NCBI GenBank assembly: GCA_902586695.1
Contig: CACIIL010000002.1
Span: 1-64,000, forward strand
DNA from: an uncultured Alphaproteobacteria bacterium
GTDB lineage: Bacteria > Pseudomonadota > Alphaproteobacteria > HIMB59 > GCA-002718135
Reading direction: 5' to 3'
DNA: 64,000 bases
The translations under genes and the position numbers were made by a program. Shown here piece by piece: positions 1-64,000 of this stretch. The notes beneath the pieces are model-generated. The model saw nothing but the letters and a program-made list of their open reading frames with translations. It was not told where the DNA came from and searched no databases. The first letter of the stretch is position 1, and every line of letters begins with the position of its first letter.

Positions 1-27
1 GTATTTTGAAAATCAAAAAATAAATTA

Positions 28-1120
28 TTATAAAGAAAGTGATTTTTCTAAAAAATCATCAATTTCACCATTTAATATATCATTTACATTAGGCGATTCA
101 TGATTAGTTCTGAGATCTTTTATAAGTTTATATGGGTGCAAGATATAAGATCTTATTTGATTACCCCATCCTATTTCTTTTTTTTGATTATTTATTATAT
201 TTTCTTTTACTTTTCTTTTTTGTATTTCCAATTCATATAGTCTTGATTTAAGCATGTTCATTGCATAAGCTTTATTTTTATGTTGTGATCTATCATTTTG
301 ACATTGTACAATGATATCAGTAGGTAGATGTTTAATTCTTACAGCACTATCTGTTTTATTAACGTGTTGACCTCCAGCACCAGAGGCTCTGTAAGTATCA
401 ATTCGCAAATCAGATTCCTTAATATCTATTTCAATTTTATCATCTATTTCAGGGTATACCCATACACTAGCAAAACTTGTATGTCTGCGCTTGTTACTAT
501 CAAACGGTGAGATTCTTACTAGTCGATGTATACCACTTTCTCTTTTCAACCATCCATAAGCATAGTTTTTTTCAATTTTAATAGTTGATGATTTGATTCC
601 CGCTTCCTCCCCCCTAGTTTCTTGCAGAAGTAAAACCTTTCCATCTTGTTTTTCTGTCCATCGGACATACATCCTTACCAGCATTTCTGCCCAATCTTGA
701 CTTTCTGTTCCTCCTGCACCAGCATGAATTTCCATAAAAACATTGTTAGAGTCAGCCTTTTCACCCATCAAATTTTCTAATCTAGATTTATTAGAATTAA
801 TTAATAATTTCTCTGACTCTGTAAAAAGTTCTTTAAAGTATTCCTCATTGTTTTCAGAAATAGCAATTTTAAGTAAATCTTCAATATATATTAAGTTATC
901 TTTTATATTTTCAAAATCATTTATTTTTTTTTCAATATATTTTATTTTTTGAAAAATTGACTTTGCATTTGGACTGCTCCAAATATTAGGATTTTCACTT
1001 TCAATCTTTAACTGATTTAAATTTTTTTTAAGTTCAGCAAAGTCAAACCCCCCTCCTTAGTAAATCATAATTACTTTTAATGATCTCTAAATTGGCCTCT
1101 AATTTTTCTTTATTAGTCAT
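28..1120 (-). CDS. prfB: peptide chain release factor 2, with programmed +1 frameshift
   Basis: Recognises UAA and UGA stop codons and triggers peptide release. The ORF track shows only the 247-residue second part. Read from the ATG at 1120, a short first frame (MTNKEKLEAN..LLRRGV) runs to an in-frame TGA, and the main frame continues at once as DFAELKKN. With a +1 shift the product is 363 residues, close to the 365 of E. coli RF2. The anticodon-like SPF motif falls near residue 204 and the catalytic GGQ near 249, both almost at E. coli positions, which supports the full-length model. The start shares one base with the mrcA stop (TAATG), so the two genes are probably translationally coupled. 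The mrcA-prfB pairing is common in Alphaproteobacteria. Confidence 0.95.
1042..1057 (-). promoter_or_regulatory. prfB autoregulatory +1 frameshift site
   Basis: In the prfB reading direction the codons are AGG AGG GGG GTT TGA C. A perfect Shine-Dalgarno hexamer AGGAGG sits three bases before the slip codon, the same spacing as the classic AGGGGG-UAU-CUU-UGA-C signal. RF2 shortage would let the ribosome pause at UGA and slip to UUU-GAC. The unusual feature is GUU instead of CUU as slip codon. It re-pairs less well on UUU, because the first position becomes a U-C mismatch instead of a G-U wobble. One fewer G would make the frame open without a shift, so the length of the G6 run matters. Confidence 0.85.
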
Positions 1121-3468
1121 TAGTTATTTAATAAACCACCTGTGCCAGAAATGGAATTGTTAAATATACCTAAAGAGTCTAATATATTAATGTCATCTTT
1201 TGAATACGGTTCTGTTCCTTCTATAAAAGCCTCCATAATGCTATTTTTATCATTAGAAGGAAGTCCAGTTTTTTGGTTAATATTAACAAAACTTAAACCT
1301 GATGGAATTCTAAAAGGAGTTTTATTTTTATTTGTTTGAGAATTTACTATAAAATTTTTAAAAATTGGAACAGCCACAGATGAACCTGTTTGTTTGTATC
1401 CTAAAGATTTAGGATTATCATGACCTACAAAAACACCTATTACCAAATCAGGTGAAAAACCTATAAACCATGCATCTTTATTATCATTTGTAGTACCGGT
1501 TTTGCCTGCTAATGGTATATCAAGTTTTCTTAAACTCTTAGCTGTACCTCTTTTTATAACACCTTCCATCATTGAAGTAATTTGAAAAGCTATTTTGGAA
1601 TCTAATACTTGCTCTAATTCATTTGAAATTATAGGTAAGTTGGTTGAGTTAGTTATTTCATTTAAAATACAGCCAAAACAATCTTTTGAAGAGCTATCAA
1701 AAATTTTATTTCCATCTTTTGAATATATGCTTTTAATAAATTTAGGATTAATTTTTTTACCTCCATTTGCTATTATTCCATAAGCATTAGTTATATCCAT
1801 TAATGTTACTAAGCCAGTACCTAGTGACATGGACATATTTTCCTCTAAATATTTATCTATGTTTAGATTTTTTGCTGATGATAAAATTTTTTCTATACCT
1901 ATTTTATTTGCAAGTCTTATTGTCATTAAATTTCTTGATTTTTCAATCCCAGTTCTCATTGTAGTAAGTCCGAAAAACTCATCAGAGTAATTTGCTGGTT
2001 TCCATTTTGGTAATCCTGGCCCCTGGTCAATTACATAAGGAGCATCTAATATTAAAGTTGAGGGAGTATATCCTGAATCTAGAGCGGATATATATACAAA
2101 TGGCTTGAAGGCTGATCCAGGTTGTCGTTTTGCTTGAGTAGATCTATTGAATTGACTCAAACTAAAACTAAATCCACCAGACATAGCTAATACATCACCA
2201 GAATGAGGGTCAAGAACAATAATTGCTCCATTAGCCTCTGGAATTTGTCTTATAATATATTGAGATTCTACTTTCTCTACAAATAAAATATCTTGTTTTT
2301 TAAAATTCTCATCTATTAACCATTTATTTAAATCATTTTTTAGATCAATTTCAAAATTTTCAAAATTATTACTCTTGAGAATTAAATTATTTTCTTTTAT
2401 GTTTTCAATTTTTGCAAAAAACCATTTATTTGGAAATGGATTGTTAATTATTTCTTTAATTTGATCAAAAGTAATTTTTGAGTCATCTAAATTTGTAATT
2501 ACACCTCTCCATCCTTGTTTTTTATCATAGCTTAACAAGCCATCATTTAAAGATTTTTCAGCTATAGATTGTAAATTTGTTTCAATTGAAGTTTTTACTA
2601 TTAGACCTTCAGAAAATAATTCATCTCTGCCATATGTTGAGTACAAAAATTTTCTAATTTCTTCATAAAAGTATTCACCACCAGTAAAAATATTATTAGA
2701 TCTTTCAAAAATTTCAATTGGCTTTTCTTTATAAACAAGATCAGATTCAAAAATAAATCCATTATCATACATTCTGTCAATCACCCAATTTCTTCTATCA
2801 ATTGCTTTATTGTAATTTTTTTTTGGATTATAGTTATTTGGAGCTTTTGGAAGTGAAGCTATAAATGCTATTTCATGCAATTCAAGTTCATGAATGGATT
2901 TATTGAAATAATTTAAACTTGCTGCAGCAACACCATAAGATCTAAAGCCTAAATATATGTCGTTTAGATAAAGTTCTAAAATTTGATTTTTAGTTAAAAT
3001 ATTTTCAACTCTTATAGCCAATAATATTTCTTTTATTTTTCTTTCAAAGCTAACCTCATTAGTTAATAGCAAGTTTTTGACAACTTGTTGAGTTATAGTT
3101 GAAGCTCCTATTAGCTTTTGATCATTAAATAATGAAATTAAATTAATTATTCCTGCCCTTACAATAGCAAGCATATCTATTCCTGAATGTTTAAAAAACT
3201 TCTTATCTTCAGATGAGAGAAAAGCATTTTTTAAATCAGTTGGAATCCTCTCTATCGGTATGAAAATTCTTTCCTGACGATGATATGATTTAAGCAATAT
3301 ACCATCTGAACTATATAATCTTGATGATAGATCTGGCTTATATTCAAGTATTTTATTATAGCTTGGTAGTTCAGGACTAAATTTCCACAATATGGATAGA
3401 AATACTGAAGAAAAAGCTATAATTGAAATAACAGATATAAATGTAATTATTTTCAAAATTCTATACAT
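1120..3468 (-). CDS. mrcA: penicillin-binding protein 1A, bifunctional peptidoglycan synthase
   Basis: Class A PBP that polymerises and cross-links peptidoglycan at the inner membrane. A single N-terminal membrane anchor lies near residues 5-27. The glycosyltransferase domain has the motif SSEDKKFFKHSG (catalytic Glu near 87) and GASTITQQ near 121-128. The transpeptidase domain has the active-site serine in SAFK near 452, an SRN triad, and KTGT further on. At 782 residues the length suits the family. It is divergent from rne across 125 bases that must hold both promoters. The N-acetylmuramoyl-L-alanine amidase that often sits between rne and mrcA in alphaproteobacteria is absent here. Confidence 0.95.
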   Translation of the reverse strand: MYRILKIITFISVISIIAFSSVFLSILWKFSPELPSYNKILEYKPDLSSRLYSSDGILLKSYHRQERIFIPIERIPTDLKNAFLSSEDKKFFKHSGIDMLAIVRAGIINLISLFNDQKLIGASTITQQVVKNLLLTNEVSFERKIKEILLAIRVENILTKNQILELYLNDIYLGFRSYGVAAASLNYFNKSIHELELHEIAFIASLPKAPNNYNPKKNYNKAIDRRNWVIDRMYDNGFIFESDLVYKEKPIEIFERSNNIFTGGEYFYEEIRKFLYSTYGRDELFSEGLIVKTSIETNLQSIAEKSLNDGLLSYDKKQGWRGVITNLDDSKITFDQIKEIINNPFPNKWFFAKIENIKENNLILKSNNFENFEIDLKNDLNKWLIDENFKKQDILFVEKVESQYIIRQIPEANGAIIVLDPHSGDVLAMSGGFSFSLSQFNRSTQAKRQPGSAFKPFVYISALDSGYTPSTLILDAPYVIDQGPGLPKWKPANYSDEFFGLTTMRTGIEKSRNLMTIRLANKIGIEKILSSAKNLNIDKYLEENMSMSLGTGLVTLMDITNAYGIIANGGKKINPKFIKSIYSKDGNKIFDSSSKDCFGCILNEITNSTNLPIISNELEQVLDSKIAFQITSMMEGVIKRGTAKSLRKLDIPLAGKTGTTNDNKDAWFIGFSPDLVIGVFVGHDNPKSLGYKQTGSSVAVPIFKNFIVNSQTNKNKTPFRIPSGLSFVNINQKTGLPSNDKNSIMEAFIEGTEPYSKDDINILDSLGIFNNSISGTGGLLNN

Positions 3469-3593
3469 AATTATAAAACTAGATTGAGAAATAGCTTAAA
3501 ATATGACAATAGGCTAAAATATAAAAAAATTACACACACAATACAATACACAATGAATAAAAAATACAAAATTTACAACGGAGTTTCAAAAAA

Positions 3594-5480
3594 ATGTCAA
3601 AAAAAATACTTATTGATGGATCAAATTCAGATCAAACCAGAATTGCTGTTACAGAAAATGATATACTAGATGACTTTGAGATAGAGTCTAATAAAAAAAA
3701 TTCAGTTAAGGGAGATGTTTACCTTGCTAAAATAACAAGAGTTGAACCTTCATTACAGGCTGCTTTTGTAGATTTTGGCACAAATAGAAATGGTTTTTTA
3801 CCACTAACTGAGATTCATCCTGATTATTTTAAAATTCCCACATCTGATCAAAAAGAAGTTGAAAAACTTTATAAAGATTTAATTTTAGAAAATAATGAAA
3901 ATGAAGAAAACGATAAAGAGGACTCAGCTAAAGAAGAAGATATTGATAAAGAAGAAGCATCAAATATTCGTTTATCTAAAAATAAATTTAGAAATCCTAA
4001 AAAAGATTACATTAATTATTTTAGAAAATATAAAATTCAAGATGTAATTAAACCAAGACAAGTTATATTAGTGCAAGTTAACAAAGAAGAAAGAGGATTA
4101 AAAGGTGCAGCATTGTCAACATTTCTTTCATTTGCTGGAAGATACTGTGTTCTCATGCCAAATAGCCTTAATAACGATGGAATTTCTAGAAAAATAGGAG
4201 ATATGGAAGAAAGAAAGAAGCTTAAGCAAATTTTAGCTTCAGTTAATATACCAGAAAAAATGTCAGTAATCATCAGAACTGCAGGTATAGGTAAATCAAA
4301 AAAAGAAATATCTAAAGATCTTACATTATTAATAAGACAATGGAATAAAATTAGAGAATTAACTCTTAAATCTGAAGCACCAAAATTAATATATGAAGAA
4401 GGCAATATTTTAAAAAGAACAATTAGAGATATGTTAACTGAAGAAGTAGAATCTATCTTTATAGAGGGTAAAGAGGCTCATGATAAAATAAAAAAGCTTG
4501 CTAAAAATTTAACTCCAGGTCAAACAAAAAAAATCAAACTTCACAAAACTAAAGAAATTTCACTTTTTGCTGAACACAATATTGAAAATCAAATCAATGA
4601 TCTTTTTAGCTTAACTGTTAAATTACCATCTGGGGGATCTATTGTAATAAATACAACTGAAGCTCTTGTTGCGATTGATGTAAATTCTGGAAAAAATACA
4701 GCAGAAAGAAATATTGAAAACACAGCATTAAAAACAAATCTTGAAGCTGCAAATGAAATTGCAAGACAACTTAGATTAAGAGATTTAGGAGGATTAGTTG
4801 TTATAGACTTTATTGATATGGATGATTATCGTAATAACTTTAAAGTTGAAAAATGTATAAAATCTGGATTGTATCGAGATAGAGCTAGAATTCAAGTCGG
4901 TAGAATTAGCATGTTTGGTCTGCTAGAACTCTCTAGACAAAGATTGAGATCAAGTTTAATTGATAAAACTTTTGAAAAATGCAACTATTGCAAAGGTTCT
5001 GGTTTAATTCTAAATACCGATGCAATAAGTGAACAAATAATAAAAGTTATAAAAGAAAAATTATCAAAGCAAAAAGATGTAAATGTTAATGTAAAATGTA
5101 ATACATCATTAGCAGAAAAATTGATTAATAACAAAAATCATGAAATATCAAACCTAGAAGATAAACATGATTCTAAAATAAGCTTTGTATTTGATAATCA
5201 ATTTTCTCTTCATGAACCTTTGGTTGAATTAGAAGATTTTAAAAAAGAAAATGCAGTTCAAAATAATAAAGAAAAAAATATAAAGAAAATTGTTAGAAAA
5301 AAAACAAAAATTAAAAAAAAATCACAAAAAAATAAAGAAGGAAATAAAAGTAGGAAAAAAATAAATATCAAAGTAGTGGAAAATACTAAAAAAAATGAAG
5401 AAAAGGTTGATAAAATAGAAGTTAAAGAGTCGCAAAGTGAAAACAATGAAGCTGAGGATAAAACAGGTTGGTGGTCATAA
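3594..5480 (+). CDS. rne: ribonuclease E (RNase E/G family)
   Basis: Endoribonuclease that initiates mRNA decay and rRNA/tRNA processing and scaffolds the degradosome. The S1 domain (about 38-170) has a charged insertion near 98-135. The catalytic DNase I-like fold has metal-binding Asp in AIDVNSG (near 362) and VVIDFIDM (near 405). The zinc-link CNYCKGSG (Cys near 463 and 466) supports tetramerisation. The C-terminal tail is short, lysine-rich and disordered, and ends in TGWWS, resembling the GWW peptide by which Caulobacter RNase E binds PNPase. An SD-like CGGAG lies 10 bases before the ATG. It leads a rightward gene train of seven genes. The next gene starts inside its last codons. Confidence 0.95.
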   Translation: MSKKILIDGSNSDQTRIAVTENDILDDFEIESNKKNSVKGDVYLAKITRVEPSLQAAFVDFGTNRNGFLPLTEIHPDYFKIPTSDQKEVEKLYKDLILENNENEENDKEDSAKEEDIDKEEASNIRLSKNKFRNPKKDYINYFRKYKIQDVIKPRQVILVQVNKEERGLKGAALSTFLSFAGRYCVLMPNSLNNDGISRKIGDMEERKKLKQILASVNIPEKMSVIIRTAGIGKSKKEISKDLTLLIRQWNKIRELTLKSEAPKLIYEEGNILKRTIRDMLTEEVESIFIEGKEAHDKIKKLAKNLTPGQTKKIKLHKTKEISLFAEHNIENQINDLFSLTVKLPSGGSIVINTTEALVAIDVNSGKNTAERNIENTALKTNLEAANEIARQLRLRDLGGLVVIDFIDMDDYRNNFKVEKCIKSGLYRDRARIQVGRISMFGLLELSRQRLRSSLIDKTFEKCNYCKGSGLILNTDAISEQIIKVIKEKLSKQKDVNVNVKCNTSLAEKLINNKNHEISNLEDKHDSKISFVFDNQFSLHEPLVELEDFKKENAVQNNKEKNIKKIVRKKTKIKKKSQKNKEGNKSRKKINIKVVENTKKNEEKVDKIEVKESQSENNEAEDKTGWWS

Positions 5481-6733
5481 AAAACTATTTATTTATATTA
5501 ATTATTTTATTTTTATTATTTAGCAAGTCACTTTTTTCTTCTCAAATTTATGATTATCAGACTGAAAAATTATTAGAAAATATTAGTTCTAAAATACTTT
5601 CTGTAAATAGTTACAACAAAAAAATAAATTTTAAAGTTATTAATGATCCATTTCCTAATGCTTTCGTTAATCAAAATAACACATTATTTTTATCATCTGG
5701 TTTATTAATTCATTCTCCAGATTATGTTGCTTTATTAGCAGTAATTGCTCACGAGATTGGTCATATTGAAAAGTACCATGTATCAAAAAGAATAATAGAA
5801 ATTGATGATCTGAAAAATTATAATTCACTTAGTAATTTAGCTGCAATTGCTGGCTCAATGATAATTCAACAACCTGAATTAATGAATGCTGTATTGTTTA
5901 ACCAAACTGCAATAAATAATATTTATCTGAACTTTTCACAAGATCAGGAAAAAGAAGCTGATTTATATTCGGTAGAAACACTTAACAAATTAAAATTACC
6001 AACTGATTCAGTTAAAGAATTTCTATCAATATTGGAAAATAAAAGTAAATTTAATTTATTAGATGATGAGCTAAAAAAATTTTCTACACATCCACTATTT
6101 CAAGAAAGATATGAAATAATAGATAATAAAAAAAGAAAAAATTCAAACAATTTTGATGAAGATCTCCAAAATGAATTTAATTTTATAAAAGCCAAATTTA
6201 TGGCCTACACGGGTTCTGACTATTCAAAGGAATTAGAAGGAGATGAAAAAATTTATTATCAAGCAATACAAAACTCTTTATCCGGGAATTTGTCAAAGAG
6301 TTTAAAAAAATTAAATATATTAATATCAAAACATAGAAATAATCTTTTTATAGTTGAGACAAAAGCAGATATTTTACTTTCTTATGGATATAATAAAGAA
6401 GCTATAGAGTTTTATAAAATAGTAACTAAAAAATACCCAAAAAACAATTATGCTAAATTTAATATTTTTTTAAATACTAATTATAATGATAATGAAAAAA
6501 TATATTTAGAAGAATTATTTTTTAAAAACATTAATTTAATTAGTTTATTTCCAAATAATAAAGTTTTAATTACAAAACTTTACAAATTATCTAAAATTGT
6601 AGAATCACCTCATTGGATTAGCTTTTTTGAAATCTTATTATTTGAAAAAAAGGACCTTAAAAAAAAGTTAATAAAGCTACAAAAGAAAACAGAAGATAAT
6701 AATTTAAAAAAAATAATAAAACTGTATATTTAA
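5468..6733 (+). CDS. M48-family metalloprotease (BepA-like), exported
   Basis: Probable zinc metalloprotease of periplasmic outer-membrane-protein quality control, judged from BepA/YfgC relatives. A hydrophobic signal segment spans residues 4-24. HEIGH (near 95-99) supplies two zinc-ligand His residues and the catalytic Glu, and the third ligand is the Glu in QEKEADLYS downstream. The C-terminal half is helical and looks TPR-like, as in BepA. It overlaps rne by 13 bases. The start is TTG at 5468 or GTG at 5471; GTG fits the upstream GAGGA slightly better. The C-terminal lobe is poorly conserved by eye, so the exact subfamily is uncertain. Confidence 0.85.
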   Translation: MVVIKNYLFILIILFLLFSKSLFSSQIYDYQTEKLLENISSKILSVNSYNKKINFKVINDPFPNAFVNQNNTLFLSSGLLIHSPDYVALLAVIAHEIGHIEKYHVSKRIIEIDDLKNYNSLSNLAAIAGSMIIQQPELMNAVLFNQTAINNIYLNFSQDQEKEADLYSVETLNKLKLPTDSVKEFLSILENKSKFNLLDDELKKFSTHPLFQERYEIIDNKKRKNSNNFDEDLQNEFNFIKAKFMAYTGSDYSKELEGDEKIYYQAIQNSLSGNLSKSLKKLNILISKHRNNLFIVETKADILLSYGYNKEAIEFYKIVTKKYPKNNYAKFNIFLNTNYNDNEKIYLEELFFKNINLISLFPNNKVLITKLYKLSKIVESPHWISFFEILLFEKKDLKKKLIKLQKKTEDNNLKKIIKLYI

Positions 6734-6737
6734 ATTC

Positions 6738-7796
6738 ATGAGTGGAGCGCTTGTATACGATGATTATCTAGATTTATGTAAAAATCATAGAATTATAGGT
6801 TTGGCAGATAAAAGATCGCAAATTCAACCATCTAGCATTGATTTGTCATTAAGTGATGAGTGTTATGAAATAAATGTAAGTTTTTTAAGCCCAAATAGCA
6901 AAGTTCGAGAAAAATTAAAAAAAATAATTCTTAAAAAAATAAATTTAAAAAAACCAAAAATTTTTAAAAAAAATAAAATATATATTGTAAAATTAAATGA
7001 AAAATTAGATTTAAAAAATTCAATTAAAGGCTACTGTAATCCTAAAAGTAGCACAGGAAGACTTAATATTTTTTGTAGAACAATACTAGATTACTGTGAC
7101 GAATATGAAAAAATTCCAAAAAATTATAAAGGAGAAATGTTTCTAGAAATTACTACCCGATCATTTGATATTAAATTTATGGAAGGTGACAAACTTAATC
7201 AAATGCGCTTAGTTAATAAAACTAGTAATTATATTAATGATTTTAATTTATTTAATATACACAAAAAAAAATCTATAATATTTGGTAAAAAAAATAATTT
7301 TATTGATAATGGCTTAAAAATATCTGTTGATTTATCAAATAACAAAAAGATATGCGCCTATGTTTCAAGAACAACATTATCATCTATAAATTTCAATAAA
7401 GTTAATTTTTATAGTAAACAAAAATTTTGGAAAGCTTTAAGACCAAAAAATAAAAGCTTAATTATTGAAAAAAATAAATTTTATATACTTAAATCAAAAG
7501 AAAAAATCAGAATCCCAATAAATTTAGCTGGCGAAATGGTGCCTTATGATACAGGAATAGGAGATTTTAGAGTTCATTATGCTGGTTTTTTTGATCCAGG
7601 ATTTGGAGATCCCAAAGGATCCTATGCTGTTTTAGAAGTAAAAACTAACGAACTTCCCTTTCTTATTGAAGATGGACAAACCATAGCAAGGATTAAATAT
7701 GAAAAATTGAATAAAAAAACCTCTGTGGTATATGGTAAAAATATAAATTCAAATTATCAAAATCAAAAACTTGCTTTAAGTAAACATTTTAAATAG
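6738..7796 (+). CDS. dcd: 2'-deoxycytidine 5'-triphosphate deaminase, long two-domain form
   Basis: Deaminates dCTP to dUTP for thymidylate synthesis. At 352 residues it is about twice the classical Dcd, matching the alphaproteobacterial long form with tandem dUTPase-like folds. Each half shows family features. The N-terminal half has QPSSIDLSL, KSSTGRLN and a RSFDIKFMEGD segment. The C-terminal half has GEMVPYD, FDPGFGDPKG and a hydrophobic QTIARIKYE end. The middle (about 65-95) is lysine-rich and looks low complexity. The gene lies four bases after the M48 protease in the rne train. Function rests on family membership; I did not assign which half carries the active site. Confidence 0.85.
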   Translation: MSGALVYDDYLDLCKNHRIIGLADKRSQIQPSSIDLSLSDECYEINVSFLSPNSKVREKLKKIILKKINLKKPKIFKKNKIYIVKLNEKLDLKNSIKGYCNPKSSTGRLNIFCRTILDYCDEYEKIPKNYKGEMFLEITTRSFDIKFMEGDKLNQMRLVNKTSNYINDFNLFNIHKKKSIIFGKKNNFIDNGLKISVDLSNNKKICAYVSRTTLSSINFNKVNFYSKQKFWKALRPKNKSLIIEKNKFYILKSKEKIRIPINLAGEMVPYDTGIGDFRVHYAGFFDPGFGDPKGSYAVLEVKTNELPFLIEDGQTIARIKYEKLNKKTSVVYGKNINSNYQNQKLALSKHFK

Positions 7797-7805
7797 TAGT
7801 TTGTT

Positions 7806-8252
7806 ATGAAAGAAATTTTAATAATCAATGGTCCAAATTTGAACCTGCTTGGAAATAGGGAAAAAAATTTTTATGGTGACACATCATTAGAAAAAATTAA
7901 ATCTTTGTGTGAAAATCATTGTAATAAAAATGATTTAAAATGTATTTTTTTCCAAAGTAATCATGAAGGTGAAATAATAGACAAAATCCAACTTGTAGAT
8001 CATAACTATGAAGGAATAATAATAAATCCTGCTGCTTTTACTCATACTTCAATTGCCCTACTAGATACTTTAAGAGCTACTAATAAGCCAAAAATTGAAG
8101 TTCATATTTCAAATATTTATTCAAGAGAAGATTATAGAAGAAAAAGCATTACTTCAGAAGCAGTAGATGGATTAATATGTGGATTTGGTGAAAATGGATA
8201 CATTCTTGCAATTGATGCAATTAAAAATTTAATTTATAAAAGAACAAAATGA
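7806..8252 (+). CDS. aroQ: 3-dehydroquinate dehydratase, type II
   Basis: Third step of the shikimate pathway: 3-dehydroquinate to 3-dehydroshikimate, in the cytoplasm as a dodecamer in known homologues. The 148-residue length is typical. The signature INGPNLNLLG opens the protein. NPAAFTHTS carries the substrate-binding Asn and the Thr-His region, EVHISN supplies the catalytic His, and REDYRRKS binds the carboxylate. It is followed by accB with a 4-base ATGA overlap. The aroQ-accB-accC order is widespread in proteobacteria. Confidence 0.96.
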   Translation: MKEILIINGPNLNLLGNREKNFYGDTSLEKIKSLCENHCNKNDLKCIFFQSNHEGEIIDKIQLVDHNYEGIIINPAAFTHTSIALLDTLRATNKPKIEVHISNIYSREDYRRKSITSEAVDGLICGFGENGYILAIDAIKNLIYKRTK

Positions 8253-8698
8253 CTAAATTAGATAAAACAGACATAGATAATATTTTACTTTTAAAAAAAG
8301 AAACCAAAATTGGTAAATTATCAAAAGTAAAGATTAAAAAAGGAAATTATGAGATTGAAATATCTTCTGAAAAATTAGATTTTTTAAATACCCCAAATCA
8401 TAAAATAGAAGAAAAAAGTAAAAAAAAATCTGATATAAAAAATATTATTGAAGAAACAAATGAAGAAAATATTGTTAAGTCACCAATGGTAGGAGTTGTA
8501 TACCTATCTGCTGATCCAAAATCACCTCCTTATGTTAAAGTGGGTCAACATGTTAAAGCTGGTGACACACTTTTAATTATAGAAGCAATGAAGACATTTA
8601 ATGAAATAAAAGCTCCTAAATCAGGAGTAATAAAAAAAATATTAACACTAAACAGTCAGCCGGTTGAGTACGGAGATAATCTTATAGTTTTTGAATAA
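8249..8698 (+). CDS. accB: biotin carboxyl carrier protein of acetyl-CoA carboxylase
   Basis: Carries carboxybiotin between biotin carboxylase and carboxyltransferase in the first step of fatty acid synthesis. The product has 149 residues. The N-terminal part is variable and lysine-rich (about 20-75), a flexible linker. The C-terminal biotinyl domain contains EAMKTF with the biotinylated Lys near 115, and the usual SPMVGVVYLS strand and thumb region. It overlaps aroQ by four bases and shares one base with accC (TAATG), so stoichiometric co-translation is likely. Confidence 0.96.
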   Translation: MTKLDKTDIDNILLLKKETKIGKLSKVKIKKGNYEIEISSEKLDFLNTPNHKIEEKSKKKSDIKNIIEETNEENIVKSPMVGVVYLSADPKSPPYVKVGQHVKAGDTLLIIEAMKTFNEIKAPKSGVIKKILTLNSQPVEYGDNLIVFE

Positions 8699-10056
8699 TG
8701 TTCAAAAAAATTTTAATCGCAAATAGAGGCGAAATTGCTTTAAGGATTCTAAGATCATGTAGGGAACTTGGTATCAAAACCGTAGCTATTCATTCTGATG
8801 CTGATGAAACTGCAATGCATGTAAAAATGGCAGATGAAAGCATATGTGTTGGACCAGCATCAGCTCAATCTAGTTATTTGAATATCCCAGCAATTATTAC
8901 AGCTGCTACTTTAACAGATGTTGATGGAATACATCCTGGATATGGTTTTTTAAGTGAAAATCAGAGGTTTGCAGAAATTATAGAAGAGCACAATATAAAA
9001 TTTATTGGCCCTCATTCTACTCATATTAAAACTATGGGCAATAAGATTGACGCAAAAAAAATAATGGAAGATAACCAAGTTCCTACTGTGCCAGGATTAA
9101 ACGATATATCAGATAAAAAGAAAATAGAAGAGTTTATTAAAAATTTTAATTTTCCAATAATAATTAAGGCTGCTAGTGGCGGTGGTGGAAAAGGTATGAG
9201 AATTATAAAAAATTATAATGAAATTGAAAATTCTATCAATTCGGCAAAGGCAGAAGCAAAAAAATCGTTTAACGATGATAAAGTTTATTTAGAAAAATTC
9301 CTTACAACGCCTAAACATATAGAAATACAAATATTAGCAGACTCACACGGAAATGTTATTACATTAGGTGAACGCGATTGTTCTATACAAAGAAAGCATC
9401 AAAAACTTATAGAAGAAAGTCCAAGTGAATTATTATCTAGTGAAAAAAGAGATGAAATTAGTCTTCTTTGTAAAAAAGCAATATCTTCTCTAGGTTATGA
9501 AGGCGTTGGAACGCTTGAGTTTTTATACGAAAATAATAATTTTTATTTTATGGAGATGAATACAAGACTACAAGTTGAACATCCAGTAACTGAAATGGTC
9601 ACTGGTATTGATCTTGTTAAAGAACAAATTTTAGCTGCCTCAGGTGAAAAAATAACAATTTCACAAAATGATATTAAAATAACTGGTCATTCAATTGAAT
9701 GTAGAATAAATGCAGAGCATTCAGAGAGCTTTATCCCTTCTCCAGGCAAAATTACTCAATATCACCAACCAGGGGGAATCGGTGTTAGAGTAGACTCTGC
9801 AGTTTATCAAGGTTATTCAATTCCTGCTCATTATGACAGTATGATTGGAAAACTTATAACACATGCTGATAATCGTAAAGAATGTATAGCCAGAATGAAA
9901 AGAGCTCTGGAAGAATATGTGATCATGGGTATTAATACTAATATTCAGCTTCATCAAAAAATAATAATGACTGAAGAATTTAAATCTGGAAAATATGACA
10001 TAAATTTTATGTCAACTTTTAATTTAATAAAATCATTTCTCATGAAAATTTATTAG
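8698..10056 (+). CDS. accC: biotin carboxylase subunit of acetyl-CoA carboxylase
   Basis: ATP-dependent carboxylation of the biotin on AccB. At 452 residues it matches the family. The N-terminal domain begins MFKKILIANRGEIA. The ATP-grasp glycine-rich loop is SGGGGKGMRI, with further motifs HIEIQ, GERDCSIQRRHQK-like (here ..RKHQK) and EMNTRLQVEH. The C-terminal domain has GHSIECRINAE. The C-terminal end after KYDINF is slightly extended and overlaps the conserved beginning of aat in another frame. Confidence 0.96.
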   Translation: MFKKILIANRGEIALRILRSCRELGIKTVAIHSDADETAMHVKMADESICVGPASAQSSYLNIPAIITAATLTDVDGIHPGYGFLSENQRFAEIIEEHNIKFIGPHSTHIKTMGNKIDAKKIMEDNQVPTVPGLNDISDKKKIEEFIKNFNFPIIIKAASGGGGKGMRIIKNYNEIENSINSAKAEAKKSFNDDKVYLEKFLTTPKHIEIQILADSHGNVITLGERDCSIQRKHQKLIEESPSELLSSEKRDEISLLCKKAISSLGYEGVGTLEFLYENNNFYFMEMNTRLQVEHPVTEMVTGIDLVKEQILAASGEKITISQNDIKITGHSIECRINAEHSESFIPSPGKITQYHQPGGIGVRVDSAVYQGYSIPAHYDSMIGKLITHADNRKECIARMKRALEEYVIMGINTNIQLHQKIIMTEEFKSGKYDINFMSTFNLIKSFLMKIY

Positions 10057-10676
10057 AATTTTATAGTCATGGTCTGTTTCCGATGGCTGATAGTAAATCA
10101 AGTGAAATAGTAAATTTATATCAACCAAAAAAACGTTTTTTAATTCCAATTAATAAATTTCATGTTTCAAAAAAATTATTTAAATTATTTAAAAAAAATA
10201 CTTATACTTTTAAAATTAATAATAATTTTGAAAGTGTCATTTCAAAATGTCAATTAGCTAATAGAAAAGATCACGGCACATGGATTAATGAAATTATTTT
10301 GCATTCTTACATAAATCTACATAAACAAAAAATGTGCCATAGCGTTGAGTGTTATGATAAAAATAAATTAGTAGGTGGTTTATATGGGGTGCATATTGGA
10401 GGGTGCTTTTTTGGTGAAAGTATGTTTAGTGATTTAACAAACACTAGTAAATTTTGCTTACTTTATTTAATAGCTATTTTGAAAAAAAATTTATTTTTAC
10501 TTCTTGATTCTCAGTTTTATAATGAACATCTACTTCAATTTGGAGCATATGAAATAAGTAATGAAGATTATTTAAAAAAATTAAAAACAAATCTTAAATA
10601 TTTAAGAAAATTTATTTTTGTAGATGATTTTCATGAGGTTTTATCATTACTGCAACCTAATAACCATAAATCATAA
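10035..10676 (+). CDS. aat: leucyl/phenylalanyl-tRNA-protein transferase, non-AUG start proposed
   Basis: Adds Leu or Phe to N-terminal Arg/Lys for the N-degron pathway. The ORF track starts at ATG 10083, but the conserved N-terminus (SHENLLEFYSHGLFPMAD, compare LLRAYxxGxFPMA in homologues) reads upstream in the same frame and overlaps the accC end. That frame is open only from 10023 and has no ATG, GTG or TTG before 10083, only ATC (10032) and ATT (10035). I therefore place the start at ATT 10035, giving 213 residues. Alternatives are one A missing after the ATG at 10042 (MKNLLEF..), or a truncated protein from 10083. Later family features include RKDHGTWI, GGLYGVHIGG and the FGESMFS segment. 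Confidence 0.85.
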   Translation: MSHENLLEFYSHGLFPMADSKSSEIVNLYQPKKRFLIPINKFHVSKKLFKLFKKNTYTFKINNNFESVISKCQLANRKDHGTWINEIILHSYINLHKQKMCHSVECYDKNKLVGGLYGVHIGGCFFGESMFSDLTNTSKFCLLYLIAILKKNLFLLLDSQFYNEHLLQFGAYEISNEDYLKKLKTNLKYLRKFIFVDDFHEVLSLLQPNNHKS

Positions 10677-11008
10677 ATAGGATGCTGTAGAGGAGTTACG
10701 TCAGGAGAAGAGGATATCATCCAACCTTTGTAAATTGATTTACTTTCGTCTTGAAAATTATCTTTTATATCAATTAATACATAATCTTCAGGAATTTCAT
10801 CAGGTGGTTTAGTAAAACATGCATAAACCTTAATATTAAGTGTCCCAATTAAATCAGAGTCATTTACTGCTATAGTTTTTGTAGTTAGTTTGTTTGATAT
10901 CTTATCTAATAATTTAAAATTTGCATATTTCTTTTGCAAAGGTTCAGACAATAATTGATTAGAAAAAAATAAAACTATTAAAAAAAATTTAAGGAGACCA
11001 AGATTCAT
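10631..11008 (-). CDS. DUF2155 domain protein, exported
   Basis: Function unknown; DUF2155 proteins are typical of Alphaproteobacteria and often adjoin NDUFA12 and aat, as here. I start at the ATG at 11008 (MNLGLLKFFL), because it gives a clean signal peptide ending near SEP; the 22 extra residues in the ORF track are unlike a signal. The core has the family pattern of NIKVYACFTKPPDE, then YKGWMISSSPDVTPLQHPIYDLWLLGC. The two cysteines could form a periplasmic disulfide (inference). It overlaps NDUFA12 upstream by 20 bases and the convergent aat by 46 bases at its 3' end. Confidence 0.8.
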   Translation of the reverse strand: MNLGLLKFFLIVLFFSNQLLSEPLQKKYANFKLLDKISNKLTTKTIAVNDSDLIGTLNIKVYACFTKPPDEIPEDYVLIDIKDNFQDESKSIYKGWMISSSPDVTPLQHPIYDLWLLGCSNDKTS

Positions 11009-11342
11009 AATCAGCCTTAATCTGACCTGGTTTATAATCTTTAGATAAAGGATTTGATGGAGGAAAATGAGCATCCTTTGTGCCAGTCATGTTTTGTTTA
11101 TGATCTTTCTGCCATGGATATTTATGAGAGTAATTAATTGGTGGTTGATCAACTGATTTATGAAGCCAAGCGTGCCAATGAGGTGGTATTTTAGATGCTT
11201 CAATTTCTCCATTAAAGATGACCCATCTCTTTTCTTTTAAATTATTCTGAACTTTACTATTTGTATAATATTTATTACCAATATCATCCATTCCAACAAA
11301 CTTACCATATAGCCATGTATATAATTTTGTGCCAAGACTCAT
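10989..11342 (-). CDS. NDUFA12-family subunit of respiratory complex I
   Basis: Supernumerary NADH:ubiquinone oxidoreductase subunit shared by Alphaproteobacteria and mitochondria. I choose the ATG at 11342 (MSLGTKLYTWLYG) rather than the ORF-track start: it follows the pyrC stop by two bases and has AAGG just upstream inside the pyrC end. Family features are the GKFVGMDDIGNKYY stretch, KRWVIFNGEIEASKIPPHWHAWLH, and a terminal YESWSP resembling the family's YxxWxP ending. At 117 residues it is normal length. It lies away from any nuo cluster, as is usual in this group. Confidence 0.88.
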   Translation of the reverse strand: MSLGTKLYTWLYGKFVGMDDIGNKYYTNSKVQNNLKEKRWVIFNGEIEASKIPPHWHAWLHKSVDQPPINYSHKYPWQKDHKQNMTGTKDAHFPPSNPLSKDYKPGQIKADYESWSP

Positions 11343-11344
11343 AA

Positions 11345-12397
11345 TTACCTTATATCGTCTAATGATGATAGTTTCCAATTAATTTTTTTATTTGCAAAAA
11401 AATTTTTAATCTTAATATTTCCTTCTGCAGTATATTCTGGAATATCTAAATTATTTTTAACCAAGGTTATATAATCTGTATTAATATCTAAATCATAAAA
11501 TTTTGGACCATTAACCGATGAAAATGTTTCCAAGTTTTCTAATGCACTCTCTTCTTCAAAAATACTAGCATAAAGTTCTATAGAACAGGGTGAGGAAAAT
11601 ATACCTGCCTTTAGTAAATTATTTTGTTGTTTATCATTGATATGATGAGGAGCAGAATCTGTACCTAAAAAAAATTTATTATTATTAAAACAAGCTGCTT
11701 TTCTTAACGATAAAAGATCTTTCTCATTCTTAACAACAGGCATACAATAATGGTGTGGATTTATTTTATCATTTTTAAATACATCGTTTTTTGTTAGCAA
11801 CATATGATGAGGTGTTATAGTTCCTGCTATATTATTATTTGTATTAACAAAATCTACACCATAATCACTTGATACATGCTCTAAAACAATTTTTAAATCT
11901 TTGAATGTATTTCTTATTTTATATAATTCTTCATCTATAAAAAATTTTTCTCTATCAAAAATATCTATATCTTTTCTATTTATTTCACCATGAATAAGCA
12001 AAACGCTATTTTCTTTTTCTAAAATTTCAAAGATGTTATAAATATTTTTTATTTCGCTAACTCCGTATTGAGAGTTAGTTGTCGCATTATTAGGATATAA
12101 TTTTCCACCGATAAATATATTATTTTGAAGTGCAAACTTAAAGTTCTCAATATTTAAATTATCAGTTAAATAACAAGGTATTAAAACTTGAAAATTTTCA
12201 TTTTTTGCATTCATCTCAATTTCTTTTTTATATTTAATAGCTTGATCAGATGAAATTATTGGTTTTGAAGTATTTGGCATTGCAATACATCTTCTGTTTA
12301 CTCTTGAGGAATATTTTGTAACTACACTAAGCATTTCATCTTCTCTAAAATGAACATGCCAATCATCGGGTTGTATAATTTTAATTGAAGTTTTCAT
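11345..12397 (-). CDS. pyrC: dihydroorotase, class II
   Basis: Cyclises carbamoyl aspartate to dihydroorotate in pyrimidine synthesis. At 350 residues it is close to E. coli PyrC (348). Zinc ligands are visible in DDWHVHFRE (His near 14 and 16), HGE and ITPHHML, and GTDSAPH gives the catalytic Asp. GGKLYPNNATTN carries the position of the carbamylated Lys. It overlaps the upstream glycosyltransferase gene by 17 bases and is followed at two bases by NDUFA12, making a leftward four-gene unit. Confidence 0.95.
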   Translation of the reverse strand: MKTSIKIIQPDDWHVHFREDEMLSVVTKYSSRVNRRCIAMPNTSKPIISSDQAIKYKKEIEMNAKNENFQVLIPCYLTDNLNIENFKFALQNNIFIGGKLYPNNATTNSQYGVSEIKNIYNIFEILEKENSVLLIHGEINRKDIDIFDREKFFIDEELYKIRNTFKDLKIVLEHVSSDYGVDFVNTNNNIAGTITPHHMLLTKNDVFKNDKINPHHYCMPVVKNEKDLLSLRKAACFNNNKFFLGTDSAPHHINDKQQNNLLKAGIFSSPCSIELYASIFEEESALENLETFSSVNGPKFYDLDINTDYITLVKNNLDIPEYTAEGNIKIKNFFANKKINWKLSSLDDIR

Positions 12398-13310
12398 TTA
12401 ATAATTTTTCACAATTTTGAAGTACAAAGTTTAGGCTAATTGAATTCATATATGATTTATTTTCATCAATATTTATAGACTTAAAATAATCAAGTTTTTC
12501 TTTAGTTCTTAATACTATATTTTTTTTTCCATAAGGTCCATACACTCTATCATTTGTTGGACCAAATAATGATATCACCCTAAGTTTGCTTGCAACAGAT
12601 AAATGCATTAAACCTGAGTCATTACCAACAAATAAAATACTTTTTTTCATATAAGCTGATGTCAAAGTTAAATCTAAACCAAATAAATCAATTATTAGGT
12701 CTTCATTTATTTCTTTTACCAATTCTTTATAAAATTTTGTTTTTTCTTTTGAAGATCCAACTAAAATAAATTTAATTTTATTAAATTTTTTTAATAATGA
12801 TTTCATAAGTAAATTATAATTTTCTATTGGCCACAATTTTGGGGTCCAATTTCCACCAGGGAAAATAACAATATGATTAAATGATCTGTCTAATTCAATA
12901 TTAGCTTTTTTTTCTTCATCATAACTAGTTGGTACAAATAAGTCTGAGCAATTAAAACCAAAACTAGAATTTAATTGATCTATATGATGAATATTATGTT
13001 GTTTTTTAAATATATATTTTTTTTTATTTCTTAAAATATATGAAATTAATGAAGATCTAAAATCTATAACAATATCCCATTTAGTGCCAAATGTGCTTTT
13101 TAATATATCGATCCAATGAAGATTAAATTTTCTTTTTTTTAATATTATTATATTTTCTACATTTTTATAGTTTTTTAATAATGGAGCAGCTGTAGGTCCA
13201 ACAATAAAAGTGAGTTTAGCATTTTCATTTTGATCAATAAAATGCTTAAATACTCCTGATGAGAGAATAGTATCCCCTATTAAGTTTGAGCAAATAAATA
13301 AAATTTTCAC
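12381..13310 (-). CDS. glycosyltransferase family 9 (heptosyltransferase-like)
   Basis: Probable transfer of heptose or another sugar from an ADP-sugar to lipopolysaccharide core. It begins MKILFICSNLIGDTILSSG, the GT9 pattern of a GDxxxSxG-like loop after the first strand. The C-terminal domain has FPGGNWTPKLWP, then FVGNDSGLMHLS and SLFGPTNDRVYGP, which form the nucleotide-sugar site in GT9. At 309 residues it is slightly short for WaaC/WaaF. The sugar and acceptor cannot be told. It is the first gene of a leftward unit, divergent from ygfZ across 45 bases. Confidence 0.88.
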   Translation of the reverse strand: MKILFICSNLIGDTILSSGVFKHFIDQNENAKLTFIVGPTAAPLLKNYKNVENIIILKKRKFNLHWIDILKSTFGTKWDIVIDFRSSLISYILRNKKKYIFKKQHNIHHIDQLNSSFGFNCSDLFVPTSYDEEKKANIELDRSFNHIVIFPGGNWTPKLWPIENYNLLMKSLLKKFNKIKFILVGSSKEKTKFYKELVKEINEDLIIDLFGLDLTLTSAYMKKSILFVGNDSGLMHLSVASKLRVISLFGPTNDRVYGPYGKKNIVLRTKEKLDYFKSINIDENKSYMNSISLNFVLQNCEKLLNENFN

Positions 13311-13355
13311 CAGAATTTCATTACAATTTTATAATTAGCATATATATCTTATAAT

Positions 13356-14189
13356 ATGAGTGTGCCACACTTTTATAAAAATAGAAATTCTAGATTTATA
13401 TCACTTGAAGGTGAGGATAGTTCTGAATTTCTTCAAAATTTAATTACTAACGATATTAATAAATCCAGAAATAATAATATTCTTTACTCTTGTTTATTGA
13501 CACCTCAAGGAAAATTTATCTCTGATTTCTTTATTTTTAGATTAAATGAAAAATTTATATTAGAGACTCATTCTTTTTTTTATGAAAAATTGTTACAAAA
13601 ATTGAAACTTTACAAACTAAGATCAAAAATATTAATTAATGAAATTGATTACATGCACTCTTATTCAATATTTGGAGATTTACAAAAACATGAAGGTGTA
13701 TTATTTTTGTTTTCTGACCCTAGAAATAAAAATATAGGTAATAAATTAATTCATAAATCGCAAAATCCAGAAATTTTAAATGATTTTATTGAAATAGATG
13801 AAAACAAATACCATGAAATATTAATTAAAAATACGGTACCTCTTTCACATTTTGATTTAGAAGAAAATAAATCCCTACTTTTAGAGAATAATTTTGATAA
13901 TTTAAATTCAATTTCTTGGGATAAAGGCTGTTATGTTGGTCAAGAATTGACAGCAAGAATGAAATATAGAGCTTTATTAAAAAAAAGAATATACTCCCTT
14001 ACATTAAAACAAGGTTCTCCAAAATCAAAACAACCCATTAAGGAAACTGGAATTGATGTAGGAAAAATCATTAGTGTCAAAAATAAATCTATATTAGCAA
14101 TGTTAAAAATTGACATTGCTGAGAAAAAGATACAATCAAGAGAAGCAATAAAAACTATTGATGGATTAGTTTTAGATTTTGTTATTTAA
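13356..14189 (+). CDS. ygfZ: YgfZ/GcvT-like folate-binding Fe-S cluster maintenance protein
   Basis: Related to the glycine cleavage T protein but acting in assembly or repair of certain Fe-S enzymes. The diagnostic motif KGCYVGQE (catalytic Cys) is present in WDKGCYVGQELTAR. The N-terminus, FISLEGEDSSEFLQNLITNDI, matches the family's folate-binding region. At 277 residues it is slightly short of E. coli YgfZ (326). It is tail to tail with the MFS gene, with an 8-base overlap. Confidence 0.9.
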   Translation: MSVPHFYKNRNSRFISLEGEDSSEFLQNLITNDINKSRNNNILYSCLLTPQGKFISDFFIFRLNEKFILETHSFFYEKLLQKLKLYKLRSKILINEIDYMHSYSIFGDLQKHEGVLFLFSDPRNKNIGNKLIHKSQNPEILNDFIEIDENKYHEILIKNTVPLSHFDLEENKSLLLENNFDNLNSISWDKGCYVGQELTARMKYRALLKKRIYSLTLKQGSPKSKQPIKETGIDVGKIISVKNKSILAMLKIDIAEKKIQSREAIKTIDGLVLDFVI

Positions 14190-15321
14190 AATATTTCTTT
14201 GAGGCAAATATAATAGGCAAGACAAATAAAAATATAATTAACATAGGAAAAAATATTGAGTTGACTCCATAATTATTTGCAACTATGCCTAACGTTGCTG
14301 GAGCACCCATAAATGTTCCATAAACAGCTATGGATACTATTGCTATAGCGGCCCCACTATCTATACCTTCAACTTTACCAGCTAAACTATAAGCAATAGG
14401 TATAATTGCCGAACTTCCAATTCCAAGTAAAGCAAATCCAAATATTGCTGTTATTACACCATCATAGGTAAATAATATGTAGAGACTTATTATTGAAGTT
14501 AAAAAGAGAATAGTTAATAGATTGTATACTCCAATCTTATCCCTAATCCAATCTCCACTTAATCTTCCTATAACCATAAAAATATTAAAACTAACTGTTG
14601 CTAAGCCGATAAGAAAACCATCAACTTTAATATAATCTCTCATATATAGTGCTCCCCATGAATCAACACTGCCCTCTGTTAAAGCATTTACCATGGATAT
14701 TAATGCTAAAACAAAAATTATTAATGGCCATATAAAAAAAATACTATGTTTGTTGCTTCTATTTTCTATTTTATCTGACTCAAGTCTCAAAACTATAAAA
14801 ATATTTATAGGTAATAGTATTATTACATAAACTAAAATATTATTTAAAAGACTTATATTCCATTCTAAAAATAAGCTAGTTACTATTGAACCTAATAGAA
14901 CTCCTAAGCTCCAAAAAGCATGGAAGCCAGACATCATTGATTTTTTTTCTCTTTTTTCAAGATTAGAAGCATATAAATTACAGCTAATTTCAAAACTTCC
15001 AAAACAAAGGCCAAACATAAATGAAATAATCATAAATATTTGCAATGAAGGAATAAATGGTGTTGGCAACCAAAGCAAATTTTGTAAAATACTTGTATAG
15101 AAAAGAATTGTTCTACAAGAACTCATCTTAATAAATTTATTAGCAAAAATCATTGCAATTATAGAGCCAATTGCAAATGTTGCCATTACTAAACCAATAC
15201 CAAAGTAATCAGTGTTAATTTGATCTTTAATTGTAGGGATTCTAATAGTCCAAAGACCTACAAAAAAAGCCATGATAAAAAATAATAACCTTGTAGCCAA
15301 TATATCATTAATAATTTTCAT
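14182..15321 (-). CDS. MFS transporter, YbjJ-like
   Basis: Inner-membrane secondary carrier; substrate unknown. The 379 residues form about twelve hydrophobic segments split by a charged cytoplasmic loop near residues 190-205. SGFHAFWSLGVLLGS resembles the conserved segment of the YbjJ branch of the major facilitator superfamily. A short LEKREKKSMMSG loop sits before it. The gene lies 15 bases after the glyS stop on the same strand and could be read through from it. I cannot predict the substrate from neighbours. Confidence 0.8.
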   Translation of the reverse strand: MKIINDILATRLLFFIMAFFVGLWTIRIPTIKDQINTDYFGIGLVMATFAIGSIIAMIFANKFIKMSSCRTILFYTSILQNLLWLPTPFIPSLQIFMIISFMFGLCFGSFEISCNLYASNLEKREKKSMMSGFHAFWSLGVLLGSIVTSLFLEWNISLLNNILVYVIILLPINIFIVLRLESDKIENRSNKHSIFFIWPLIIFVLALISMVNALTEGSVDSWGALYMRDYIKVDGFLIGLATVSFNIFMVIGRLSGDWIRDKIGVYNLLTILFLTSIISLYILFTYDGVITAIFGFALLGIGSSAIIPIAYSLAGKVEGIDSGAAIAIVSIAVYGTFMGAPATLGIVANNYGVNSIFFPMLIIFLFVLPIIFASKKYFK

Positions 15322-15336
15322 AATTTAAAATTTTAT

Positions 15337-16716
15337 TTAATGAAAATACTTTTGATAAAATTGATTTAGATCTTTAGATGAGACTCTTTCCTGTTTCATT
15401 GAGTCACGATCTCGAATTGTAACTGAATCATCATCAAGTGTTTCAAAATCAACGGTAATACAAATTGGTGTTCCAATTTCATCGTGACGTCTATAATTTT
15501 TTCCAATGTTACCTGAATTCTCTAACATCACTCTTCCCAATCCAAGATTTTGCAATTCATTTTTAATTTTTTTTGCTTTAGCAACAATATGTTCATTATT
15601 TTTTTTCAAAGGTATAACTGCTGCTTTAATTGGAGAAAGATGTGGTTTTAATTTAAGGACTGTTCGCGAGCTTTCATTCTCTAGATTTTCTATTGTATAA
15701 GCCTCATTAAGAATAGCAAGTAATCCTCTGTCTACTCCAGCAGAAGGTTCTATTACAAAAGGGATATAAGAGTTTTTGTCTTCTAAGTTTTGAACACCTA
15801 ATTTAGTTGTCGAATGTTCGTTTTTTTTGACTTTTGAATTAATATTAAATTCTTTTTGATTTTTAGTGTGTGAACCTAAATCAAAATCAGTTCTATTGGC
15901 TATTCCTTCAAGCTCTTCTTTTCCGTGAGGAAATTTATACATAATATCTACAGTTGCTTTTGAATAATGCGATAACTCACTTTTTTCTACATCAACAGGA
16001 TATAAATTTTTTTTACTTACTCCTTGAGCTTCCCACCATTCAATTCTTTTATCGACCCAATATTTATGCCATTCGTCATCAGAACCTGGTTTGACAAAAA
16101 ATTCTAATTCCATTTGTTCAAACTCTCTCACTCTAAAAATGAAATTTCTTGGGGTAATTTCATTTCTGAATGCTTTTCCTATTTGTGCAATACCAAATGG
16201 CACAACCCTACTGGTTGCGTCAGTAACATTTTTAAAATTTGTAAAAATTTGCTGGCAAGTCTCAGGTCTTAAATAAGCAAAAGAAGATCCATCATCAACA
16301 GGCCCAATTGCTGTTTTAAACATCAAATTAAAAGGTCTAGGTTCTGTTAAATCTTTTAACTTGCAGTCAGCCAAAAAACCTCCTCCTTTAGGACATTCAC
16401 TATTTTCTAACTGATCAGCCCTAAATCTAGCTTTACACGTCTTGCAGTCAACCAATGGATCAGAAAATGTATCTTCATGACCAGACTGTTGCAATACTAC
16501 TGGAGCACTTAGTATAGATGCATCTAGGCCCTCAATATCATCTCTTTCATAAACCATTGATTTCCACCAAGCCTGCTTTAAATTGTTTTTTAGTTCAACA
16601 CCCATAGGTCCATAATCATATAGACCTTTGACTCCGCCATAAATGTCATTAGATTGAAATATAAAACCTCTTCTTTTACATAAAGAAACCAATTCTTCCA
16701 TTGAAGTTGCAGTCAT
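15337..16716 (-). CDS. glyS: glycyl-tRNA synthetase, homodimeric (alpha2) type
   Basis: Charges tRNA-Gly. This is the single-chain class II enzyme, not the glyQ/glyS tetramer usual in proteobacteria. It opens [23 protein letters not shown] and continues [15 protein letters not shown], both typical of the dimeric enzyme. A CxxC pair occurs in DCKTCKARF. Class II motif 2 is [23 protein letters not shown], and motif 3 is the [12 protein letters not shown] region. The C-terminal anticodon-binding domain starts near [11 protein letters not shown]. At 459 residues it is the short bacterial form. The start abuts the stop of the small membrane ORF upstream with no gap. Confidence 0.93.
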
Positions 16717-16869
16717 TTATTCCTTTGGTTTATATTCTTTAGTTTTTGGATCTTTCTCTAAATCTATTGTTGTTTCATTTTTATTTTTTTTAATATGACT
16801 TCTTACTGAAATCATTTTGAAAATTAAAAAAATAAAAAATATTAATCCAATTAAAACAATAATTTTCAT
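16717..16869 (-). CDS. small single-pass membrane protein, unknown
   Basis: A 50-codon ORF missed by the track (below its length cutoff). It starts ATG at 16869, sharing one base with the sppA stop (TAATG), and ends immediately before the glyS ATG, so it tiles the gap exactly. Residues 2-19 are strongly hydrophobic (KIIVLIGLIFFIFLIF). The rest is charged and ends in DLEKDPKTKEYKPKE. The tight fit between two coding genes and the TAATG junction argue that it is real. I do not recognise a family with certainty; short proteins with a similar acidic DPxTxxY tail occur in alphaproteobacteria. Confidence 0.7.
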   Translation of the reverse strand: MKIIVLIGLIFFIFLIFKMISVRSHIKKNKNETTIDLEKDPKTKEYKPKE

Positions 16870-17693
16870 TATAATCCATATCTCGACCACATTATCATTT
16901 CTTCAAGCCTATTAAGTATATCATTACTATTTATAGAAGAAGAAAGCCGTTTTTGTAAAAAAGATTTTTTCTGATCAATAATCTTGATTTTAACTTTTTT
17001 ACCAAATTTTTCCATAAGTACTGAATTTATTGATCCTATACCATCAGCTAAACCCAACTCGACACCTTTTTTTCCTACCCAAAATAACCCAGAAAATATT
17101 TCACTCTCTTCAGAATGAGATATTTTTTTACCTCTTCTTTTCATAACATATTCAATAAAATTCTCATGAATTTGTTCTTGAATATTTTTTAGCCTATCAA
17201 TATCTTCTTTTTTTTCTTCTTTAAATGGGTCTAGGAAACTTTTGCTTTTACCAGATGTATAAACCCTTCTTTCAATTCCTATTTTTTTAATTAAATCAAC
17301 AAATCCAAATCCAGGTGAAATTACTCCTATAGAACCAACAATAGAATTTAGATCCAAATAAATCTCATCAGCAGCACAAGCTAGCCAATATCCTCCAGAC
17401 GCTGCTACATCTTCAACAAAAGCATAGACTTTTTTATTTTTTTCCTTAGCCAGATTTATTATCTTTTCTGCAATTAAAGAAGATTGTGTTGGAGAGCCAC
17501 CAGGAGAATTAATAATTAAAGCAACAGCTGGTGCCTTTTTATCTGCAAATAGTTTATCAACTAATTTTTCAATACCTGAAATTGTAAGTCCAGATCTAGC
17601 TATTCCAGCTTGTCCAATAACTCCCGATAATCGCAAAGTTGGAATATTTATATTTTTTGAGAAAAACTTCTTAAACACAGTGTTTAATAACAA
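16869..17693 (-). CDS. sppA: signal peptide peptidase SppA/SohB-like, S49 serine protease
   Basis: Cleaves remnant signal peptides or membrane proteins. It uses the S49 Ser/Lys dyad: the serine in VAASGGYWLACAADEIY and the lysine in YTSGKSKSFLDPF. NSPGGSPTQS is the conserved oxyanion/substrate strand and VGSIGVI follows the serine. At 274 residues it is the short single-domain form. The ORF-track start is a TTG at 17693; an in-frame GTG at 17678 is equally possible and no ATG is available, so the start is uncertain. It heads a unit with the small membrane ORF and glyS, divergent from the polyprenyl synthase. Confidence 0.9.
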   Translation of the reverse strand: MLLNTVFKKFFSKNINIPTLRLSGVIGQAGIARSGLTISGIEKLVDKLFADKKAPAVALIINSPGGSPTQSSLIAEKIINLAKEKNKKVYAFVEDVAASGGYWLACAADEIYLDLNSIVGSIGVISPGFGFVDLIKKIGIERRVYTSGKSKSFLDPFKEEKKEDIDRLKNIQEQIHENFIEYVMKRRGKKISHSEESEIFSGLFWVGKKGVELGLADGIGSINSVLMEKFGKKVKIKIIDQKKSFLQKRLSSSINSNDILNRLEEMIMWSRYGL

Positions 17694-17808
17694 ATGTTAA
17701 TCTTTACTTAAAGAACAAATTGTATTCAAATAATTGAATTTTATATAAAAAAGTTTATCAAGACCAAATTAATCTATTAATTATATAAAATCATACTATA
17801 TTTGAATT

Positions 17809-18837
17809 ATGGCAGAAGTGATTCCAATTCTTAAACAAAAAGCTGATTTTGATGAGTGTATTAAAAAACTATCTGAATTGTGTAAAGGAGATCTGCATTC
17901 AATTAATACATTGATCCTTGAGAAATTAGATAGTTCTGTTCCATTAATTCAAGAAATTGGCAAATATTTAATTTTATCTGGTGGAAAAAGACTTAGACCA
18001 CTTCTAACTACTTCATGCTTCCATTTATTAAATAACGACTCTACTGATACTTTTAATCATATTGGTTTAGCTGCAGCTGTTGAATTTATACATGCAGCAA
18101 CCCTCCTTCATGATGATGTTGTAGATTTGAGCAAAGATAGAAGAGGTAAACTTACTGCAAACGAGGTTTGGGGTAATAAAACTAGTGTTTTAGTTGGAGA
18201 TTTTCTTTTTAGCAGATCTTTTCAATTAATGACAAAATATGGCAACTTAACAACACTCAAAATCTTATCCGATACCAGTGTAATTATTTCTGAAGGTGAA
18301 GTATTGGAAATAAGTAATGATAATAATCTAGAAATGAATGAAGATACATACTTTAAAATAATAAATGGCAAAACTGCTTCACTGTTTAGTGCAGCATGTC
18401 AGGTAGGTGGATTAATTGGAGGTGCAAAAATAAATCAACACCAGGCTCTAAAATCATTTGGTACAAATTTTGGGATGGCTTTTCAATTAATTGATGATGC
18501 AATAGATTATTCTTCAAACTCAAAATTGATGGGAAAAAATTTAGGTGATGATTTTAAAGAAGGTAAAATAACTTTACCAATTATTTTAGCATACGGAAGA
18601 TCTAATGATGAAGAAAAGCAATTTTGGAAAAAAGTAATTACAAAAACAAATAAAGAAGAAGAAAATTTTAATAAAGCTAGAGAATTATTGTTCAAATACA
18701 ATTGCATTGAAGATACCTTAGTTAGAGCTAATCATTTTGCAGATGTCGCTATTGACTCATTAAGTATCTTTAAAAATAATGAATATAAAAGTGCTTTAAT
18801 AAAGTTAATTGAAGAAAGTATAAAAAGATTATATTAG
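17809..18837 (+). CDS. ispB: trans-polyprenyl diphosphate synthase (octaprenyl type)
   Basis: Makes the long isoprenoid tail of ubiquinone from FPP/IPP. The first aspartate-rich motif is LLHDDVVD and the second is DDAIDY, with GGKRLRPLL near the start for IPP binding and FKEGKITLP after the second motif. At 342 residues it suits the long-chain class. Chain length cannot be read reliably, so the symbol is by analogy. The 115-base divergent gap to sppA is AT-only in long stretches, with a possible -10 such as TATAAA near its end. It is convergent with DUF6165 at four bases. Confidence 0.9.
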   Translation: MAEVIPILKQKADFDECIKKLSELCKGDLHSINTLILEKLDSSVPLIQEIGKYLILSGGKRLRPLLTTSCFHLLNNDSTDTFNHIGLAAAVEFIHAATLLHDDVVDLSKDRRGKLTANEVWGNKTSVLVGDFLFSRSFQLMTKYGNLTTLKILSDTSVIISEGEVLEISNDNNLEMNEDTYFKIINGKTASLFSAACQVGGLIGGAKINQHQALKSFGTNFGMAFQLIDDAIDYSSNSKLMGKNLGDDFKEGKITLPIILAYGRSNDEEKQFWKKVITKTNKEEENFNKARELLFKYNCIEDTLVRANHFADVAIDSLSIFKNNEYKSALIKLIEESIKRLY

Positions 18838-18841
18838 ATTT

Positions 18842-19225
18842 CTAATATTTTTCATAAGATTTAACTTCTACAATTTGAGATCCAAATTTTTCATTTATAT
18901 CTAGCTTTATTTTAGATCTCTCATCATTAGTAAAATATACAGAGCGAGCAAGATCTATAAAATTTTGATCAAAAATTTTATTTTTTTCACAGTCACGTAT
19001 ATCATCTTCTATGGCCCATAATTTAGAATTAATTTCAATTAATAAATCTAGATATATTTGAATATCATCTCTTTTTATATGATCATCAAGAGTTTTATTG
19101 AGTAAATCAATTTCTTGAGTAACTAATTTATTTTTTTTAGCATCTTTTATATTATTTTTTTTTATATGAAGAATTGAAATCTTGTCTAATAATTCACCTA
19201 AAGAGACTGGGGTTTTAATAATCAT
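18842..19225 (-). CDS. DUF6165 family protein
   Basis: Unknown function. The sequence pattern PVSLGELLDKISILHIK, then LWAIEDDIRDCEK and a terminal LARSVYFTNDERSKIKLDIN is what I associate with DUF6165, soluble helical proteins often found near surface-polysaccharide glycosyltransferase genes. The 127 residues are mostly charged helices with no signal or membrane segment. It shares one base with the upstream cupin gene (TAATG), and that partner is a sugar-phosphate-isomerase-like protein, so a role in surface-sugar metabolism is plausible but inferred. Confidence 0.7.
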   Translation of the reverse strand: MIIKTPVSLGELLDKISILHIKKNNIKDAKKNKLVTQEIDLLNKTLDDHIKRDDIQIYLDLLIEINSKLWAIEDDIRDCEKNKIFDQNFIDLARSVYFTNDERSKIKLDINEKFGSQIVEVKSYEKY

Positions 19226-19569
19226 TATTTTCTATTATAAATATCTTCAAATCGTTTAATATCAAGTTCATCCAGAGTTTCACCAAACCACATTTCAATT
19301 ACTACTAACTTTTGATGGCCCAAATTTGACAATCTATGCTTTGAGCCTTTTGGAATAAATATATTTTCATTTTCCTTTAAATTAAAAGTTTCGTTATCAA
19401 TAATTACCTCAGCGATTCCTTCAGCAATTAGCCAATGTTCTGATCGGTGATCATGGCTCTGCAAAGATAACTTATCTCCTGGATTTACAATAATTTTTTT
19501 TAAGGTATGTTTTTTACCTTCATCTAGGATCTGATATGAGCCCCAGGGCTTATTAACGATAGTTTTCAT
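19225..19569 (-). CDS. cupin, mannose-6-phosphate isomerase type II-like
   Basis: A 114-residue single cupin resembling the C-terminal isomerase domain of bifunctional GDP-mannose pyrophosphorylase/phosphomannose isomerase. It begins NKPWGSYQIL. Metal-site motifs appear as LSLQSHDHRSEHW (His/Glu ligands) and the second cupin motif FIPKGSKHRLSN. It likely interconverts fructose-6-P and mannose-6-P or binds a nucleotide sugar, but the lone cupin could have another role. It is divergent from rpe, with only 38 bases between the two starts. Confidence 0.78.
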   Translation of the reverse strand: MKTIVNKPWGSYQILDEGKKHTLKKIIVNPGDKLSLQSHDHRSEHWLIAEGIAEVIIDNETFNLKENENIFIPKGSKHRLSNLGHQKLVVIEMWFGETLDELDIKRFEDIYNRK

Positions 19570-19607
19570 TATGAATGTGTAATATATATTATATAAATAA
19601 AATCAAA

Positions 19608-20255
19608 ATGATTAAAATAGCACCATCAATACTAGCAGCTGATTTAATTAATATAAAAGAAGAAGTTCAATTAGTTGATAATAATGGAGCTGAATATATT
19701 CATATAGATGTAATGGATGGCCATTATGTTCCTAATATTACTTTTGGGCCAAATATAGTTAAATCTCTTCGAGGGGTTACAAAAAAAGTACTTGATGTGC
19801 ACTTAATGATAAGTCCAGTTATAAATTATATTGATAGTTTTATTAAAGCAGGATCTGATATTATTAGTTTTCATCCAGAAGCAGATAAAGATTCAAACGA
19901 AATTATAAAAAAAATTAAATCAAATAATTGTAAAGCTGGCATAGCTATTCATCCAAATATTCAGGTCAAAGATATTATTCAATATGTAGGAGATGTAGAT
20001 TTAGTTGTTGTTATGACTGTTATACCGGGATTTGGTGGTCAAGAATTTATGAAATCTGAAGTAAATAAAATTTTAGAACTTTGTGAAATCAAAAAAGAAA
20101 AAAAACTTAATTTTGAAATTGAAATTGATGGAGGTATTAATGATAAGACTGCTAAGATCTGTAAAGAAAACGGTGCTGACGTGTTAGTAGCTGGATCTTA
20201 TATTTTCTCAAATAATAAAGATAATTATAAAACATTAATTGACTCACTTAGATAA
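19608..20255 (+). CDS. rpe: ribulose-phosphate 3-epimerase
   Basis: Interconverts ribulose-5-P and xylulose-5-P in the pentose phosphate pathway. I start at ATG 19608 (MIKIAPSILAAD), the family's normal beginning; the 11 extra track residues are unlikely. Active-site features are visible: the DVMDGHYVPNITFG metal-binding segment, LDVHLMI, ISFHPEA, MTVIPGFGGQ and EIDGGIND. The 215-residue length is typical. The stop shares one base with the lysR start. Together with the split transketolase elsewhere in the window it could feed pentose phosphates into central metabolism. Confidence 0.95.
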   Translation: MIKIAPSILAADLINIKEEVQLVDNNGAEYIHIDVMDGHYVPNITFGPNIVKSLRGVTKKVLDVHLMISPVINYIDSFIKAGSDIISFHPEADKDSNEIIKKIKSNNCKAGIAIHPNIQVKDIIQYVGDVDLVVVMTVIPGFGGQEFMKSEVNKILELCEIKKEKKLNFEIEIDGGINDKTAKICKENGADVLVAGSYIFSNNKDNYKTLIDSLR

Positions 20256-21142
20256 TGGATTGGGATAAATTAAAATCATTTTATGAAATAGCTATTTCAA
20301 AAAGTATTTCAAAAGCTAGTGCAAAATTAAATATTAGTCAATCAGCTCTAAGCAGGCAAATTCAAGATTTAGAGTATGATTTAAAGACACCGTTATTCAT
20401 TCGTCATCAAAAAGGTGTTAGATTAACTGAACAAGGAGAGAATTTATTTCAAACTGTTAGTCAAATTAATTTATCTGTATCAAATTTTGAAAAAAAATTA
20501 ATAGACAAAAAAACTAAACCAGTAGGCAAACTTAATATAAGTACGACTGTAGGATTTGGGTCTACTTGGCTTACACCAAGAATCAATAAATTTATACAAC
20601 AGTACCCTGATATGGAAGTAAATATTATTATGTCTGATGAAGAAGTTGACTTATCTAAAAGAATTGCAGATGTAGCTGTTAGAGTAAAAAAACCTACTCA
20701 AGCAAATTTAATTTTTAAAAAATTTGTTAACTTTCATAATCATATTTATGGATCATCAGATTATTTAAAATCTACTGGAATTCCTAGAAATGTAAATGAT
20801 CTAGATAAACACAACCTAATATGTTTTGGATCGGGATTGCCTTCACCTATCTCAAATATAGACTGGATTTTAAAATTAGGAAAAGAGGGAACTAAAAGAA
20901 AACCAAAATTTAGAGTTAATAGTATTTATGGGATGTCTTTAGCTGTTGAAAAAGGTGCTGGTTTAGCATCTTTGCCTGATTATATGGTTGCTGATAAGCC
21001 TCACTTAGTTAGAGTTCTCCCTAATGTAGAAGGTCCTTCATATCAAACTTACTTTGTATATACTGAAGCATTTAAAAATGACAGAAGGCTAGAGGTTTTT
21101 AGAGATTTTTTATTTAATGAAGCAAAAGATTGGCATTATTAA
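20255..21142 (+). CDS. LysR-family transcriptional regulator
   Basis: DNA-binding regulator with a C-terminal periplasmic-binding-like effector domain. The N-terminal winged helix is clear: AISKSISKASAKLNISQSALSR, then QIQDLEYDLKTPLFIRHQKGVRLTEQGE. Effector domain motifs such as GKLNISTTVGFGSTWLTPRI follow. At 295 residues it is standard. LysR proteins often regulate a divergent gene, but here the gene is co-directional and overlaps rpe by one base, so its target is not evident. The next gene has its own promoter, so the target may be unlinked. Confidence 0.92.
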   Translation: MDWDKLKSFYEIAISKSISKASAKLNISQSALSRQIQDLEYDLKTPLFIRHQKGVRLTEQGENLFQTVSQINLSVSNFEKKLIDKKTKPVGKLNISTTVGFGSTWLTPRINKFIQQYPDMEVNIIMSDEEVDLSKRIADVAVRVKKPTQANLIFKKFVNFHNHIYGSSDYLKSTGIPRNVNDLDKHNLICFGSGLPSPISNIDWILKLGKEGTKRKPKFRVNSIYGMSLAVEKGAGLASLPDYMVADKPHLVRVLPNVEGPSYQTYFVYTEAFKNDRRLEVFRDFLFNEAKDWHY

Positions 21143-21145
21143 TCT

Positions 21146-21173
21146 TTGACTTACTTAAAAGAATTTGTATAAA
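21146..21173 (+). promoter_or_regulatory. near-consensus sigma70-type promoter
   Basis: TTGACT (21146-21151) and TATAAA (21168-21173) are separated by 16 bases, the best -35/-10 pair I noticed in the window. A start of transcription about seven bases downstream would fall near 21180, only some five bases before the ATG of the tiny basic ORF at 21185. The transcript would therefore be almost leaderless. It lies directly after the lysR stop. Confidence 0.55.
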
Positions 21174-21184
21174 CCTCATTAATA

Positions 21185-21268
21185 ATGGGATATCCAAAAA
21201 AACATCGCGGTCGTCGTAAAAGAGGATCTAAATACAGACGTAATAAAAGGCGTCAAAAGAAGAAATAA
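21185..21268 (+). CDS. 27-residue ultra-basic protein, candidate ribosome- or RNA-associated
   Basis: Too short for the ORF track. The ORF reads MGYPKKHRGRRKRG.. and ends ..RRQKKK: 18 of 27 residues are Lys or Arg and there is no acidic residue. It uses CGC, CGT and GGT codons that are scarce in neighbouring genes, a sign of selection for efficient translation. A good promoter lies just upstream and no SD is visible, consistent with leaderless initiation. Size and composition recall tiny ribosomal proteins such as bTHX, but I cannot show homology. Alternatives are a nucleic-acid-binding peptide or chance, which I consider unlikely given the codon bias. Confidence 0.6.
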   Translation: MGYPKKHRGRRKRGSKYRRNKRRQKKK

Positions 21269-21324
21269 CTACCTTTAATCTTTTACTTTTCTAATCTATG
21301 ATAGTCTCCAAACTAGGAGATAAT

Positions 21325-21720
21325 ATGACGATTTTTAACCCTATTGAAGAAAGCAAAGCTAAAGGAAAAGTAAAAAAAGTTTTTGATAACATCAAAAAAG
21401 AAAGACAAATAAAAAAAATTCCTAATTTCTGGAAAACTATAGCAAATGATCCAGACACACTTGAAAGAACATGGAATTCTCTAAAAGATATAATGAAAAA
21501 AGGTGCTTTAGACCCTCTAGTTAAAGAAATGATTTACATGGCAGTATCTATGACAAATAGCTGTGAATATTGCATACGATCACATACTGCAGCGGCAAAG
21601 AAAAAAGGAATGTCAGATAAAATGCTAAAAGAGCTGATTGCAGTTGTAGGTATGGCAAATGAGACTAATCGGCTTGTGGAATCTTATCAAGTTGAAGTTG
21701 ATAGTTTTCTTAAGAAATGA
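21325..21720 (+). CDS. carboxymuconolactone decarboxylase / AhpD-like protein
   Basis: Small helical protein of the AhpD-like fold, usually a peroxidase-type thiol reductant or of unknown substrate. I choose ATG 21325 over the track's 21298 because AGGAG lies five bases upstream of it. The catalytic CxxC plus His is clear in SCEYCIRSHTAAAKKKGMS. The rest matches the family (LVKEMIYMAVSM, IAVVGMANETNRLV). At 131 residues it is normal. It sits in a rightward run before sbmA and fxsA with a 44-base gap, suggesting possible co-transcription. Confidence 0.87.
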   Translation: MTIFNPIEESKAKGKVKKVFDNIKKERQIKKIPNFWKTIANDPDTLERTWNSLKDIMKKGALDPLVKEMIYMAVSMTNSCEYCIRSHTAAAKKKGMSDKMLKELIAVVGMANETNRLVESYQVEVDSFLKK

Positions 21721-21764
21721 TTATAATTCTTTAAATTATGTCAATTGATCATATATAAATAATT

Positions 21765-22769
21765 ATGTTTAAATTTTTCAGTAATACTAAATGGGCAATT
21801 TGGGCTTGGCCAGGCTCTATACTGATTCTATCTTCAATTTGGTTTCAGGTTAAAATTGATGTTAGAATTAATGAATGGTTTGGTGAATTTTATGATCTAA
21901 TACAAAAAGCTCTCTCTGCTCCAAATTCAATTACTATATCTGAATATTGGGCAAGTTTACTTTCATTTATTACATTAGCTGGAATAGCAGTAGCAGTTGC
22001 TGTTGCGATAAGTTTTTTTACAAATCATTTTTTATTTAGATGGCGAACTGCAATGGTTGAATGGTATCATTCAGTATATGATAAAGCTAGGACAATAGAG
22101 GGTGCTTCACAAAGGGTTCAAGAAGATACAATTAAATTTTCTAGAATTATGGAAAGTCTCGGTACAAGCTTTATAGCTTCTGTTTTAATTATTTTTGAGT
22201 TTACTCCTATACTTTTTGGATTAAGCGTTGGAATTCCAATTTATTTTTTTGGTGATTGGCAATATGGTTTAATTACTGGAGCACTTATTTGGTCAATTGG
22301 TGGCACATTATTTTTAATATTTCTTGGATTAATACTTAAACTTGTAGGTGTAGAATATGATTTACAAAAACAAGAAGCAGCATACAGAAAAATATTAGTA
22401 ATAGCAGAAGATGATGGAACAGTTAGGCCAAAAAAACTAGAGGAATTATTTGATGATGTTAGAAAAATACATTTTTTAAGTTATCTAAGATATTTGTATT
22501 TTGGAATAGCTAGTAATGCCTATGGTCAAGCAAATGTTTTAAGTGCATATATATTTTTAGCCCCTGCTATAGTTGCAGGAGTGGTTACTTTAGGTGTTAT
22601 GCAGCAAATTATTAGAGCTTTTGGAAGAGTTGAATCTTCACTGCAATATCTATTAAGAGCATGGCCTACTATTATTGAACTTCTAAGTGTTTACAAAAGG
22701 TTACGAGAGTTTGAAAAGATGATCGAGTCTAAAATTGAAAAAGAGAAACTAGAGTCTTCTTCTGAATGA
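21765..22769 (+). CDS. SbmA/BacA-family transporter
   Basis: Inner-membrane proton-driven peptide transporter homologous to E. coli SbmA and rhizobial BacA, resembling an ABC transmembrane domain without an ATPase. The 334 residues are shorter than E. coli SbmA (406). The hallmark region WHSVYDKARTIEGASQRVQED (here ..EWYHSVYDKART..) and the following IKFSRIMESLG helix are intact. Several membrane spans precede and follow it. The C-terminus after LREFEKMIE is charged and cytoplasmic. It overlaps fxsA by four bases (ATGA). Homologues import antimicrobial peptides and affect very-long-chain lipid A acylation. Confidence 0.88.
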   Translation: MFKFFSNTKWAIWAWPGSILILSSIWFQVKIDVRINEWFGEFYDLIQKALSAPNSITISEYWASLLSFITLAGIAVAVAVAISFFTNHFLFRWRTAMVEWYHSVYDKARTIEGASQRVQEDTIKFSRIMESLGTSFIASVLIIFEFTPILFGLSVGIPIYFFGDWQYGLITGALIWSIGGTLFLIFLGLILKLVGVEYDLQKQEAAYRKILVIAEDDGTVRPKKLEELFDDVRKIHFLSYLRYLYFGIASNAYGQANVLSAYIFLAPAIVAGVVTLGVMQQIIRAFGRVESSLQYLLRAWPTIIELLSVYKRLREFEKMIESKIEKEKLESSSE

Positions 22770-23128
22770 TATTTTTACTATTTATCTTAATCCCCATAAT
22801 TGAAATTAGCATCTTTATAACAGTTGGGTCTAACATAGGCATTTTTAATACTATTGGGATAATTCTTTTGACAGCTTTGATTGGTATATTTTTAGTTCGC
22901 AAAAGAGGTTTAAGCTTATTATTTAATGCACGTCAAAGTATGTCAGAGGGTATAATGCCAACTAATGAAATAAAAGGGGGTATTTTTCTTCTTATTTCGG
23001 GACTGCTTTTGATAACACCTGGTTTTTTTACTGATTGTGTTGGTTTTGCTGTTTTCTTAAAACCTGTTCAAGATTTGATTGCTCTTAAAGCAAAAAATTA
23101 TTTTGTCTCAAGAACTAGAAGGTACTAA
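22766..23128 (+). CDS. fxsA: FxsA family membrane protein
   Basis: Small inner-membrane protein; in E. coli its overproduction counters F-plasmid exclusion of phage T7, but its normal function is unknown. It opens MIFLLFILIPIIEISIFITVG and has the conserved ALIGIFLVRKRG loop and ISGLLLITPGFFTDCVGF segment. Three or four hydrophobic spans fit in 120 residues. It is coupled to sbmA by an ATGA overlap and its 3' end overlaps the convergent DapA-family gene by 21 bases. Confidence 0.9.
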   Translation: MIFLLFILIPIIEISIFITVGSNIGIFNTIGIILLTALIGIFLVRKRGLSLLFNARQSMSEGIMPTNEIKGGIFLLISGLLLITPGFFTDCVGFAVFLKPVQDLIALKAKNYFVSRTRRY

Positions 23129-24040
23129 TTTGTCAATTTGACTAACAAGTTCTATTAAGGCGGTAACTTGCTTATTATTTGACGGGTTTTCTATATTAAC
23201 TAAAGGTGGCATTAAATTATTCCATTCTGGTAAATTATCAGCAACTGAATAATATGCTTTTAATAAGCTTATTTGCTCATGTGTCCCAAGAACATTTCTG
23301 ATTTTTTCTAAAAGCTCTTGAAGGTCTTTAAAATTATCTATTGAATTTTCTTTCTTAAAATTATGAATTATAAAACTCAACAATTTTGCAGTTATGTTAG
23401 CATCTCCTGTAATAGCTCCAGCACCACCTCTTCTTGAAGTGTGCAAAGCTAATGCACCATTTCCACAAAAAACAGCAAATTCATTAAAAAATTTAATCGT
23501 TTTAAGCATATTCTCCAAATTACCTGTTGAGTCTTTAAGACCTACAACATTATTTGGATAAAGTTTTAAAAGCGCTTCTATGATATTGAAATTAATTGTA
23601 ACTCCAGATTGCTGAGGAATGTTATATAACAAAAACTTAAAATCATTACTTCCTGTTTCTTCTATTACATGTCTATAGTAATTTATTACACCTTCATCAG
23701 TCACATTCTTAAAATAAAATGGAGGCATAAGCAATGCTGCTTTTGCACCTATTTTTTCTGAAAATTTTGTTGATTGAATTGCCTCTTCTAATGATGGGGC
23801 ACCACAACCAGTAATTATTACTTTTGGATCAACACGATTATCTAACAAAAATTGTATTGTATCTTCTTTTTGATCAATGGAAAAACTACTTGATTCACCG
23901 TTAGTACCAAAAAGTACTAAGCCATCTAAGCCCTTTTGCATTAATGACTGACAATGTCTTAAATATAAATCTTTATTAACTGAAAAATCATTTTTAATTG
24001 GTGTTATTGCCGCACCATAAACCCCGCTAATTTTATGCAT
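23108..24040 (-). CDS. DapA/N-acetylneuraminate-lyase family aldolase
   Basis: Class I Schiff-base aldolase of the DHDPS superfamily. It shows GAAITPI, LVLFGTNGESSSFS (the GTTGE-like substrate loop), LLYNIPQQSG with the catalytic Tyr, and VGLKDSTGN with the Schiff-base Lys. At 310 residues it is longer than true DapA (about 292) and lies outside any lysine context, next to uppP. It may act on a sugar acid or another pyruvate-derived substrate; substrate specificity cannot be read. It overlaps uppP by eight bases upstream. Confidence 0.85.
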   Translation of the reverse strand: MHKISGVYGAAITPIKNDFSVNKDLYLRHCQSLMQKGLDGLVLFGTNGESSSFSIDQKEDTIQFLLDNRVDPKVIITGCGAPSLEEAIQSTKFSEKIGAKAALLMPPFYFKNVTDEGVINYYRHVIEETGSNDFKFLLYNIPQQSGVTINFNIIEALLKLYPNNVVGLKDSTGNLENMLKTIKFFNEFAVFCGNGALALHTSRRGGAGAITGDANITAKLLSFIIHNFKKENSIDNFKDLQELLEKIRNVLGTHEQISLLKAYYSVADNLPEWNNLMPPLVNIENPSNNKQVTALIELVSQIDKLVPSSS

Positions 24041-24818
24041 ATAAGCTTAATAAGATAATTCCTAACAAAATTCTATAAATAATAAATATATTAAAATTGC
24101 TTACTTTTATTATTTTCATCATAAAATTTATAGACAATAAGGCTGTTATGAAAGCAGTTATAGCTGCAAAAATTGATGGTTGAATATTGAAATCTTGAAC
24201 ATTTGAGTTGTAAAATTTTAAAAGTGATAATGATAATGAAGCAAAAATAATAGGTATAGATAATAGCATAGAAAACTTTGTTGAATTAATTCGATCAAAT
24301 TTAAGAAATCTTAATCCAGTTATTGTAACACCTGCTCTACTTGCACCCGGAATAAAAGCTAAAGTTTGCCAAAGACCTATAATAAATGAATCAATAAATG
24401 ATATATTTTGCCATTTTTTATTCTGAGACTCTCTTTTATCTGCAAAAAATAAAATGATAGCAAATAAAATACTGGAAATACCAATTAATTTTATGTCTCT
24501 AAAATAGAGACTTACAATGTCATAAATAAAAAAACCTAGTATTAATGCTGGAATAGTAGCAACAATAACTTTTAGGGCAATTTTATTTTCCAAAATCTCA
24601 AATTTTAGAATATTACATATTAAATAAAACACTTCTTTTCTTAAATAAAAAATTACTGCAAAAAGAGTTCCAAAATGTACAGCAATATCAGTAAATAAAC
24701 CCTGATCTTCCCAATGGGTTAATTTTGCAAATAAAACCAAATGCCCTGAGGAACTAATAGGCAAAAATTCCGTTATTCCCTGCAAAATTCCTATTAAGAA
24801 ATACTGTAATTCAAACAT
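24033..24818 (-). CDS. uppP: undecaprenyl-diphosphatase
   Basis: Recycles the lipid carrier undecaprenyl pyrophosphate for peptidoglycan and surface polysaccharide synthesis; it lies in the inner membrane with the active site facing the periplasm. The two hallmark motifs are present: GITEFLPISSSGHLVL near the N-terminus and FIPGASRAGVTITG near the middle. At 261 residues with about eight spans it is normal. Its old name bacA must not be confused with SbmA/BacA nearby. It shares one base with the sbcB stop (TAATG). Confidence 0.95.
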   Translation of the reverse strand: MFELQYFLIGILQGITEFLPISSSGHLVLFAKLTHWEDQGLFTDIAVHFGTLFAVIFYLRKEVFYLICNILKFEILENKIALKVIVATIPALILGFFIYDIVSLYFRDIKLIGISSILFAIILFFADKRESQNKKWQNISFIDSFIIGLWQTLAFIPGASRAGVTITGLRFLKFDRINSTKFSMLLSIPIIFASLSLSLLKFYNSNVQDFNIQPSIFAAITAFITALLSINFMMKIIKVSNFNIFIIYRILLGIILLSLYA

Positions 24819-26332
24819 TAACTAAAAATAGTTTTTGCTAATTCTGAGCCAGTGGGAAGAGGTTCAGCATTTTTATTAGAAAAATATTTTTCTAAAAACT
24901 GCAAATATTTATTATAATCCTTAAGAATTAATAATTTTTTATCTTTATCCTCATCATCATTCTCTTCTAACTTACTAAATTCAGTATCAACATAATTCAT
25001 TGCTTCCGGTATCGTTGTAAATGGACGTTCTTGATTAATAACTAATCTGTCATGAAGTTCTCTATGAATGGTTTTGAAATCTTCATTAGAGAGTGTTTTG
25101 GGACTCTCATCAAAAATTAGACGTTTTAACATAAAGCTTGCACGTGGATCTTTTATTCCAAGAGCAATTTTATATTTGTCACTCCAATTAGCTTTTTCAT
25201 GAAATTGAGCAATTTCTGAAGTTTGACCGAATTGAGTAAATAGATTTGCTTTACTCTCGGGAAATAAGTTGTCTTGAGAGGATTCTTCTTCTTTTTCTAT
25301 TTGTCTGTCTATTTCCATTAATTTAAATTTGTCAGCAAGAGCTTTATTTTTATAAACCATCTTAGCTCTTTCATTTAATACTTCTGATCCAATTTCATTA
25401 TATGGCTCATAATTAATAGCAATTTTACCAGGTAATAGAATAGGATGCTGGTTACATATAACGTATCTATTCTTTTTTTTAATTAACTTTTTAAACTCTT
25501 CTGAGTTACACTCAATTAACGGTTCTGGATCATGTGATAAATCAATTGTATGAAACCATCCACTATATTGTGATTCACATACCATTGATAATGCTTGTAA
25601 TTTTACTCTTCCAGCAAAACTGGTCATATAGCAAAAACCCTTATTGGAACTGACATAATCAATCGCCTTTTCTTTACTCATTGTCATTTTTAATTGTTCC
25701 CAATTTTCCTTACTGCTTTCTTGAATATATTTAGTAAGAGCAATTGATGTTTTCACATCACTAAAAGCATCATGGGCAAATTCAATTGGTAAATTATTTA
25801 ATTCAGCTAATTTTTCCAATTTGAAACTAGGATTGCCTCGTGCTGTTAAAGGAGTTTTAATACCACTTGGATTTATAGCATATAATGCTCTTGCTAGGCT
25901 TAATGTATCTCCTCTATTCTTTCTCGTGATGTAAGGAAAAAATAAATTATTAAATAAATTATACTCTAAAACTGACTCATCAAATTCTATTATATTATGG
26001 CCTATAAATACTGTATCAGGTTCATCTTTTTTCCATTCATCAAAAGTCGAATTAATTTTTTTAATTAATTCATAAGATGACATTTTGGCATTTAAAGCTT
26101 CTTTAATTCCTTTTTGTGTTGTTAATAATGCTCCAGGCTGAGAGATGATTGATGTTCTGGGACGGCAAAATTCATTAATATTTTGATTAGTTGGTTGAAA
26201 ATTCTCATCGGTGACTATTGCTGCTATTTGAAGTATTTGTTCCCATTTTGGTGTTGTTCCAAAAGCATTAGGGCTTTCTTTTTTACCCCTTCCTGTCGTT
26301 TCTAAATCATAAAATATATATTTATTTGCCAT
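24818..26332 (-). CDS. sbcB: exodeoxyribonuclease I
   Basis: 3'-5' single-strand DNA exonuclease used in recombination and mismatch repair. DEDDh exonuclease motifs are visible: FYDLETTG (Asp and Glu), IGHNIIEFDESVL, and HDAFSDVKTSIAL (His and Asp). The middle and C-terminal ExoI-type domains follow; the C-terminal part holds LMEIDRQIEKE.. and the family's helical bundle. At 504 residues it exceeds E. coli ExoI (475) slightly. AAGGAATT before the ATG supplies an SD. It is divergent from the HAD gene across 128 bases. Confidence 0.9.
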   Translation of the reverse strand: MANKYIFYDLETTGRGKKESPNAFGTTPKWEQILQIAAIVTDENFQPTNQNINEFCRPRTSIISQPGALLTTQKGIKEALNAKMSSYELIKKINSTFDEWKKDEPDTVFIGHNIIEFDESVLEYNLFNNLFFPYITRKNRGDTLSLARALYAINPSGIKTPLTARGNPSFKLEKLAELNNLPIEFAHDAFSDVKTSIALTKYIQESSKENWEQLKMTMSKEKAIDYVSSNKGFCYMTSFAGRVKLQALSMVCESQYSGWFHTIDLSHDPEPLIECNSEEFKKLIKKKNRYVICNQHPILLPGKIAINYEPYNEIGSEVLNERAKMVYKNKALADKFKLMEIDRQIEKEEESSQDNLFPESKANLFTQFGQTSEIAQFHEKANWSDKYKIALGIKDPRASFMLKRLIFDESPKTLSNEDFKTIHRELHDRLVINQERPFTTIPEAMNYVDTEFSKLEENDDEDKDKKLLILKDYNKYLQFLEKYFSNKNAEPLPTGSELAKTIFS

Positions 26333-26460
26333 ATATAATTCCTTTCTACTTTATTGTTTTGAATTTGAAATATTAAAGATTCTTTATTTTTGGTATTTTT
26401 TGGCAAGAAACAATCATATTTATCAAAAATAAATTTCAATAAATTATAGATGTTATAATT

Positions 26461-27246
26461 GTGTATATGAACGAAATTACTGGTGTTAAAGGCTTATTAA
26501 TAGATTTAGAAGGAGTTCTTTATAGTGATAATAACTTAACTCCTGGATCTATTGAGGTAATTAAAGAATTAAAAAAAAATAGTTTAAAATTAAGATTTTT
26601 AACAAATACTACAACTGCACCCAGAAAAATAATATTCAATAAACTTTACGATTTTGGTTTTGATATTGAAGAAAAAGAAATATTTACCCCTATAATTGCT
26701 ACTAAAAATTATTTGAGAGAAAATAGAGTTAAAAGAATTGCTTTAATTACGAATATTGAAATTATTGAAGAATTTAATGACTATGAAATTACACAAAAAA
26801 ACCCTGAAGCTGTCATTATGGGAGACATATATAAAAATTTTAAATGGGACATATTAGATAGAATATTTAAATTAGTATACCTACAAAATGCCGCTTTGAT
26901 TGCTTTACACCAAAATAAATATTCTATGCGAGATGGTGAAGTTTCTCTTGACCTTGGTCCTTTTGTTAAAGCTATAGAGTATTCAAGTGGAAAAAAATCA
27001 ATTTTAATGGGTAAGCCTGAAAAAAATTTTTTTGACTTAGCTGTAAAAGATTTAAATATCAATAATGAAAATATTTTAATGATTGGGGACGATATTTCAT
27101 CTGATATTGAAGGATCAATAAATGCTAACTTAAAAGCAATTCAAGTTAAAACAGGCAAGTTTCAAGAAAAAGATTTAAAATATCCTACTCAACCGAATTA
27201 CCGTTTAAATTCAATAACTGAATTACCAAAATTACTTGGATTTTAA
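26461..27246 (+). CDS. HAD-superfamily IIA hydrolase, LHPP-like
   Basis: Probable phosphatase of the NagD/LHPP branch. HAD motif I reads LIDLEGVLY: the nucleophilic Asp is present but the usual second Asp is Glu, similar to the atypical position in LHPP-type enzymes. Motif II is RFLTNTTTAP, the Lys of motif III is in MGKPEKNFF, and motif IV is IGDDISSDIEG. The C2 cap lies between. The start is GTG 26461 or ATG 26467; the ATG gives a simpler N-terminus (MNEITGVKG). The substrate is not predictable. Confidence 0.82.
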   Translation: MYMNEITGVKGLLIDLEGVLYSDNNLTPGSIEVIKELKKNSLKLRFLTNTTTAPRKIIFNKLYDFGFDIEEKEIFTPIIATKNYLRENRVKRIALITNIEIIEEFNDYEITQKNPEAVIMGDIYKNFKWDILDRIFKLVYLQNAALIALHQNKYSMRDGEVSLDLGPFVKAIEYSSGKKSILMGKPEKNFFDLAVKDLNINNENILMIGDDISSDIEGSINANLKAIQVKTGKFQEKDLKYPTQPNYRLNSITELPKLLGF

Positions 27247-27423
27247 TTAATCTCTTTTAACCCAATAAAAATGATAAAAAGCTGCTGCACCTATAGCTAC
27301 AAACAGAGAAACAAAGGCAACATAGATTATTGTTGAAATTGCCCAGAAAACAATAACTAGGAAAAGTCCTATACCTGTTATTGCTGCCCAAAAATAAAGT
27401 AATCTTTCTAAAAACTGTTGCAT
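27247..27423 (-). CDS. 58-residue membrane protein with two predicted spans
   Basis: Just below the track cutoff. It begins MQQFLERLLYFWAAITG and ends FYHFYWVKRD. Two hydrophobic stretches (about 14-34 and 36-50) and a basic C-terminus suggest a small inner-membrane hairpin. An internal GAAGG in its leader lies seven bases before the ATG inside a short palindrome. It fills the space between HAD (zero-base gap, convergent) and ribokinase (18 bases upstream, same strand). I do not recognise a family; the composition and clean start make it likely real. Confidence 0.6.
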   Translation of the reverse strand: MQQFLERLLYFWAAITGIGLFLVIVFWAISTIIYVAFVSLFVAIGAAAFYHFYWVKRD

Positions 27424-27436
27424 AGAAGCCTTCTAT
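27422..27436 (-). repeat. palindrome over the start of the small membrane ORF
   Basis: The 15-base sequence ATAGAAG-C-CTTCTAT is a perfect 7-bp inverted repeat. On the mRNA of the small ORF it can form a six-pair stem with a GGC loop that includes the GAAGG ribosome-binding site and the first two bases of the AUG. There is no following U-run, so it is not a standard terminator for ribokinase. Confidence 0.45.
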
Positions 27437-27441
27437 ATTAT

Positions 27442-28360
27442 TTATAAGATTTTATCAATTTCATCACGATTTGGCATTGAATTGGCTGTACCTATTTTAG
27501 TCGTAGATAATCCTGCCGTAGCACTAGCAAATGAAATAGCATCTTTAATACTTTTGTTTTCTGTTAATGCTACAGCGAATCCCGCATTAAAAGCATCTCC
27601 AGCACCAGTTGTATCAACAACTGGATTTGATAAGTTTGCTATGGGTGATGAAAATGTTTCATTTGCATTAGCAAAATAAGCTCCTTTTTCACCTAAAGTT
27701 ATAATAACATTCTTAATTCCCATATCTAATAATTTTGATGCTGCCCTACTTGCATCATCATTTGAATTCACAGCATGACCAACATAAAAACTAGCTTCAG
27801 TTTCATTTGGTGTGAAATAATCAATAAAAGGAAATACACTTTTATCAATTTCTGCAGCTGGTGCAGGGTTCAGAACTGTTTTTACTCCTAAACTATGTGC
27901 TTTTTTTAATAGCATATAAAACTGTTTCTTTTGGTGCTTCTAATTGAGTAAGAAATATTTTAGAATCTTTAATTATATTTTCTGCTTTATCAATATCGGC
28001 ATTGGTGATTGCAGCTGCCGCACCAGGAAATACATTTATAGCATTTGCACCTGATTCTTCATTAACCATAATTGCAGCTGCTCCAGTTGAATGTTCCCTG
28101 GAAATGATGACATTTGAGTAATCTACTTTAGCTTCATCATAAATCTTTGTTGCCATTTCCCCAAATTGATCGTCACCAATTTTAGAAATAAAATATGTTT
28201 TAACACCTGCTTTAGCTGCTGCTACTGCCTGATTAGATCCTTTGCCTCCAGGACCTATTACAAAATTATTCCCTAATATTGTTTCTCCTTCAATTGGTAT
28301 TTTTTTTCCAAAGAAAACTAAATCTGCAACATATATTCCAAGAATGCTAATTGAGGACAT
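27442..28360 (-). pseudogene. rbsK: ribokinase (PfkB family), disrupted by one-base excess in an A7 run
   Basis: The track gives two ORFs. The N-terminal half (28360-27893) has the PfkB pattern GGKGSNQAVAAAKAG and ends in AIKKST-stop. The C-terminal half (27915-27442) carries NPAPA, TPNETEA and the catalytic DTTGAGDAFNAGF. They join if one A is removed from the A7 run at 27901-27907, giving I-K-K-A-H-S-L-G and a 305-residue protein, normal for ribokinase. Both halves look unmutated otherwise, so the lesion is recent, a sequencing indel, or bridged by slippage. The ATP/Mg and substrate motifs are all present. It follows fucU by 12 bases. Confidence 0.85.
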
Positions 28361-28372
28361 TTTATTAATTAT

Positions 28373-28825
28373 TTATATAATCCAAACTTTTCCATCTGAT
28401 TTAATTACACCTTTCGTAAATATAAAACAACCAAATGGCCTTGTTTCACTTGTACTAACGACACAAAAAGCTTTTTTTGTTTCTTCGTAAAATTTTTGTC
28501 TCTCTATTGATCCAACTTTCCAATTTATTCCTGAAACTTCTTTAACTATATTAATTAAATCTTGATGAACTTCATTAATTTCGTCTGGTTTTTCATCTAT
28601 TTCCATTCTCAAAACTGGATGAGGTATAAAGCTATCTAATGGAAAAACTGATAAAATTGCTTTTGCAGCTCTAGGAATATCAATGCCATCTAAACGTACT
28701 ACTTTAGAATTATTAGAATGAGCAGGAAAATTTGCATCGCATAGAACAAGATTATCCCCATGCCCCATTGATTGCATTAGTGATAAAAGTTCAGGACTAA
28801 GTAAAGGATCAATATTTATTAACAT
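28373..28825 (-). CDS. fucU: RbsD/FucU family sugar mutarotase, FucU type
   Basis: Catalyses anomer interconversion of a free sugar after import. I start at ATG 28825 (MLINIDPLLSPELL), since the 63 upstream track residues are not family-like. The signature SMGHGDNLVLCDANFPAHS is that of FucU rather than RbsD (RLGHTDxLVICDAG). The C-terminal family element is SETRPFGCFIFTKGV. At 150 residues it is typical. It leads into rbsK (12 bases), so the pair probably primes a sugar for phosphorylation. It is divergent from the TIM-barrel isomerase across about 150 bases that hold both promoters. Confidence 0.85.
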   Translation of the reverse strand: MLINIDPLLSPELLSLMQSMGHGDNLVLCDANFPAHSNNSKVVRLDGIDIPRAAKAILSVFPLDSFIPHPVLRMEIDEKPDEINEVHQDLINIVKEVSGINWKVGSIERQKFYEETKKAFCVVSTSETRPFGCFIFTKGVIKSDGKVWII

Positions 28826-28978
28826 TTTGATAATTATTATTATAAAGATTAAGTTTAAGTATATATTTGTATTTTGATTTTGTAAATTTAGAACTTTTCC
28901 ACAGAAGTAGACATAACATAAAGATAAGGTAGCACTTTTTAGTAGCCATTTAGTATAAAAAAATACAAAATAATCATA

Positions 28979-29959
28979 ATGAAAAAACAGCAATTTGGCG
29001 CAGGTATTTGGCACTTTGCAACATACGTAGATAGATATGCCACAGATGGATATGGTGAACCACGAAGTGTATTAGATGCGATAGAGCTTGCAGGTAAAGT
29101 AAAAGATTTATCAGTAGTTGATATAAACTATCCCTATTTTGGGGGCAATTTTACAAATGAAGAAATAAAGATTGCACTCGATAAAGTTAATTTAAATGTC
29201 ATTGGGATAACTCCAGAAATTTACACTAAAGAATTTAGAAAAGGAGCATTTACAAATCCAGATTCTGGAGTTCGTAAACGTGCTCATGAATTAATAACAG
29301 AAGCATGTGAAGCTGTAAGATTTTTTAATGCAGCTTATGTAAAATTGTGGCCAGGACAAGATGGATGGGATTATCCATTTCAGGTTGATTATAGTACAGT
29401 TTGGAAAAATTCTATGGATGGAGTTGGGAGACTAGCAAGTGAAAATCCCGATCTTAAATTTGTTATTGAATATAAGCCTAGGGAACCAAGAATAAAAATG
29501 AGTTATGATTCTGTAGCCAGAACTTTGCTGGGTATAGAAAAAATTGGTCTTCCAAACATTGGTATACTTCTTGATTTTGGGCATGCAATTTATGGTGGTG
29601 AATGTGCTGCAGATTCTGCACAACTGGCAATTGATTATGGTCGTTTGTTTGGAATGGACGTAAATGATAATTATCGTTCTTGGGATGATGATCTAATTGC
29701 AGGTAGTTTGCATCCTATGGAAATATTTGAATTTTTTTATGTTTTGAAAAAAAATAACTGGGAAGGGGTATGGCAGCTTGATCAATTTCCTTTTAGAGAA
29801 GATAGTGTAGAAATGGCCAATCAATCAATAGATTTTTTAAAATCTATTGAAAAGGCTTTGAATGAATTAGATATTAAGGCACTTCAAGAAGCTCAATCAG
29901 ATCATGATGCTTTGGCTGCAATGAAAATTGCCCAAAAAGCACTCTATAAATTTTTGTAA
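28979..29959 (+). CDS. sugar isomerase/epimerase, xylose-isomerase-like TIM barrel
   Basis: Member of the AP-endonuclease-2-like TIM-barrel family that isomerises or epimerises sugars with a divalent metal. Likely metal ligands lie in EYKPREPR (Glu), [11 protein letters not shown] (Asp, His), [10 protein letters not shown] (Asp) and [10 protein letters not shown]. It opens [21 protein letters not shown], a form I associate with isomerases beside ribose-type importers. At 326 residues it is full length. Its stop is three bases from that of the convergent FGGY kinase, and it is the only rightward gene in the sugar region. D-apiose isomerase is one candidate identity, on context only. Confidence 0.75.
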
Positions 29960-29962
29960 AAA

Positions 29963-31437
29963 TTAATTTTTTAGATAGTGCTTAAATAAAACATTTTTCC
30001 ATTCATTATAAATAGTAATATCGTTATTTTTTTTAACAGGAATAAAAGTAATATATTTTTGTTTAAATTTTTTTATATCTTTTAAACTTGAAGAAATATT
30101 CATACCTAATAAACCCATAATTAAAGCACCATATGAAGACATATCTTGAAAATTTGTTATATAAATTTTTCTATTTAAGATATTTGTAAGAAATTGAATA
30201 AAATCAATATTATTAATCATTCCTCCATCAATAAAAATATCATTGTATTTTATTTTCTTATTTTTTTCCAAATCATCTAGATAATCCTTTATCTGAAAAG
30301 CAATTGATTCAAGAGATGCTCTTATTATATGTTTTTTATTTACAGATGGTGATAAGCCATAAATCATTCCCTTACATTCAGGAATCCAATGTGGGGAACT
30401 TAATCCAACAAATGCTGGAATAACAAATACACCATTTGAAGTTGATACTTCTTTGAAAATTTTATTTGTTTCATTTGGGCTATTAATTATTTTTAAGTTA
30501 TCTTTTAACCAACTAACTGTTGCTCCTGCATAATTGATAAGACATTCATATGAGTAATATGGCTTGTTTTTTAAAAACAAAAGATAAGGTTGTTAATATG
30601 TTTTTTTTATGAATAAATTTATTACCAATATTAGTTAATATTGATGAGCCTGTTCCAATTGTAATTTTTGAATTTCCTATATTAAAGCATTGATTTGCAA
30701 AAATAGATGCCTGAGAGTCTCCTATGACCCCTGATATGGGTATAGGTTTTTTTAAAATACCGTTAATATTAGTATGCCCAAAAATTGATGAACTCTCTTT
30801 TACTTGAGGTAATTTGTTTAAGTTTAAGTTAAAAACTTTTAGCAATTGCTGACTCCATTGAAGTGTATTATTGTTGAAGAATAGAGTTCTTGAAGCATTA
30901 GTAAAATCAGTAAAGTAAGACTGTTGGTTAGTTAACCTATAAATTAAATAGGTATCTATTGTTCCAAATAATGCTGTCCCATTTTTAAGTTTATCTCTAA
31001 TACTTCGATTAACTTTTAATAATTGTAATAATTTAGAAGCAGGAAAATAAGTGTCTAATGTTAATCCTGTTGTACTTTTAATTAAATTAACTGCTTTTTT
31101 TGATTTATTAATTTTATCACATATTATTTGTCCTCTTCTGCACTGCCATACTATTGCATTGTTCAAAGGTTTACCTGATTTTGCATCAAAAATTACAAAT
31201 GTTTCTCTTTGATTTGTGATGCTTAAAAAAATATTTTGACTATATTTAATTTTTTTTTTCAATTTTTTTTACTAAATGTAAAAAATTATTATAAATCTCA
31301 TTTGCATCATGCTCAACAATACCTGATTTTTTTTGGATTTGCTTATGTGATTTTGATACTTTTTCTATTAATTTTAACTTGTTGTTATATAAAAAAACAG
31401 TAGTTGAGGATGTGCTCTGATCCAAGGATATATACAT
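29963..31437 (-). pseudogene. FGGY-family carbohydrate kinase (glycerol-kinase-like), two frame lesions
   Basis: Three track ORFs form one gene. The start is ATG 31437 (MYISLDQSTSSTT), followed by IEHDANEI-like sequence; then SITNQRETFVIFD, NAIVWQCRRG, GTIDTYLIYRLT and DFTNASRT; then the GVIGDSQAS and GTGSSILTNIG nucleotide motifs; then the C-terminal YAGATVSWL, SSPHWIPECKGMIYG and DGGMINN. Frame breaks occur at the A10 run (31250-31259) and the A6 run (30567-30572). Removing one A at each gives 490 residues, close to GlpK. Motifs resemble glycerol kinase, but FGGY kinases for ketoses also fit. It follows the transketolase pair directly, suggesting a phosphorylated ketose as shared intermediate. 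Confidence 0.82.
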
Positions 31438-31439
31438 AA

Positions 31440-32373
31440 TTAATTCATTAAATCCTTTGCTATTTTTGCCAACTTTTCTGGCGACATATTATAATGATCT
31501 AAAACATCTGATTGAGAACCATTAATCATATATTCATCAGGAAATCCTATTATTTTAAATGGAATTTGAATATTGTTCTGAGAAATTAAACTAGCACATT
31601 TTTCTCCAAGTCCTCCACTTTCGCTATGTTCTTCAACACTAATTATTGCTTTAACTTTTGATAAACTATTTAAAAATAAGTCATTATCAAAAGGCTTAAT
31701 TGTATGGAGATTTATATGTGAACAAAAAATTTTTTCTTTTTCTAAAATTTCTGATGCTAATAAAACTCTTTGAGCTGTTTCTCCAGTTGTAACAAATAAA
31801 ATATCTTTACCGTCTCTAATTTTTGTTCCTTTTCCTATTTTAAACGAATCATTGTCATTATGAATTTTCTGCATAGGTTTTTTTCCAAAACGAATAAATA
31901 GAGGTTTACTATAATTCACCGCCTCTTTAATAGATTCTCTTGTTTCAAAATTATCAGAAGGAACAACGACGTTAATATTATTAATAGTTCTTAAAACAGC
32001 TAGATCATGAATGGAATGATGAGTTGATCCTAATTGACCATAACTTACTCCTGCACTTATTCCAACTAAAGTTACGGGATGATTAGAATAAGCAATATCA
32101 TTTTTTAATTTGCTCTAACGATCTAGCCGTGAGAAAGCTTGATGGAGAGACTCCAAAAACTTTTTTACCAACTGCTGATAAACCAGCACAAATTCCAACT
32201 AAATTTTGTTCAGCAATACCAACTTCAATAATTTGGTTAGGCAATTCTTTTCCAAATTGTGTCAACTTCCCTGATCCTCTAGAATCACTTGTAACAACAA
32301 TAATGTCATTATCTTTTTTTGCTAAATCTAATAATGTTTCGGCAAAAACTTCTAAATTGGCTTTTTAATTCAT
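31440..32373 (-). pseudogene. transketolase C-terminal subunit, nonsense codon and one frame lesion
   Basis: This is the PYR plus C-terminal half of a split transketolase. Its ATG (32373) overlaps the N-subunit stop as ATGA, but codon 3 is TAA: the sequence reads ATG AAT TAA AAA GCC, where a T for A would give M-N-L-K-A. The reading frame then runs well (LEVFAETLLDLAKK, VGIAEQNLVGICAGLSA with the catalytic Glu) until the A6 run at 32101-32106, where one A too many breaks it. It resumes as NDIAYSNHPVTLVG and continues to the track ORF ending PEKLAKIAKDLMN. Repaired, it is 310 residues, the normal size. Confidence 0.85.
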
Positions 32374-33200
32374 TTATAATTCTCTAATTGAGTATTTAAT
32401 TCTTCTATGGCTTTTTTATATTCTTCATCAGAAGGAAGCTTATGGTGCCAAACAACTTCATTTTCAATAAAACTAACACCTTTGCCTTTAATAGTGTTGG
32501 CTATAATTAAATTAGGTTTTTTTTCATCAAAAGGAATTTTATTAAATATTGCATCTAACTCACTTACTGAATTACCATTTACTTGTTTAACGGATAATCC
32601 AAATGAAAGAAATTTATCCATTAATGGCTCGATGGGATTTACTTCTTCAGTTTTTCCAGTAATTTGAAGACCGTTTCTATCGATAATTATAACTAAGTTA
32701 TCTAATTTATACTTACTAGCTGATAATAAACTTTCCCAAATTGAACCTTCACTCAATTCACCATCTCCTAAGAGGGTATAAACTTTAAATGGCTTGTTAT
32801 TTAATTTAAACCCTATTGCCATTCCCACTGCGACTGATAAACCATGACCAAGAGCTCCGGTATTATGTTCTACTCCTGGAACCTTTCTTGTAGGATGACC
32901 AATAAAGTGAGAATCAAATTTGTTTAGTGTACTTAAATCCTCTTTGGTAAAAAAATTTTTATCACATAAAACTGTATATAAAGCCTCTACTGTATGACCT
33001 TTGCTTTGAACATATCTATTTCTATCAATAGAATCAAAATTCTCAGGATTTATTTTTAAAATATTATTATAAAGTACATTAAGTATATCTATACATGATA
33101 AACTCCCCGCAGTATGCCCAGCTCCACTTTTATAAATTATATTAAGAATAGTTTTCCTGTATTCTATAGATTTTAATTCTAATTCTTTTTTATTTAACAT
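32370..33200 (-). CDS. transketolase N-terminal (thiamine diphosphate) subunit
   Basis: This is the TPP-binding half of a split transketolase. The signature GDGELSEGSIWE with the following NLVIIIDRNGLQ forms the diphosphate/Mg motif. GHTAGSLSCIDIL and the HTVEALYTVL histidines are typical, as is GALGHGLSVAVGMAIG. At 276 residues it is a complete N-subunit and is intact, unlike its partner. Split transketolases occur in sugar-specific clusters including the apulose-4-phosphate enzyme (AptA/AptB). It stands after the rbsB terminator and may have its own weak promoter in the 25-base gap, or depend on read-through. Confidence 0.9.
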   Translation of the reverse strand: MLNKKELELKSIEYRKTILNIIYKSGAGHTAGSLSCIDILNVLYNNILKINPENFDSIDRNRYVQSKGHTVEALYTVLCDKNFFTKEDLSTLNKFDSHFIGHPTRKVPGVEHNTGALGHGLSVAVGMAIGFKLNNKPFKVYTLLGDGELSEGSIWESLLSASKYKLDNLVIIIDRNGLQITGKTEEVNPIEPLMDKFLSFGLSVKQVNGNSVSELDAIFNKIPFDEKKPNLIIANTIKGKGVSFIENEVVWHHKLPSDEEYKKAIEELNTQLENYK

Positions 33201-33225
33201 TAATATAAGTGTAAGAAATGATAAC

Positions 33226-33259
33226 TAAAAAAGCAAGCGAATATAAATTCGCTTGCTTT
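33226..33259 (-). terminator. intrinsic terminator after rbsB
   Basis: Read leftward, AAAGCAAGCGAAT pairs perfectly with ATTCGCTTGCTTT across a 4-base loop (13 bp), followed by a run of six U. It lies 23 bases after the rbsB stop, so it should separate the abundant binding-protein message from the transketolase genes downstream. The stem is also near-symmetrical, but on the other strand no gene runs into it. Confidence 0.85.
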
Positions 33260-33281
33260 AAAATATTTACTTTTAGTTTAA

Positions 33282-34250
<969 letters not shown>

Positions 34251-34262
34251 CTAACCGATTAG
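34251..34262 (-). promoter_or_regulatory. candidate LacI-type operator upstream of rbsB
   Basis: CTAACCGATTAG is an almost perfect 12-base palindrome centred on CG, the shape bound by LacI-family repressors, about 46 bases upstream of the rbsB ATG. No LacI regulator gene is in the window. Confidence 0.35.
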
Positions 34263-34326
34263 AGTAAAAAAATCGAGTATATTATTAATAAAAATTAAAT
34301 AAACTTTTGTAGTTTACTTTTAATCA

Positions 34327-34338
34327 TCACTAAAGTGA
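34327..34338. promoter_or_regulatory. inverted repeat in the rbsC-rbsB gap
   Basis: TCACTAAAGTGA is a perfect 5-2-5 inverted repeat in the 197-base gap between the rbsC stop and the rbsB start. It is too short and lacks a U-run for a terminator, so it could be an upstream operator or activator site. The rest of this gap is AT-rich with several possible -10 elements and no other clear structure. Confidence 0.3.
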
Positions 34339-34402
34339 CAATTTGTTATTTTTTATATAAATTAAACAAGTTATTTCTAAAATATTGAAGTTAATTTATC
34401 TT

Positions 34403-35410
34403 TTAGTTATCTTTTTCAATAAACTTAGTTTGAAGTTGATCTATCATAACTGCCAATACAATTATTGTGCCCATGATGACTCTTTGCCAAAATGAACTAA
34501 CACCCTCTAAAATCATTCCATTACTGAGAACCCCTATTACAAAAGCCCCAATTATTGTTCCTCCTACAGAACCTCTGCCTCCCATTAAGGATGTTCCCCC
34601 AAGAACTACTGCTGCAATAGCATTTAATTCCCAAGTAGTTCCAGTAGCTGGATGAGAAGATATAAGTTGTGAAGTTACTATAACACCAACAACTCCTGCA
34701 CAAAATCCTGATAATCCATAAGTTAAAAGCGTTACACCATTAACATTAACACCAGATAAATTTGCTGCTTTAGTGTTTCCACCGATTGCATACATATGTC
34801 TGCCAAACTTTGTTTTTGTAGTTAAGAATACTGCTACTATAGCTAATACAAACATAACCCAAATAGTATATGGTAAAGACAAAAATGTTCCTGATCCTAT
34901 AACTGGAAATCCAGTATTATTTAATTCTTCTTTTCCAATAAGGTTTGGAAAAGTTGCTCCATCATTAATTAATAATGCAAAACCTCTTGCAACATAAAGC
35001 ATTCCTAAAGTAGCTATAAATGGAGCTACACTAAATCTAGTAATTATAACACCATTAATACATCCAAAAATAAAACCTATGGCTACACTAATTATAACTA
35101 TTACCCAAACTTCAAAATAGATAACCATATTAAAAAACTCTAAAACAAGTCCTTTATCAATTAAAAGACCTGATATCATTCCACATAATCCAACTATGGA
35201 GCCGACAGAAAGATCAATACCTGCAGTTAATATTACAAAAGTCATTCCAATTGCTAATATAGCATTAATTGCAACGTGCTTTGTAAGTATAATTAAATTT
35301 GTAGAAGATAAGAAAGCGTCAGCTGTAAAAGCAAAAAATGAAAAAATAAAAATTAAAGCTATGAAAGCTCTTAACTTAAATAATGCTGCTCTTATTGTCA
35401 TACCTTTCAT
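34403..35410 (-). CDS. rbsC: sugar ABC transporter permease, ribose type
   Basis: Inner-membrane channel subunit of a CUT2 importer. The 335 residues carry about 8-10 spans. Conserved features are TFVILTAGIDLSVGSIVGL, FIATLGMLYVARG, AIGGNTKAANLSGVNV (the EAA-like coupling loop) and VVLGGTSLMGGRGSVGGTIIGA. It lies six bases after rbsA and 197 bases before rbsB, so rbsB can be uncoupled and made in excess. The substrate is not determinable from the permease. Confidence 0.93.
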   Translation of the reverse strand: MKGMTIRAALFKLRAFIALIFIFSFFAFTADAFLSSTNLIILTKHVAINAILAIGMTFVILTAGIDLSVGSIVGLCGMISGLLIDKGLVLEFFNMVIYFEVWVIVIISVAIGFIFGCINGVIITRFSVAPFIATLGMLYVARGFALLINDGATFPNLIGKEELNNTGFPVIGSGTFLSLPYTIWVMFVLAIVAVFLTTKTKFGRHMYAIGGNTKAANLSGVNVNGVTLLTYGLSGFCAGVVGVIVTSQLISSHPATGTTWELNAIAAVVLGGTSLMGGRGSVGGTIIGAFVIGVLSNGMILEGVSSFWQRVIMGTIIVLAVMIDQLQTKFIEKDN

Positions 35411-35416
35411 AAATTA

Positions 35417-36916
35417 CTATCCCTGTGAATATTTTACTAAACTATCTTCAGTTAATTCAGAACCAATTAATTCTTTAGTTATCTTCCCCTTAGCAAGTAC
35501 TAAAACACGATCAGCAACAGCTAAAACTTCTTTTATCTCGGATGAAACAAAAATAATTGATAAGCCTTTATCGGCTAATTTTTTCATTATATAAAATATT
35601 TCTTGTTTAGCACCTATATCAACTCCTCTAGTAGGTTCGTCTAACATTAATAACTTTGGATTAGTTTCCAAAGCTTTAGCAATTACAACTTTTTGCTGAT
35701 TACCCCCACTTAATGAAGTAATGAGATTATCAAAGTTTGATACCTTAATGCCTAAATAATCTATAGCATTATTAACTGCCTTTTTTTCTTGATTTGATTT
35801 TAAGAAAAAATCACTAATTTTTTTTGAAATTTTGGATAATAAAGTATTAGATAAAACAGATAAGCACTGCACTAACCCTTGGCCTTGTCGATCCTCAGGA
35901 ACAAGTACAATCCCATTACTTATTCTTTTAGAAATTGAAGTTTGCTTTAATTTATTATTTTCCAAATATATCGATCCGTCAAAATCTTTATTTAATCCCA
36001 TTATTATTTCTAATAATTCAGTTCTTCCACTTCCCATAAGACCATAAAAGCTAAGTATTTCACCAGATTTTGAATCAAATGAAATATCATCAAGAAGATA
36101 TTCTTCTGACTTTGATTTTTTTAAATATAATGATTTAGCTTCAAGTATTTTATTTCCTATATTTGATTTAGCAACATTAACTGATTCAAAACTTCTTTTT
36201 CCAACCATTTGTTCTGTAATCCAGGGTATATCTATTTTACTTATTTTTTCTTCACATATAAATTTGCTATCTCGTAAAACTGTAATAACATCACCGATTT
36301 GCATTATTTCTTCTAATTTATGAGAAATATAAATTATTGTTACTCCTTGATTTGTTAATTCTTTTATAACATCAAACAATACTAAAACTTCATTTTTGCT
36401 TAAAGCGGAACTCGGTTCATCCATTATCAATATTTGTGTTTTCTTTTGTAAAGCTTTGGCTATTTCAACAATTTGTTGCTGTCCGATCCTAAGACTCTCT
36501 AAGAGACTCTCTGGGTTAATATCTTGTTTTAATCTTAACATTAATTCCTTTGTTAAATTAATCTGTTTTTTTGTATTTATTGTCTTCTGTGCATTAAGTA
36601 TTTCATGAGCTATAAAAATATTTTCATGAACACTTAAGTTAGGGAAAAAATTTAATTCTTGATGAATGATTCCTATTGAGTTTTGTTCTGCATCTTTAGT
36701 AGAATTAATTTTTAAAATTTTATCATTAAGAAATAGTTCTCCTGAAGTTTGTTTTTCTACACCTGATAAAATTTTCATCAAGGTAGATTTACCAGCACCA
36801 TTTTCACCTACTAAAACATTAACTTTTGCTTCATATATATTAAAATTAACGTTATCTAATGCAGTAACACCTGGATAAGTTTTGTTAATATTTTTTGCTT
36901 CAAGTATTTTTTTCAT
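35417..36916 (-). CDS. rbsA: sugar ABC transporter ATP-binding protein, two ATPase domains
   Basis: Energises the CUT2 importer. The 499 residues contain two ABC cassettes. The first has Walker A GENGAGKSTLM, signature LRIGQQQ and Walker B ILIMDEPSSAL. The second has a degenerate Walker A GLMGSGRTEL, signature LSGGNQQ and LLMLDEPTRGVDIGA. This asymmetry is normal for RbsA/XylG/MglA proteins. It is followed by rbsC at six bases and preceded by DUF2291 at three bases, a compact importer operon. Confidence 0.95.
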   Translation of the reverse strand: MKKILEAKNINKTYPGVTALDNVNFNIYEAKVNVLVGENGAGKSTLMKILSGVEKQTSGELFLNDKILKINSTKDAEQNSIGIIHQELNFFPNLSVHENIFIAHEILNAQKTINTKKQINLTKELMLRLKQDINPESLLESLRIGQQQIVEIAKALQKKTQILIMDEPSSALSKNEVLVLFDVIKELTNQGVTIIYISHKLEEIMQIGDVITVLRDSKFICEEKISKIDIPWITEQMVGKRSFESVNVAKSNIGNKILEAKSLYLKKSKSEEYLLDDISFDSKSGEILSFYGLMGSGRTELLEIIMGLNKDFDGSIYLENNKLKQTSISKRISNGIVLVPEDRQGQGLVQCLSVLSNTLLSKISKKISDFFLKSNQEKKAVNNAIDYLGIKVSNFDNLITSLSGGNQQKVVIAKALETNPKLLMLDEPTRGVDIGAKQEIFYIMKKLADKGLSIIFVSSEIKEVLAVADRVLVLAKGKITKELIGSELTEDSLVKYSQG

Positions 36917-36919
36917 ATC

Positions 36920-37573
36920 TTAATTTAAAAATTCTATTTTAGTTGGAGTAATATAAATCTTGTCTTTTCTATCAAAAGTAATTGCTCCTTCAAAGTTTAT
37001 ATTTTTTCCAGTAATTTCTTTTAATTTTAACGGACCTATAATTTCATTTAATACCCTGACCTTAATTATTCTTGAAACATCAGCAAAATCTAATTGATTA
37101 ACAAAATCATTAAATTTAATAAATTTTACAGCATCTCTAATAGAGTCTTTTTTAATAACTGGGCCTAGAGTAATAAAGATTTCAGAATCATATTTTTTTT
37201 CTAATTTTATAGAAAGAGTACCGACTCTTGATGCTGTGTTTAATGAAGTTATTTCGGCTTTTCCTTTTACCATAAAACTATAACTTCCTGTGCCAGATCT
37301 ACCTCCATACTTTTCTTCTGTTACTTCTTTATTTTTAAATAATTCATCTAATATAAATGTTATATCTTCAGCTTCTTCACTAATTGTTGGAATTATTTTT
37401 GATTTCCATATATTTTCAACATATGCCTTTGCATCAAATCCTTTTTTAATTAATTCATCCTCTTCAACGGTTCTGATAACTGATGCATAAAAAAATGAAT
37501 ATAAAATAAAAATTAAAATAACTAAAAAAGAAGAAAGTTTGAATATATTATTTGATATAAAGTTATTTAACAT
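36920..37573 (-). CDS. DUF2291 family lipoprotein-like/periplasmic protein
   Basis: Unknown function; DUF2291 genes are repeatedly found beside ribose-type ABC importers, as here. A hydrophobic N-terminal anchor spans about 10-30. There is no lipobox Cys, so it is more likely a membrane-anchored periplasmic protein than a lipoprotein. The body includes YGGRSGTGSYSFMVKGKAEI, TLSIKL and VRVLNEIIGPL. At 217 residues it is typical. It may assist assembly or substrate delivery for the importer (inference). The 85 bases upstream are AT-rich and could hold a promoter. Confidence 0.8.
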   Translation of the reverse strand: MLNNFISNNIFKLSSFLVILIFILYSFFYASVIRTVEEDELIKKGFDAKAYVENIWKSKIIPTISEEAEDITFILDELFKNKEVTEEKYGGRSGTGSYSFMVKGKAEITSLNTASRVGTLSIKLEKKYDSEIFITLGPVIKKDSIRDAVKFIKFNDFVNQLDFADVSRIIKVRVLNEIIGPLKLKEITGKNINFEGAITFDRKDKIYITPTKIEFLN

Positions 37574-37658
37574 TTTTATAATTGTATTAAGTGATTTTTT
37601 GTATGTTTTTAAATTAACTATTTAAGTTATAAAAAACAACAAGAAATATTAAAATTTA

Positions 37659-40019
37659 TTACTCACCATAAGGAATCCATATATTTTTAACTTGAGATCC
37701 CTCATGAAGAAATTCATTAAGAAAATCTTTAGAATTATTTGACCAATCTATATTATTATTTTTTGGGCACCAATATCTTTTTAGATTGAATACTGTGCCA
37801 TGTATAATAGAAGATCTAACCGTTACATTGCTTGAAAAAGCCCATATTCCGTGAATATTTTCATGCTGTGTGAGTGTTTCATTAAGCTCATTTTCTTTTG
37901 CTGTTAAGATATTAATTGATCCAGCAGGAATGTCAGATGTTTCAAAAACTTGATATAAAGATGTGGCAATTAAAGAAGTTTTTTCTGAAGGAACAATAAT
38001 ACTTGCATTCCCATTTGCAAAAAGAGAAGAAATTATGGTTGATAGACTAAGAAGTGGTTGATTTTCACTCATAATACTTGCTACTACACCAATTGATTCT
38101 TTTACTGCTAGAGTTAATCCTCTCATTGGAGGGTTGTGAATACTTCCTTCAAACTTGTCAGCCATAGAAGCATAATAAAAAATTCTTTCACAAGATTGAT
38201 CAAATTCTTTTAGTGCTTGATTTTTATCAATGCCTGAAATGCTCATTAATAAATTAATAAATGTTTCTTTTCGCTGTGATAGATTTTCAGCTAAATAAAA
38301 TAAAATTTGAGACCTATTAAAATTATTCAAACTACCTATTTTTGATTTTAATGCTGCTTCTACAGTGTCTCTGACATCTTTTCTATTGGCTCTTGCTATA
38401 TCACAAATAAATTCTTTTTGAGCTGTTAACTGATTAAAAGAATAACCGCTATCAGGTCTTTTTTGTTTACCACCAACATATAATTTAGGAGTTGCATCTA
38501 TTGAAGGAAGATCAACTTTATTTTTAATTATTTTTTTTGAAATTTTACTTGCTTCTGGAAGAGTATTATCTTGATAAGCTCTTATTCCTTCAACTCCACC
38601 TTCTCTTCCAAAGCCACTTTCTTTATAGCCTCCAAATCCACATGCAGCATCAAATAAATTTGTTGAATTAACCCATATAACACCTGCTTTTATTTTAGGA
38701 GCAATATCAAGTGCAAGATTAATATTTTCCGACCATACGCTTGCTGCTAAACCATAGGGTGTATTGTTTGCTATGGAAACAGCTTCACTTGGTGTTCTAA
38801 AACTAAGTATTGATAAAACAGGTCCAAAAATCTCAACTTGTGCAATAAAAGAAGATGGGGAAACATTTGTAAAAATAGAAGGAGGATAAAATAATCCATC
38901 TGTGGGACAAGCCCAGCTAGGTTGCCATAATTTTGATCCTTCTTTCTCTCCTTTTTTTACTATAGATCGTATTTTTCTTAATTGTATGGGGGCGACAATA
39001 GCTCCAATATCAATTGATTTATCAAGTGGATTACCAACGCGCAGTTTTTCCATACGTGCTTTTAATTTTTTTATAAATATTTTTTCTACACTTTCTTGAA
39101 CCAACAAGCGTGAACCTGCACAACACACTTGACCTTGGTTAAACCAAATAGCATCAACTACTCCTTCAACAGCACTATCAAGATCAGCATCTTCAAAAAC
39201 TATAAAAGGCGATTTACCACCTAACTCCATTGTTAATTTTTTTTCTTGGCTAGCAGTTGATTGAATTATTTTTTTTCCAACTTCTGTTGATCCAGTAAAA
39301 GCAATTTTTGTTGTATACTCATGAGAAGTAATAAGTTCACCTGTACTACCATCACCTGTAATAATATTAATTACTCCTTTTGGTATTCTTGCCTTTTGAC
39401 ATAATTCAGCAAAATAAAGAGCAGTTAAAGAAGTAAATTCAGCTGGTTTTAAGACAACAGTATTCCCAGCCGCAATTGCGGGTGCAATTTTCCATGCCAA
39501 CATTAACAAAGGAAAATTCCAAGGAATAATCTGTCCTATAACCCCAATAGGTTTACTTATTTTTGTATCAATTTTTTTTGCCCAACCGGCATGATAATAA
39601 AAATGCCTTGCTACTAAAGGAATATCTATATCTCTTGTCTCCCTAATTGGCTTTCCATTATCAATAGTTTCCAAAACTGATAAAAAACGTGAATGCTTTT
39701 GAATCAATCTAGCTAAAGCATACAAATATTTTGCTCTAGTATCTGATGATGTTTTAGACCAAATATTATAAGCTTTTTTTGCTGCACCTACTGCAGCATT
39801 AACATCAGCTTTATTAGATATAGATAAAGATGTTAATTTTTTATTCGTTGCAGGATTTATAACATCTAATTTCTTAGATGATTTAGATTTTGTCCATATT
39901 CCATTAATGAATAAATGATTAGGATTTTTAAGAGAGTTAATCCAAGACATTACATCTTTACTGTCTTCTGGAGCAGGACCATAAGATATATTTTTAAAAT
40001 TTTGTATAATTTTACTCAT
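37659..40019 (-). CDS. aldehyde dehydrogenase, two-domain ALDH16 type
   Basis: Oxidises an aldehyde with NAD(P). The first ALDH domain is complete: IPWNFPLLMLAWK, FTGSTEVGK, LTMELGGKSPF with the general-base Glu, and NQGQVCCAGSR with the catalytic Cys. After about residue 500 a second, partial ALDH domain follows (KESIGVVASIMSENQPLLSL) that lacks a catalytic Cys. The total of 786 residues and this layout match the ALDH16 family, known from animals and from the marine bacterium Loktanella. It shares one base with the deoC stop, so acetaldehyde from DeoC is a natural substrate (inference). Confidence 0.85.
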   Translation of the reverse strand: MSKIIQNFKNISYGPAPEDSKDVMSWINSLKNPNHLFINGIWTKSKSSKKLDVINPATNKKLTSLSISNKADVNAAVGAAKKAYNIWSKTSSDTRAKYLYALARLIQKHSRFLSVLETIDNGKPIRETRDIDIPLVARHFYYHAGWAKKIDTKISKPIGVIGQIIPWNFPLLMLAWKIAPAIAAGNTVVLKPAEFTSLTALYFAELCQKARIPKGVINIITGDGSTGELITSHEYTTKIAFTGSTEVGKKIIQSTASQEKKLTMELGGKSPFIVFEDADLDSAVEGVVDAIWFNQGQVCCAGSRLLVQESVEKIFIKKLKARMEKLRVGNPLDKSIDIGAIVAPIQLRKIRSIVKKGEKEGSKLWQPSWACPTDGLFYPPSIFTNVSPSSFIAQVEIFGPVLSILSFRTPSEAVSIANNTPYGLAASVWSENINLALDIAPKIKAGVIWVNSTNLFDAACGFGGYKESGFGREGGVEGIRAYQDNTLPEASKISKKIIKNKVDLPSIDATPKLYVGGKQKRPDSGYSFNQLTAQKEFICDIARANRKDVRDTVEAALKSKIGSLNNFNRSQILFYLAENLSQRKETFINLLMSISGIDKNQALKEFDQSCERIFYYASMADKFEGSIHNPPMRGLTLAVKESIGVVASIMSENQPLLSLSTIISSLFANGNASIIVPSEKTSLIATSLYQVFETSDIPAGSINILTAKENELNETLTQHENIHGIWAFSSNVTVRSSIIHGTVFNLKRYWCPKNNNIDWSNNSKDFLNEFLHEGSQVKNIWIPYGE

Positions 40020-40945
40020 TATCCTATCGCTAATTTTTCTTTATTTGCATATCTACCTAAAGCAAAGTGATAGAGTTGTCTCTCAATATCAATAAGAAGA
40101 CTAGAAGCACCAATTCGTAAATATTTAGGATTTATCCAATCATGACCAAGTTCTTCCATAACAAGAATTAAAAATTCAATTACTGTTTTAGCAGTAGAAA
40201 TTCCCCCAGCTGGTTTAAAGCCAATTTTTTTTCCTGTAATTTGATAAAAATTTCTTATCATGCGAAGCATTACAAGACTATTATTTAAATTAGCATTGAT
40301 AGATTCTTTTCCTGTAGAAGTTTTAATAAAATCTGCTCCTGCCATCATACAAACCATAGAAGCTTTAGCAACATTTCTTAAAGTTTCAAGATCACCAACT
40401 CCTAATATTGCTTTGATATGTTTTTTATTTGCAGCTTTTTTAAAATCTCTTACTTCTTCATAAAGTTTCTTCCAATTATTTTGTAAAACAAAACCTCTGT
40501 TGATAACAATATCAATTTCATCAGCTCCATTTTTAATAGACTCTGTTATTTCAAGTTTTCTAGTTTTAAAAGATGATAAACCAGCAGGAAAGCCAGTTGA
40601 TACTGCTGCAACAGGAATATTATTTGGAAGATTTTTTTTAGCCTCTTTAATTAAATGATGATAGACGCATACTGCACCTACTTGAATATCTCCTTGTTTT
40701 ATATTTAGTAATTCATGTAAATCAATAGAGATTGGTCGTTTTGCTTTTTCACACAAACGCTCAACTTTTCCAGCGGTATCATCTCCACTTAATGTTGTTA
40801 AATCAATTAAAGAAATAGCTTTTAATAGCCATGCTGCTTGATACTCTTTTTTAACAGAACGTCTTTTTGTTAAAGTAGAAGTTCTTCTTTCAATAGCACT
40901 AAGATTAATGCGAATATTACTTACTAAATCAGTATCTAAATTCAT
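40019..40945 (-). CDS. deoC: deoxyribose-phosphate aldolase, long (DERA) form
   Basis: Splits 2-deoxyribose-5-phosphate to glyceraldehyde-3-P and acetaldehyde. It has LIDLTTLSGDDT near residue 50, DEIDIVINRG, the Schiff-base Lys in DFIKTSTGKE, and the proton-relay Lys in GFKPAGGIS. At 308 residues it is the longer eukaryote/alphaproteobacterial form rather than the 259-residue E. coli one. It shares one base with ALDH16 downstream and lies four bases after gpsA. The pair suggests use of deoxynucleosides or deoxyribose. Confidence 0.93.
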   Translation of the reverse strand: MNLDTDLVSNIRINLSAIERRTSTLTKRRSVKKEYQAAWLLKAISLIDLTTLSGDDTAGKVERLCEKAKRPISIDLHELLNIKQGDIQVGAVCVYHHLIKEAKKNLPNNIPVAAVSTGFPAGLSSFKTRKLEITESIKNGADEIDIVINRGFVLQNNWKKLYEEVRDFKKAANKKHIKAILGVGDLETLRNVAKASMVCMMAGADFIKTSTGKESINANLNNSLVMLRMIRNFYQITGKKIGFKPAGGISTAKTVIEFLILVMEELGHDWINPKYLRIGASSLLIDIERQLYHFALGRYANKEKLAIG

Positions 40946-40949
40946 TTAT

Positions 40950-41933
40950 TTAATTAATATTTTCTATCGTTAATGGTCTTGACATTAATTTATTAATTTC
41001 GTCTTCTATATCAAATCCATTATAGAGAATATTAAAAACAGACTCTAGAATTGGCATTTCTATGTCATTTTCTGAGGCAATTTTTATGGCTGCTTTAGTG
41101 GTATAATATCCCTCAGTAATGGCGTTTTTATCTAGCTCTTTCTCAAAATTTTTGTGTTTTATATTTGCTATTTTGATACCAAAATTAGTATTTCTAGACT
41201 TTAAAGAGTTACAAGTTAACATTAAATCACCCAAACCTGATAAGCCAAAAATAGTTTCTTTTTTTGATTTAAAAAACATCGCAAATCTTGATATTTCAAC
41301 AAAAGAACGGGTAATAAGAGCGCTTCTTGCATTTTCACCTAAATTTAAACCATCTGAAATACCTGCTGCAATAGCGTATATATTTTTAAGTGCCCCACCT
41401 ATTTGGCAACCTATTACATCTTCAGAATAGTAAATACGAAATTTTTTTCCAGTTAACATCATAGAAATTTTTTTGAAAATTTGTGGGTTTGATGAAGCAA
41501 AAGTTGCAGCAGTTGGCAAATCTTTAGCTACTTCATCTGAAAAACAAGGACCAGATAAAATACTTAAGGATTTTGGTTTAACCAGAGATTCTACTAACTC
41601 AGATAAAAATAAAGATGATGAAATTTCTATACCTTTTGAAGCTATAATAATATCAGCTTTTAGATTATTAAAACATGATTTTTCTAAAACTTCACGAATA
41701 TTTTGACTGGGAAGAGCAACAAAAATTAAATTATTTTTTACAATTTTTTCCAAATTATCAGTTGCTTGAACATTATCATTAAATACTGCATATTTTAATT
41801 TAGGATTGAAATGATGTTCATTAATTGAATTCATCACATTTTTATCCCTAGTGTAAATCAAAACTTTTTGATCACTAAATAATTTAGCTAAAGCACTGCC
41901 CCAAACTCCTCCACCTATTATCCCAATTGTCAT
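40950..41933 (-). CDS. gpsA: glycerol-3-phosphate dehydrogenase [NAD(P)+]
   Basis: Makes sn-glycerol-3-phosphate from DHAP for phospholipids. It opens TIGIIGGGVWGSALAKLFSD, the Rossmann GxGxWG motif. GALKNIYAIAAGISDGLNLG carries the catalytic Lys and substrate helix, ATFASS and LSGPCFSDEVA are typical, and FGLSGLGDLMLTC is conserved. At 327 residues it is normal. The ATG follows the flavoenzyme stop directly. Sitting upstream of deoC it may draw triose phosphate produced by the sugar pathway. Confidence 0.93.
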   Translation of the reverse strand: MTIGIIGGGVWGSALAKLFSDQKVLIYTRDKNVMNSINEHHFNPKLKYAVFNDNVQATDNLEKIVKNNLIFVALPSQNIREVLEKSCFNNLKADIIIASKGIEISSSLFLSELVESLVKPKSLSILSGPCFSDEVAKDLPTAATFASSNPQIFKKISMMLTGKKFRIYYSEDVIGCQIGGALKNIYAIAAGISDGLNLGENARSALITRSFVEISRFAMFFKSKKETIFGLSGLGDLMLTCNSLKSRNTNFGIKIANIKHKNFEKELDKNAITEGYYTTKAAIKIASENDIEMPILESVFNILYNGFDIEDEINKLMSRPLTIENIN

Positions 41934-43046
41934 TTATATTCTTTTCTCAACATATTTAGCAATAGCTAGAGAGGAAGTTAATCCGGGTGATTCAATTCCA
42001 TACAAATTAATTAAATTTTTTATTTTATGATCATCGGAAGTACTAATTGTAAAATCACGTTTTGATTTATCCTCTTTACTTGTCATAGGTCTAAGCCCTG
42101 CATAAGAAGGAAATAACATATCTTCTTTTATATCAGGTAAATATTGTTTTATAGAGTTATAAAATTTAGTTTTTAATCCTTCATTTACAGAATAATCATA
42201 AGGATCATCTACCCACTCTGCATCTGGACCAAATTTAATAGAATTATCAATTTCTAAAGTTAAGTGAATACCTAGACTTATATTTTCTGGTACTGGATAA
42301 ATCAAATGATTTATAGGTAATTTTTTATTTAAAGAAAAATAATTTCCTTTTGCTAAATATGTAACAGGAACATATTTTTTTTGAAGACCATCAATGTTGT
42401 TTGCAATATCTGAGGCAAATATACCTGCGGCATTAATTAGATAATCACAGATAATAATAGTTTTATTATTTTTATTATCATGAACTTCAATTGCAAATTT
42501 ATTATTTTCAATCAATATTTTTGTTACAATTGAATTATATGATATCATACCTCCATTATTTTCAAACTCACCAAGATAGGATTGCATCAAACTATGTTGA
42601 TCAATTATTCCAGTAGAAGGAACTAAGAGACCTCCTACATTTTTTATTAATGGTTCTAATATCTTGATTTGATTTTGATTTAATATTTCTAAATTTTCAA
42701 CACCATTAGATTTGGCTTGATCCTTAATTTTGAATATTTTTTCCATTTGTGCATCATTAATTGCAACAATAATTTTTTTAGTATTAATATGAGGAATGCC
42801 AAATTTTTTCGCATATGCATAAATAAGTTGATTGCCTTCAACGCAAAACTTAGATTTTAAAGTATTAGATTTATAATATATCCCCGCATGAATAACTCCA
42901 GAATTTCTAGAACTAGTAATTTGGCCAATTTTTCCCTCTTTTTCTAAAATAATGATTTCTTTATTTTGATAGCTAATATTTTTAGCAATTGCTAAACCTA
43001 CCGCTCCAGCCCCAATAACTACCGTATTTGTGTGAAATTTTTCCAT
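41934..43046 (-). CDS. lhgO: FAD-dependent oxidoreductase, L-2-hydroxyglutarate oxidase-like
   Basis: DAO-family flavoprotein. The FAD-binding dinucleotide fold is VVIGAGAVGLAIAK, followed by SSRNSGVIHAGIYYKSNTLK, a stretch strongly typical of L-2-hydroxyglutarate dehydrogenase/oxidase. YLINAAGIFASDIAN and the C-terminal LYGIESPGLTSSLAIAKYV complete the fold. At 370 residues it is slightly shorter than E. coli LhgO. A role on another hydroxy acid or on glycerol-3-phosphate is possible given gpsA downstream. It is the first gene of the leftward sugar operon, divergent from livK across 104 bases. Confidence 0.8.
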   Translation of the reverse strand: MEKFHTNTVVIGAGAVGLAIAKNISYQNKEIIILEKEGKIGQITSSRNSGVIHAGIYYKSNTLKSKFCVEGNQLIYAYAKKFGIPHINTKKIIVAINDAQMEKIFKIKDQAKSNGVENLEILNQNQIKILEPLIKNVGGLLVPSTGIIDQHSLMQSYLGEFENNGGMISYNSIVTKILIENNKFAIEVHDNKNNKTIIICDYLINAAGIFASDIANNIDGLQKKYVPVTYLAKGNYFSLNKKLPINHLIYPVPENISLGIHLTLEIDNSIKFGPDAEWVDDPYDYSVNEGLKTKFYNSIKQYLPDIKEDMLFPSYAGLRPMTSKEDKSKRDFTISTSDDHKIKNLINLYGIESPGLTSSLAIAKYVEKRI

Positions 43047-43150
43047 TTTTTAGTATTTTTAGATAATTTATCTATTTCATTATCATTGATTTCTGTACCT
43101 TGGAATTGATTTGATCTATATAAAAAAAATTATAATTTCTCGGAGGAAAT

Positions 43151-44332
43151 ATGAAAAAATTACTTATTGCGGCTATTATCAGTTTGTCGTCAGTTTCGAC
43201 TGCTGCTTTAGCTGAAATTAAAGTTGGTATTATTCTTGGTTTTACTGGACCAATCGAATCTTTAACTCCTGCTATGAGAGATGGCGCTAAATTGGCGTTT
43301 TTAGAAGCGTCTAATTCTGGAAATCTTTTAGGTGGAGAATCTTTTACTATTATGGAAGCTGATTCAACTTGTGTTGACTCTGCTGCTGCGACGGCTGCTG
43401 CAGAACAACTAGTTGCTGATGGTGTAGCGGCTATAATGGGTGCTGACTGTTCTGGTGTAACTGGAGCTATTAATGCGAACGTTGCTGTACCAAATGGAGT
43501 GCTAATGGTATCTCCTTCTGCAACTTCACCTGGTTTAAGTAAAATTGCTGATAACGGAACGTTCTGGAGAACGGCTCCTTCTGATGCAATGGGTGGTAAA
43601 GTTTTAGCTAATCTTGCTCTTAAAAGAGGTATTGAAAGTATTGCTGTAACTTACACAAACAATGACTATGGTAAAGGTTTAGCCGAAGTATTTGAAGCTG
43701 CTTTTGCTTCAGGCGGTGGAACTATTACTGCTTCTGCTTCACATGAAGACGGAAAAGCAGATTATTCATCAGAAGTAGGTGTATTAGCATCTGCTGGTGG
43801 TGACGCTCTACTAGTTATTGGTTATATTGATGATGGTGGAAAAGGTATGATCGAAGCATCTCTTGATTCTGGTGCTTTTGATACTTTTGTTCTATCGGAT
43901 GGTATGATTGGTCAATCAATTGTTGATAATATCGGTGCTGATCTTGAAGGTTCATTTGGCTCTATGCCAGGTGCAATCTCAAAAGGCTCAGCTAAATTTG
44001 CTGACCTTGCAGCTGCTAATGGCATGGATGGAAGTGCACCTTACGTAGGAGAGTCTTATGATGCTGCTGCGATTATTGCCCTTGCAATTCAAGCGGGCGG
44101 TTCAGCTGATAGAAAATCTATCTTAAGTAATATTAGTAAAGTATCAAATGCACCTGGAATTATTATTAATCCAGGTCAACTATCTTACGGTCTGCAAATG
44201 TTAGCAGAAGGTAAAGATATTGATTATCAAGGTGCAACTGATGTTGAATTTAACGCTTTTGGTGATGCAGCCGGTGCATTTAAGGAACTTGAAGTTTCTG
44301 GTGGTGGCTTTGTAACAGTAGGTGCGTTATAA
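43151..44332 (+). CDS. livK: LIV-type ABC transporter substrate-binding protein
   Basis: Periplasmic amino-acid or related receptor. The signal peptide ends at AALA near residue 22. The mature protein has the Peripla_BP_6 pattern: KVGIILGFTGPIESLTPAMRDGAKLAF, GVTGAINANVAVPNGVLMVSPSATSP and GESYDAAAIIALAIQ. GGAGG lies six bases before the ATG, with TATAAT at 43131-43136 as a possible -10. One line of this gene counted by hand is 27/60 GC, far above its neighbours, and the terminator is strong; both suggest very high expression. Ligand not predictable: branched-chain amino acids, other amino acids and urea are all handled by this family. Confidence 0.92.
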   Translation: MKKLLIAAIISLSSVSTAALAEIKVGIILGFTGPIESLTPAMRDGAKLAFLEASNSGNLLGGESFTIMEADSTCVDSAAATAAAEQLVADGVAAIMGADCSGVTGAINANVAVPNGVLMVSPSATSPGLSKIADNGTFWRTAPSDAMGGKVLANLALKRGIESIAVTYTNNDYGKGLAEVFEAAFASGGGTITASASHEDGKADYSSEVGVLASAGGDALLVIGYIDDGGKGMIEASLDSGAFDTFVLSDGMIGQSIVDNIGADLEGSFGSMPGAISKGSAKFADLAAANGMDGSAPYVGESYDAAAIIALAIQAGGSADRKSILSNISKVSNAPGIIINPGQLSYGLQMLAEGKDIDYQGATDVEFNAFGDAAGAFKELEVSGGGFVTVGAL

Positions 44333-44361
44333 TATTTTTTACTTAATAATTTAATTTTAGA

Positions 44362-44389
44362 AACCCAGCTTATCAAGCTGGGTTTTTTT
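44362..44389 (+). terminator. strong intrinsic terminator after livK
   Basis: AACCCAGCTT pairs perfectly with AAGCTGGGTT across an ATC loop and runs into TTTTT. It lies 30 bases after the livK stop and isolates livK from the AT-rich pair downstream. Confidence 0.93.
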
Positions 44390-44410
44390 GTTTATAAATT
44401 AAAATAAAAT

Positions 44411-45442
44411 ATGAAAATTGAAATAAAAAATAATAATAATTATTCTAATAAAAAAATATCCAACTTCCTTAAAGAAGCATATAAAGAAAGATGTTTTGAA
44501 ATTTATAAAGTTTGGAATTGGCTTTATAAAACTGACTTAAACAAAGAAACTTCACTAATTGCTATTAAAGATCAAAATATTGTTGCGCATGCTGGCTTAA
44601 TACCTTCATTTATAAATTTAAATGGAAGAAGAAAAAAAGCAGGTTGGTTTGTTGATTTTATAGTTGATAAAAACTTGCAAAAACAAGGTATTGGAAAGTT
44701 GTTAACCAATGAATGGTTAAACATAGGATATATTGGTCTAACTTTTTGTAATCATAAGTCATACAGAGTTTTTAAAAAATTTGGTTGGGTTGCAAATTAT
44801 AACTTTAATTTACATTATTTTTTATTAAGACCTTTAAATCATCAAAGAATATATAGAAAATTAAGATATTTAAAATTTATATTAGATATACTAAATAAAA
44901 TATACAATTCTTTATTTATAATTTTTATTAAAATGAAAATTAAAGATAATGATAATATTAAAATTGAAAAATTAAGTAAGTTTAATATTTCTAATTTTCT
45001 ATCTGACAGTTTAACTTTTAATAAAGTTAATACTTTAAGAAGTTATGATTATTTAAAATGGAGATTTTTAGAATCTCCTGAAGCTAATAAATATATTCAC
45101 ATCAGCTATAAAAACAAATATTATGCAATTGTAAAAAAAAGAACTGAAAAGAAATTTAATAATTATTTAGATCTATTAATTATAAATAAAATAGATAAAC
45201 ATTCTGATTTTATTCAATTTTTATTAAAAATAATTCTTTGGTCAAGTAATAATAATCTTTCATATGTTAAAATGATTATACCAAATATTAGTATATCGAA
45301 TTATATTAAAAAAAATATTTTTACGATTATTACTAAACCAAGATTTGCTTTTTTTTCAAATCAAGAGAATGAAATTGAAGAATTAAAAAATTCAAATTTT
45401 GATTTTCAATTATTTGATACTGATTTTGAATTCACAGATTAA
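44411..45442 (+). CDS. GNAT-family acetyltransferase
   Basis: Probable N- or O-acetyltransferase. The acetyl-CoA site is visible as FIVDKNLQKQGIGKLLTNEW (the Q/RxxGxG/A motif) with the preceding beta-bulge strand, and NHKSYRVFKKFGW follows as the typical late helix. A long, lysine/asparagine-rich C-terminal part (about 150-343) resembles two-lobed GNAT proteins of polysaccharide loci. Base composition is extreme: one line counted 9/60 GC. It directly precedes a polysaccharide deacetylase, so acetylation of a surface sugar is a plausible but inferred role. Confidence 0.7.
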   Translation: MKIEIKNNNNYSNKKISNFLKEAYKERCFEIYKVWNWLYKTDLNKETSLIAIKDQNIVAHAGLIPSFINLNGRRKKAGWFVDFIVDKNLQKQGIGKLLTNEWLNIGYIGLTFCNHKSYRVFKKFGWVANYNFNLHYFLLRPLNHQRIYRKLRYLKFILDILNKIYNSLFIIFIKMKIKDNDNIKIEKLSKFNISNFLSDSLTFNKVNTLRSYDYLKWRFLESPEANKYIHISYKNKYYAIVKKRTEKKFNNYLDLLIINKIDKHSDFIQFLLKIILWSSNNNLSYVKMIIPNISISNYIKKNIFTIITKPRFAFFSNQENEIEELKNSNFDFQLFDTDFEFTD

Positions 45443-45443
45443 A

Positions 45444-46409
45444 ATGAAAAATTTGAAAAAAATTATTATTAATTTTGAAAAATTTTTTTTGAAAAAAACT
45501 GCAAAACTAAATAAAAACAAAAATGGAATTATTTTTTTATTATTTCACTCTGTCTTTAAAGATTTTAAAGATATAAATTACAACTATATCCATAGTCGCT
45601 ATGGTTTTACAATTGATGAATACAGATATATATTCGAAGAATTTTTAAATGCAGGATATATTTTTATTTCACATGAAGATTTAAAAAATAGTGAGAAATT
45701 AAATAATCAAAAAAAATATATATATCTGCATTTTGATGATGGATATTTTAATAATTACTATATTTTACCTCTATTGAAAGAATATAATATACCCTCACAA
45801 TTTTTTGTGGTTACCGAAAATATAATAAATAATGAAAAATTTTGGTGGGATACAATATTCTATGAGTCTAAAAAAAAAAATAATATTAATTATTATAATG
45901 AAATAAACTATTTAGTTAATTTTGAACTTAATGAAATAAGAAAATATATAAAAAATAAATATGGATTAAACGCATTAATTCCTAAATCTGATATTGATAG
46001 ACCTTTTACAGAAATGGAATTAAAAGATTTTAGTTCAAATAACTATGTTACAATAGGAAATCATACCTTTGACCATACAAATCTAAATATTTTAAATAAT
46101 AAAAAAATTGAGGAAAATATTATAAATGCAGAAAAAAAAATTGAAATTTTGACAGGCTATTCACATAAAATTTTTTCATTTCCAAATAGTAACAGAAATA
46201 AAATACATACTGAAATTTTAAAAAATTTAAATTTTAATTATGCTCTTTCAGAAAAATTTCAAAATTATAAATTAAACCAAATAAATTCAAATAAATTATT
46301 AGAATTGGGACGTTACTGCTTTGTAAGAGAGGAAAATATTGAATGGCAAATAAGGATATGTAATTCTAGATTTTCATTATATTTCTTTTTATCAAAATTG
46401 TTTAAGTGA
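45444..46409 (+). CDS. polysaccharide deacetylase (NodB-like)
   Basis: Removes acetyl groups from N-acetylated sugars in a polysaccharide. I start at ATG 45444 (MKNLKK), one base after the GNAT stop; the track's earlier start overlaps it by 44 bases. The NodB metal motif is in YLHFDDGYFNNYY (catalytic Asp-Asp) with GNHTFDHTNL giving the His ligands, and the IFSFPNSNRNKI motif follows. The early FHSVFKDF and YNYIHSRYGFT segment suits carbohydrate esterase family 4 of lipopolysaccharide or capsule loci. It shares the extreme AT content of its partner; its end is convergent with livM (29 bases). Confidence 0.82.
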   Translation: MKNLKKIIINFEKFFLKKTAKLNKNKNGIIFLLFHSVFKDFKDINYNYIHSRYGFTIDEYRYIFEEFLNAGYIFISHEDLKNSEKLNNQKKYIYLHFDDGYFNNYYILPLLKEYNIPSQFFVVTENIINNEKFWWDTIFYESKKKNNINYYNEINYLVNFELNEIRKYIKNKYGLNALIPKSDIDRPFTEMELKDFSSNNYVTIGNHTFDHTNLNILNNKKIEENIINAEKKIEILTGYSHKIFSFPNSNRNKIHTEILKNLNFNYALSEKFQNYKLNQINSNKLLELGRYCFVREENIEWQIRICNSRFSLYFFLSKLFK

Positions 46410-46438
46410 CTTAAATACTAACTTTTAAATATTATTAT

Positions 46439-47809
46439 TTATGAGTGTCTTACTTTTTCAGGAATAATACCTCTGGGCCTGTATCGCAATATAAGAAGTA
46501 ATACCATTCCCATTAATAAGTACCTAAAATAAGGAACACTATTTAATAAATGTAAACGAATAGCATTTTGAGGATCCATTCCTGAGGTAAAGAAATTAAT
46601 TAAAAATGTTGTTAGTGGCGCCACTTCAATCCATGCAAACCAAATAACAAATCCGCCAAAGATTGCGCCGAGATTATTACCACTCCCGCCTACAATAACC
46701 ATAATCCATATAATAAAAGTAAATCGAAGCGGTCTATACCCAGATGGCGTAAATAAACCATCTAGAGTGACAAGCATCGCTCCTGCTACACCAACTATGG
46801 CCGCACCAATAACAAATATAATGAGATGTTGTTTTACAATATCTTTCCCCATTGCATTTGCTGAGACTTCATTATCACGGATAGCACGCATCATACGCCC
46901 CCAAGGAGAGACCTGCGCTTTATTGGCAAAATAATAAATTACAATCATAACGATAAAAAATAATACCGCGTAATTTAGTTTTACAAATAAACTGGAGCTA
47001 TCAATTATTAATTTATTTAATATTTCTTGCTTTTGATCAGGATCAATTATTTCATTCAGTTTTGATGAGTTAAACCATGTGACCATGTTAATGAACCAAT
47101 CAGAGGATTGGAGATTAATCTCATATGGTACAGGTCTTTTAAGACCAATAACGTTTTTAACACCTCGTGATAACCACTCTTCATGTTTAAGAACACTAAC
47201 AACAATCTCCGATATGCCAAGCGTAACAATAGCTAAATAATCAGAGCGTAAACCTAGTGCTACTTTTCCAATGAGAAATGCTACACCACCTGCAAAGAAA
47301 CCTCCTACAGCCCAAGAAAAGATGATCGGTAAATTAGCTCCACCTAAAAATCCTGCTAAAGCAGGATCAACTTCTTCAATTTTACTTGTCGCATTTAGAA
47401 AAAAATATCTAATGATTATAACTCCGAAAAATATAACTAAGCCGTTTAACCAATATTTAAGAGATTTTTTTTCTACTAATTTGTTAATAAAATATACCGC
47501 TATAACTAAACCAATTAATAAGACAAAACTTATTCCAAGTCCTGATCCACCAACATGCCAAGCTTCTTTGATGGGTGGATACGATACAAGCACTGCCGCT
47601 AAACCACCCATTGCTAAAAAACCCATCACACCAAAATTAATAACACCCGCATAACCCCATGAAATATTAACTCCCATTGTCATGATTGCGGAGATGATAC
47701 ACATATTAAGAATGACTAAACTAACAGACCAACCTTGAATAAAACCAACTAAAATAAATAATGACACCATAATGGATATTGCTGTCCACTCATATTTATC
47801 AAAACTCAT
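46439..47809 (-). CDS. livM: LIV-type ABC transporter permease LivM
   Basis: Second permease of a hydrophobic amino-acid-type importer. The 456 residues are long for LivM, with an extra N-terminal segment and a loop near 210-260. The signature GYAGVINFGVMGFLAMGG near residue 50, SDYLAIVTLGISEI, the coupling loop GRMMRAIRDNEVSANAMGKD, and the FTFIIWIMVIVGGSGNNLGAIFGGFVIW end are all present. It shares one base with livH. Codons here are richer in GC than in the polysaccharide pair beside it. Confidence 0.93.
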   Translation of the reverse strand: MSFDKYEWTAISIMVSLFILVGFIQGWSVSLVILNMCIISAIMTMGVNISWGYAGVINFGVMGFLAMGGLAAVLVSYPPIKEAWHVGGSGLGISFVLLIGLVIAVYFINKLVEKKSLKYWLNGLVIFFGVIIIRYFFLNATSKIEEVDPALAGFLGGANLPIIFSWAVGGFFAGGVAFLIGKVALGLRSDYLAIVTLGISEIVVSVLKHEEWLSRGVKNVIGLKRPVPYEINLQSSDWFINMVTWFNSSKLNEIIDPDQKQEILNKLIIDSSSLFVKLNYAVLFFIVMIVIYYFANKAQVSPWGRMMRAIRDNEVSANAMGKDIVKQHLIIFVIGAAIVGVAGAMLVTLDGLFTPSGYRPLRFTFIIWIMVIVGGSGNNLGAIFGGFVIWFAWIEVAPLTTFLINFFTSGMDPQNAIRLHLLNSVPYFRYLLMGMVLLLILRYRPRGIIPEKVRHS

Positions 47810-48822
47810 TAAAGAACCTTTCCTCTGAAGATACCTGATGGTCTAATTAAAAGCACAATCACAAGAATAGTAAAAGAGACTGCAAATTTATAATCAGTAG
47901 ATAGTAGTTGTACCAGACTCGAGGGTTCTAAATTTTCTGGTAATAAATACTTAAAGAATTTTTTGTATGCGTAGGTGACCATAATCTCTGAAAAGGCAAT
48001 CACATATCCACCAACAACTGCACCAAAAGGACTACCTATGCCACCTACTATGGCAGACGCAAATATAGGTAACACAAGATTTAAATAAATGATGGGCTTA
48101 TAACTTTTATCCAAGCCATATAATGTTCCCGCCACACAAGCTAATGTTCCTACAATTAACCATGTAATAAATACAACGCGGTCAGGATTGATACCTGATA
48201 GTAGTGCTAAATCTTCATTATCTGAGAATGCACGCATTGATTTTCCAGTCTTCGTTTTTTGCAAAAACCAAAAAGTAAAAGTTAATAGCGCAATAGTAAT
48301 AAGAATAGTAATAACTTGCGAAGATTTTAAGGCTAGTCCCTCATTTAATCCTGTCATTACCTTAAATTGTTTTGCTTTCATGATGAATTTTTGTCCATCA
48401 GAAAATTTAATTGTTTCTGTTCCAACTATAATCCTAATAATCGCATTAACGACAAACATAACTCCAATGGAAACCATTGCCAATACAACAGGAACACTTT
48501 TTTGTGTTCGATAATATTTAAAAACAAATTTATCGGAGAGTAACCCAAGAACAATAGTAGCTAAAATTCCAAATGGCAATGCAATTAGTGCTGTAGGAAG
48601 AATGCCTAAACCAATATTTTGTGATTGAAAAAACCAGGTAAATAAAATTGTAATCATCGCACCAAATGACATTAGTTCACCGTGCGCAAAGTTAGCAAAT
48701 CTTAATATAGCGTAAACAAATGTAACACCCAACGCACCTAATGCTAATTGAGAGCCGTAGGATAATCCTGGGATGATAACAAAATTAAGGAGAACAACAA
48801 TAGAATTAATAAAATCAATCAC
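47809..48822 (-). CDS. livH: LIV-type ABC transporter permease LivH
   Basis: First permease of the importer. The 337 residues begin PGLSYGSQLALGALGVTFVYAILRFANFAHGELM, the hallmark of LivH. The coupling helix is TGKSMRAFSDNEDLALLSGINPDRV, and IVGGIGSPFGAVVGGYVI is the conserved late loop. About eight spans are seen. It lies one base after livF and shares one base with livM. Confidence 0.94.
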   Translation of the reverse strand: MIDFINSIVVLLNFVIIPGLSYGSQLALGALGVTFVYAILRFANFAHGELMSFGAMITILFTWFFQSQNIGLGILPTALIALPFGILATIVLGLLSDKFVFKYYRTQKSVPVVLAMVSIGVMFVVNAIIRIIVGTETIKFSDGQKFIMKAKQFKVMTGLNEGLALKSSQVITILITIALLTFTFWFLQKTKTGKSMRAFSDNEDLALLSGINPDRVVFITWLIVGTLACVAGTLYGLDKSYKPIIYLNLVLPIFASAIVGGIGSPFGAVVGGYVIAFSEIMVTYAYKKFFKYLLPENLEPSSLVQLLSTDYKFAVSFTILVIVLLIRPSGIFRGKVL

Positions 48823-48823
48823 A

Positions 48824-49528
48824 TTAACCTCCCAAAAATGATTTTCTTACTTCAGGATTATTGAGTAAATCTTGCCCACTGCCTTCTCTACTGTGTTTTC
48901 CATTAACTAATACGTAACCTCTGTCAGCAATATTTAGAGCTTGTTTTGCATTTTGCTCAACCATTAAAATACCTACGCCAGTTTTGCCCACTTCAATAAT
49001 TCGTGAAAATAATTCATCCATGACAATAGGTGATACTCCTGCTGTAGGTTCATCAAGCATTAAAATCTTAGGTTGTGTCATTAATGCTCTACCAAACGCA
49101 ACTTGTTGACGTTGACCACCTGATAATTCACCTGCATTCTGATTTCTCTTTTCTTTAAGTACAGGAAAAAGATTGTATATATCTTCAATAGTATGATGAA
49201 TATCATCAGATCGTATAAATCCACCCATCTCTAAATTTTCTTCAACAGTCATTCCTGTAAAAACATTATTCGTCTGTGGGACAAAAGCTATTCCTAAATT
49301 AACACGATCTTGAGGAAGCATAAAAGTTATATCATCTTTTGCAAAACTTACTGATCCATCTGTTAATTTTAGCATTCCTAATAAGGCTTTCATTGCTGTT
49401 GATTTTCCAGCTCCATTCGGTCCAACAATAACTGCAATTTCTCCTTGTTTTACCTCCAAGTTTATATTTTTAATAATATCTACACCGCCATACCCTGCTG
49501 TTAAATTATTACCCGCTAAACTAATCAT
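48824..49528 (-). CDS. livF: LIV-type ABC transporter ATPase LivF
   Basis: One of two ATPases. Walker A GPNGAGKSTAM, signature LSGGQRQQVAFGRAL, Walker B ILMLDEPTAGVSP, and the H-loop position replaced as in the LivF branch (ILMVEQNAKQAL). At 234 residues it is normal. It shares one base with livG (TAATG). The genes livG-livF-livH-livM run leftward, and livG overlaps the end of rodA, so the importer may be transcribed from the cell-shape operon or from a promoter inside rodA. Confidence 0.95.
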   Translation of the reverse strand: MISLAGNNLTAGYGGVDIIKNINLEVKQGEIAVIVGPNGAGKSTAMKALLGMLKLTDGSVSFAKDDITFMLPQDRVNLGIAFVPQTNNVFTGMTVEENLEMGGFIRSDDIHHTIEDIYNLFPVLKEKRNQNAGELSGGQRQQVAFGRALMTQPKILMLDEPTAGVSPIVMDELFSRIIEVGKTGVGILMVEQNAKQALNIADRGYVLVNGKHSREGSGQDLLNNPEVRKSFLGG

Positions 49529-50298
49529 TATTTTTTATTTTTTAAACCTCTGCCTAAATACGCTTCAATTACCTCTTCATTTGATTTCACTTCAGAAAAT
49601 TTACCTTCAAATAGCACGCTTCCCTCTGCCATAACTATTACTGGGTCACAAATTTTTTCTATTAAATCCATATCATGTTCAATAACAAAAAATGTATAGT
49701 TTCTTTCTTCATTGAGTCTCAATATTGCATCTGAAATTTCGTTTAAAAGTGTTCTATTTACTCCAGCACCCACTTCATCTAAAAGAACTAAATTTGCACC
49801 AACCATCATAGTTCTTCCAAGTTCCAATAATTTTTTTTGACCTCCTGATAGATTACCTGCTATTTCTTGAGTTAAATGTTTTAAATTTAAAAATTCTATA
49901 ACTTCAATTGCTTTAGAACGTATTTCTTCTTCTTGTTTTTTTACGACCTTATCACCAAATAATGCATAAATTAATTTTTCTCCTCGTTGATTACCAGGAA
50001 CCATCATTAAATTTTCTAAAACAGTAAGAGAGGAGAACTCTTGAGCAATTTGAAAAGTTCTTAATACGCCCATATTAAATAATTCATGTGGTTTTAAACC
50101 TGCTATATTTTTCTGTTCAAGAAAAATATCACCATTTTCTGGCGCATAAAGACCAGCTATTGTATTAAATAAAGTGGTTTTACCAGCTCCATTTGGTCCA
50201 ATTAATCCTGTTATAGAGCCTTTTTTTACTTCAAGATTAACATTATTTACTGCTTTTAGACCACCAAAACTTTTATCTAAATTTACAATTTCAAGCAT
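49528..50298 (-). CDS. livG: LIV-type ABC transporter ATPase LivG
   Basis: Second ATPase. Walker A GPNGAGKTTLFN, signature LSGGQKKLLELGRTM, Walker B LVLLDEVGAGV (Glu then Val, slightly off the DEP form but usual for LivG), and FVIEHDMDLIEKIC H-loop. At 256 residues it is normal. Its start overlaps the rodA end by eight bases. Nothing between rodA and livG can hold a promoter except coding sequence. Confidence 0.95.
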   Translation of the reverse strand: MLEIVNLDKSFGGLKAVNNVNLEVKKGSITGLIGPNGAGKTTLFNTIAGLYAPENGDIFLEQKNIAGLKPHELFNMGVLRTFQIAQEFSSLTVLENLMMVPGNQRGEKLIYALFGDKVVKKQEEEIRSKAIEVIEFLNLKHLTQEIAGNLSGGQKKLLELGRTMMVGANLVLLDEVGAGVNRTLLNEISDAILRLNEERNYTFFVIEHDMDLIEKICDPVIVMAEGSVLFEGKFSEVKSNEEVIEAYLGRGLKNKK

Positions 50299-51391
50299 AT
50301 TCTAATTTTTTATAATTATAATTTAATTCTACATTTAAAATTAATCCTATTGATATCATTACTGATAACATAACTGATCCGCCATATGAAATAAGAGGTA
50401 ATGGAATTCCAACAACTGGCATTAACCCAGATACCATAGCTATATTCATAAAAACATAAATAAACAAATTTGAAGCAACGCCCAAAGCTATTAATCTACC
50501 ATATACATGAAAACATTTGATGCTAATAAAATAACAAACTGAAATTAACATAACAAAAAGAAGAATAATAAATATACTTCCTAAAAAACCAAACTCTTCT
50601 CCAATAAGTGTAAAAATAAAATCAGTTTGTTTTTCTGGAAGAAATTCCAAATATGACTGAGTACCTTTTAAAAATCCTTTTCCAGTAATTCCTCCTGAAC
50701 CTAGTGCAATTTTTGATTGAATAAGTTGATATCCTTGACCCAAAGGATCAGACTCAGGATTTAGAAATGAGATTATTCTACTTTTCTGATATGGTTTAAT
50801 AAACTCAAAAACCACAGGTATAGAAATTATTGAAATTATAAATCCAAGTAAAAATTTCCATAACTTAATTCCTGCAAGAAATAAAATAAAAATGCCAAGT
50901 ATAATTATACTTAATGCTGTGCCTAAATCAGGTTGAATTATTACAAATATAAATGGAACAAATAAAATTAAAAAAGGAAAAAATAAATAAGATATTTTAT
51001 GAACATTTATATATTTAATATCATGATAAAATTTAGCTAATGCTAATATAATAGTTATTTTAACTAATTCAGAAGGCTGAATACTAAAACCTAAAATTTT
51101 AATCCATCTAGTGGCACCTTTGCCAAATACACCAATAATTTCTACTGAAAATAACAAAAGTAAACTTAAAATAAAAATATAATATGAATATTTATAAATT
51201 AATTTTAAATCAATTATGCTTATAAGTATTGCTAAAATTAAAAAAATATAAAACCTAACTATGTGTTTAAAAGCCCAAGGATCATATGATCCATCTGCTG
51301 CTGAATACAAACCTGCGGAACCTATAAATGATAATAAAATAAGTAAAAAAATTAATAAAAAGTTTAAATTTTTTAATTTATTAATAATCAT
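50291..51391 (-). CDS. rodA: RodA peptidoglycan glycosyltransferase (SEDS family)
   Basis: Polymerises lipid II during elongation, together with PBP2. The 366 residues have about ten spans. SEDS signatures are IQPSELVKITIILALAKFY, FVIIQPDLGTALS with the catalytic Asp, and the late GLMPVVGIPLPLISYGGSVM. It overlaps mrdA by four bases and livG by eight. It belongs to the mre cell-shape operon. Confidence 0.94.
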   Translation of the reverse strand: MIINKLKNLNFLLIFLLILLSFIGSAGLYSAADGSYDPWAFKHIVRFYIFLILAILISIIDLKLIYKYSYYIFILSLLLLFSVEIIGVFGKGATRWIKILGFSIQPSELVKITIILALAKFYHDIKYINVHKISYLFFPFLILFVPFIFVIIQPDLGTALSIIILGIFILFLAGIKLWKFLLGFIISIISIPVVFEFIKPYQKSRIISFLNPESDPLGQGYQLIQSKIALGSGGITGKGFLKGTQSYLEFLPEKQTDFIFTLIGEEFGFLGSIFIILLFVMLISVCYFISIKCFHVYGRLIALGVASNLFIYVFMNIAMVSGLMPVVGIPLPLISYGGSVMLSVMISIGLILNVELNYNYKKLEYA

Positions 51392-53186
51392 ATTTCAATT
51401 TTGTTAATATAATTAAAAATTTGTTTAGCAATAGGTGCAGCTGTTGATGCTCCTGAACCACCATGCTCAATTATTACTGATATAGCATATTTAGGATCAT
51501 CATGAGGCATATATCCAACAAACAAAGCATGGTCTCTATTTTTCCATTCTTGTTCTTTTTTTCTAAAGTCATCACTTTCTCTCTCAGACAATGTTATTCT
51601 TTTAACCTGAGAAGTTCCAGTTTTGCCTGCAAATTTAATATCTTCTAATCTAGAACTATAAGCAGTACCTCTACTTTCATTTACTACTTTAAATAATGCT
51701 TTTTTTATTATCTTAATCTCATTTAAATATTTATTACTTTTTTCAAAATTGTTATTTTGATTTTTAATTAATGTAGGTTTTATATTTTTTCCATCAGAAG
51801 CAATTATTGATGTCATTACAGCCAATTGAAGAGGATTAGTTAAAACAAATCCTTGTCCAATACCTGCAATTAAAGTTTCACCAGCATACCAACTTTCTCC
51901 CATCTTATTTTTTTTCCATTTTTTTGTTGGAATAATTCCCTTTTTTTGGTTCTGTAATGATATTTCAAAAGTATGATTAAGACCAAAATCTTTTGCAACT
52001 GCTGCTATTTTATCTATTCCTAATTCTTTTGAAATTTCATAAAAAAACACGTCACATGACTGTTTGATCGCTTCAACTATATCCATACTTCCATGACCCT
52101 TTGTTTTCCAACAATGATAAAGACGATCACCGTATTCAATTTTTCCACTACATGTATGTGTTGAGCTAGTATTAATAATACCATGTTTTAATGCAGCTAT
52201 AGCTACTATCATTTTAAAAGTTGAACCAGGAGCATAAAGGCCTTGAATACTTCGATTTGTTAAAGGGGATAAATTATTAGATAATAAACTCTCCCAATAT
52301 AAAGTATTTGGTTTTTCTATAATTTTATTTGGATCATATGAAGGTGTAGATGCCATACACAATATTTCACCTGTTTTTATATTAATAACATTAACAGATC
52401 CCGCTCTATAAGTATTAAGAAGATTAACTACATATTCCTGTATTCTTAAATCTAATGATAAATGTATTTCTTCTCCTTGAACACTTTCAATTTTAGATAT
52501 TTCTCTTATAACTCTCCCTGAAGAGTTTACTTCAATTTCTCTTTGACCTGCTTTACCAACTAAAACTGGATTAAATGACTTTTCCAAACCTTGTTTACCA
52601 ATGTCTAAATTTGGCATTTTTGATATAAAAGGTAAGGATAATTCTTTTTGATTAGGTTTACTAATATATCCTAATAAATGAGAGAAAATTTCTTTATAAG
52701 GATAAACTCTAAGATAGTCTTCAGAAATAAAAATGCCTTGTAAGTTATATTTATTTGATTCAATTCTTTCTAATTCTTTCCATGATATATTTTCAAAAAT
52801 TTTAATCTTTTGAAATTTTTTTACCTTTGAACTCAATTCAATTATTTTTCTTCTTTTAGAAAAATCAATTGTTATAAATTTTGATAAGGAATTTAATGTA
52901 TTATTTATAGAGTTAGTCTTTTCAGGAATCAAATATAGATCAAAGACTTTTTCGTTTCTTGCAATTAAATTATTGTTTCTATCAAAAATTTTACCTCTTA
53001 TTGGAAAAATAATTTCTAAATCAATCTGATTTTTTTTTGATAAAGTTTTATACTTTGAAGAGTTAAAAATTTGTATATTGTATAAACGCCAACCTACTAA
53101 TGAAAATAAAGAGATCTTAAGTAAGTATAAAAAAATGTTCTCCTATTAAAAACAGTTATTTGTTTTTTTTGTTCTGAAAAAAGCAT
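51388..53186 (-). CDS. mrdA: penicillin-binding protein 2, needs a frameshift at a U7 run
   Basis: Transpeptidase for cell elongation. The track ORF (52932) begins too late: upstream in the same frame lies LYLLKISLFSLVGWRLYNIQ, the transmembrane anchor, and PIRGKIFDRNNNLIARN, the usual start of the PBP2 body. A first frame starts at ATG 53186 (MLFSEQKKQITVFNRRTFF), sharing one base with the mreD stop, and matches the PBP2 N-terminus. The frames join at U7 (53129-53135) by a -1 shift or one extra T, giving 599 residues. Transpeptidase motifs are intact: the serine in PGSTFKM, the SCD position and KTGTSQ. An AGGAG (Arg-Arg codons) precedes the run. Confidence 0.9.
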
Positions 53187-53674
53187 TACAATTTATCTAT
53201 TTTAGAAAACATATATAATGAAGGTAAAAACATTAATACTGAAATTAGAAATAATAGTCCTAAATCATTATAATTTATTGGATAGTTATATAAAATTCTT
53301 GAAATAAAACTTTCAATTACAAACATTATAAATACAATTATAATAATTATATATGATATTTTAAAAGATGAAAAATTTAATAAAAATTTTTTTAAAAATT
53401 GAAATGCTGTAAGAAAAATTAAAAATGAAATTATATGAGGTCCCATATTATTAATTAAATAAATATCAAATAAAACTCCATATAAAAAAAATATAAAATA
53501 AAGAGTAAAGTGAAAAAAGTAAAAAATAAAATAAATTAATGTTAAATGGAAGAGAACATAAGCTATAAAATTAACAATTTTTAATTCAACAAAATAATTT
53601 ACTGTTAACGAAAAAGAAAAGAATAAAATAATATGATATATTGTTTTTTGACTACTAAGTAGTTTTGTTAACAT
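53186..53674 (-). CDS. mreD: rod shape-determining protein MreD
   Basis: Membrane component of the elongasome. The 162 residues hold about five spans and very low sequence complexity, as is usual for MreD. The motif GPHIISFLIFLTAFQFLKKF matches the family region, and the position between mreC and mrdA settles the call. Both junctions share a base (TAATG). Confidence 0.9.
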   Translation of the reverse strand: MLTKLLSSQKTIYHIILFFSFSLTVNYFVELKIVNFIAYVLFHLTLIYFIFYFFHFTLYFIFFLYGVLFDIYLINNMGPHIISFLIFLTAFQFLKKFLLNFSSFKISYIIIIIVFIMFVIESFISRILYNYPINYNDLGLLFLISVLMFLPSLYMFSKIDKL

Positions 53675-54495
53675 TATTTAGATTCAACAACCTGCACATA
53701 TTCAATATTTTTAAAATCAACAAAAGGCAATACATAATACCTATCTTTCGAAGCTTTGACAATTTTACCTACTAAAATATCAGATGGGAAGATTTGGGCT
53801 GTTCCACTTGTAACAACAAGATCGCCAATTTTAGGAGTTTGTTCTCCTTTTTTAAAGATACTTACTAAGTGTATTCCGTCATCAGCTCCTTGAAGTAATG
53901 AAAAATTTTCATTGAAGATTGTTTTAACTGCTATTGATGAGTTTGGATCAGTTAAGAGCATAACTTTTGAGGTCTCTATTGATGTTTCTATAGTTCTTCC
54001 TAAAAGACCTCTGTGATTAATAACTGCCATTTGATTAAGAATTCCATCTTTTAATCCTGCATTAATATTAATCATTTTGCCATACATAAAATCATTTCTA
54101 CTTATCAATGAGGCTGTTTTTACAAGTGATAGCGAATTATCTGTTGAGTTAAGAAGTTTTTTAAAAACTCTATTTTCTTTAGTATTTTGAATAGCTAAAG
54201 TTTGCCATTTCTTTAATCTCATAATTTCTTCTTTAAGAATATGATTTTCGGTCTTTAAATTTTTAAAATCAGATATTTGAGACTTTATATTTGATGCAAG
54301 CTTAATTGGAGCTGCCACAAACGATGTTATCGGATGTAAATAACTATTAGAAATTGATTTAAATTTATTTACTATTACATAATCAGATTTAGAAAATAAA
54401 ATTAATAAAAAAGATAATAAAAAAATAATTGATAAAGATAAATTTTTTAAAAATTTTGATCTTGATATTGCTTTAACTTTAAATGATAGGGCCAT
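53674..54495 (-). CDS. mreC: rod shape-determining protein MreC
   Basis: Periplasmic scaffold of the elongasome. The N-terminal cytoplasmic segment is basic, with a single span near 20-38. A coiled coil follows (about 70-100, LKTENHILKEEIMRLKKW), then the two beta domains with LISRNDFMYGKMININAG, INHRGLLGRTIE and DPNSSIAV. The C-terminus reads TSGTAQIFPSDILVGKIV. At 273 residues it is normal. It lies five bases from mreB. Confidence 0.94.
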   Translation of the reverse strand: MALSFKVKAISRSKFLKNLSLSIIFLLSFLLILFSKSDYVIVNKFKSISNSYLHPITSFVAAPIKLASNIKSQISDFKNLKTENHILKEEIMRLKKWQTLAIQNTKENRVFKKLLNSTDNSLSLVKTASLISRNDFMYGKMININAGLKDGILNQMAVINHRGLLGRTIETSIETSKVMLLTDPNSSIAVKTIFNENFSLLQGADDGIHLVSIFKKGEQTPKIGDLVVTSGTAQIFPSDILVGKIVKASKDRYYVLPFVDFKNIEYVQVVESK

Positions 54496-54500
54496 AAGAT

Positions 54501-55547
<1,047 letters not shown>

Positions 55548-57104
55548 TTATACTCCTTCTATTTTAATTTCGGCAGATTTTTTTACAATTGATTTAGTTT
55601 TTTTAAATAATAATCTATTTAAAGCACTAATATATGCTTTTGCAGAAGCAACAATTATATCTGGATCACTCCCTTTTGCTTGAGAAGATAGGTCATTATC
55701 CTCAAGGCGGACAGTTACTTCACCTTGGGCATCAGTACCTGCGGTTATAGCATTTACCTGGAATAACTTAAGATGAAAATCTGTATTAGTGATTATTTTA
55801 ATAGCATTAAAAGTAGCGTCAACTGGCCCATTACCTTGACTAATATTAGTAGCTTTTTTTTGATCCATAATTAATGTCAATTTAGCTTCATGCTTAGAAA
55901 GAGAGCCTGCATTTACCTCTAATGATACAAATTTAATATGTTCATCGTATGTCATTGACCTTTCACCTGCTAGAGCAATAAGATCTTCTTCAAAAATTTC
56001 TTTTTTCTTATCAGCTAGATCTTTAAAACGACCAAAAAGTTCCATTAAAGTATTATCACCAAAATCATAACCTAATTCTTTAAGTTTCTCTGAAAATGCA
56101 TGTTTTCCTGAATGTTTACCTAACACAAGTGATGATTTGTTTAATCCTACAGATTCAGGAGTCATAATTTCATATGTTTCTGCATTTTTTAACATTCCAT
56201 CTTGATGAATACCGGCTTCATGAGCAAATGCATTTGCTCCGACTATTGCTTTATTTGGTTGAACTGTGAAACCAGTAATAGAAGAGACTAATCTTGATGC
56301 TTTAGTGATATATTCTGACTTAACGTTTGTATGAAAAGGAATTAAATCTTTTTTAACCTTCAAAGTCATCACAACTTCTTCAAGTGCTGCATTTCCAGCT
56401 CTTTCCCCTAAGCCATTTATTGTGCACTCAACTTGTCTCGCGCCTTCTTGAATAGCAGCTACACTGTTCGCTACAGCTAATCCTAAATCATTATGTGTAT
56501 GGGTTGATAAAATTGCTTTATCTATGTTTGGAACATTATTTTTTACAGATTTAAAAATAGAACCAAACTCAGAAGGTAAAGTAAAACCTACAGTATCAGG
56601 AATATTAATTGTCGTTGCGCCAGAGTTTATAGCAAGTTCAATGCATTTGTATAGAAAATCTAAATTAGATCTTCCTCCATCCTCACAACTCCACTCAATA
56701 TTATCACATAAATTTCTTGCATGTGTAACAGTATGTTTTATGGCATCCAAAACCTCCTCTTCAGTCTTTTTAAGTTTAAATTTCATATGAATTGGACTAG
56801 TTGCAATAAAAGTGTGAATACGAGGTGACTTAGCATGTTTAACAGCTTCCCATGCCCTATCAATATCTACAAGCTTTGCTCTTGCAAGACCAGCAACAGT
56901 TGAATTTTTAATATTTTTACTTATCTCAGATACTGCCTCAAAGTCTCCATTGGAAGCTATAGGGAAACCTGCTTCAATAATATCAACTTGCATCTCCTCT
57001 AAAAGTTGAGCAATTTGCATCTTTTCATCAAGATTCATAGTAGCTCCTGGAGATTGTTCTCCATCTCTTAAAGTTGTATCAAAAATGTAAACTCTATCAC
57101 TCAT
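55548..57104 (-). CDS. leuA: 2-isopropylmalate synthase
   Basis: First committed step of leucine synthesis: acetyl-CoA plus 2-oxoisovalerate. It opens YIFDTTLRDGEQSPGATM with metal and substrate residues. HTHNDLGLAVAN holds two metal-binding His, and EAGIHQDGMLKN the catalytic His. The C-terminal leucine-binding regulatory domain is present (GSLSKHEAKLTLI, TAGTDAQGEVTVRLED). The 518 residues indicate a full-length, feedback-regulated enzyme. It sits downstream of ilvC by 64 bases; that gap shows no clear attenuator. Confidence 0.96.
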   Translation of the reverse strand: MSDRVYIFDTTLRDGEQSPGATMNLDEKMQIAQLLEEMQVDIIEAGFPIASNGDFEAVSEISKNIKNSTVAGLARAKLVDIDRAWEAVKHAKSPRIHTFIATSPIHMKFKLKKTEEEVLDAIKHTVTHARNLCDNIEWSCEDGGRSNLDFLYKCIELAINSGATTINIPDTVGFTLPSEFGSIFKSVKNNVPNIDKAILSTHTHNDLGLAVANSVAAIQEGARQVECTINGLGERAGNAALEEVVMTLKVKKDLIPFHTNVKSEYITKASRLVSSITGFTVQPNKAIVGANAFAHEAGIHQDGMLKNAETYEIMTPESVGLNKSSLVLGKHSGKHAFSEKLKELGYDFGDNTLMELFGRFKDLADKKKEIFEEDLIALAGERSMTYDEHIKFVSLEVNAGSLSKHEAKLTLIMDQKKATNISQGNGPVDATFNAIKIITNTDFHLKLFQVNAITAGTDAQGEVTVRLEDNDLSSQAKGSDPDIIVASAKAYISALNRLLFKKTKSIVKKSAEIKIEGV

Positions 57105-57168
57105 TTATATTCACCTATACACCATTATTTATCAATTTTAAATTAATGACTTAATCTCCTAAAATATT

Positions 57169-58729
<1,561 letters not shown>

Positions 58730-58730
<1 letters not shown>

Positions 58731-60502
58731 TATACTAAAATTTTACCCTTCTCAGCAGATACCTCATCTTGTTTTTGATCTTTGCTTAAAACCATTTCAT
58801 TGTGTGCTGAACCACTTTGGATCATTGGAAAACAGTTTTCTTCTTTACTCACCCAAATATCTGCAATTACTGTTTTATCAGTATTAATCATTTCATTAAT
58901 TACTTTATCTAAATCCTCAGGTTTCTTAGCTCTAAGACCCACAGCTTTATAACTTTCTGCTAACTTAACAAAATCTGGAAGGCTATCGGTATAACTTTCT
59001 GAATAACGCCCTCCATGAAGTAGTTCCTGCCATTGTCTTACCATTCCCATATATTCATTGTTAAGAATAAATATTTTTACAGGTAACCTATATTGAACCG
59101 CTGTGCTCATTTCCTGTATATTCATTAATATTGATGCATCACCAGCAATATCAATAACTAAAGCATCAGGATTAGCAACTTGGGCACCAATAGCAGCAGG
59201 AAAACCATAACCCATAGTCCCCAGCCCACCTGATGTAAGCCATCTATTTGGTTTCTCAAATTTATAAAATTGCGCAGCCCACATCTGATGTTGGCCTACC
59301 TCAGTTGTTATGAAAGTTTTTTTATTTTTAGTTAATTCATATAATCTTTGAACAGCATACTGAGGTTTGATTTCTTTTTGGTTGTTAGTAAAATGTAAAC
59401 AATCTATTTTTTTCCAATTATTAATTTTATCCCACCATAATTTAATATCTGATTGTTTTGTTTTTAATTTTTTATCCCTCCAGGTCTTTATTATTTTAGT
59501 TAAAACACTTTTTACATCTCCAACTACTGGAACATCAACTTTAATTGTTTTATTTATGTTGCTCTCATCAATGTCTATATGAATCTTCTTAGAATTTGGT
59601 GAAAAAGCATCTAACCTTCCTGTTACTCTATCATCAAAACGTGCTCCTATATTAATCATAACATCACACTCATTCATTGCCATATTTGCTTCATACATAC
59701 CGTGCATTCCAAGCATACCAAGTGAATTTGTATGTGAAGAACCTAGAACACCTAAGCCCATAAGAGTCATAGTTGCAGGCGCCCCTGTCATTTCAACAAA
59801 TTGAGATACAAGTTCAGAAGCTTTAGGTCCAGAATTAATACATCCGCCTCCAATATAAAATATTGGTTTCTTAGCTTTTGAAATTAAATCAACAACTTGA
59901 TTAATTTTTTCATCATTTTTAAATATTTTAGGCTCAAATAGTCTATGAGAAGGAATAATTATTTGTTCTTTTTTTGTGTAATGTCCATTTGCAAATTGAA
60001 CATCCTTTGGAATATCTATAAGTACAGGGCCGGGCCTTCCATTTTCAGCAATTGTAAAAGCTTCATGAATAACTGGTGATAATTTATTTGGATCCTTAAC
60101 TAGATAGTTGTGTTTAGTACATGGTCTTGTAATACCGGTTGTGTCACATTCTTGAAATGCATCACTACCAATTAAATGTTGAGGAACCTGACCTGTTATA
60201 CAAACTATTGGAATACTATCCATCATTGCATCTGTTAATCCTGTAACAACATTTGTTGCACCAGGTCCTGATGTTACTAATACAACACCAATCTTACCTG
60301 TGGAACGTGCATAACCTTCAGCAGCATGGATTGCTCCTCCTTCTTGACGAACTAAAACATGTTTTATTGAATTTTGTTTAAATAAAGTATCATAAATTGG
60401 TAAGACTGCACCACCAGGGTAACCAAATATAACTTCAACCCCTTGATCTACAAGTGATTGCAAAACAATTTCTGCTCCTGTCTTATCCTGTTTCATTGCC
60501 AT
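58730..60502 (-). CDS. ilvI: acetolactate synthase large (catalytic) subunit
   Basis: TPP- and FAD-dependent condensation of pyruvate to acetolactate. It opens GAEIVLQSLVDQGVEVIFGYPGG and RQEGGAIHAAEGYARSTG with the catalytic Glu. DIAGDASILMNIQEM, followed by the ILNNEYMGMVRQWQE helix, forms the TPP/Mg site. At 590 residues it is full length. The 47 bases upstream before miaA contain no leader peptide or hairpin I could see, so attenuation is not evident. Confidence 0.96.
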
Positions 60503-60549
60503 GGTCTCATAGGCTGTGGATAAAATAAAATCAATAATTTACTTCAAAA

Positions 60550-61467
60550 TCAGTCAATTTTAATAGATTTTGGATCGATTTCGAGGGGAAATTTATCAAA
60601 TTTTTGAAAAATTTGTAAATTTGAGGAATTCCACCACGTATGTTGGCGTTTAACATAATTTCTTGTAACTTGCTGCCCTTTACTAATACACTCATCTAAA
60701 CTAATTTCATTCTTTAAATATTTTGTAATTTCAGGAACGCCATGAGCTCTCATTATTGGCAATGATTCACTAAGATTAAGTTCAAGCATTTTTTTAACTT
60801 CATCTATTGCACCAACATTAATCATTTTCAAAAACCTAGAATTAACAATTTCATAATTTTTTTTTCTATCAGGTAAAAACAAAAAAATTTTTAAATTGTA
60901 ATTATTTATAAATTTTTTATTTTTATGTAATTTCCATTCACTATATTTTTTTCCTGTTGATTCATAAATTTCCCAAATTCTTCTCAATCGCAGAGTATCA
61001 TTAGAATTTATTTCTTTAAATGATTCTGGATCAAAATTTTTTATCTGGTTAATAAGAAAATCTTTACCAAATTTATTAAGAATTTTTTCCGACTCAATTT
61101 TTATAGATTCAGAAATAGAAGGTATATCAATTAATCCGTTAACTAATGTATCAATATATAAACCTGTACCTCCAACTAATATTGGAGTTAAATTATTTTT
61201 AAATAAATGATTGATAAGATTAGAGGAATCATTGCACCACTTTTCAACATTATATCTTTCTGAACCATCTACATATCCATATAAATAATGATCTATATTT
61301 TTCATTTCTAATTTTGATGGTCTTGCTGTTAGTATTTTTAAATTTTTATATACTTGCATGCTATCAGAATTAATTACTGCACCTCCTATTTTTTTTGCTA
61401 GTTTAATTGAAAAATCTGATTTGCCTGTAGCTGTTGGGCCAGCTATTACATAAATATTTTTTATCAA
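60550..61467 (-). CDS. miaA: tRNA dimethylallyltransferase
   Basis: Prenylates A37 of tRNAs reading UNN codons. P-loop IAGPTATGKSDFSIKLA, then INSDSMQVYKNLKILTARP, VGGTGLYIDTLVNG and the late MRAHGVPEITKYL with RQHTWW near the C-terminus. At 305 residues it is normal. The start is a TTG at 61467 forming a TTGA overlap with the degP stop; no ATG is available nearby. It lies between degP and ilvI. Confidence 0.95.
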   Translation of the reverse strand: MIKNIYVIAGPTATGKSDFSIKLAKKIGGAVINSDSMQVYKNLKILTARPSKLEMKNIDHYLYGYVDGSERYNVEKWCNDSSNLINHLFKNNLTPILVGGTGLYIDTLVNGLIDIPSISESIKIESEKILNKFGKDFLINQIKNFDPESFKEINSNDTLRLRRIWEIYESTGKKYSEWKLHKNKKFINNYNLKIFLFLPDRKKNYEIVNSRFLKMINVGAIDEVKKMLELNLSESLPIMRAHGVPEITKYLKNEISLDECISKGQQVTRNYVKRQHTWWNSSNLQIFQKFDKFPLEIDPKSIKID

Positions 61468-62855
61468 TTATTAATAAATTTTATTGTTACCCAGCTTGTT
61501 TCATTATCTCTTTGGATCTTTAATAAAAGAGAGGACCTTCCAGTTTTTTGGTATTTATTAACAAGCGAAATAAAAGTTTTTGTTGAGTCAACTATTTCTC
61601 TATTAACTTCTAAAATAATATCTTCTTCTAATAAATTAATATCTACATTATTAATCTTGCTTACTTTTACACCATTAGAATCTTTATTTTCAGTTATTGT
61701 AATTCCAAGAGATTTAATTATTTCTTCTTTTATTTTATTTTCTTTTTTTGGTGATTTGGTTTGTGTATATGTTTGCTCTGGTAGTTCACCAAGCTCTACC
61801 TCAATAATAATTTTTTTATTTTTTCGCCATACTTCCACAATAGCAATAGACCCAACATCTGACTCTGCTACAACTCTAGGCAAATCAGTCATTTTAATAA
61901 TTTCAATATTATTAAATTTTAATATTACATCCCCAGCTTCTATTCCTGCTGTTTTTGATGGCCCTTTGGGATTTACATTTGAAACAAATGCACCTTTTTC
62001 ATTTTCAAGGCCAAGGCTTTCTGCAAAATCTTTTGAAACTGGTTGTATTTGAACTCCAAGCCACCCTCTTTTAGTTCTTCCAAAATCTTTGAGTTGTTGG
62101 ACAATTTTTTTAGCACTATTTGAAGGAATGGCAAAACCTAGACCAATACTTCCTCCTGTTTGGGATATTATTGCACTATTAATTCCTATTACTTGACCTT
62201 CAGTATTAAAAAGAGGACCACCTGAATTACCTCTGTTAATTGAAGCATCTGTTTGTAAAAATTTTACATAAGGACCATTACCAATATCTCTTGAAATAGC
62301 AGATATAATACCAGCAGTAACAGTACCTCCTAGTCCAAGTGGGTTTCCTATTGCTATAGACCAATCACCTACCCTCATTGAATCTGAATCACCCCATTTG
62401 ACTGCTGTAAGTTCATTTGAACCAGGTTCAATTTTTAAAACTGCTAAATCTGCTTTTGGATCTCTTCCAAGTAATTCTGCTTTAAATTCTTGAAGATCTG
62501 ACATTATAACAGTAATTTCATCTGCACCTTCGATAACATGGTTGTTAGTTACAATTATTCCTTCTTTTTCAATTATAAAACCTGAACCAAGTCCCATCAT
62601 AGGCCTTTGGGATGGTGAGTTTCTTCTTTCGTTATTAAAATAATCTTTAAAAAATTCATCAAATGGTGATCCTTCAGGGAAACGCGGCATTTGATTTTGA
62701 GGATTTGTATTTTCAATAATTGTTGTTGAAGCAATACTAACAACTGCTGGTGATAAATTTTCAACTAAATCAGCAAAACTACTAGGATGAGATTTTGAAA
62801 TAGTAGAGTACGTAAAAATAAAGAAAAAGACTAAACTAGAAAATATTCTAATCAT
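61464..62855 (-). CDS. degP: Do-like periplasmic serine protease (DegP/DegQ)
   Basis: Periplasmic protease and chaperone. I start at ATG 62855 (MIRIFSSLVFFFIF), which shares one base with the DUF2065 stop and begins a signal peptide. Catalytic His in VTNNHVIEG, Asp in KADLAVLKIE and Ser in NRGNSGGPLFN. PDZ1 (GWLGVQIQPVS to EVELGEL) follows; PDZ2 is shorter and more diverged. The 463-residue mature-plus-signal length fits DegQ-type proteins. It is part of the conserved hflK-hflC-DUF2065-degP unit of Alphaproteobacteria. Confidence 0.93.
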   Translation of the reverse strand: MIRIFSSLVFFFIFTYSTISKSHPSSFADLVENLSPAVVSIASTTIIENTNPQNQMPRFPEGSPFDEFFKDYFNNERRNSPSQRPMMGLGSGFIIEKEGIIVTNNHVIEGADEITVIMSDLQEFKAELLGRDPKADLAVLKIEPGSNELTAVKWGDSDSMRVGDWSIAIGNPLGLGGTVTAGIISAISRDIGNGPYVKFLQTDASINRGNSGGPLFNTEGQVIGINSAIISQTGGSIGLGFAIPSNSAKKIVQQLKDFGRTKRGWLGVQIQPVSKDFAESLGLENEKGAFVSNVNPKGPSKTAGIEAGDVILKFNNIEIIKMTDLPRVVAESDVGSIAIVEVWRKNKKIIIEVELGELPEQTYTQTKSPKKENKIKEEIIKSLGITITENKDSNGVKVSKINNVDINLLEEDIILEVNREIVDSTKTFISLVNKYQKTGRSSLLLKIQRDNETSWVTIKFINN

Positions 62856-63058
62856 TAAAGTTGTCCATAAAATCGAAAGGTGAAATAAATAAGGCATACA
62901 CCAAATATTATCATAACAAGAGATATAGTCTTAATTTTTTGAGGATCAACCTTACTTAACTGATCAAGTAATGAGTTTAATTTATCTGCTAAAAAAAAAT
63001 AAAGTATACCTTCAAAAAAAAGAAGCAAACCAATACCCAAAAGCAAAAGCTTTAGCAT
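62855..63058 (-). CDS. DUF2065 (YjeT-like) small membrane protein
   Basis: Unknown function, conserved between hflC and degP in many proteobacteria. The 67 residues hold an N-terminal span with LLLLGIGLLLFFEGILYFF, a short charged helix, and a second span with TISLVMIIFGVCLIYF. It shares one base with hflC and with degP, so it is almost certainly co-translated. Confidence 0.87.
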   Translation of the reverse strand: MLKLLLLGIGLLLFFEGILYFFLADKLNSLLDQLSKVDPQKIKTISLVMIIFGVCLIYFTFRFYGQL

Positions 63059-63933
63059 TAGTTTTCTATTTCAATTTCTCCAAAAAACTTCTCACAAACT
63101 TGACCTGGTGCAATAACCATTGACATTTCAGTATCACCAAAAGTATCTCTACAAGCTTGCATAGTTCTTAAAAAATCAAAAAATTCTTCATCAAGACTAT
63201 AAGCGTCAGCAAGGATTTTATTTTTTTCTGCATCTCCTTCACCTCTTAAAATAGAAGATGTTCTCTCTGCTTCAGCTACAATAACAGTTTGTTGTCTATC
63301 AGCTGATGCAACTATTTCTTTAGATAACTCTTCTCCTTCAGCCCTAAGTAGATTTGCTTCTTTTTCTCTTTCTGATCTCATACGCTGATAAACGTTATTA
63401 GAAACTTGTTCAGTAAGATCTGTTCTTCCAATTCTTATATCAATAATTTCAACACCAAAAGACTCTTCATTTGAAAGAATTTGGTTTTGTATTTCGTTCA
63501 TAATATTTATTCTTTCATCACTTAAAAGAGATGTTAAAGAATACTGAGCTATGACACCTCTAACGGATGCATTAATAATTCTACCAAATCTATCTGAAAA
63601 TGTTGCTTCATTTCTAACAGTTTGAAAGAATTTTAAAGGATTAACAATTCTATATCTAGCAAATGAGTCAACAATAATTCTTTTTTGATCAGATAAAATC
63701 ATTTCTTCTGGTTGAGGGTCAAGGTTTAGTAATCTTGAATCTAAAAATACGGCATCCTGAATAAATGGTATCTTAATTTGCAATCCAGGTTTTGTTATTA
63801 CCTTCCTTGGATCACCAAACTGCAATACTATTGCTTGCTTAGTTTCATTTACAATAAAAAAAGCTCCTGTAAATGTAAGAAAGCCTATGAATAATAAAAG
63901 AACTATAACAATATTTTTAGGTGTAAATCTCAT
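63058..63933 (-). CDS. hflC: HflC, SPFH-domain modulator of FtsH
   Basis: Forms with HflK a large periplasmic cage around FtsH that limits its proteolysis. An N-terminal span (about 9-26) is followed by the SPFH domain: VNETKQAIVLQFGDPRKVI, GLQIKIPFIQDAVFLDSRLL and SFARYRIVNPLKFFQTVRNE. A coiled-coil region follows, with RSEREKEANLLRAEGEE. The C-terminus is short. At 291 residues it is normal. It shares one base with hflK and DUF2065. Confidence 0.95.
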   Translation of the reverse strand: MRFTPKNIVIVLLLFIGFLTFTGAFFIVNETKQAIVLQFGDPRKVITKPGLQIKIPFIQDAVFLDSRLLNLDPQPEEMILSDQKRIIVDSFARYRIVNPLKFFQTVRNEATFSDRFGRIINASVRGVIAQYSLTSLLSDERINIMNEIQNQILSNEESFGVEIIDIRIGRTDLTEQVSNNVYQRMRSEREKEANLLRAEGEELSKEIVASADRQQTVIVAEAERTSSILRGEGDAEKNKILADAYSLDEEFFDFLRTMQACRDTFGDTEMSMVIAPGQVCEKFFGEIEIEN

Positions 63934-64000
63934 TAGTTACTATTCCCTTTTTTTAATTCATTTAATGGCAAATAAGGCACTACTCCTTGTCCTCCGGCAT
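63933..64000 (-). CDS. hflK: HflK, C-terminal end only (truncated by window edge)
   Basis: Twenty-one codons before the TAA at 63935-63933, reading AGGQGVVPYLPLNELKKG. The GVVPYLPLNEL ending is characteristic of HflK, and the TAATG junction with hflC confirms it. The rest of the gene lies beyond the right edge. Confidence 0.85.
   Translation of the reverse strand, partial: AGGQGVVPYLPLNELKKGNSN

Follow-up and report, generated by a model that had tools for sequence, protein, structure and literature searches.

The described proteins that resemble the micro-protein reported here include bTHX (30S protein Thx, S31; PF17070), which is likewise 26-27 aa long and very basic, begins with MG and, in T. 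thermophilus, ends in KKK, and which loses its initiator Met as the micro-protein probably does, but carries a GKGDxxT, GSYG and RP signature that is missing from the micro-protein. The bS22/mS38 protein of actinobacteria and mitochondria is also a basic ribosomal protein of one lineage, about 33 aa in length, and bL37, a 24-aa 50S protein of mycobacteria, is similarly tiny, basic and lineage-specific, although neither shows sequence similarity to the micro-protein beyond that of shuffled sequences.

Small exchangeable ribosomal proteins are encoded by phages as well, including bS21 in the pelagiphage HTVC008M (PMC6375957). Like the micro-protein, phage bS21 is small, common to SAR11 and phages, under purifying selection and placed in variable phage contexts; the two differ in that their sequences are unrelated and that bS21 is a known ribosomal protein with demonstrated entry into the ribosome, whereas the micro-protein is known from sequence. 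Furthermore, at least three conserved intergenic small open reading frames of unassigned function were described in SAR11 HIMB5 (Stav et al. 2019, PMC6429828). The micro-protein gene may be one of these, but the available part of the main text of that study links them neither to phages nor across phyla.

The micro-protein gene and its surroundings

The gene is located in the window, by which we mean the whole analysed stretch of 64,000 nucleotides, between genes for a LysR-type regulator and an AhpD-like protein:

20255..21142, + strand: LysR-type regulator, upstream neighbour (PF00126 and PF03466)
21146..21151, + strand: -35 hexamer TTGACT (hexamer and spacer of 16 nt recur in all 25 distinct upstream regions from the genus)
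21168..21173, + strand: -10 hexamer TATAAA, 11 nt 5' of the ATG (TATAnn in 25/25 upstream regions of the genus)
21179..21184, + strand: predicted leader of 4-6 nt without Shine-Dalgarno sequence (from the -10 spacing and comparison within the genus)
21185..21268, + strand: micro-protein gene, 27 codons and TAA, conserved and apparently under purifying selection
21188..21229, + strand: core [GASP]YPKKHRGRRK-x-GS, codons 2-15 (from alignments of full-length copies)
21328..21720, + strand: AhpD/carboxymuconolactone decarboxylase-like protein, downstream neighbour (PF02627)

The 27-aa product, MGYPKKHRGRRKRGSKYRRNKRRQKKK, contains no Asp or Glu, and Lys and Arg make up 16 of its 27 residues (59%; 63% including His), slightly less than the two-thirds that the original prediction had given. 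Of the preference for CGC, CGT and GGT codons claimed there, a part is borne out: the GC content of the coding sequence is shifted (35.7%, versus 28.5% for the window), whereas its GC3 is just 22% and AGA, AGG and GGA codons are used too. Within the window this is the sole ATG-initiated frame between 20 and 60 aa in which Lys and Arg account for 55% or more, and no such frame occurred in 40 Markov-simulated windows. The LysR and AhpD-like neighbours are not thought to take part in the function of the micro-protein. Directly 3' of the AhpD-like gene, at 21765-23128, the window encodes an SbmA/BacA-like transporter and, after it, an FxsA-like membrane protein.

Distribution in bacteria

A protein search of the genome of the window and 60 relatives found the gene in 54 of the 61, including all ten that are at least 90% complete. 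The copies of the genus that were read show one residue difference at the most, the full-length matches of the protein search are 96-100% identical, and the sister family of the HIMB59 type is 81% identical. In a sample of the class Alphaproteobacteria the gene was restricted to four families, that of the window and three others including SAR11 (f99), where 50 of 60 genomes had a match, one of them partial and weak. A scan of named genomes returned at least 118 stretches; among the matches listed, nearly all were from Pelagibacteraceae or uncultured Alphaproteobacteria, together with one Fonsibacter and one Gemmatimonadales MAG. The copy in the latter is placed in an ordinary chromosomal context of 64% GC, and the gene was found in 3 of 198 genomes of the class of this copy and in 7 of 81 in a family sample. 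In a phylum sample of 349 genomes it was present in the genome of the window alone. Most of the alphaproteobacteria and Gemmatimonadota sampled thus lack the gene, which implies that the ribosome generally has no need of the micro-protein.

In the SAR11 genome G396 (99% complete) both the gene and a close match to metC, its neighbour, are lacking, and the locus must be either absent or unassembled. In two further SAR11 genomes of 94% completeness (G397 and G403) no copy was found, which can reflect a divergent copy, an assembly gap or true loss. The bacterial neighbours vary: LysR and AhpD in the window, an rpoH-like gene in family f25 and a convergent mnmA in SAR11 (rpoH and mnmA were both assigned by eye from the sequence), while one Gemmatimonadota copy follows Sua5/TsaC.

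Phage copies

The micro-protein is also encoded on 26 IMG/VR viral contigs in at least five gene contexts; several of these contigs are fragments, and the phage copies are assigned to no host. Two relaxed viral patterns, one relaxed at K5/K12 and the other at YP, returned the identical 26 contigs. The phage proteins are 28-40 aa long owing to a lengthened C-terminus, which in the copies of the L246 type and in L233, L240 and L242 extends up to 13 residues past the 27-aa host form with the core unchanged.

The copy in L241 belongs to a capsid/GroES module related to the pelagiphages HTVC023P and HTVC027P, those in L235 and L242 to a DnaA-C/HNH/integrase region, that in L247 lies by a DNA ligase gene, and L232 also carries a large terminase gene. 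No copy was found in the cultured relatives of the L241 phages (HTVC023P, HTVC027P, 023Pt_psg01 and DSL-LC04) or in phage EXVC032P. A tblastn search against phages and plasmids gave no match and is uninformative, as low-complexity filtering was on. In L231 and L244 the gene is found among tRNA arrays with tmRNA, and an RNA ligase gene adjoins the L231 copy; in L239 two tRNA genes lie within 1.5 kb. Each of the arrays of L231 (4388-10070) and L244 (638-10433) consists of a tmRNA gene and many tRNA genes, in total 11 in L231 and 14 in L244, between which dCMP deaminase and further small genes are interspersed in similar order; the two look like related phages and may hence be one case. A separate small conserved phage protein (KYPKCVPLAKATRMT..EKASAVKRKRAAGN) was noticed in L287 (about 2432), L288 (about 2155) and L289 (about 8638), that is, in one pelagiphage and two other phages. 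The spread of the micro-protein to SAR11, Gemmatimonadota and phages was not foreseen by the original prediction.

Sequence invariance and selection

All full-length copies that were read, whether from AT-rich alphaproteobacteria, GC-rich Gemmatimonadota or phages, agree in residues 3-12 (YPKKHRGRRK) and in G14. The patterns used for collection had most of the core fixed, and the apparent invariance is therefore in part a matter of ascertainment; searches with profiles left the core free, and a part of their matches was read. Within codons 2-15 variation is confined to residue 2, x13 and one S15R replacement (L301, with GR for GS). At residue 2 the only amino acids are G, S, A and P (150/24/6/1), all of which are permissive for methionine aminopeptidase, and therefore the initiator Met is probably removed to leave a mature protein of 26 residues.

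The copy in phage L242 shares 25/25 residues with a copy from the genus of the window (L011) and only 58/75 nucleotides, and such identity of residues despite diverged silent sites indicates selection at the protein level. In the first 19 codons, the variable sites among 175 different coding sequences of 81 nt number 11/6/18 at codon positions 1/2/3; pN/pS amounts to 0.07 for the genus and, over the whole set, to 0.12 for the core. These figures are lowered by the pattern fixing codons 3-12 with which the compared coding sequences were chosen, although the genus genomes themselves came from a protein search that made no use of this pattern. As judged from these comparisons, the micro-protein is under purifying selection. 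The claim of a real micro-protein is thus borne out, with the frame conserved in relatives and changes falling mostly at third positions instead of equally at all three. The open reading frame at 21185-21268 is a real gene, for which conservation is stronger evidence than the count in simulated windows.

Promoter and translation signals

The promoter proposed upstream of the frame, TTGACT-16-TATAAA, was confirmed at its coordinates and is conserved throughout the genus, where TTGACT-16-TATAnn precedes the ATG by 10-14 nt in all 25 distinct upstream regions; our consensus promoter scan omitted it because the scan accepts only a -10 hexamer ending in T. From the spacing to this element, transcription is predicted to start at about 21179-21181 with a leader of 4-6 nt, and none of the 25 upstream regions contains a motif resembling a Shine-Dalgarno sequence. 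The nearly leaderless mRNA that had been suggested therefore fits the genus of the window. In copies of the HIMB59 type a TATTAT or TATAGT-like element, read by eye, is found about 8 nt 5' of the ATG, a layout also consistent with leaderless mRNA. The suggestion does not extend to most SAR11 subclades, which have Shine-Dalgarno-like AGGA or AGGAGG sites before the gene, nor to the Gemmatimonadota copies, which have GC-rich codons and, in most cases, Shine-Dalgarno-like sequences of their own. The leaderless layout, read from upstream sequences, is clade-specific, and the differences between clades indicate that the protein is fixed while its mode of expression is variable.

Possible function and alternative explanations

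In our reading, the micro-protein is somewhat more probably than otherwise a putative lineage-specific ribosomal or ribosome-associated nano-protein, which phages would encode as well in order to supply or replace that of the host. The invariant candidate docking motif, the predicted tail and helix, the translation-related neighbours of some copies and the precedent of phage bS21 all point in this direction. Y, P, H and G are fixed in the core, and so is the choice between K and R at each position, which suggests docking on one specific surface; most likely this is a conserved RNA surface, probably of the ribosome, since such invariance fits a conserved RNA site better than general neutralisation of charge. 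An extended, invariant N-terminal tail (YPKKH) would lead into a basic helix (RGRRKxGS..RR..), and both would dock in a single, specific pocket of a structured RNA that is most probably rRNA. An AlphaFold2 model of a 35-aa phage homologue with 40 family members has residues 1-7 extended and residues 8-34 helical, with a mean pLDDT of 84 and a pTM of 0.41, which for such a Lys/Arg-rich peptide is a weak indication of a helix. The micro-protein would be expressed from its own promoter on its own short transcript, presumably at a high level. Docking on a fixed RNA surface, probably the ribosome, would account for phages bearing their own copy, and during infection this copy, often with an extended C-terminus, may supply or replace the host protein as has been proposed for bS21. 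As with virus-encoded ribosomal proteins, the same protein occurs in host and phages and is under purifying selection. Against a ribosomal role count the neighbours in the genus of the window and in HIMB59, which are not translation genes. The argument from neighbours is further weakened by the tendency of phage tRNA arrays to gather assorted cargo.

A nucleoid or DNA-condensing micro-protein, used by phages for packaging or for control of host DNA, would equally be small, charged and free of acidic residues, and would suit those phage copies found in structural or replication modules (L241, L235 and L247). We regard this as unlikely, because non-specific condensers allow exchanges between K and R while K, R, Y, P, H and G of the core are all fixed, and because the gene context in phages varies between groups, as that of a packaging protein would not, and no copy was found in the cultured relatives of the L241 phages. 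The argument from invariance applies just as well to a partner of another structured RNA or RNP, such as tmRNA, RNase P or a tRNA-processing complex, and tmRNA, tRNA and RNA ligase genes near some phage copies, with mnmA and Sua5 near some bacterial ones, agree with it. This too seems quite unlikely, as the lineages have no neighbourhood in common and the genus of the window has no tie to any such RNA.

Descent from bTHX, bS22/mS38, bL37 or eL41 by strong divergence would explain the similar length and charge, and the MG start and KKK end shared with T. thermophilus bTHX, but is highly improbable given the outcome of the family searches. Searches of the frame against Pfam and NCBIfam gave no match at E up to 10, and the AURKAIP1/COX24 C-terminal domain of bS22/mS38 was not matched either. 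The Thx profile PF17070 was above cut-off in 0 of 41 genomes and had no weak match at the frame, in agreement with the original view that the micro-protein is not bTHX. Alignments of five members to T. thermophilus Thx (z -1.9 to 0.0) and to bL37 (z -1.3 to 0.3) were no better than shuffles, nor were those to bS22/mS38 and eL41, and GKGD and RP are missing. In these comparisons the sequences of eL41, bL34, bL36, bL32, bL35, bL20 and uS12 were not taken from database records. One of 50 comparisons, a SAR11 copy against E. coli bL35, reached z 3.6, which we ascribe to chance as the other four copies did not. No match was obtained for five family members in PHROGs at E<=10, for the micro-protein in PDB sequence searches or for the region in Rfam, and the exact motif, as letters, was not found in the literature searched. 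A chance open frame, although short ones are common in AT-rich DNA, is refuted by the protein being conserved between phyla and in phages while silent sites have diverged.

Implications

Few cells on Earth are as abundant as those of SAR11, in which the micro-protein is near-universal (50/60 genomes). It appears to be missing from the family databases searched (Pfam, NCBIfam and PHROGs) owing to its length of only 27 residues. Tentatively, it may be an undescribed ribosomal nano-protein of the SAR11/HIMB59 type that is exchanged by phages across phyla, the extended phage forms of which would specialise host ribosomes during infection. The invariant block common to phages, Gemmatimonadota and Alphaproteobacteria is indicative of a docking site that is very constrained and has gone unrecognised, and if this site lies on the ribosome, the micro-protein would represent a new ribosomal component and a further handle of phages on host translation.
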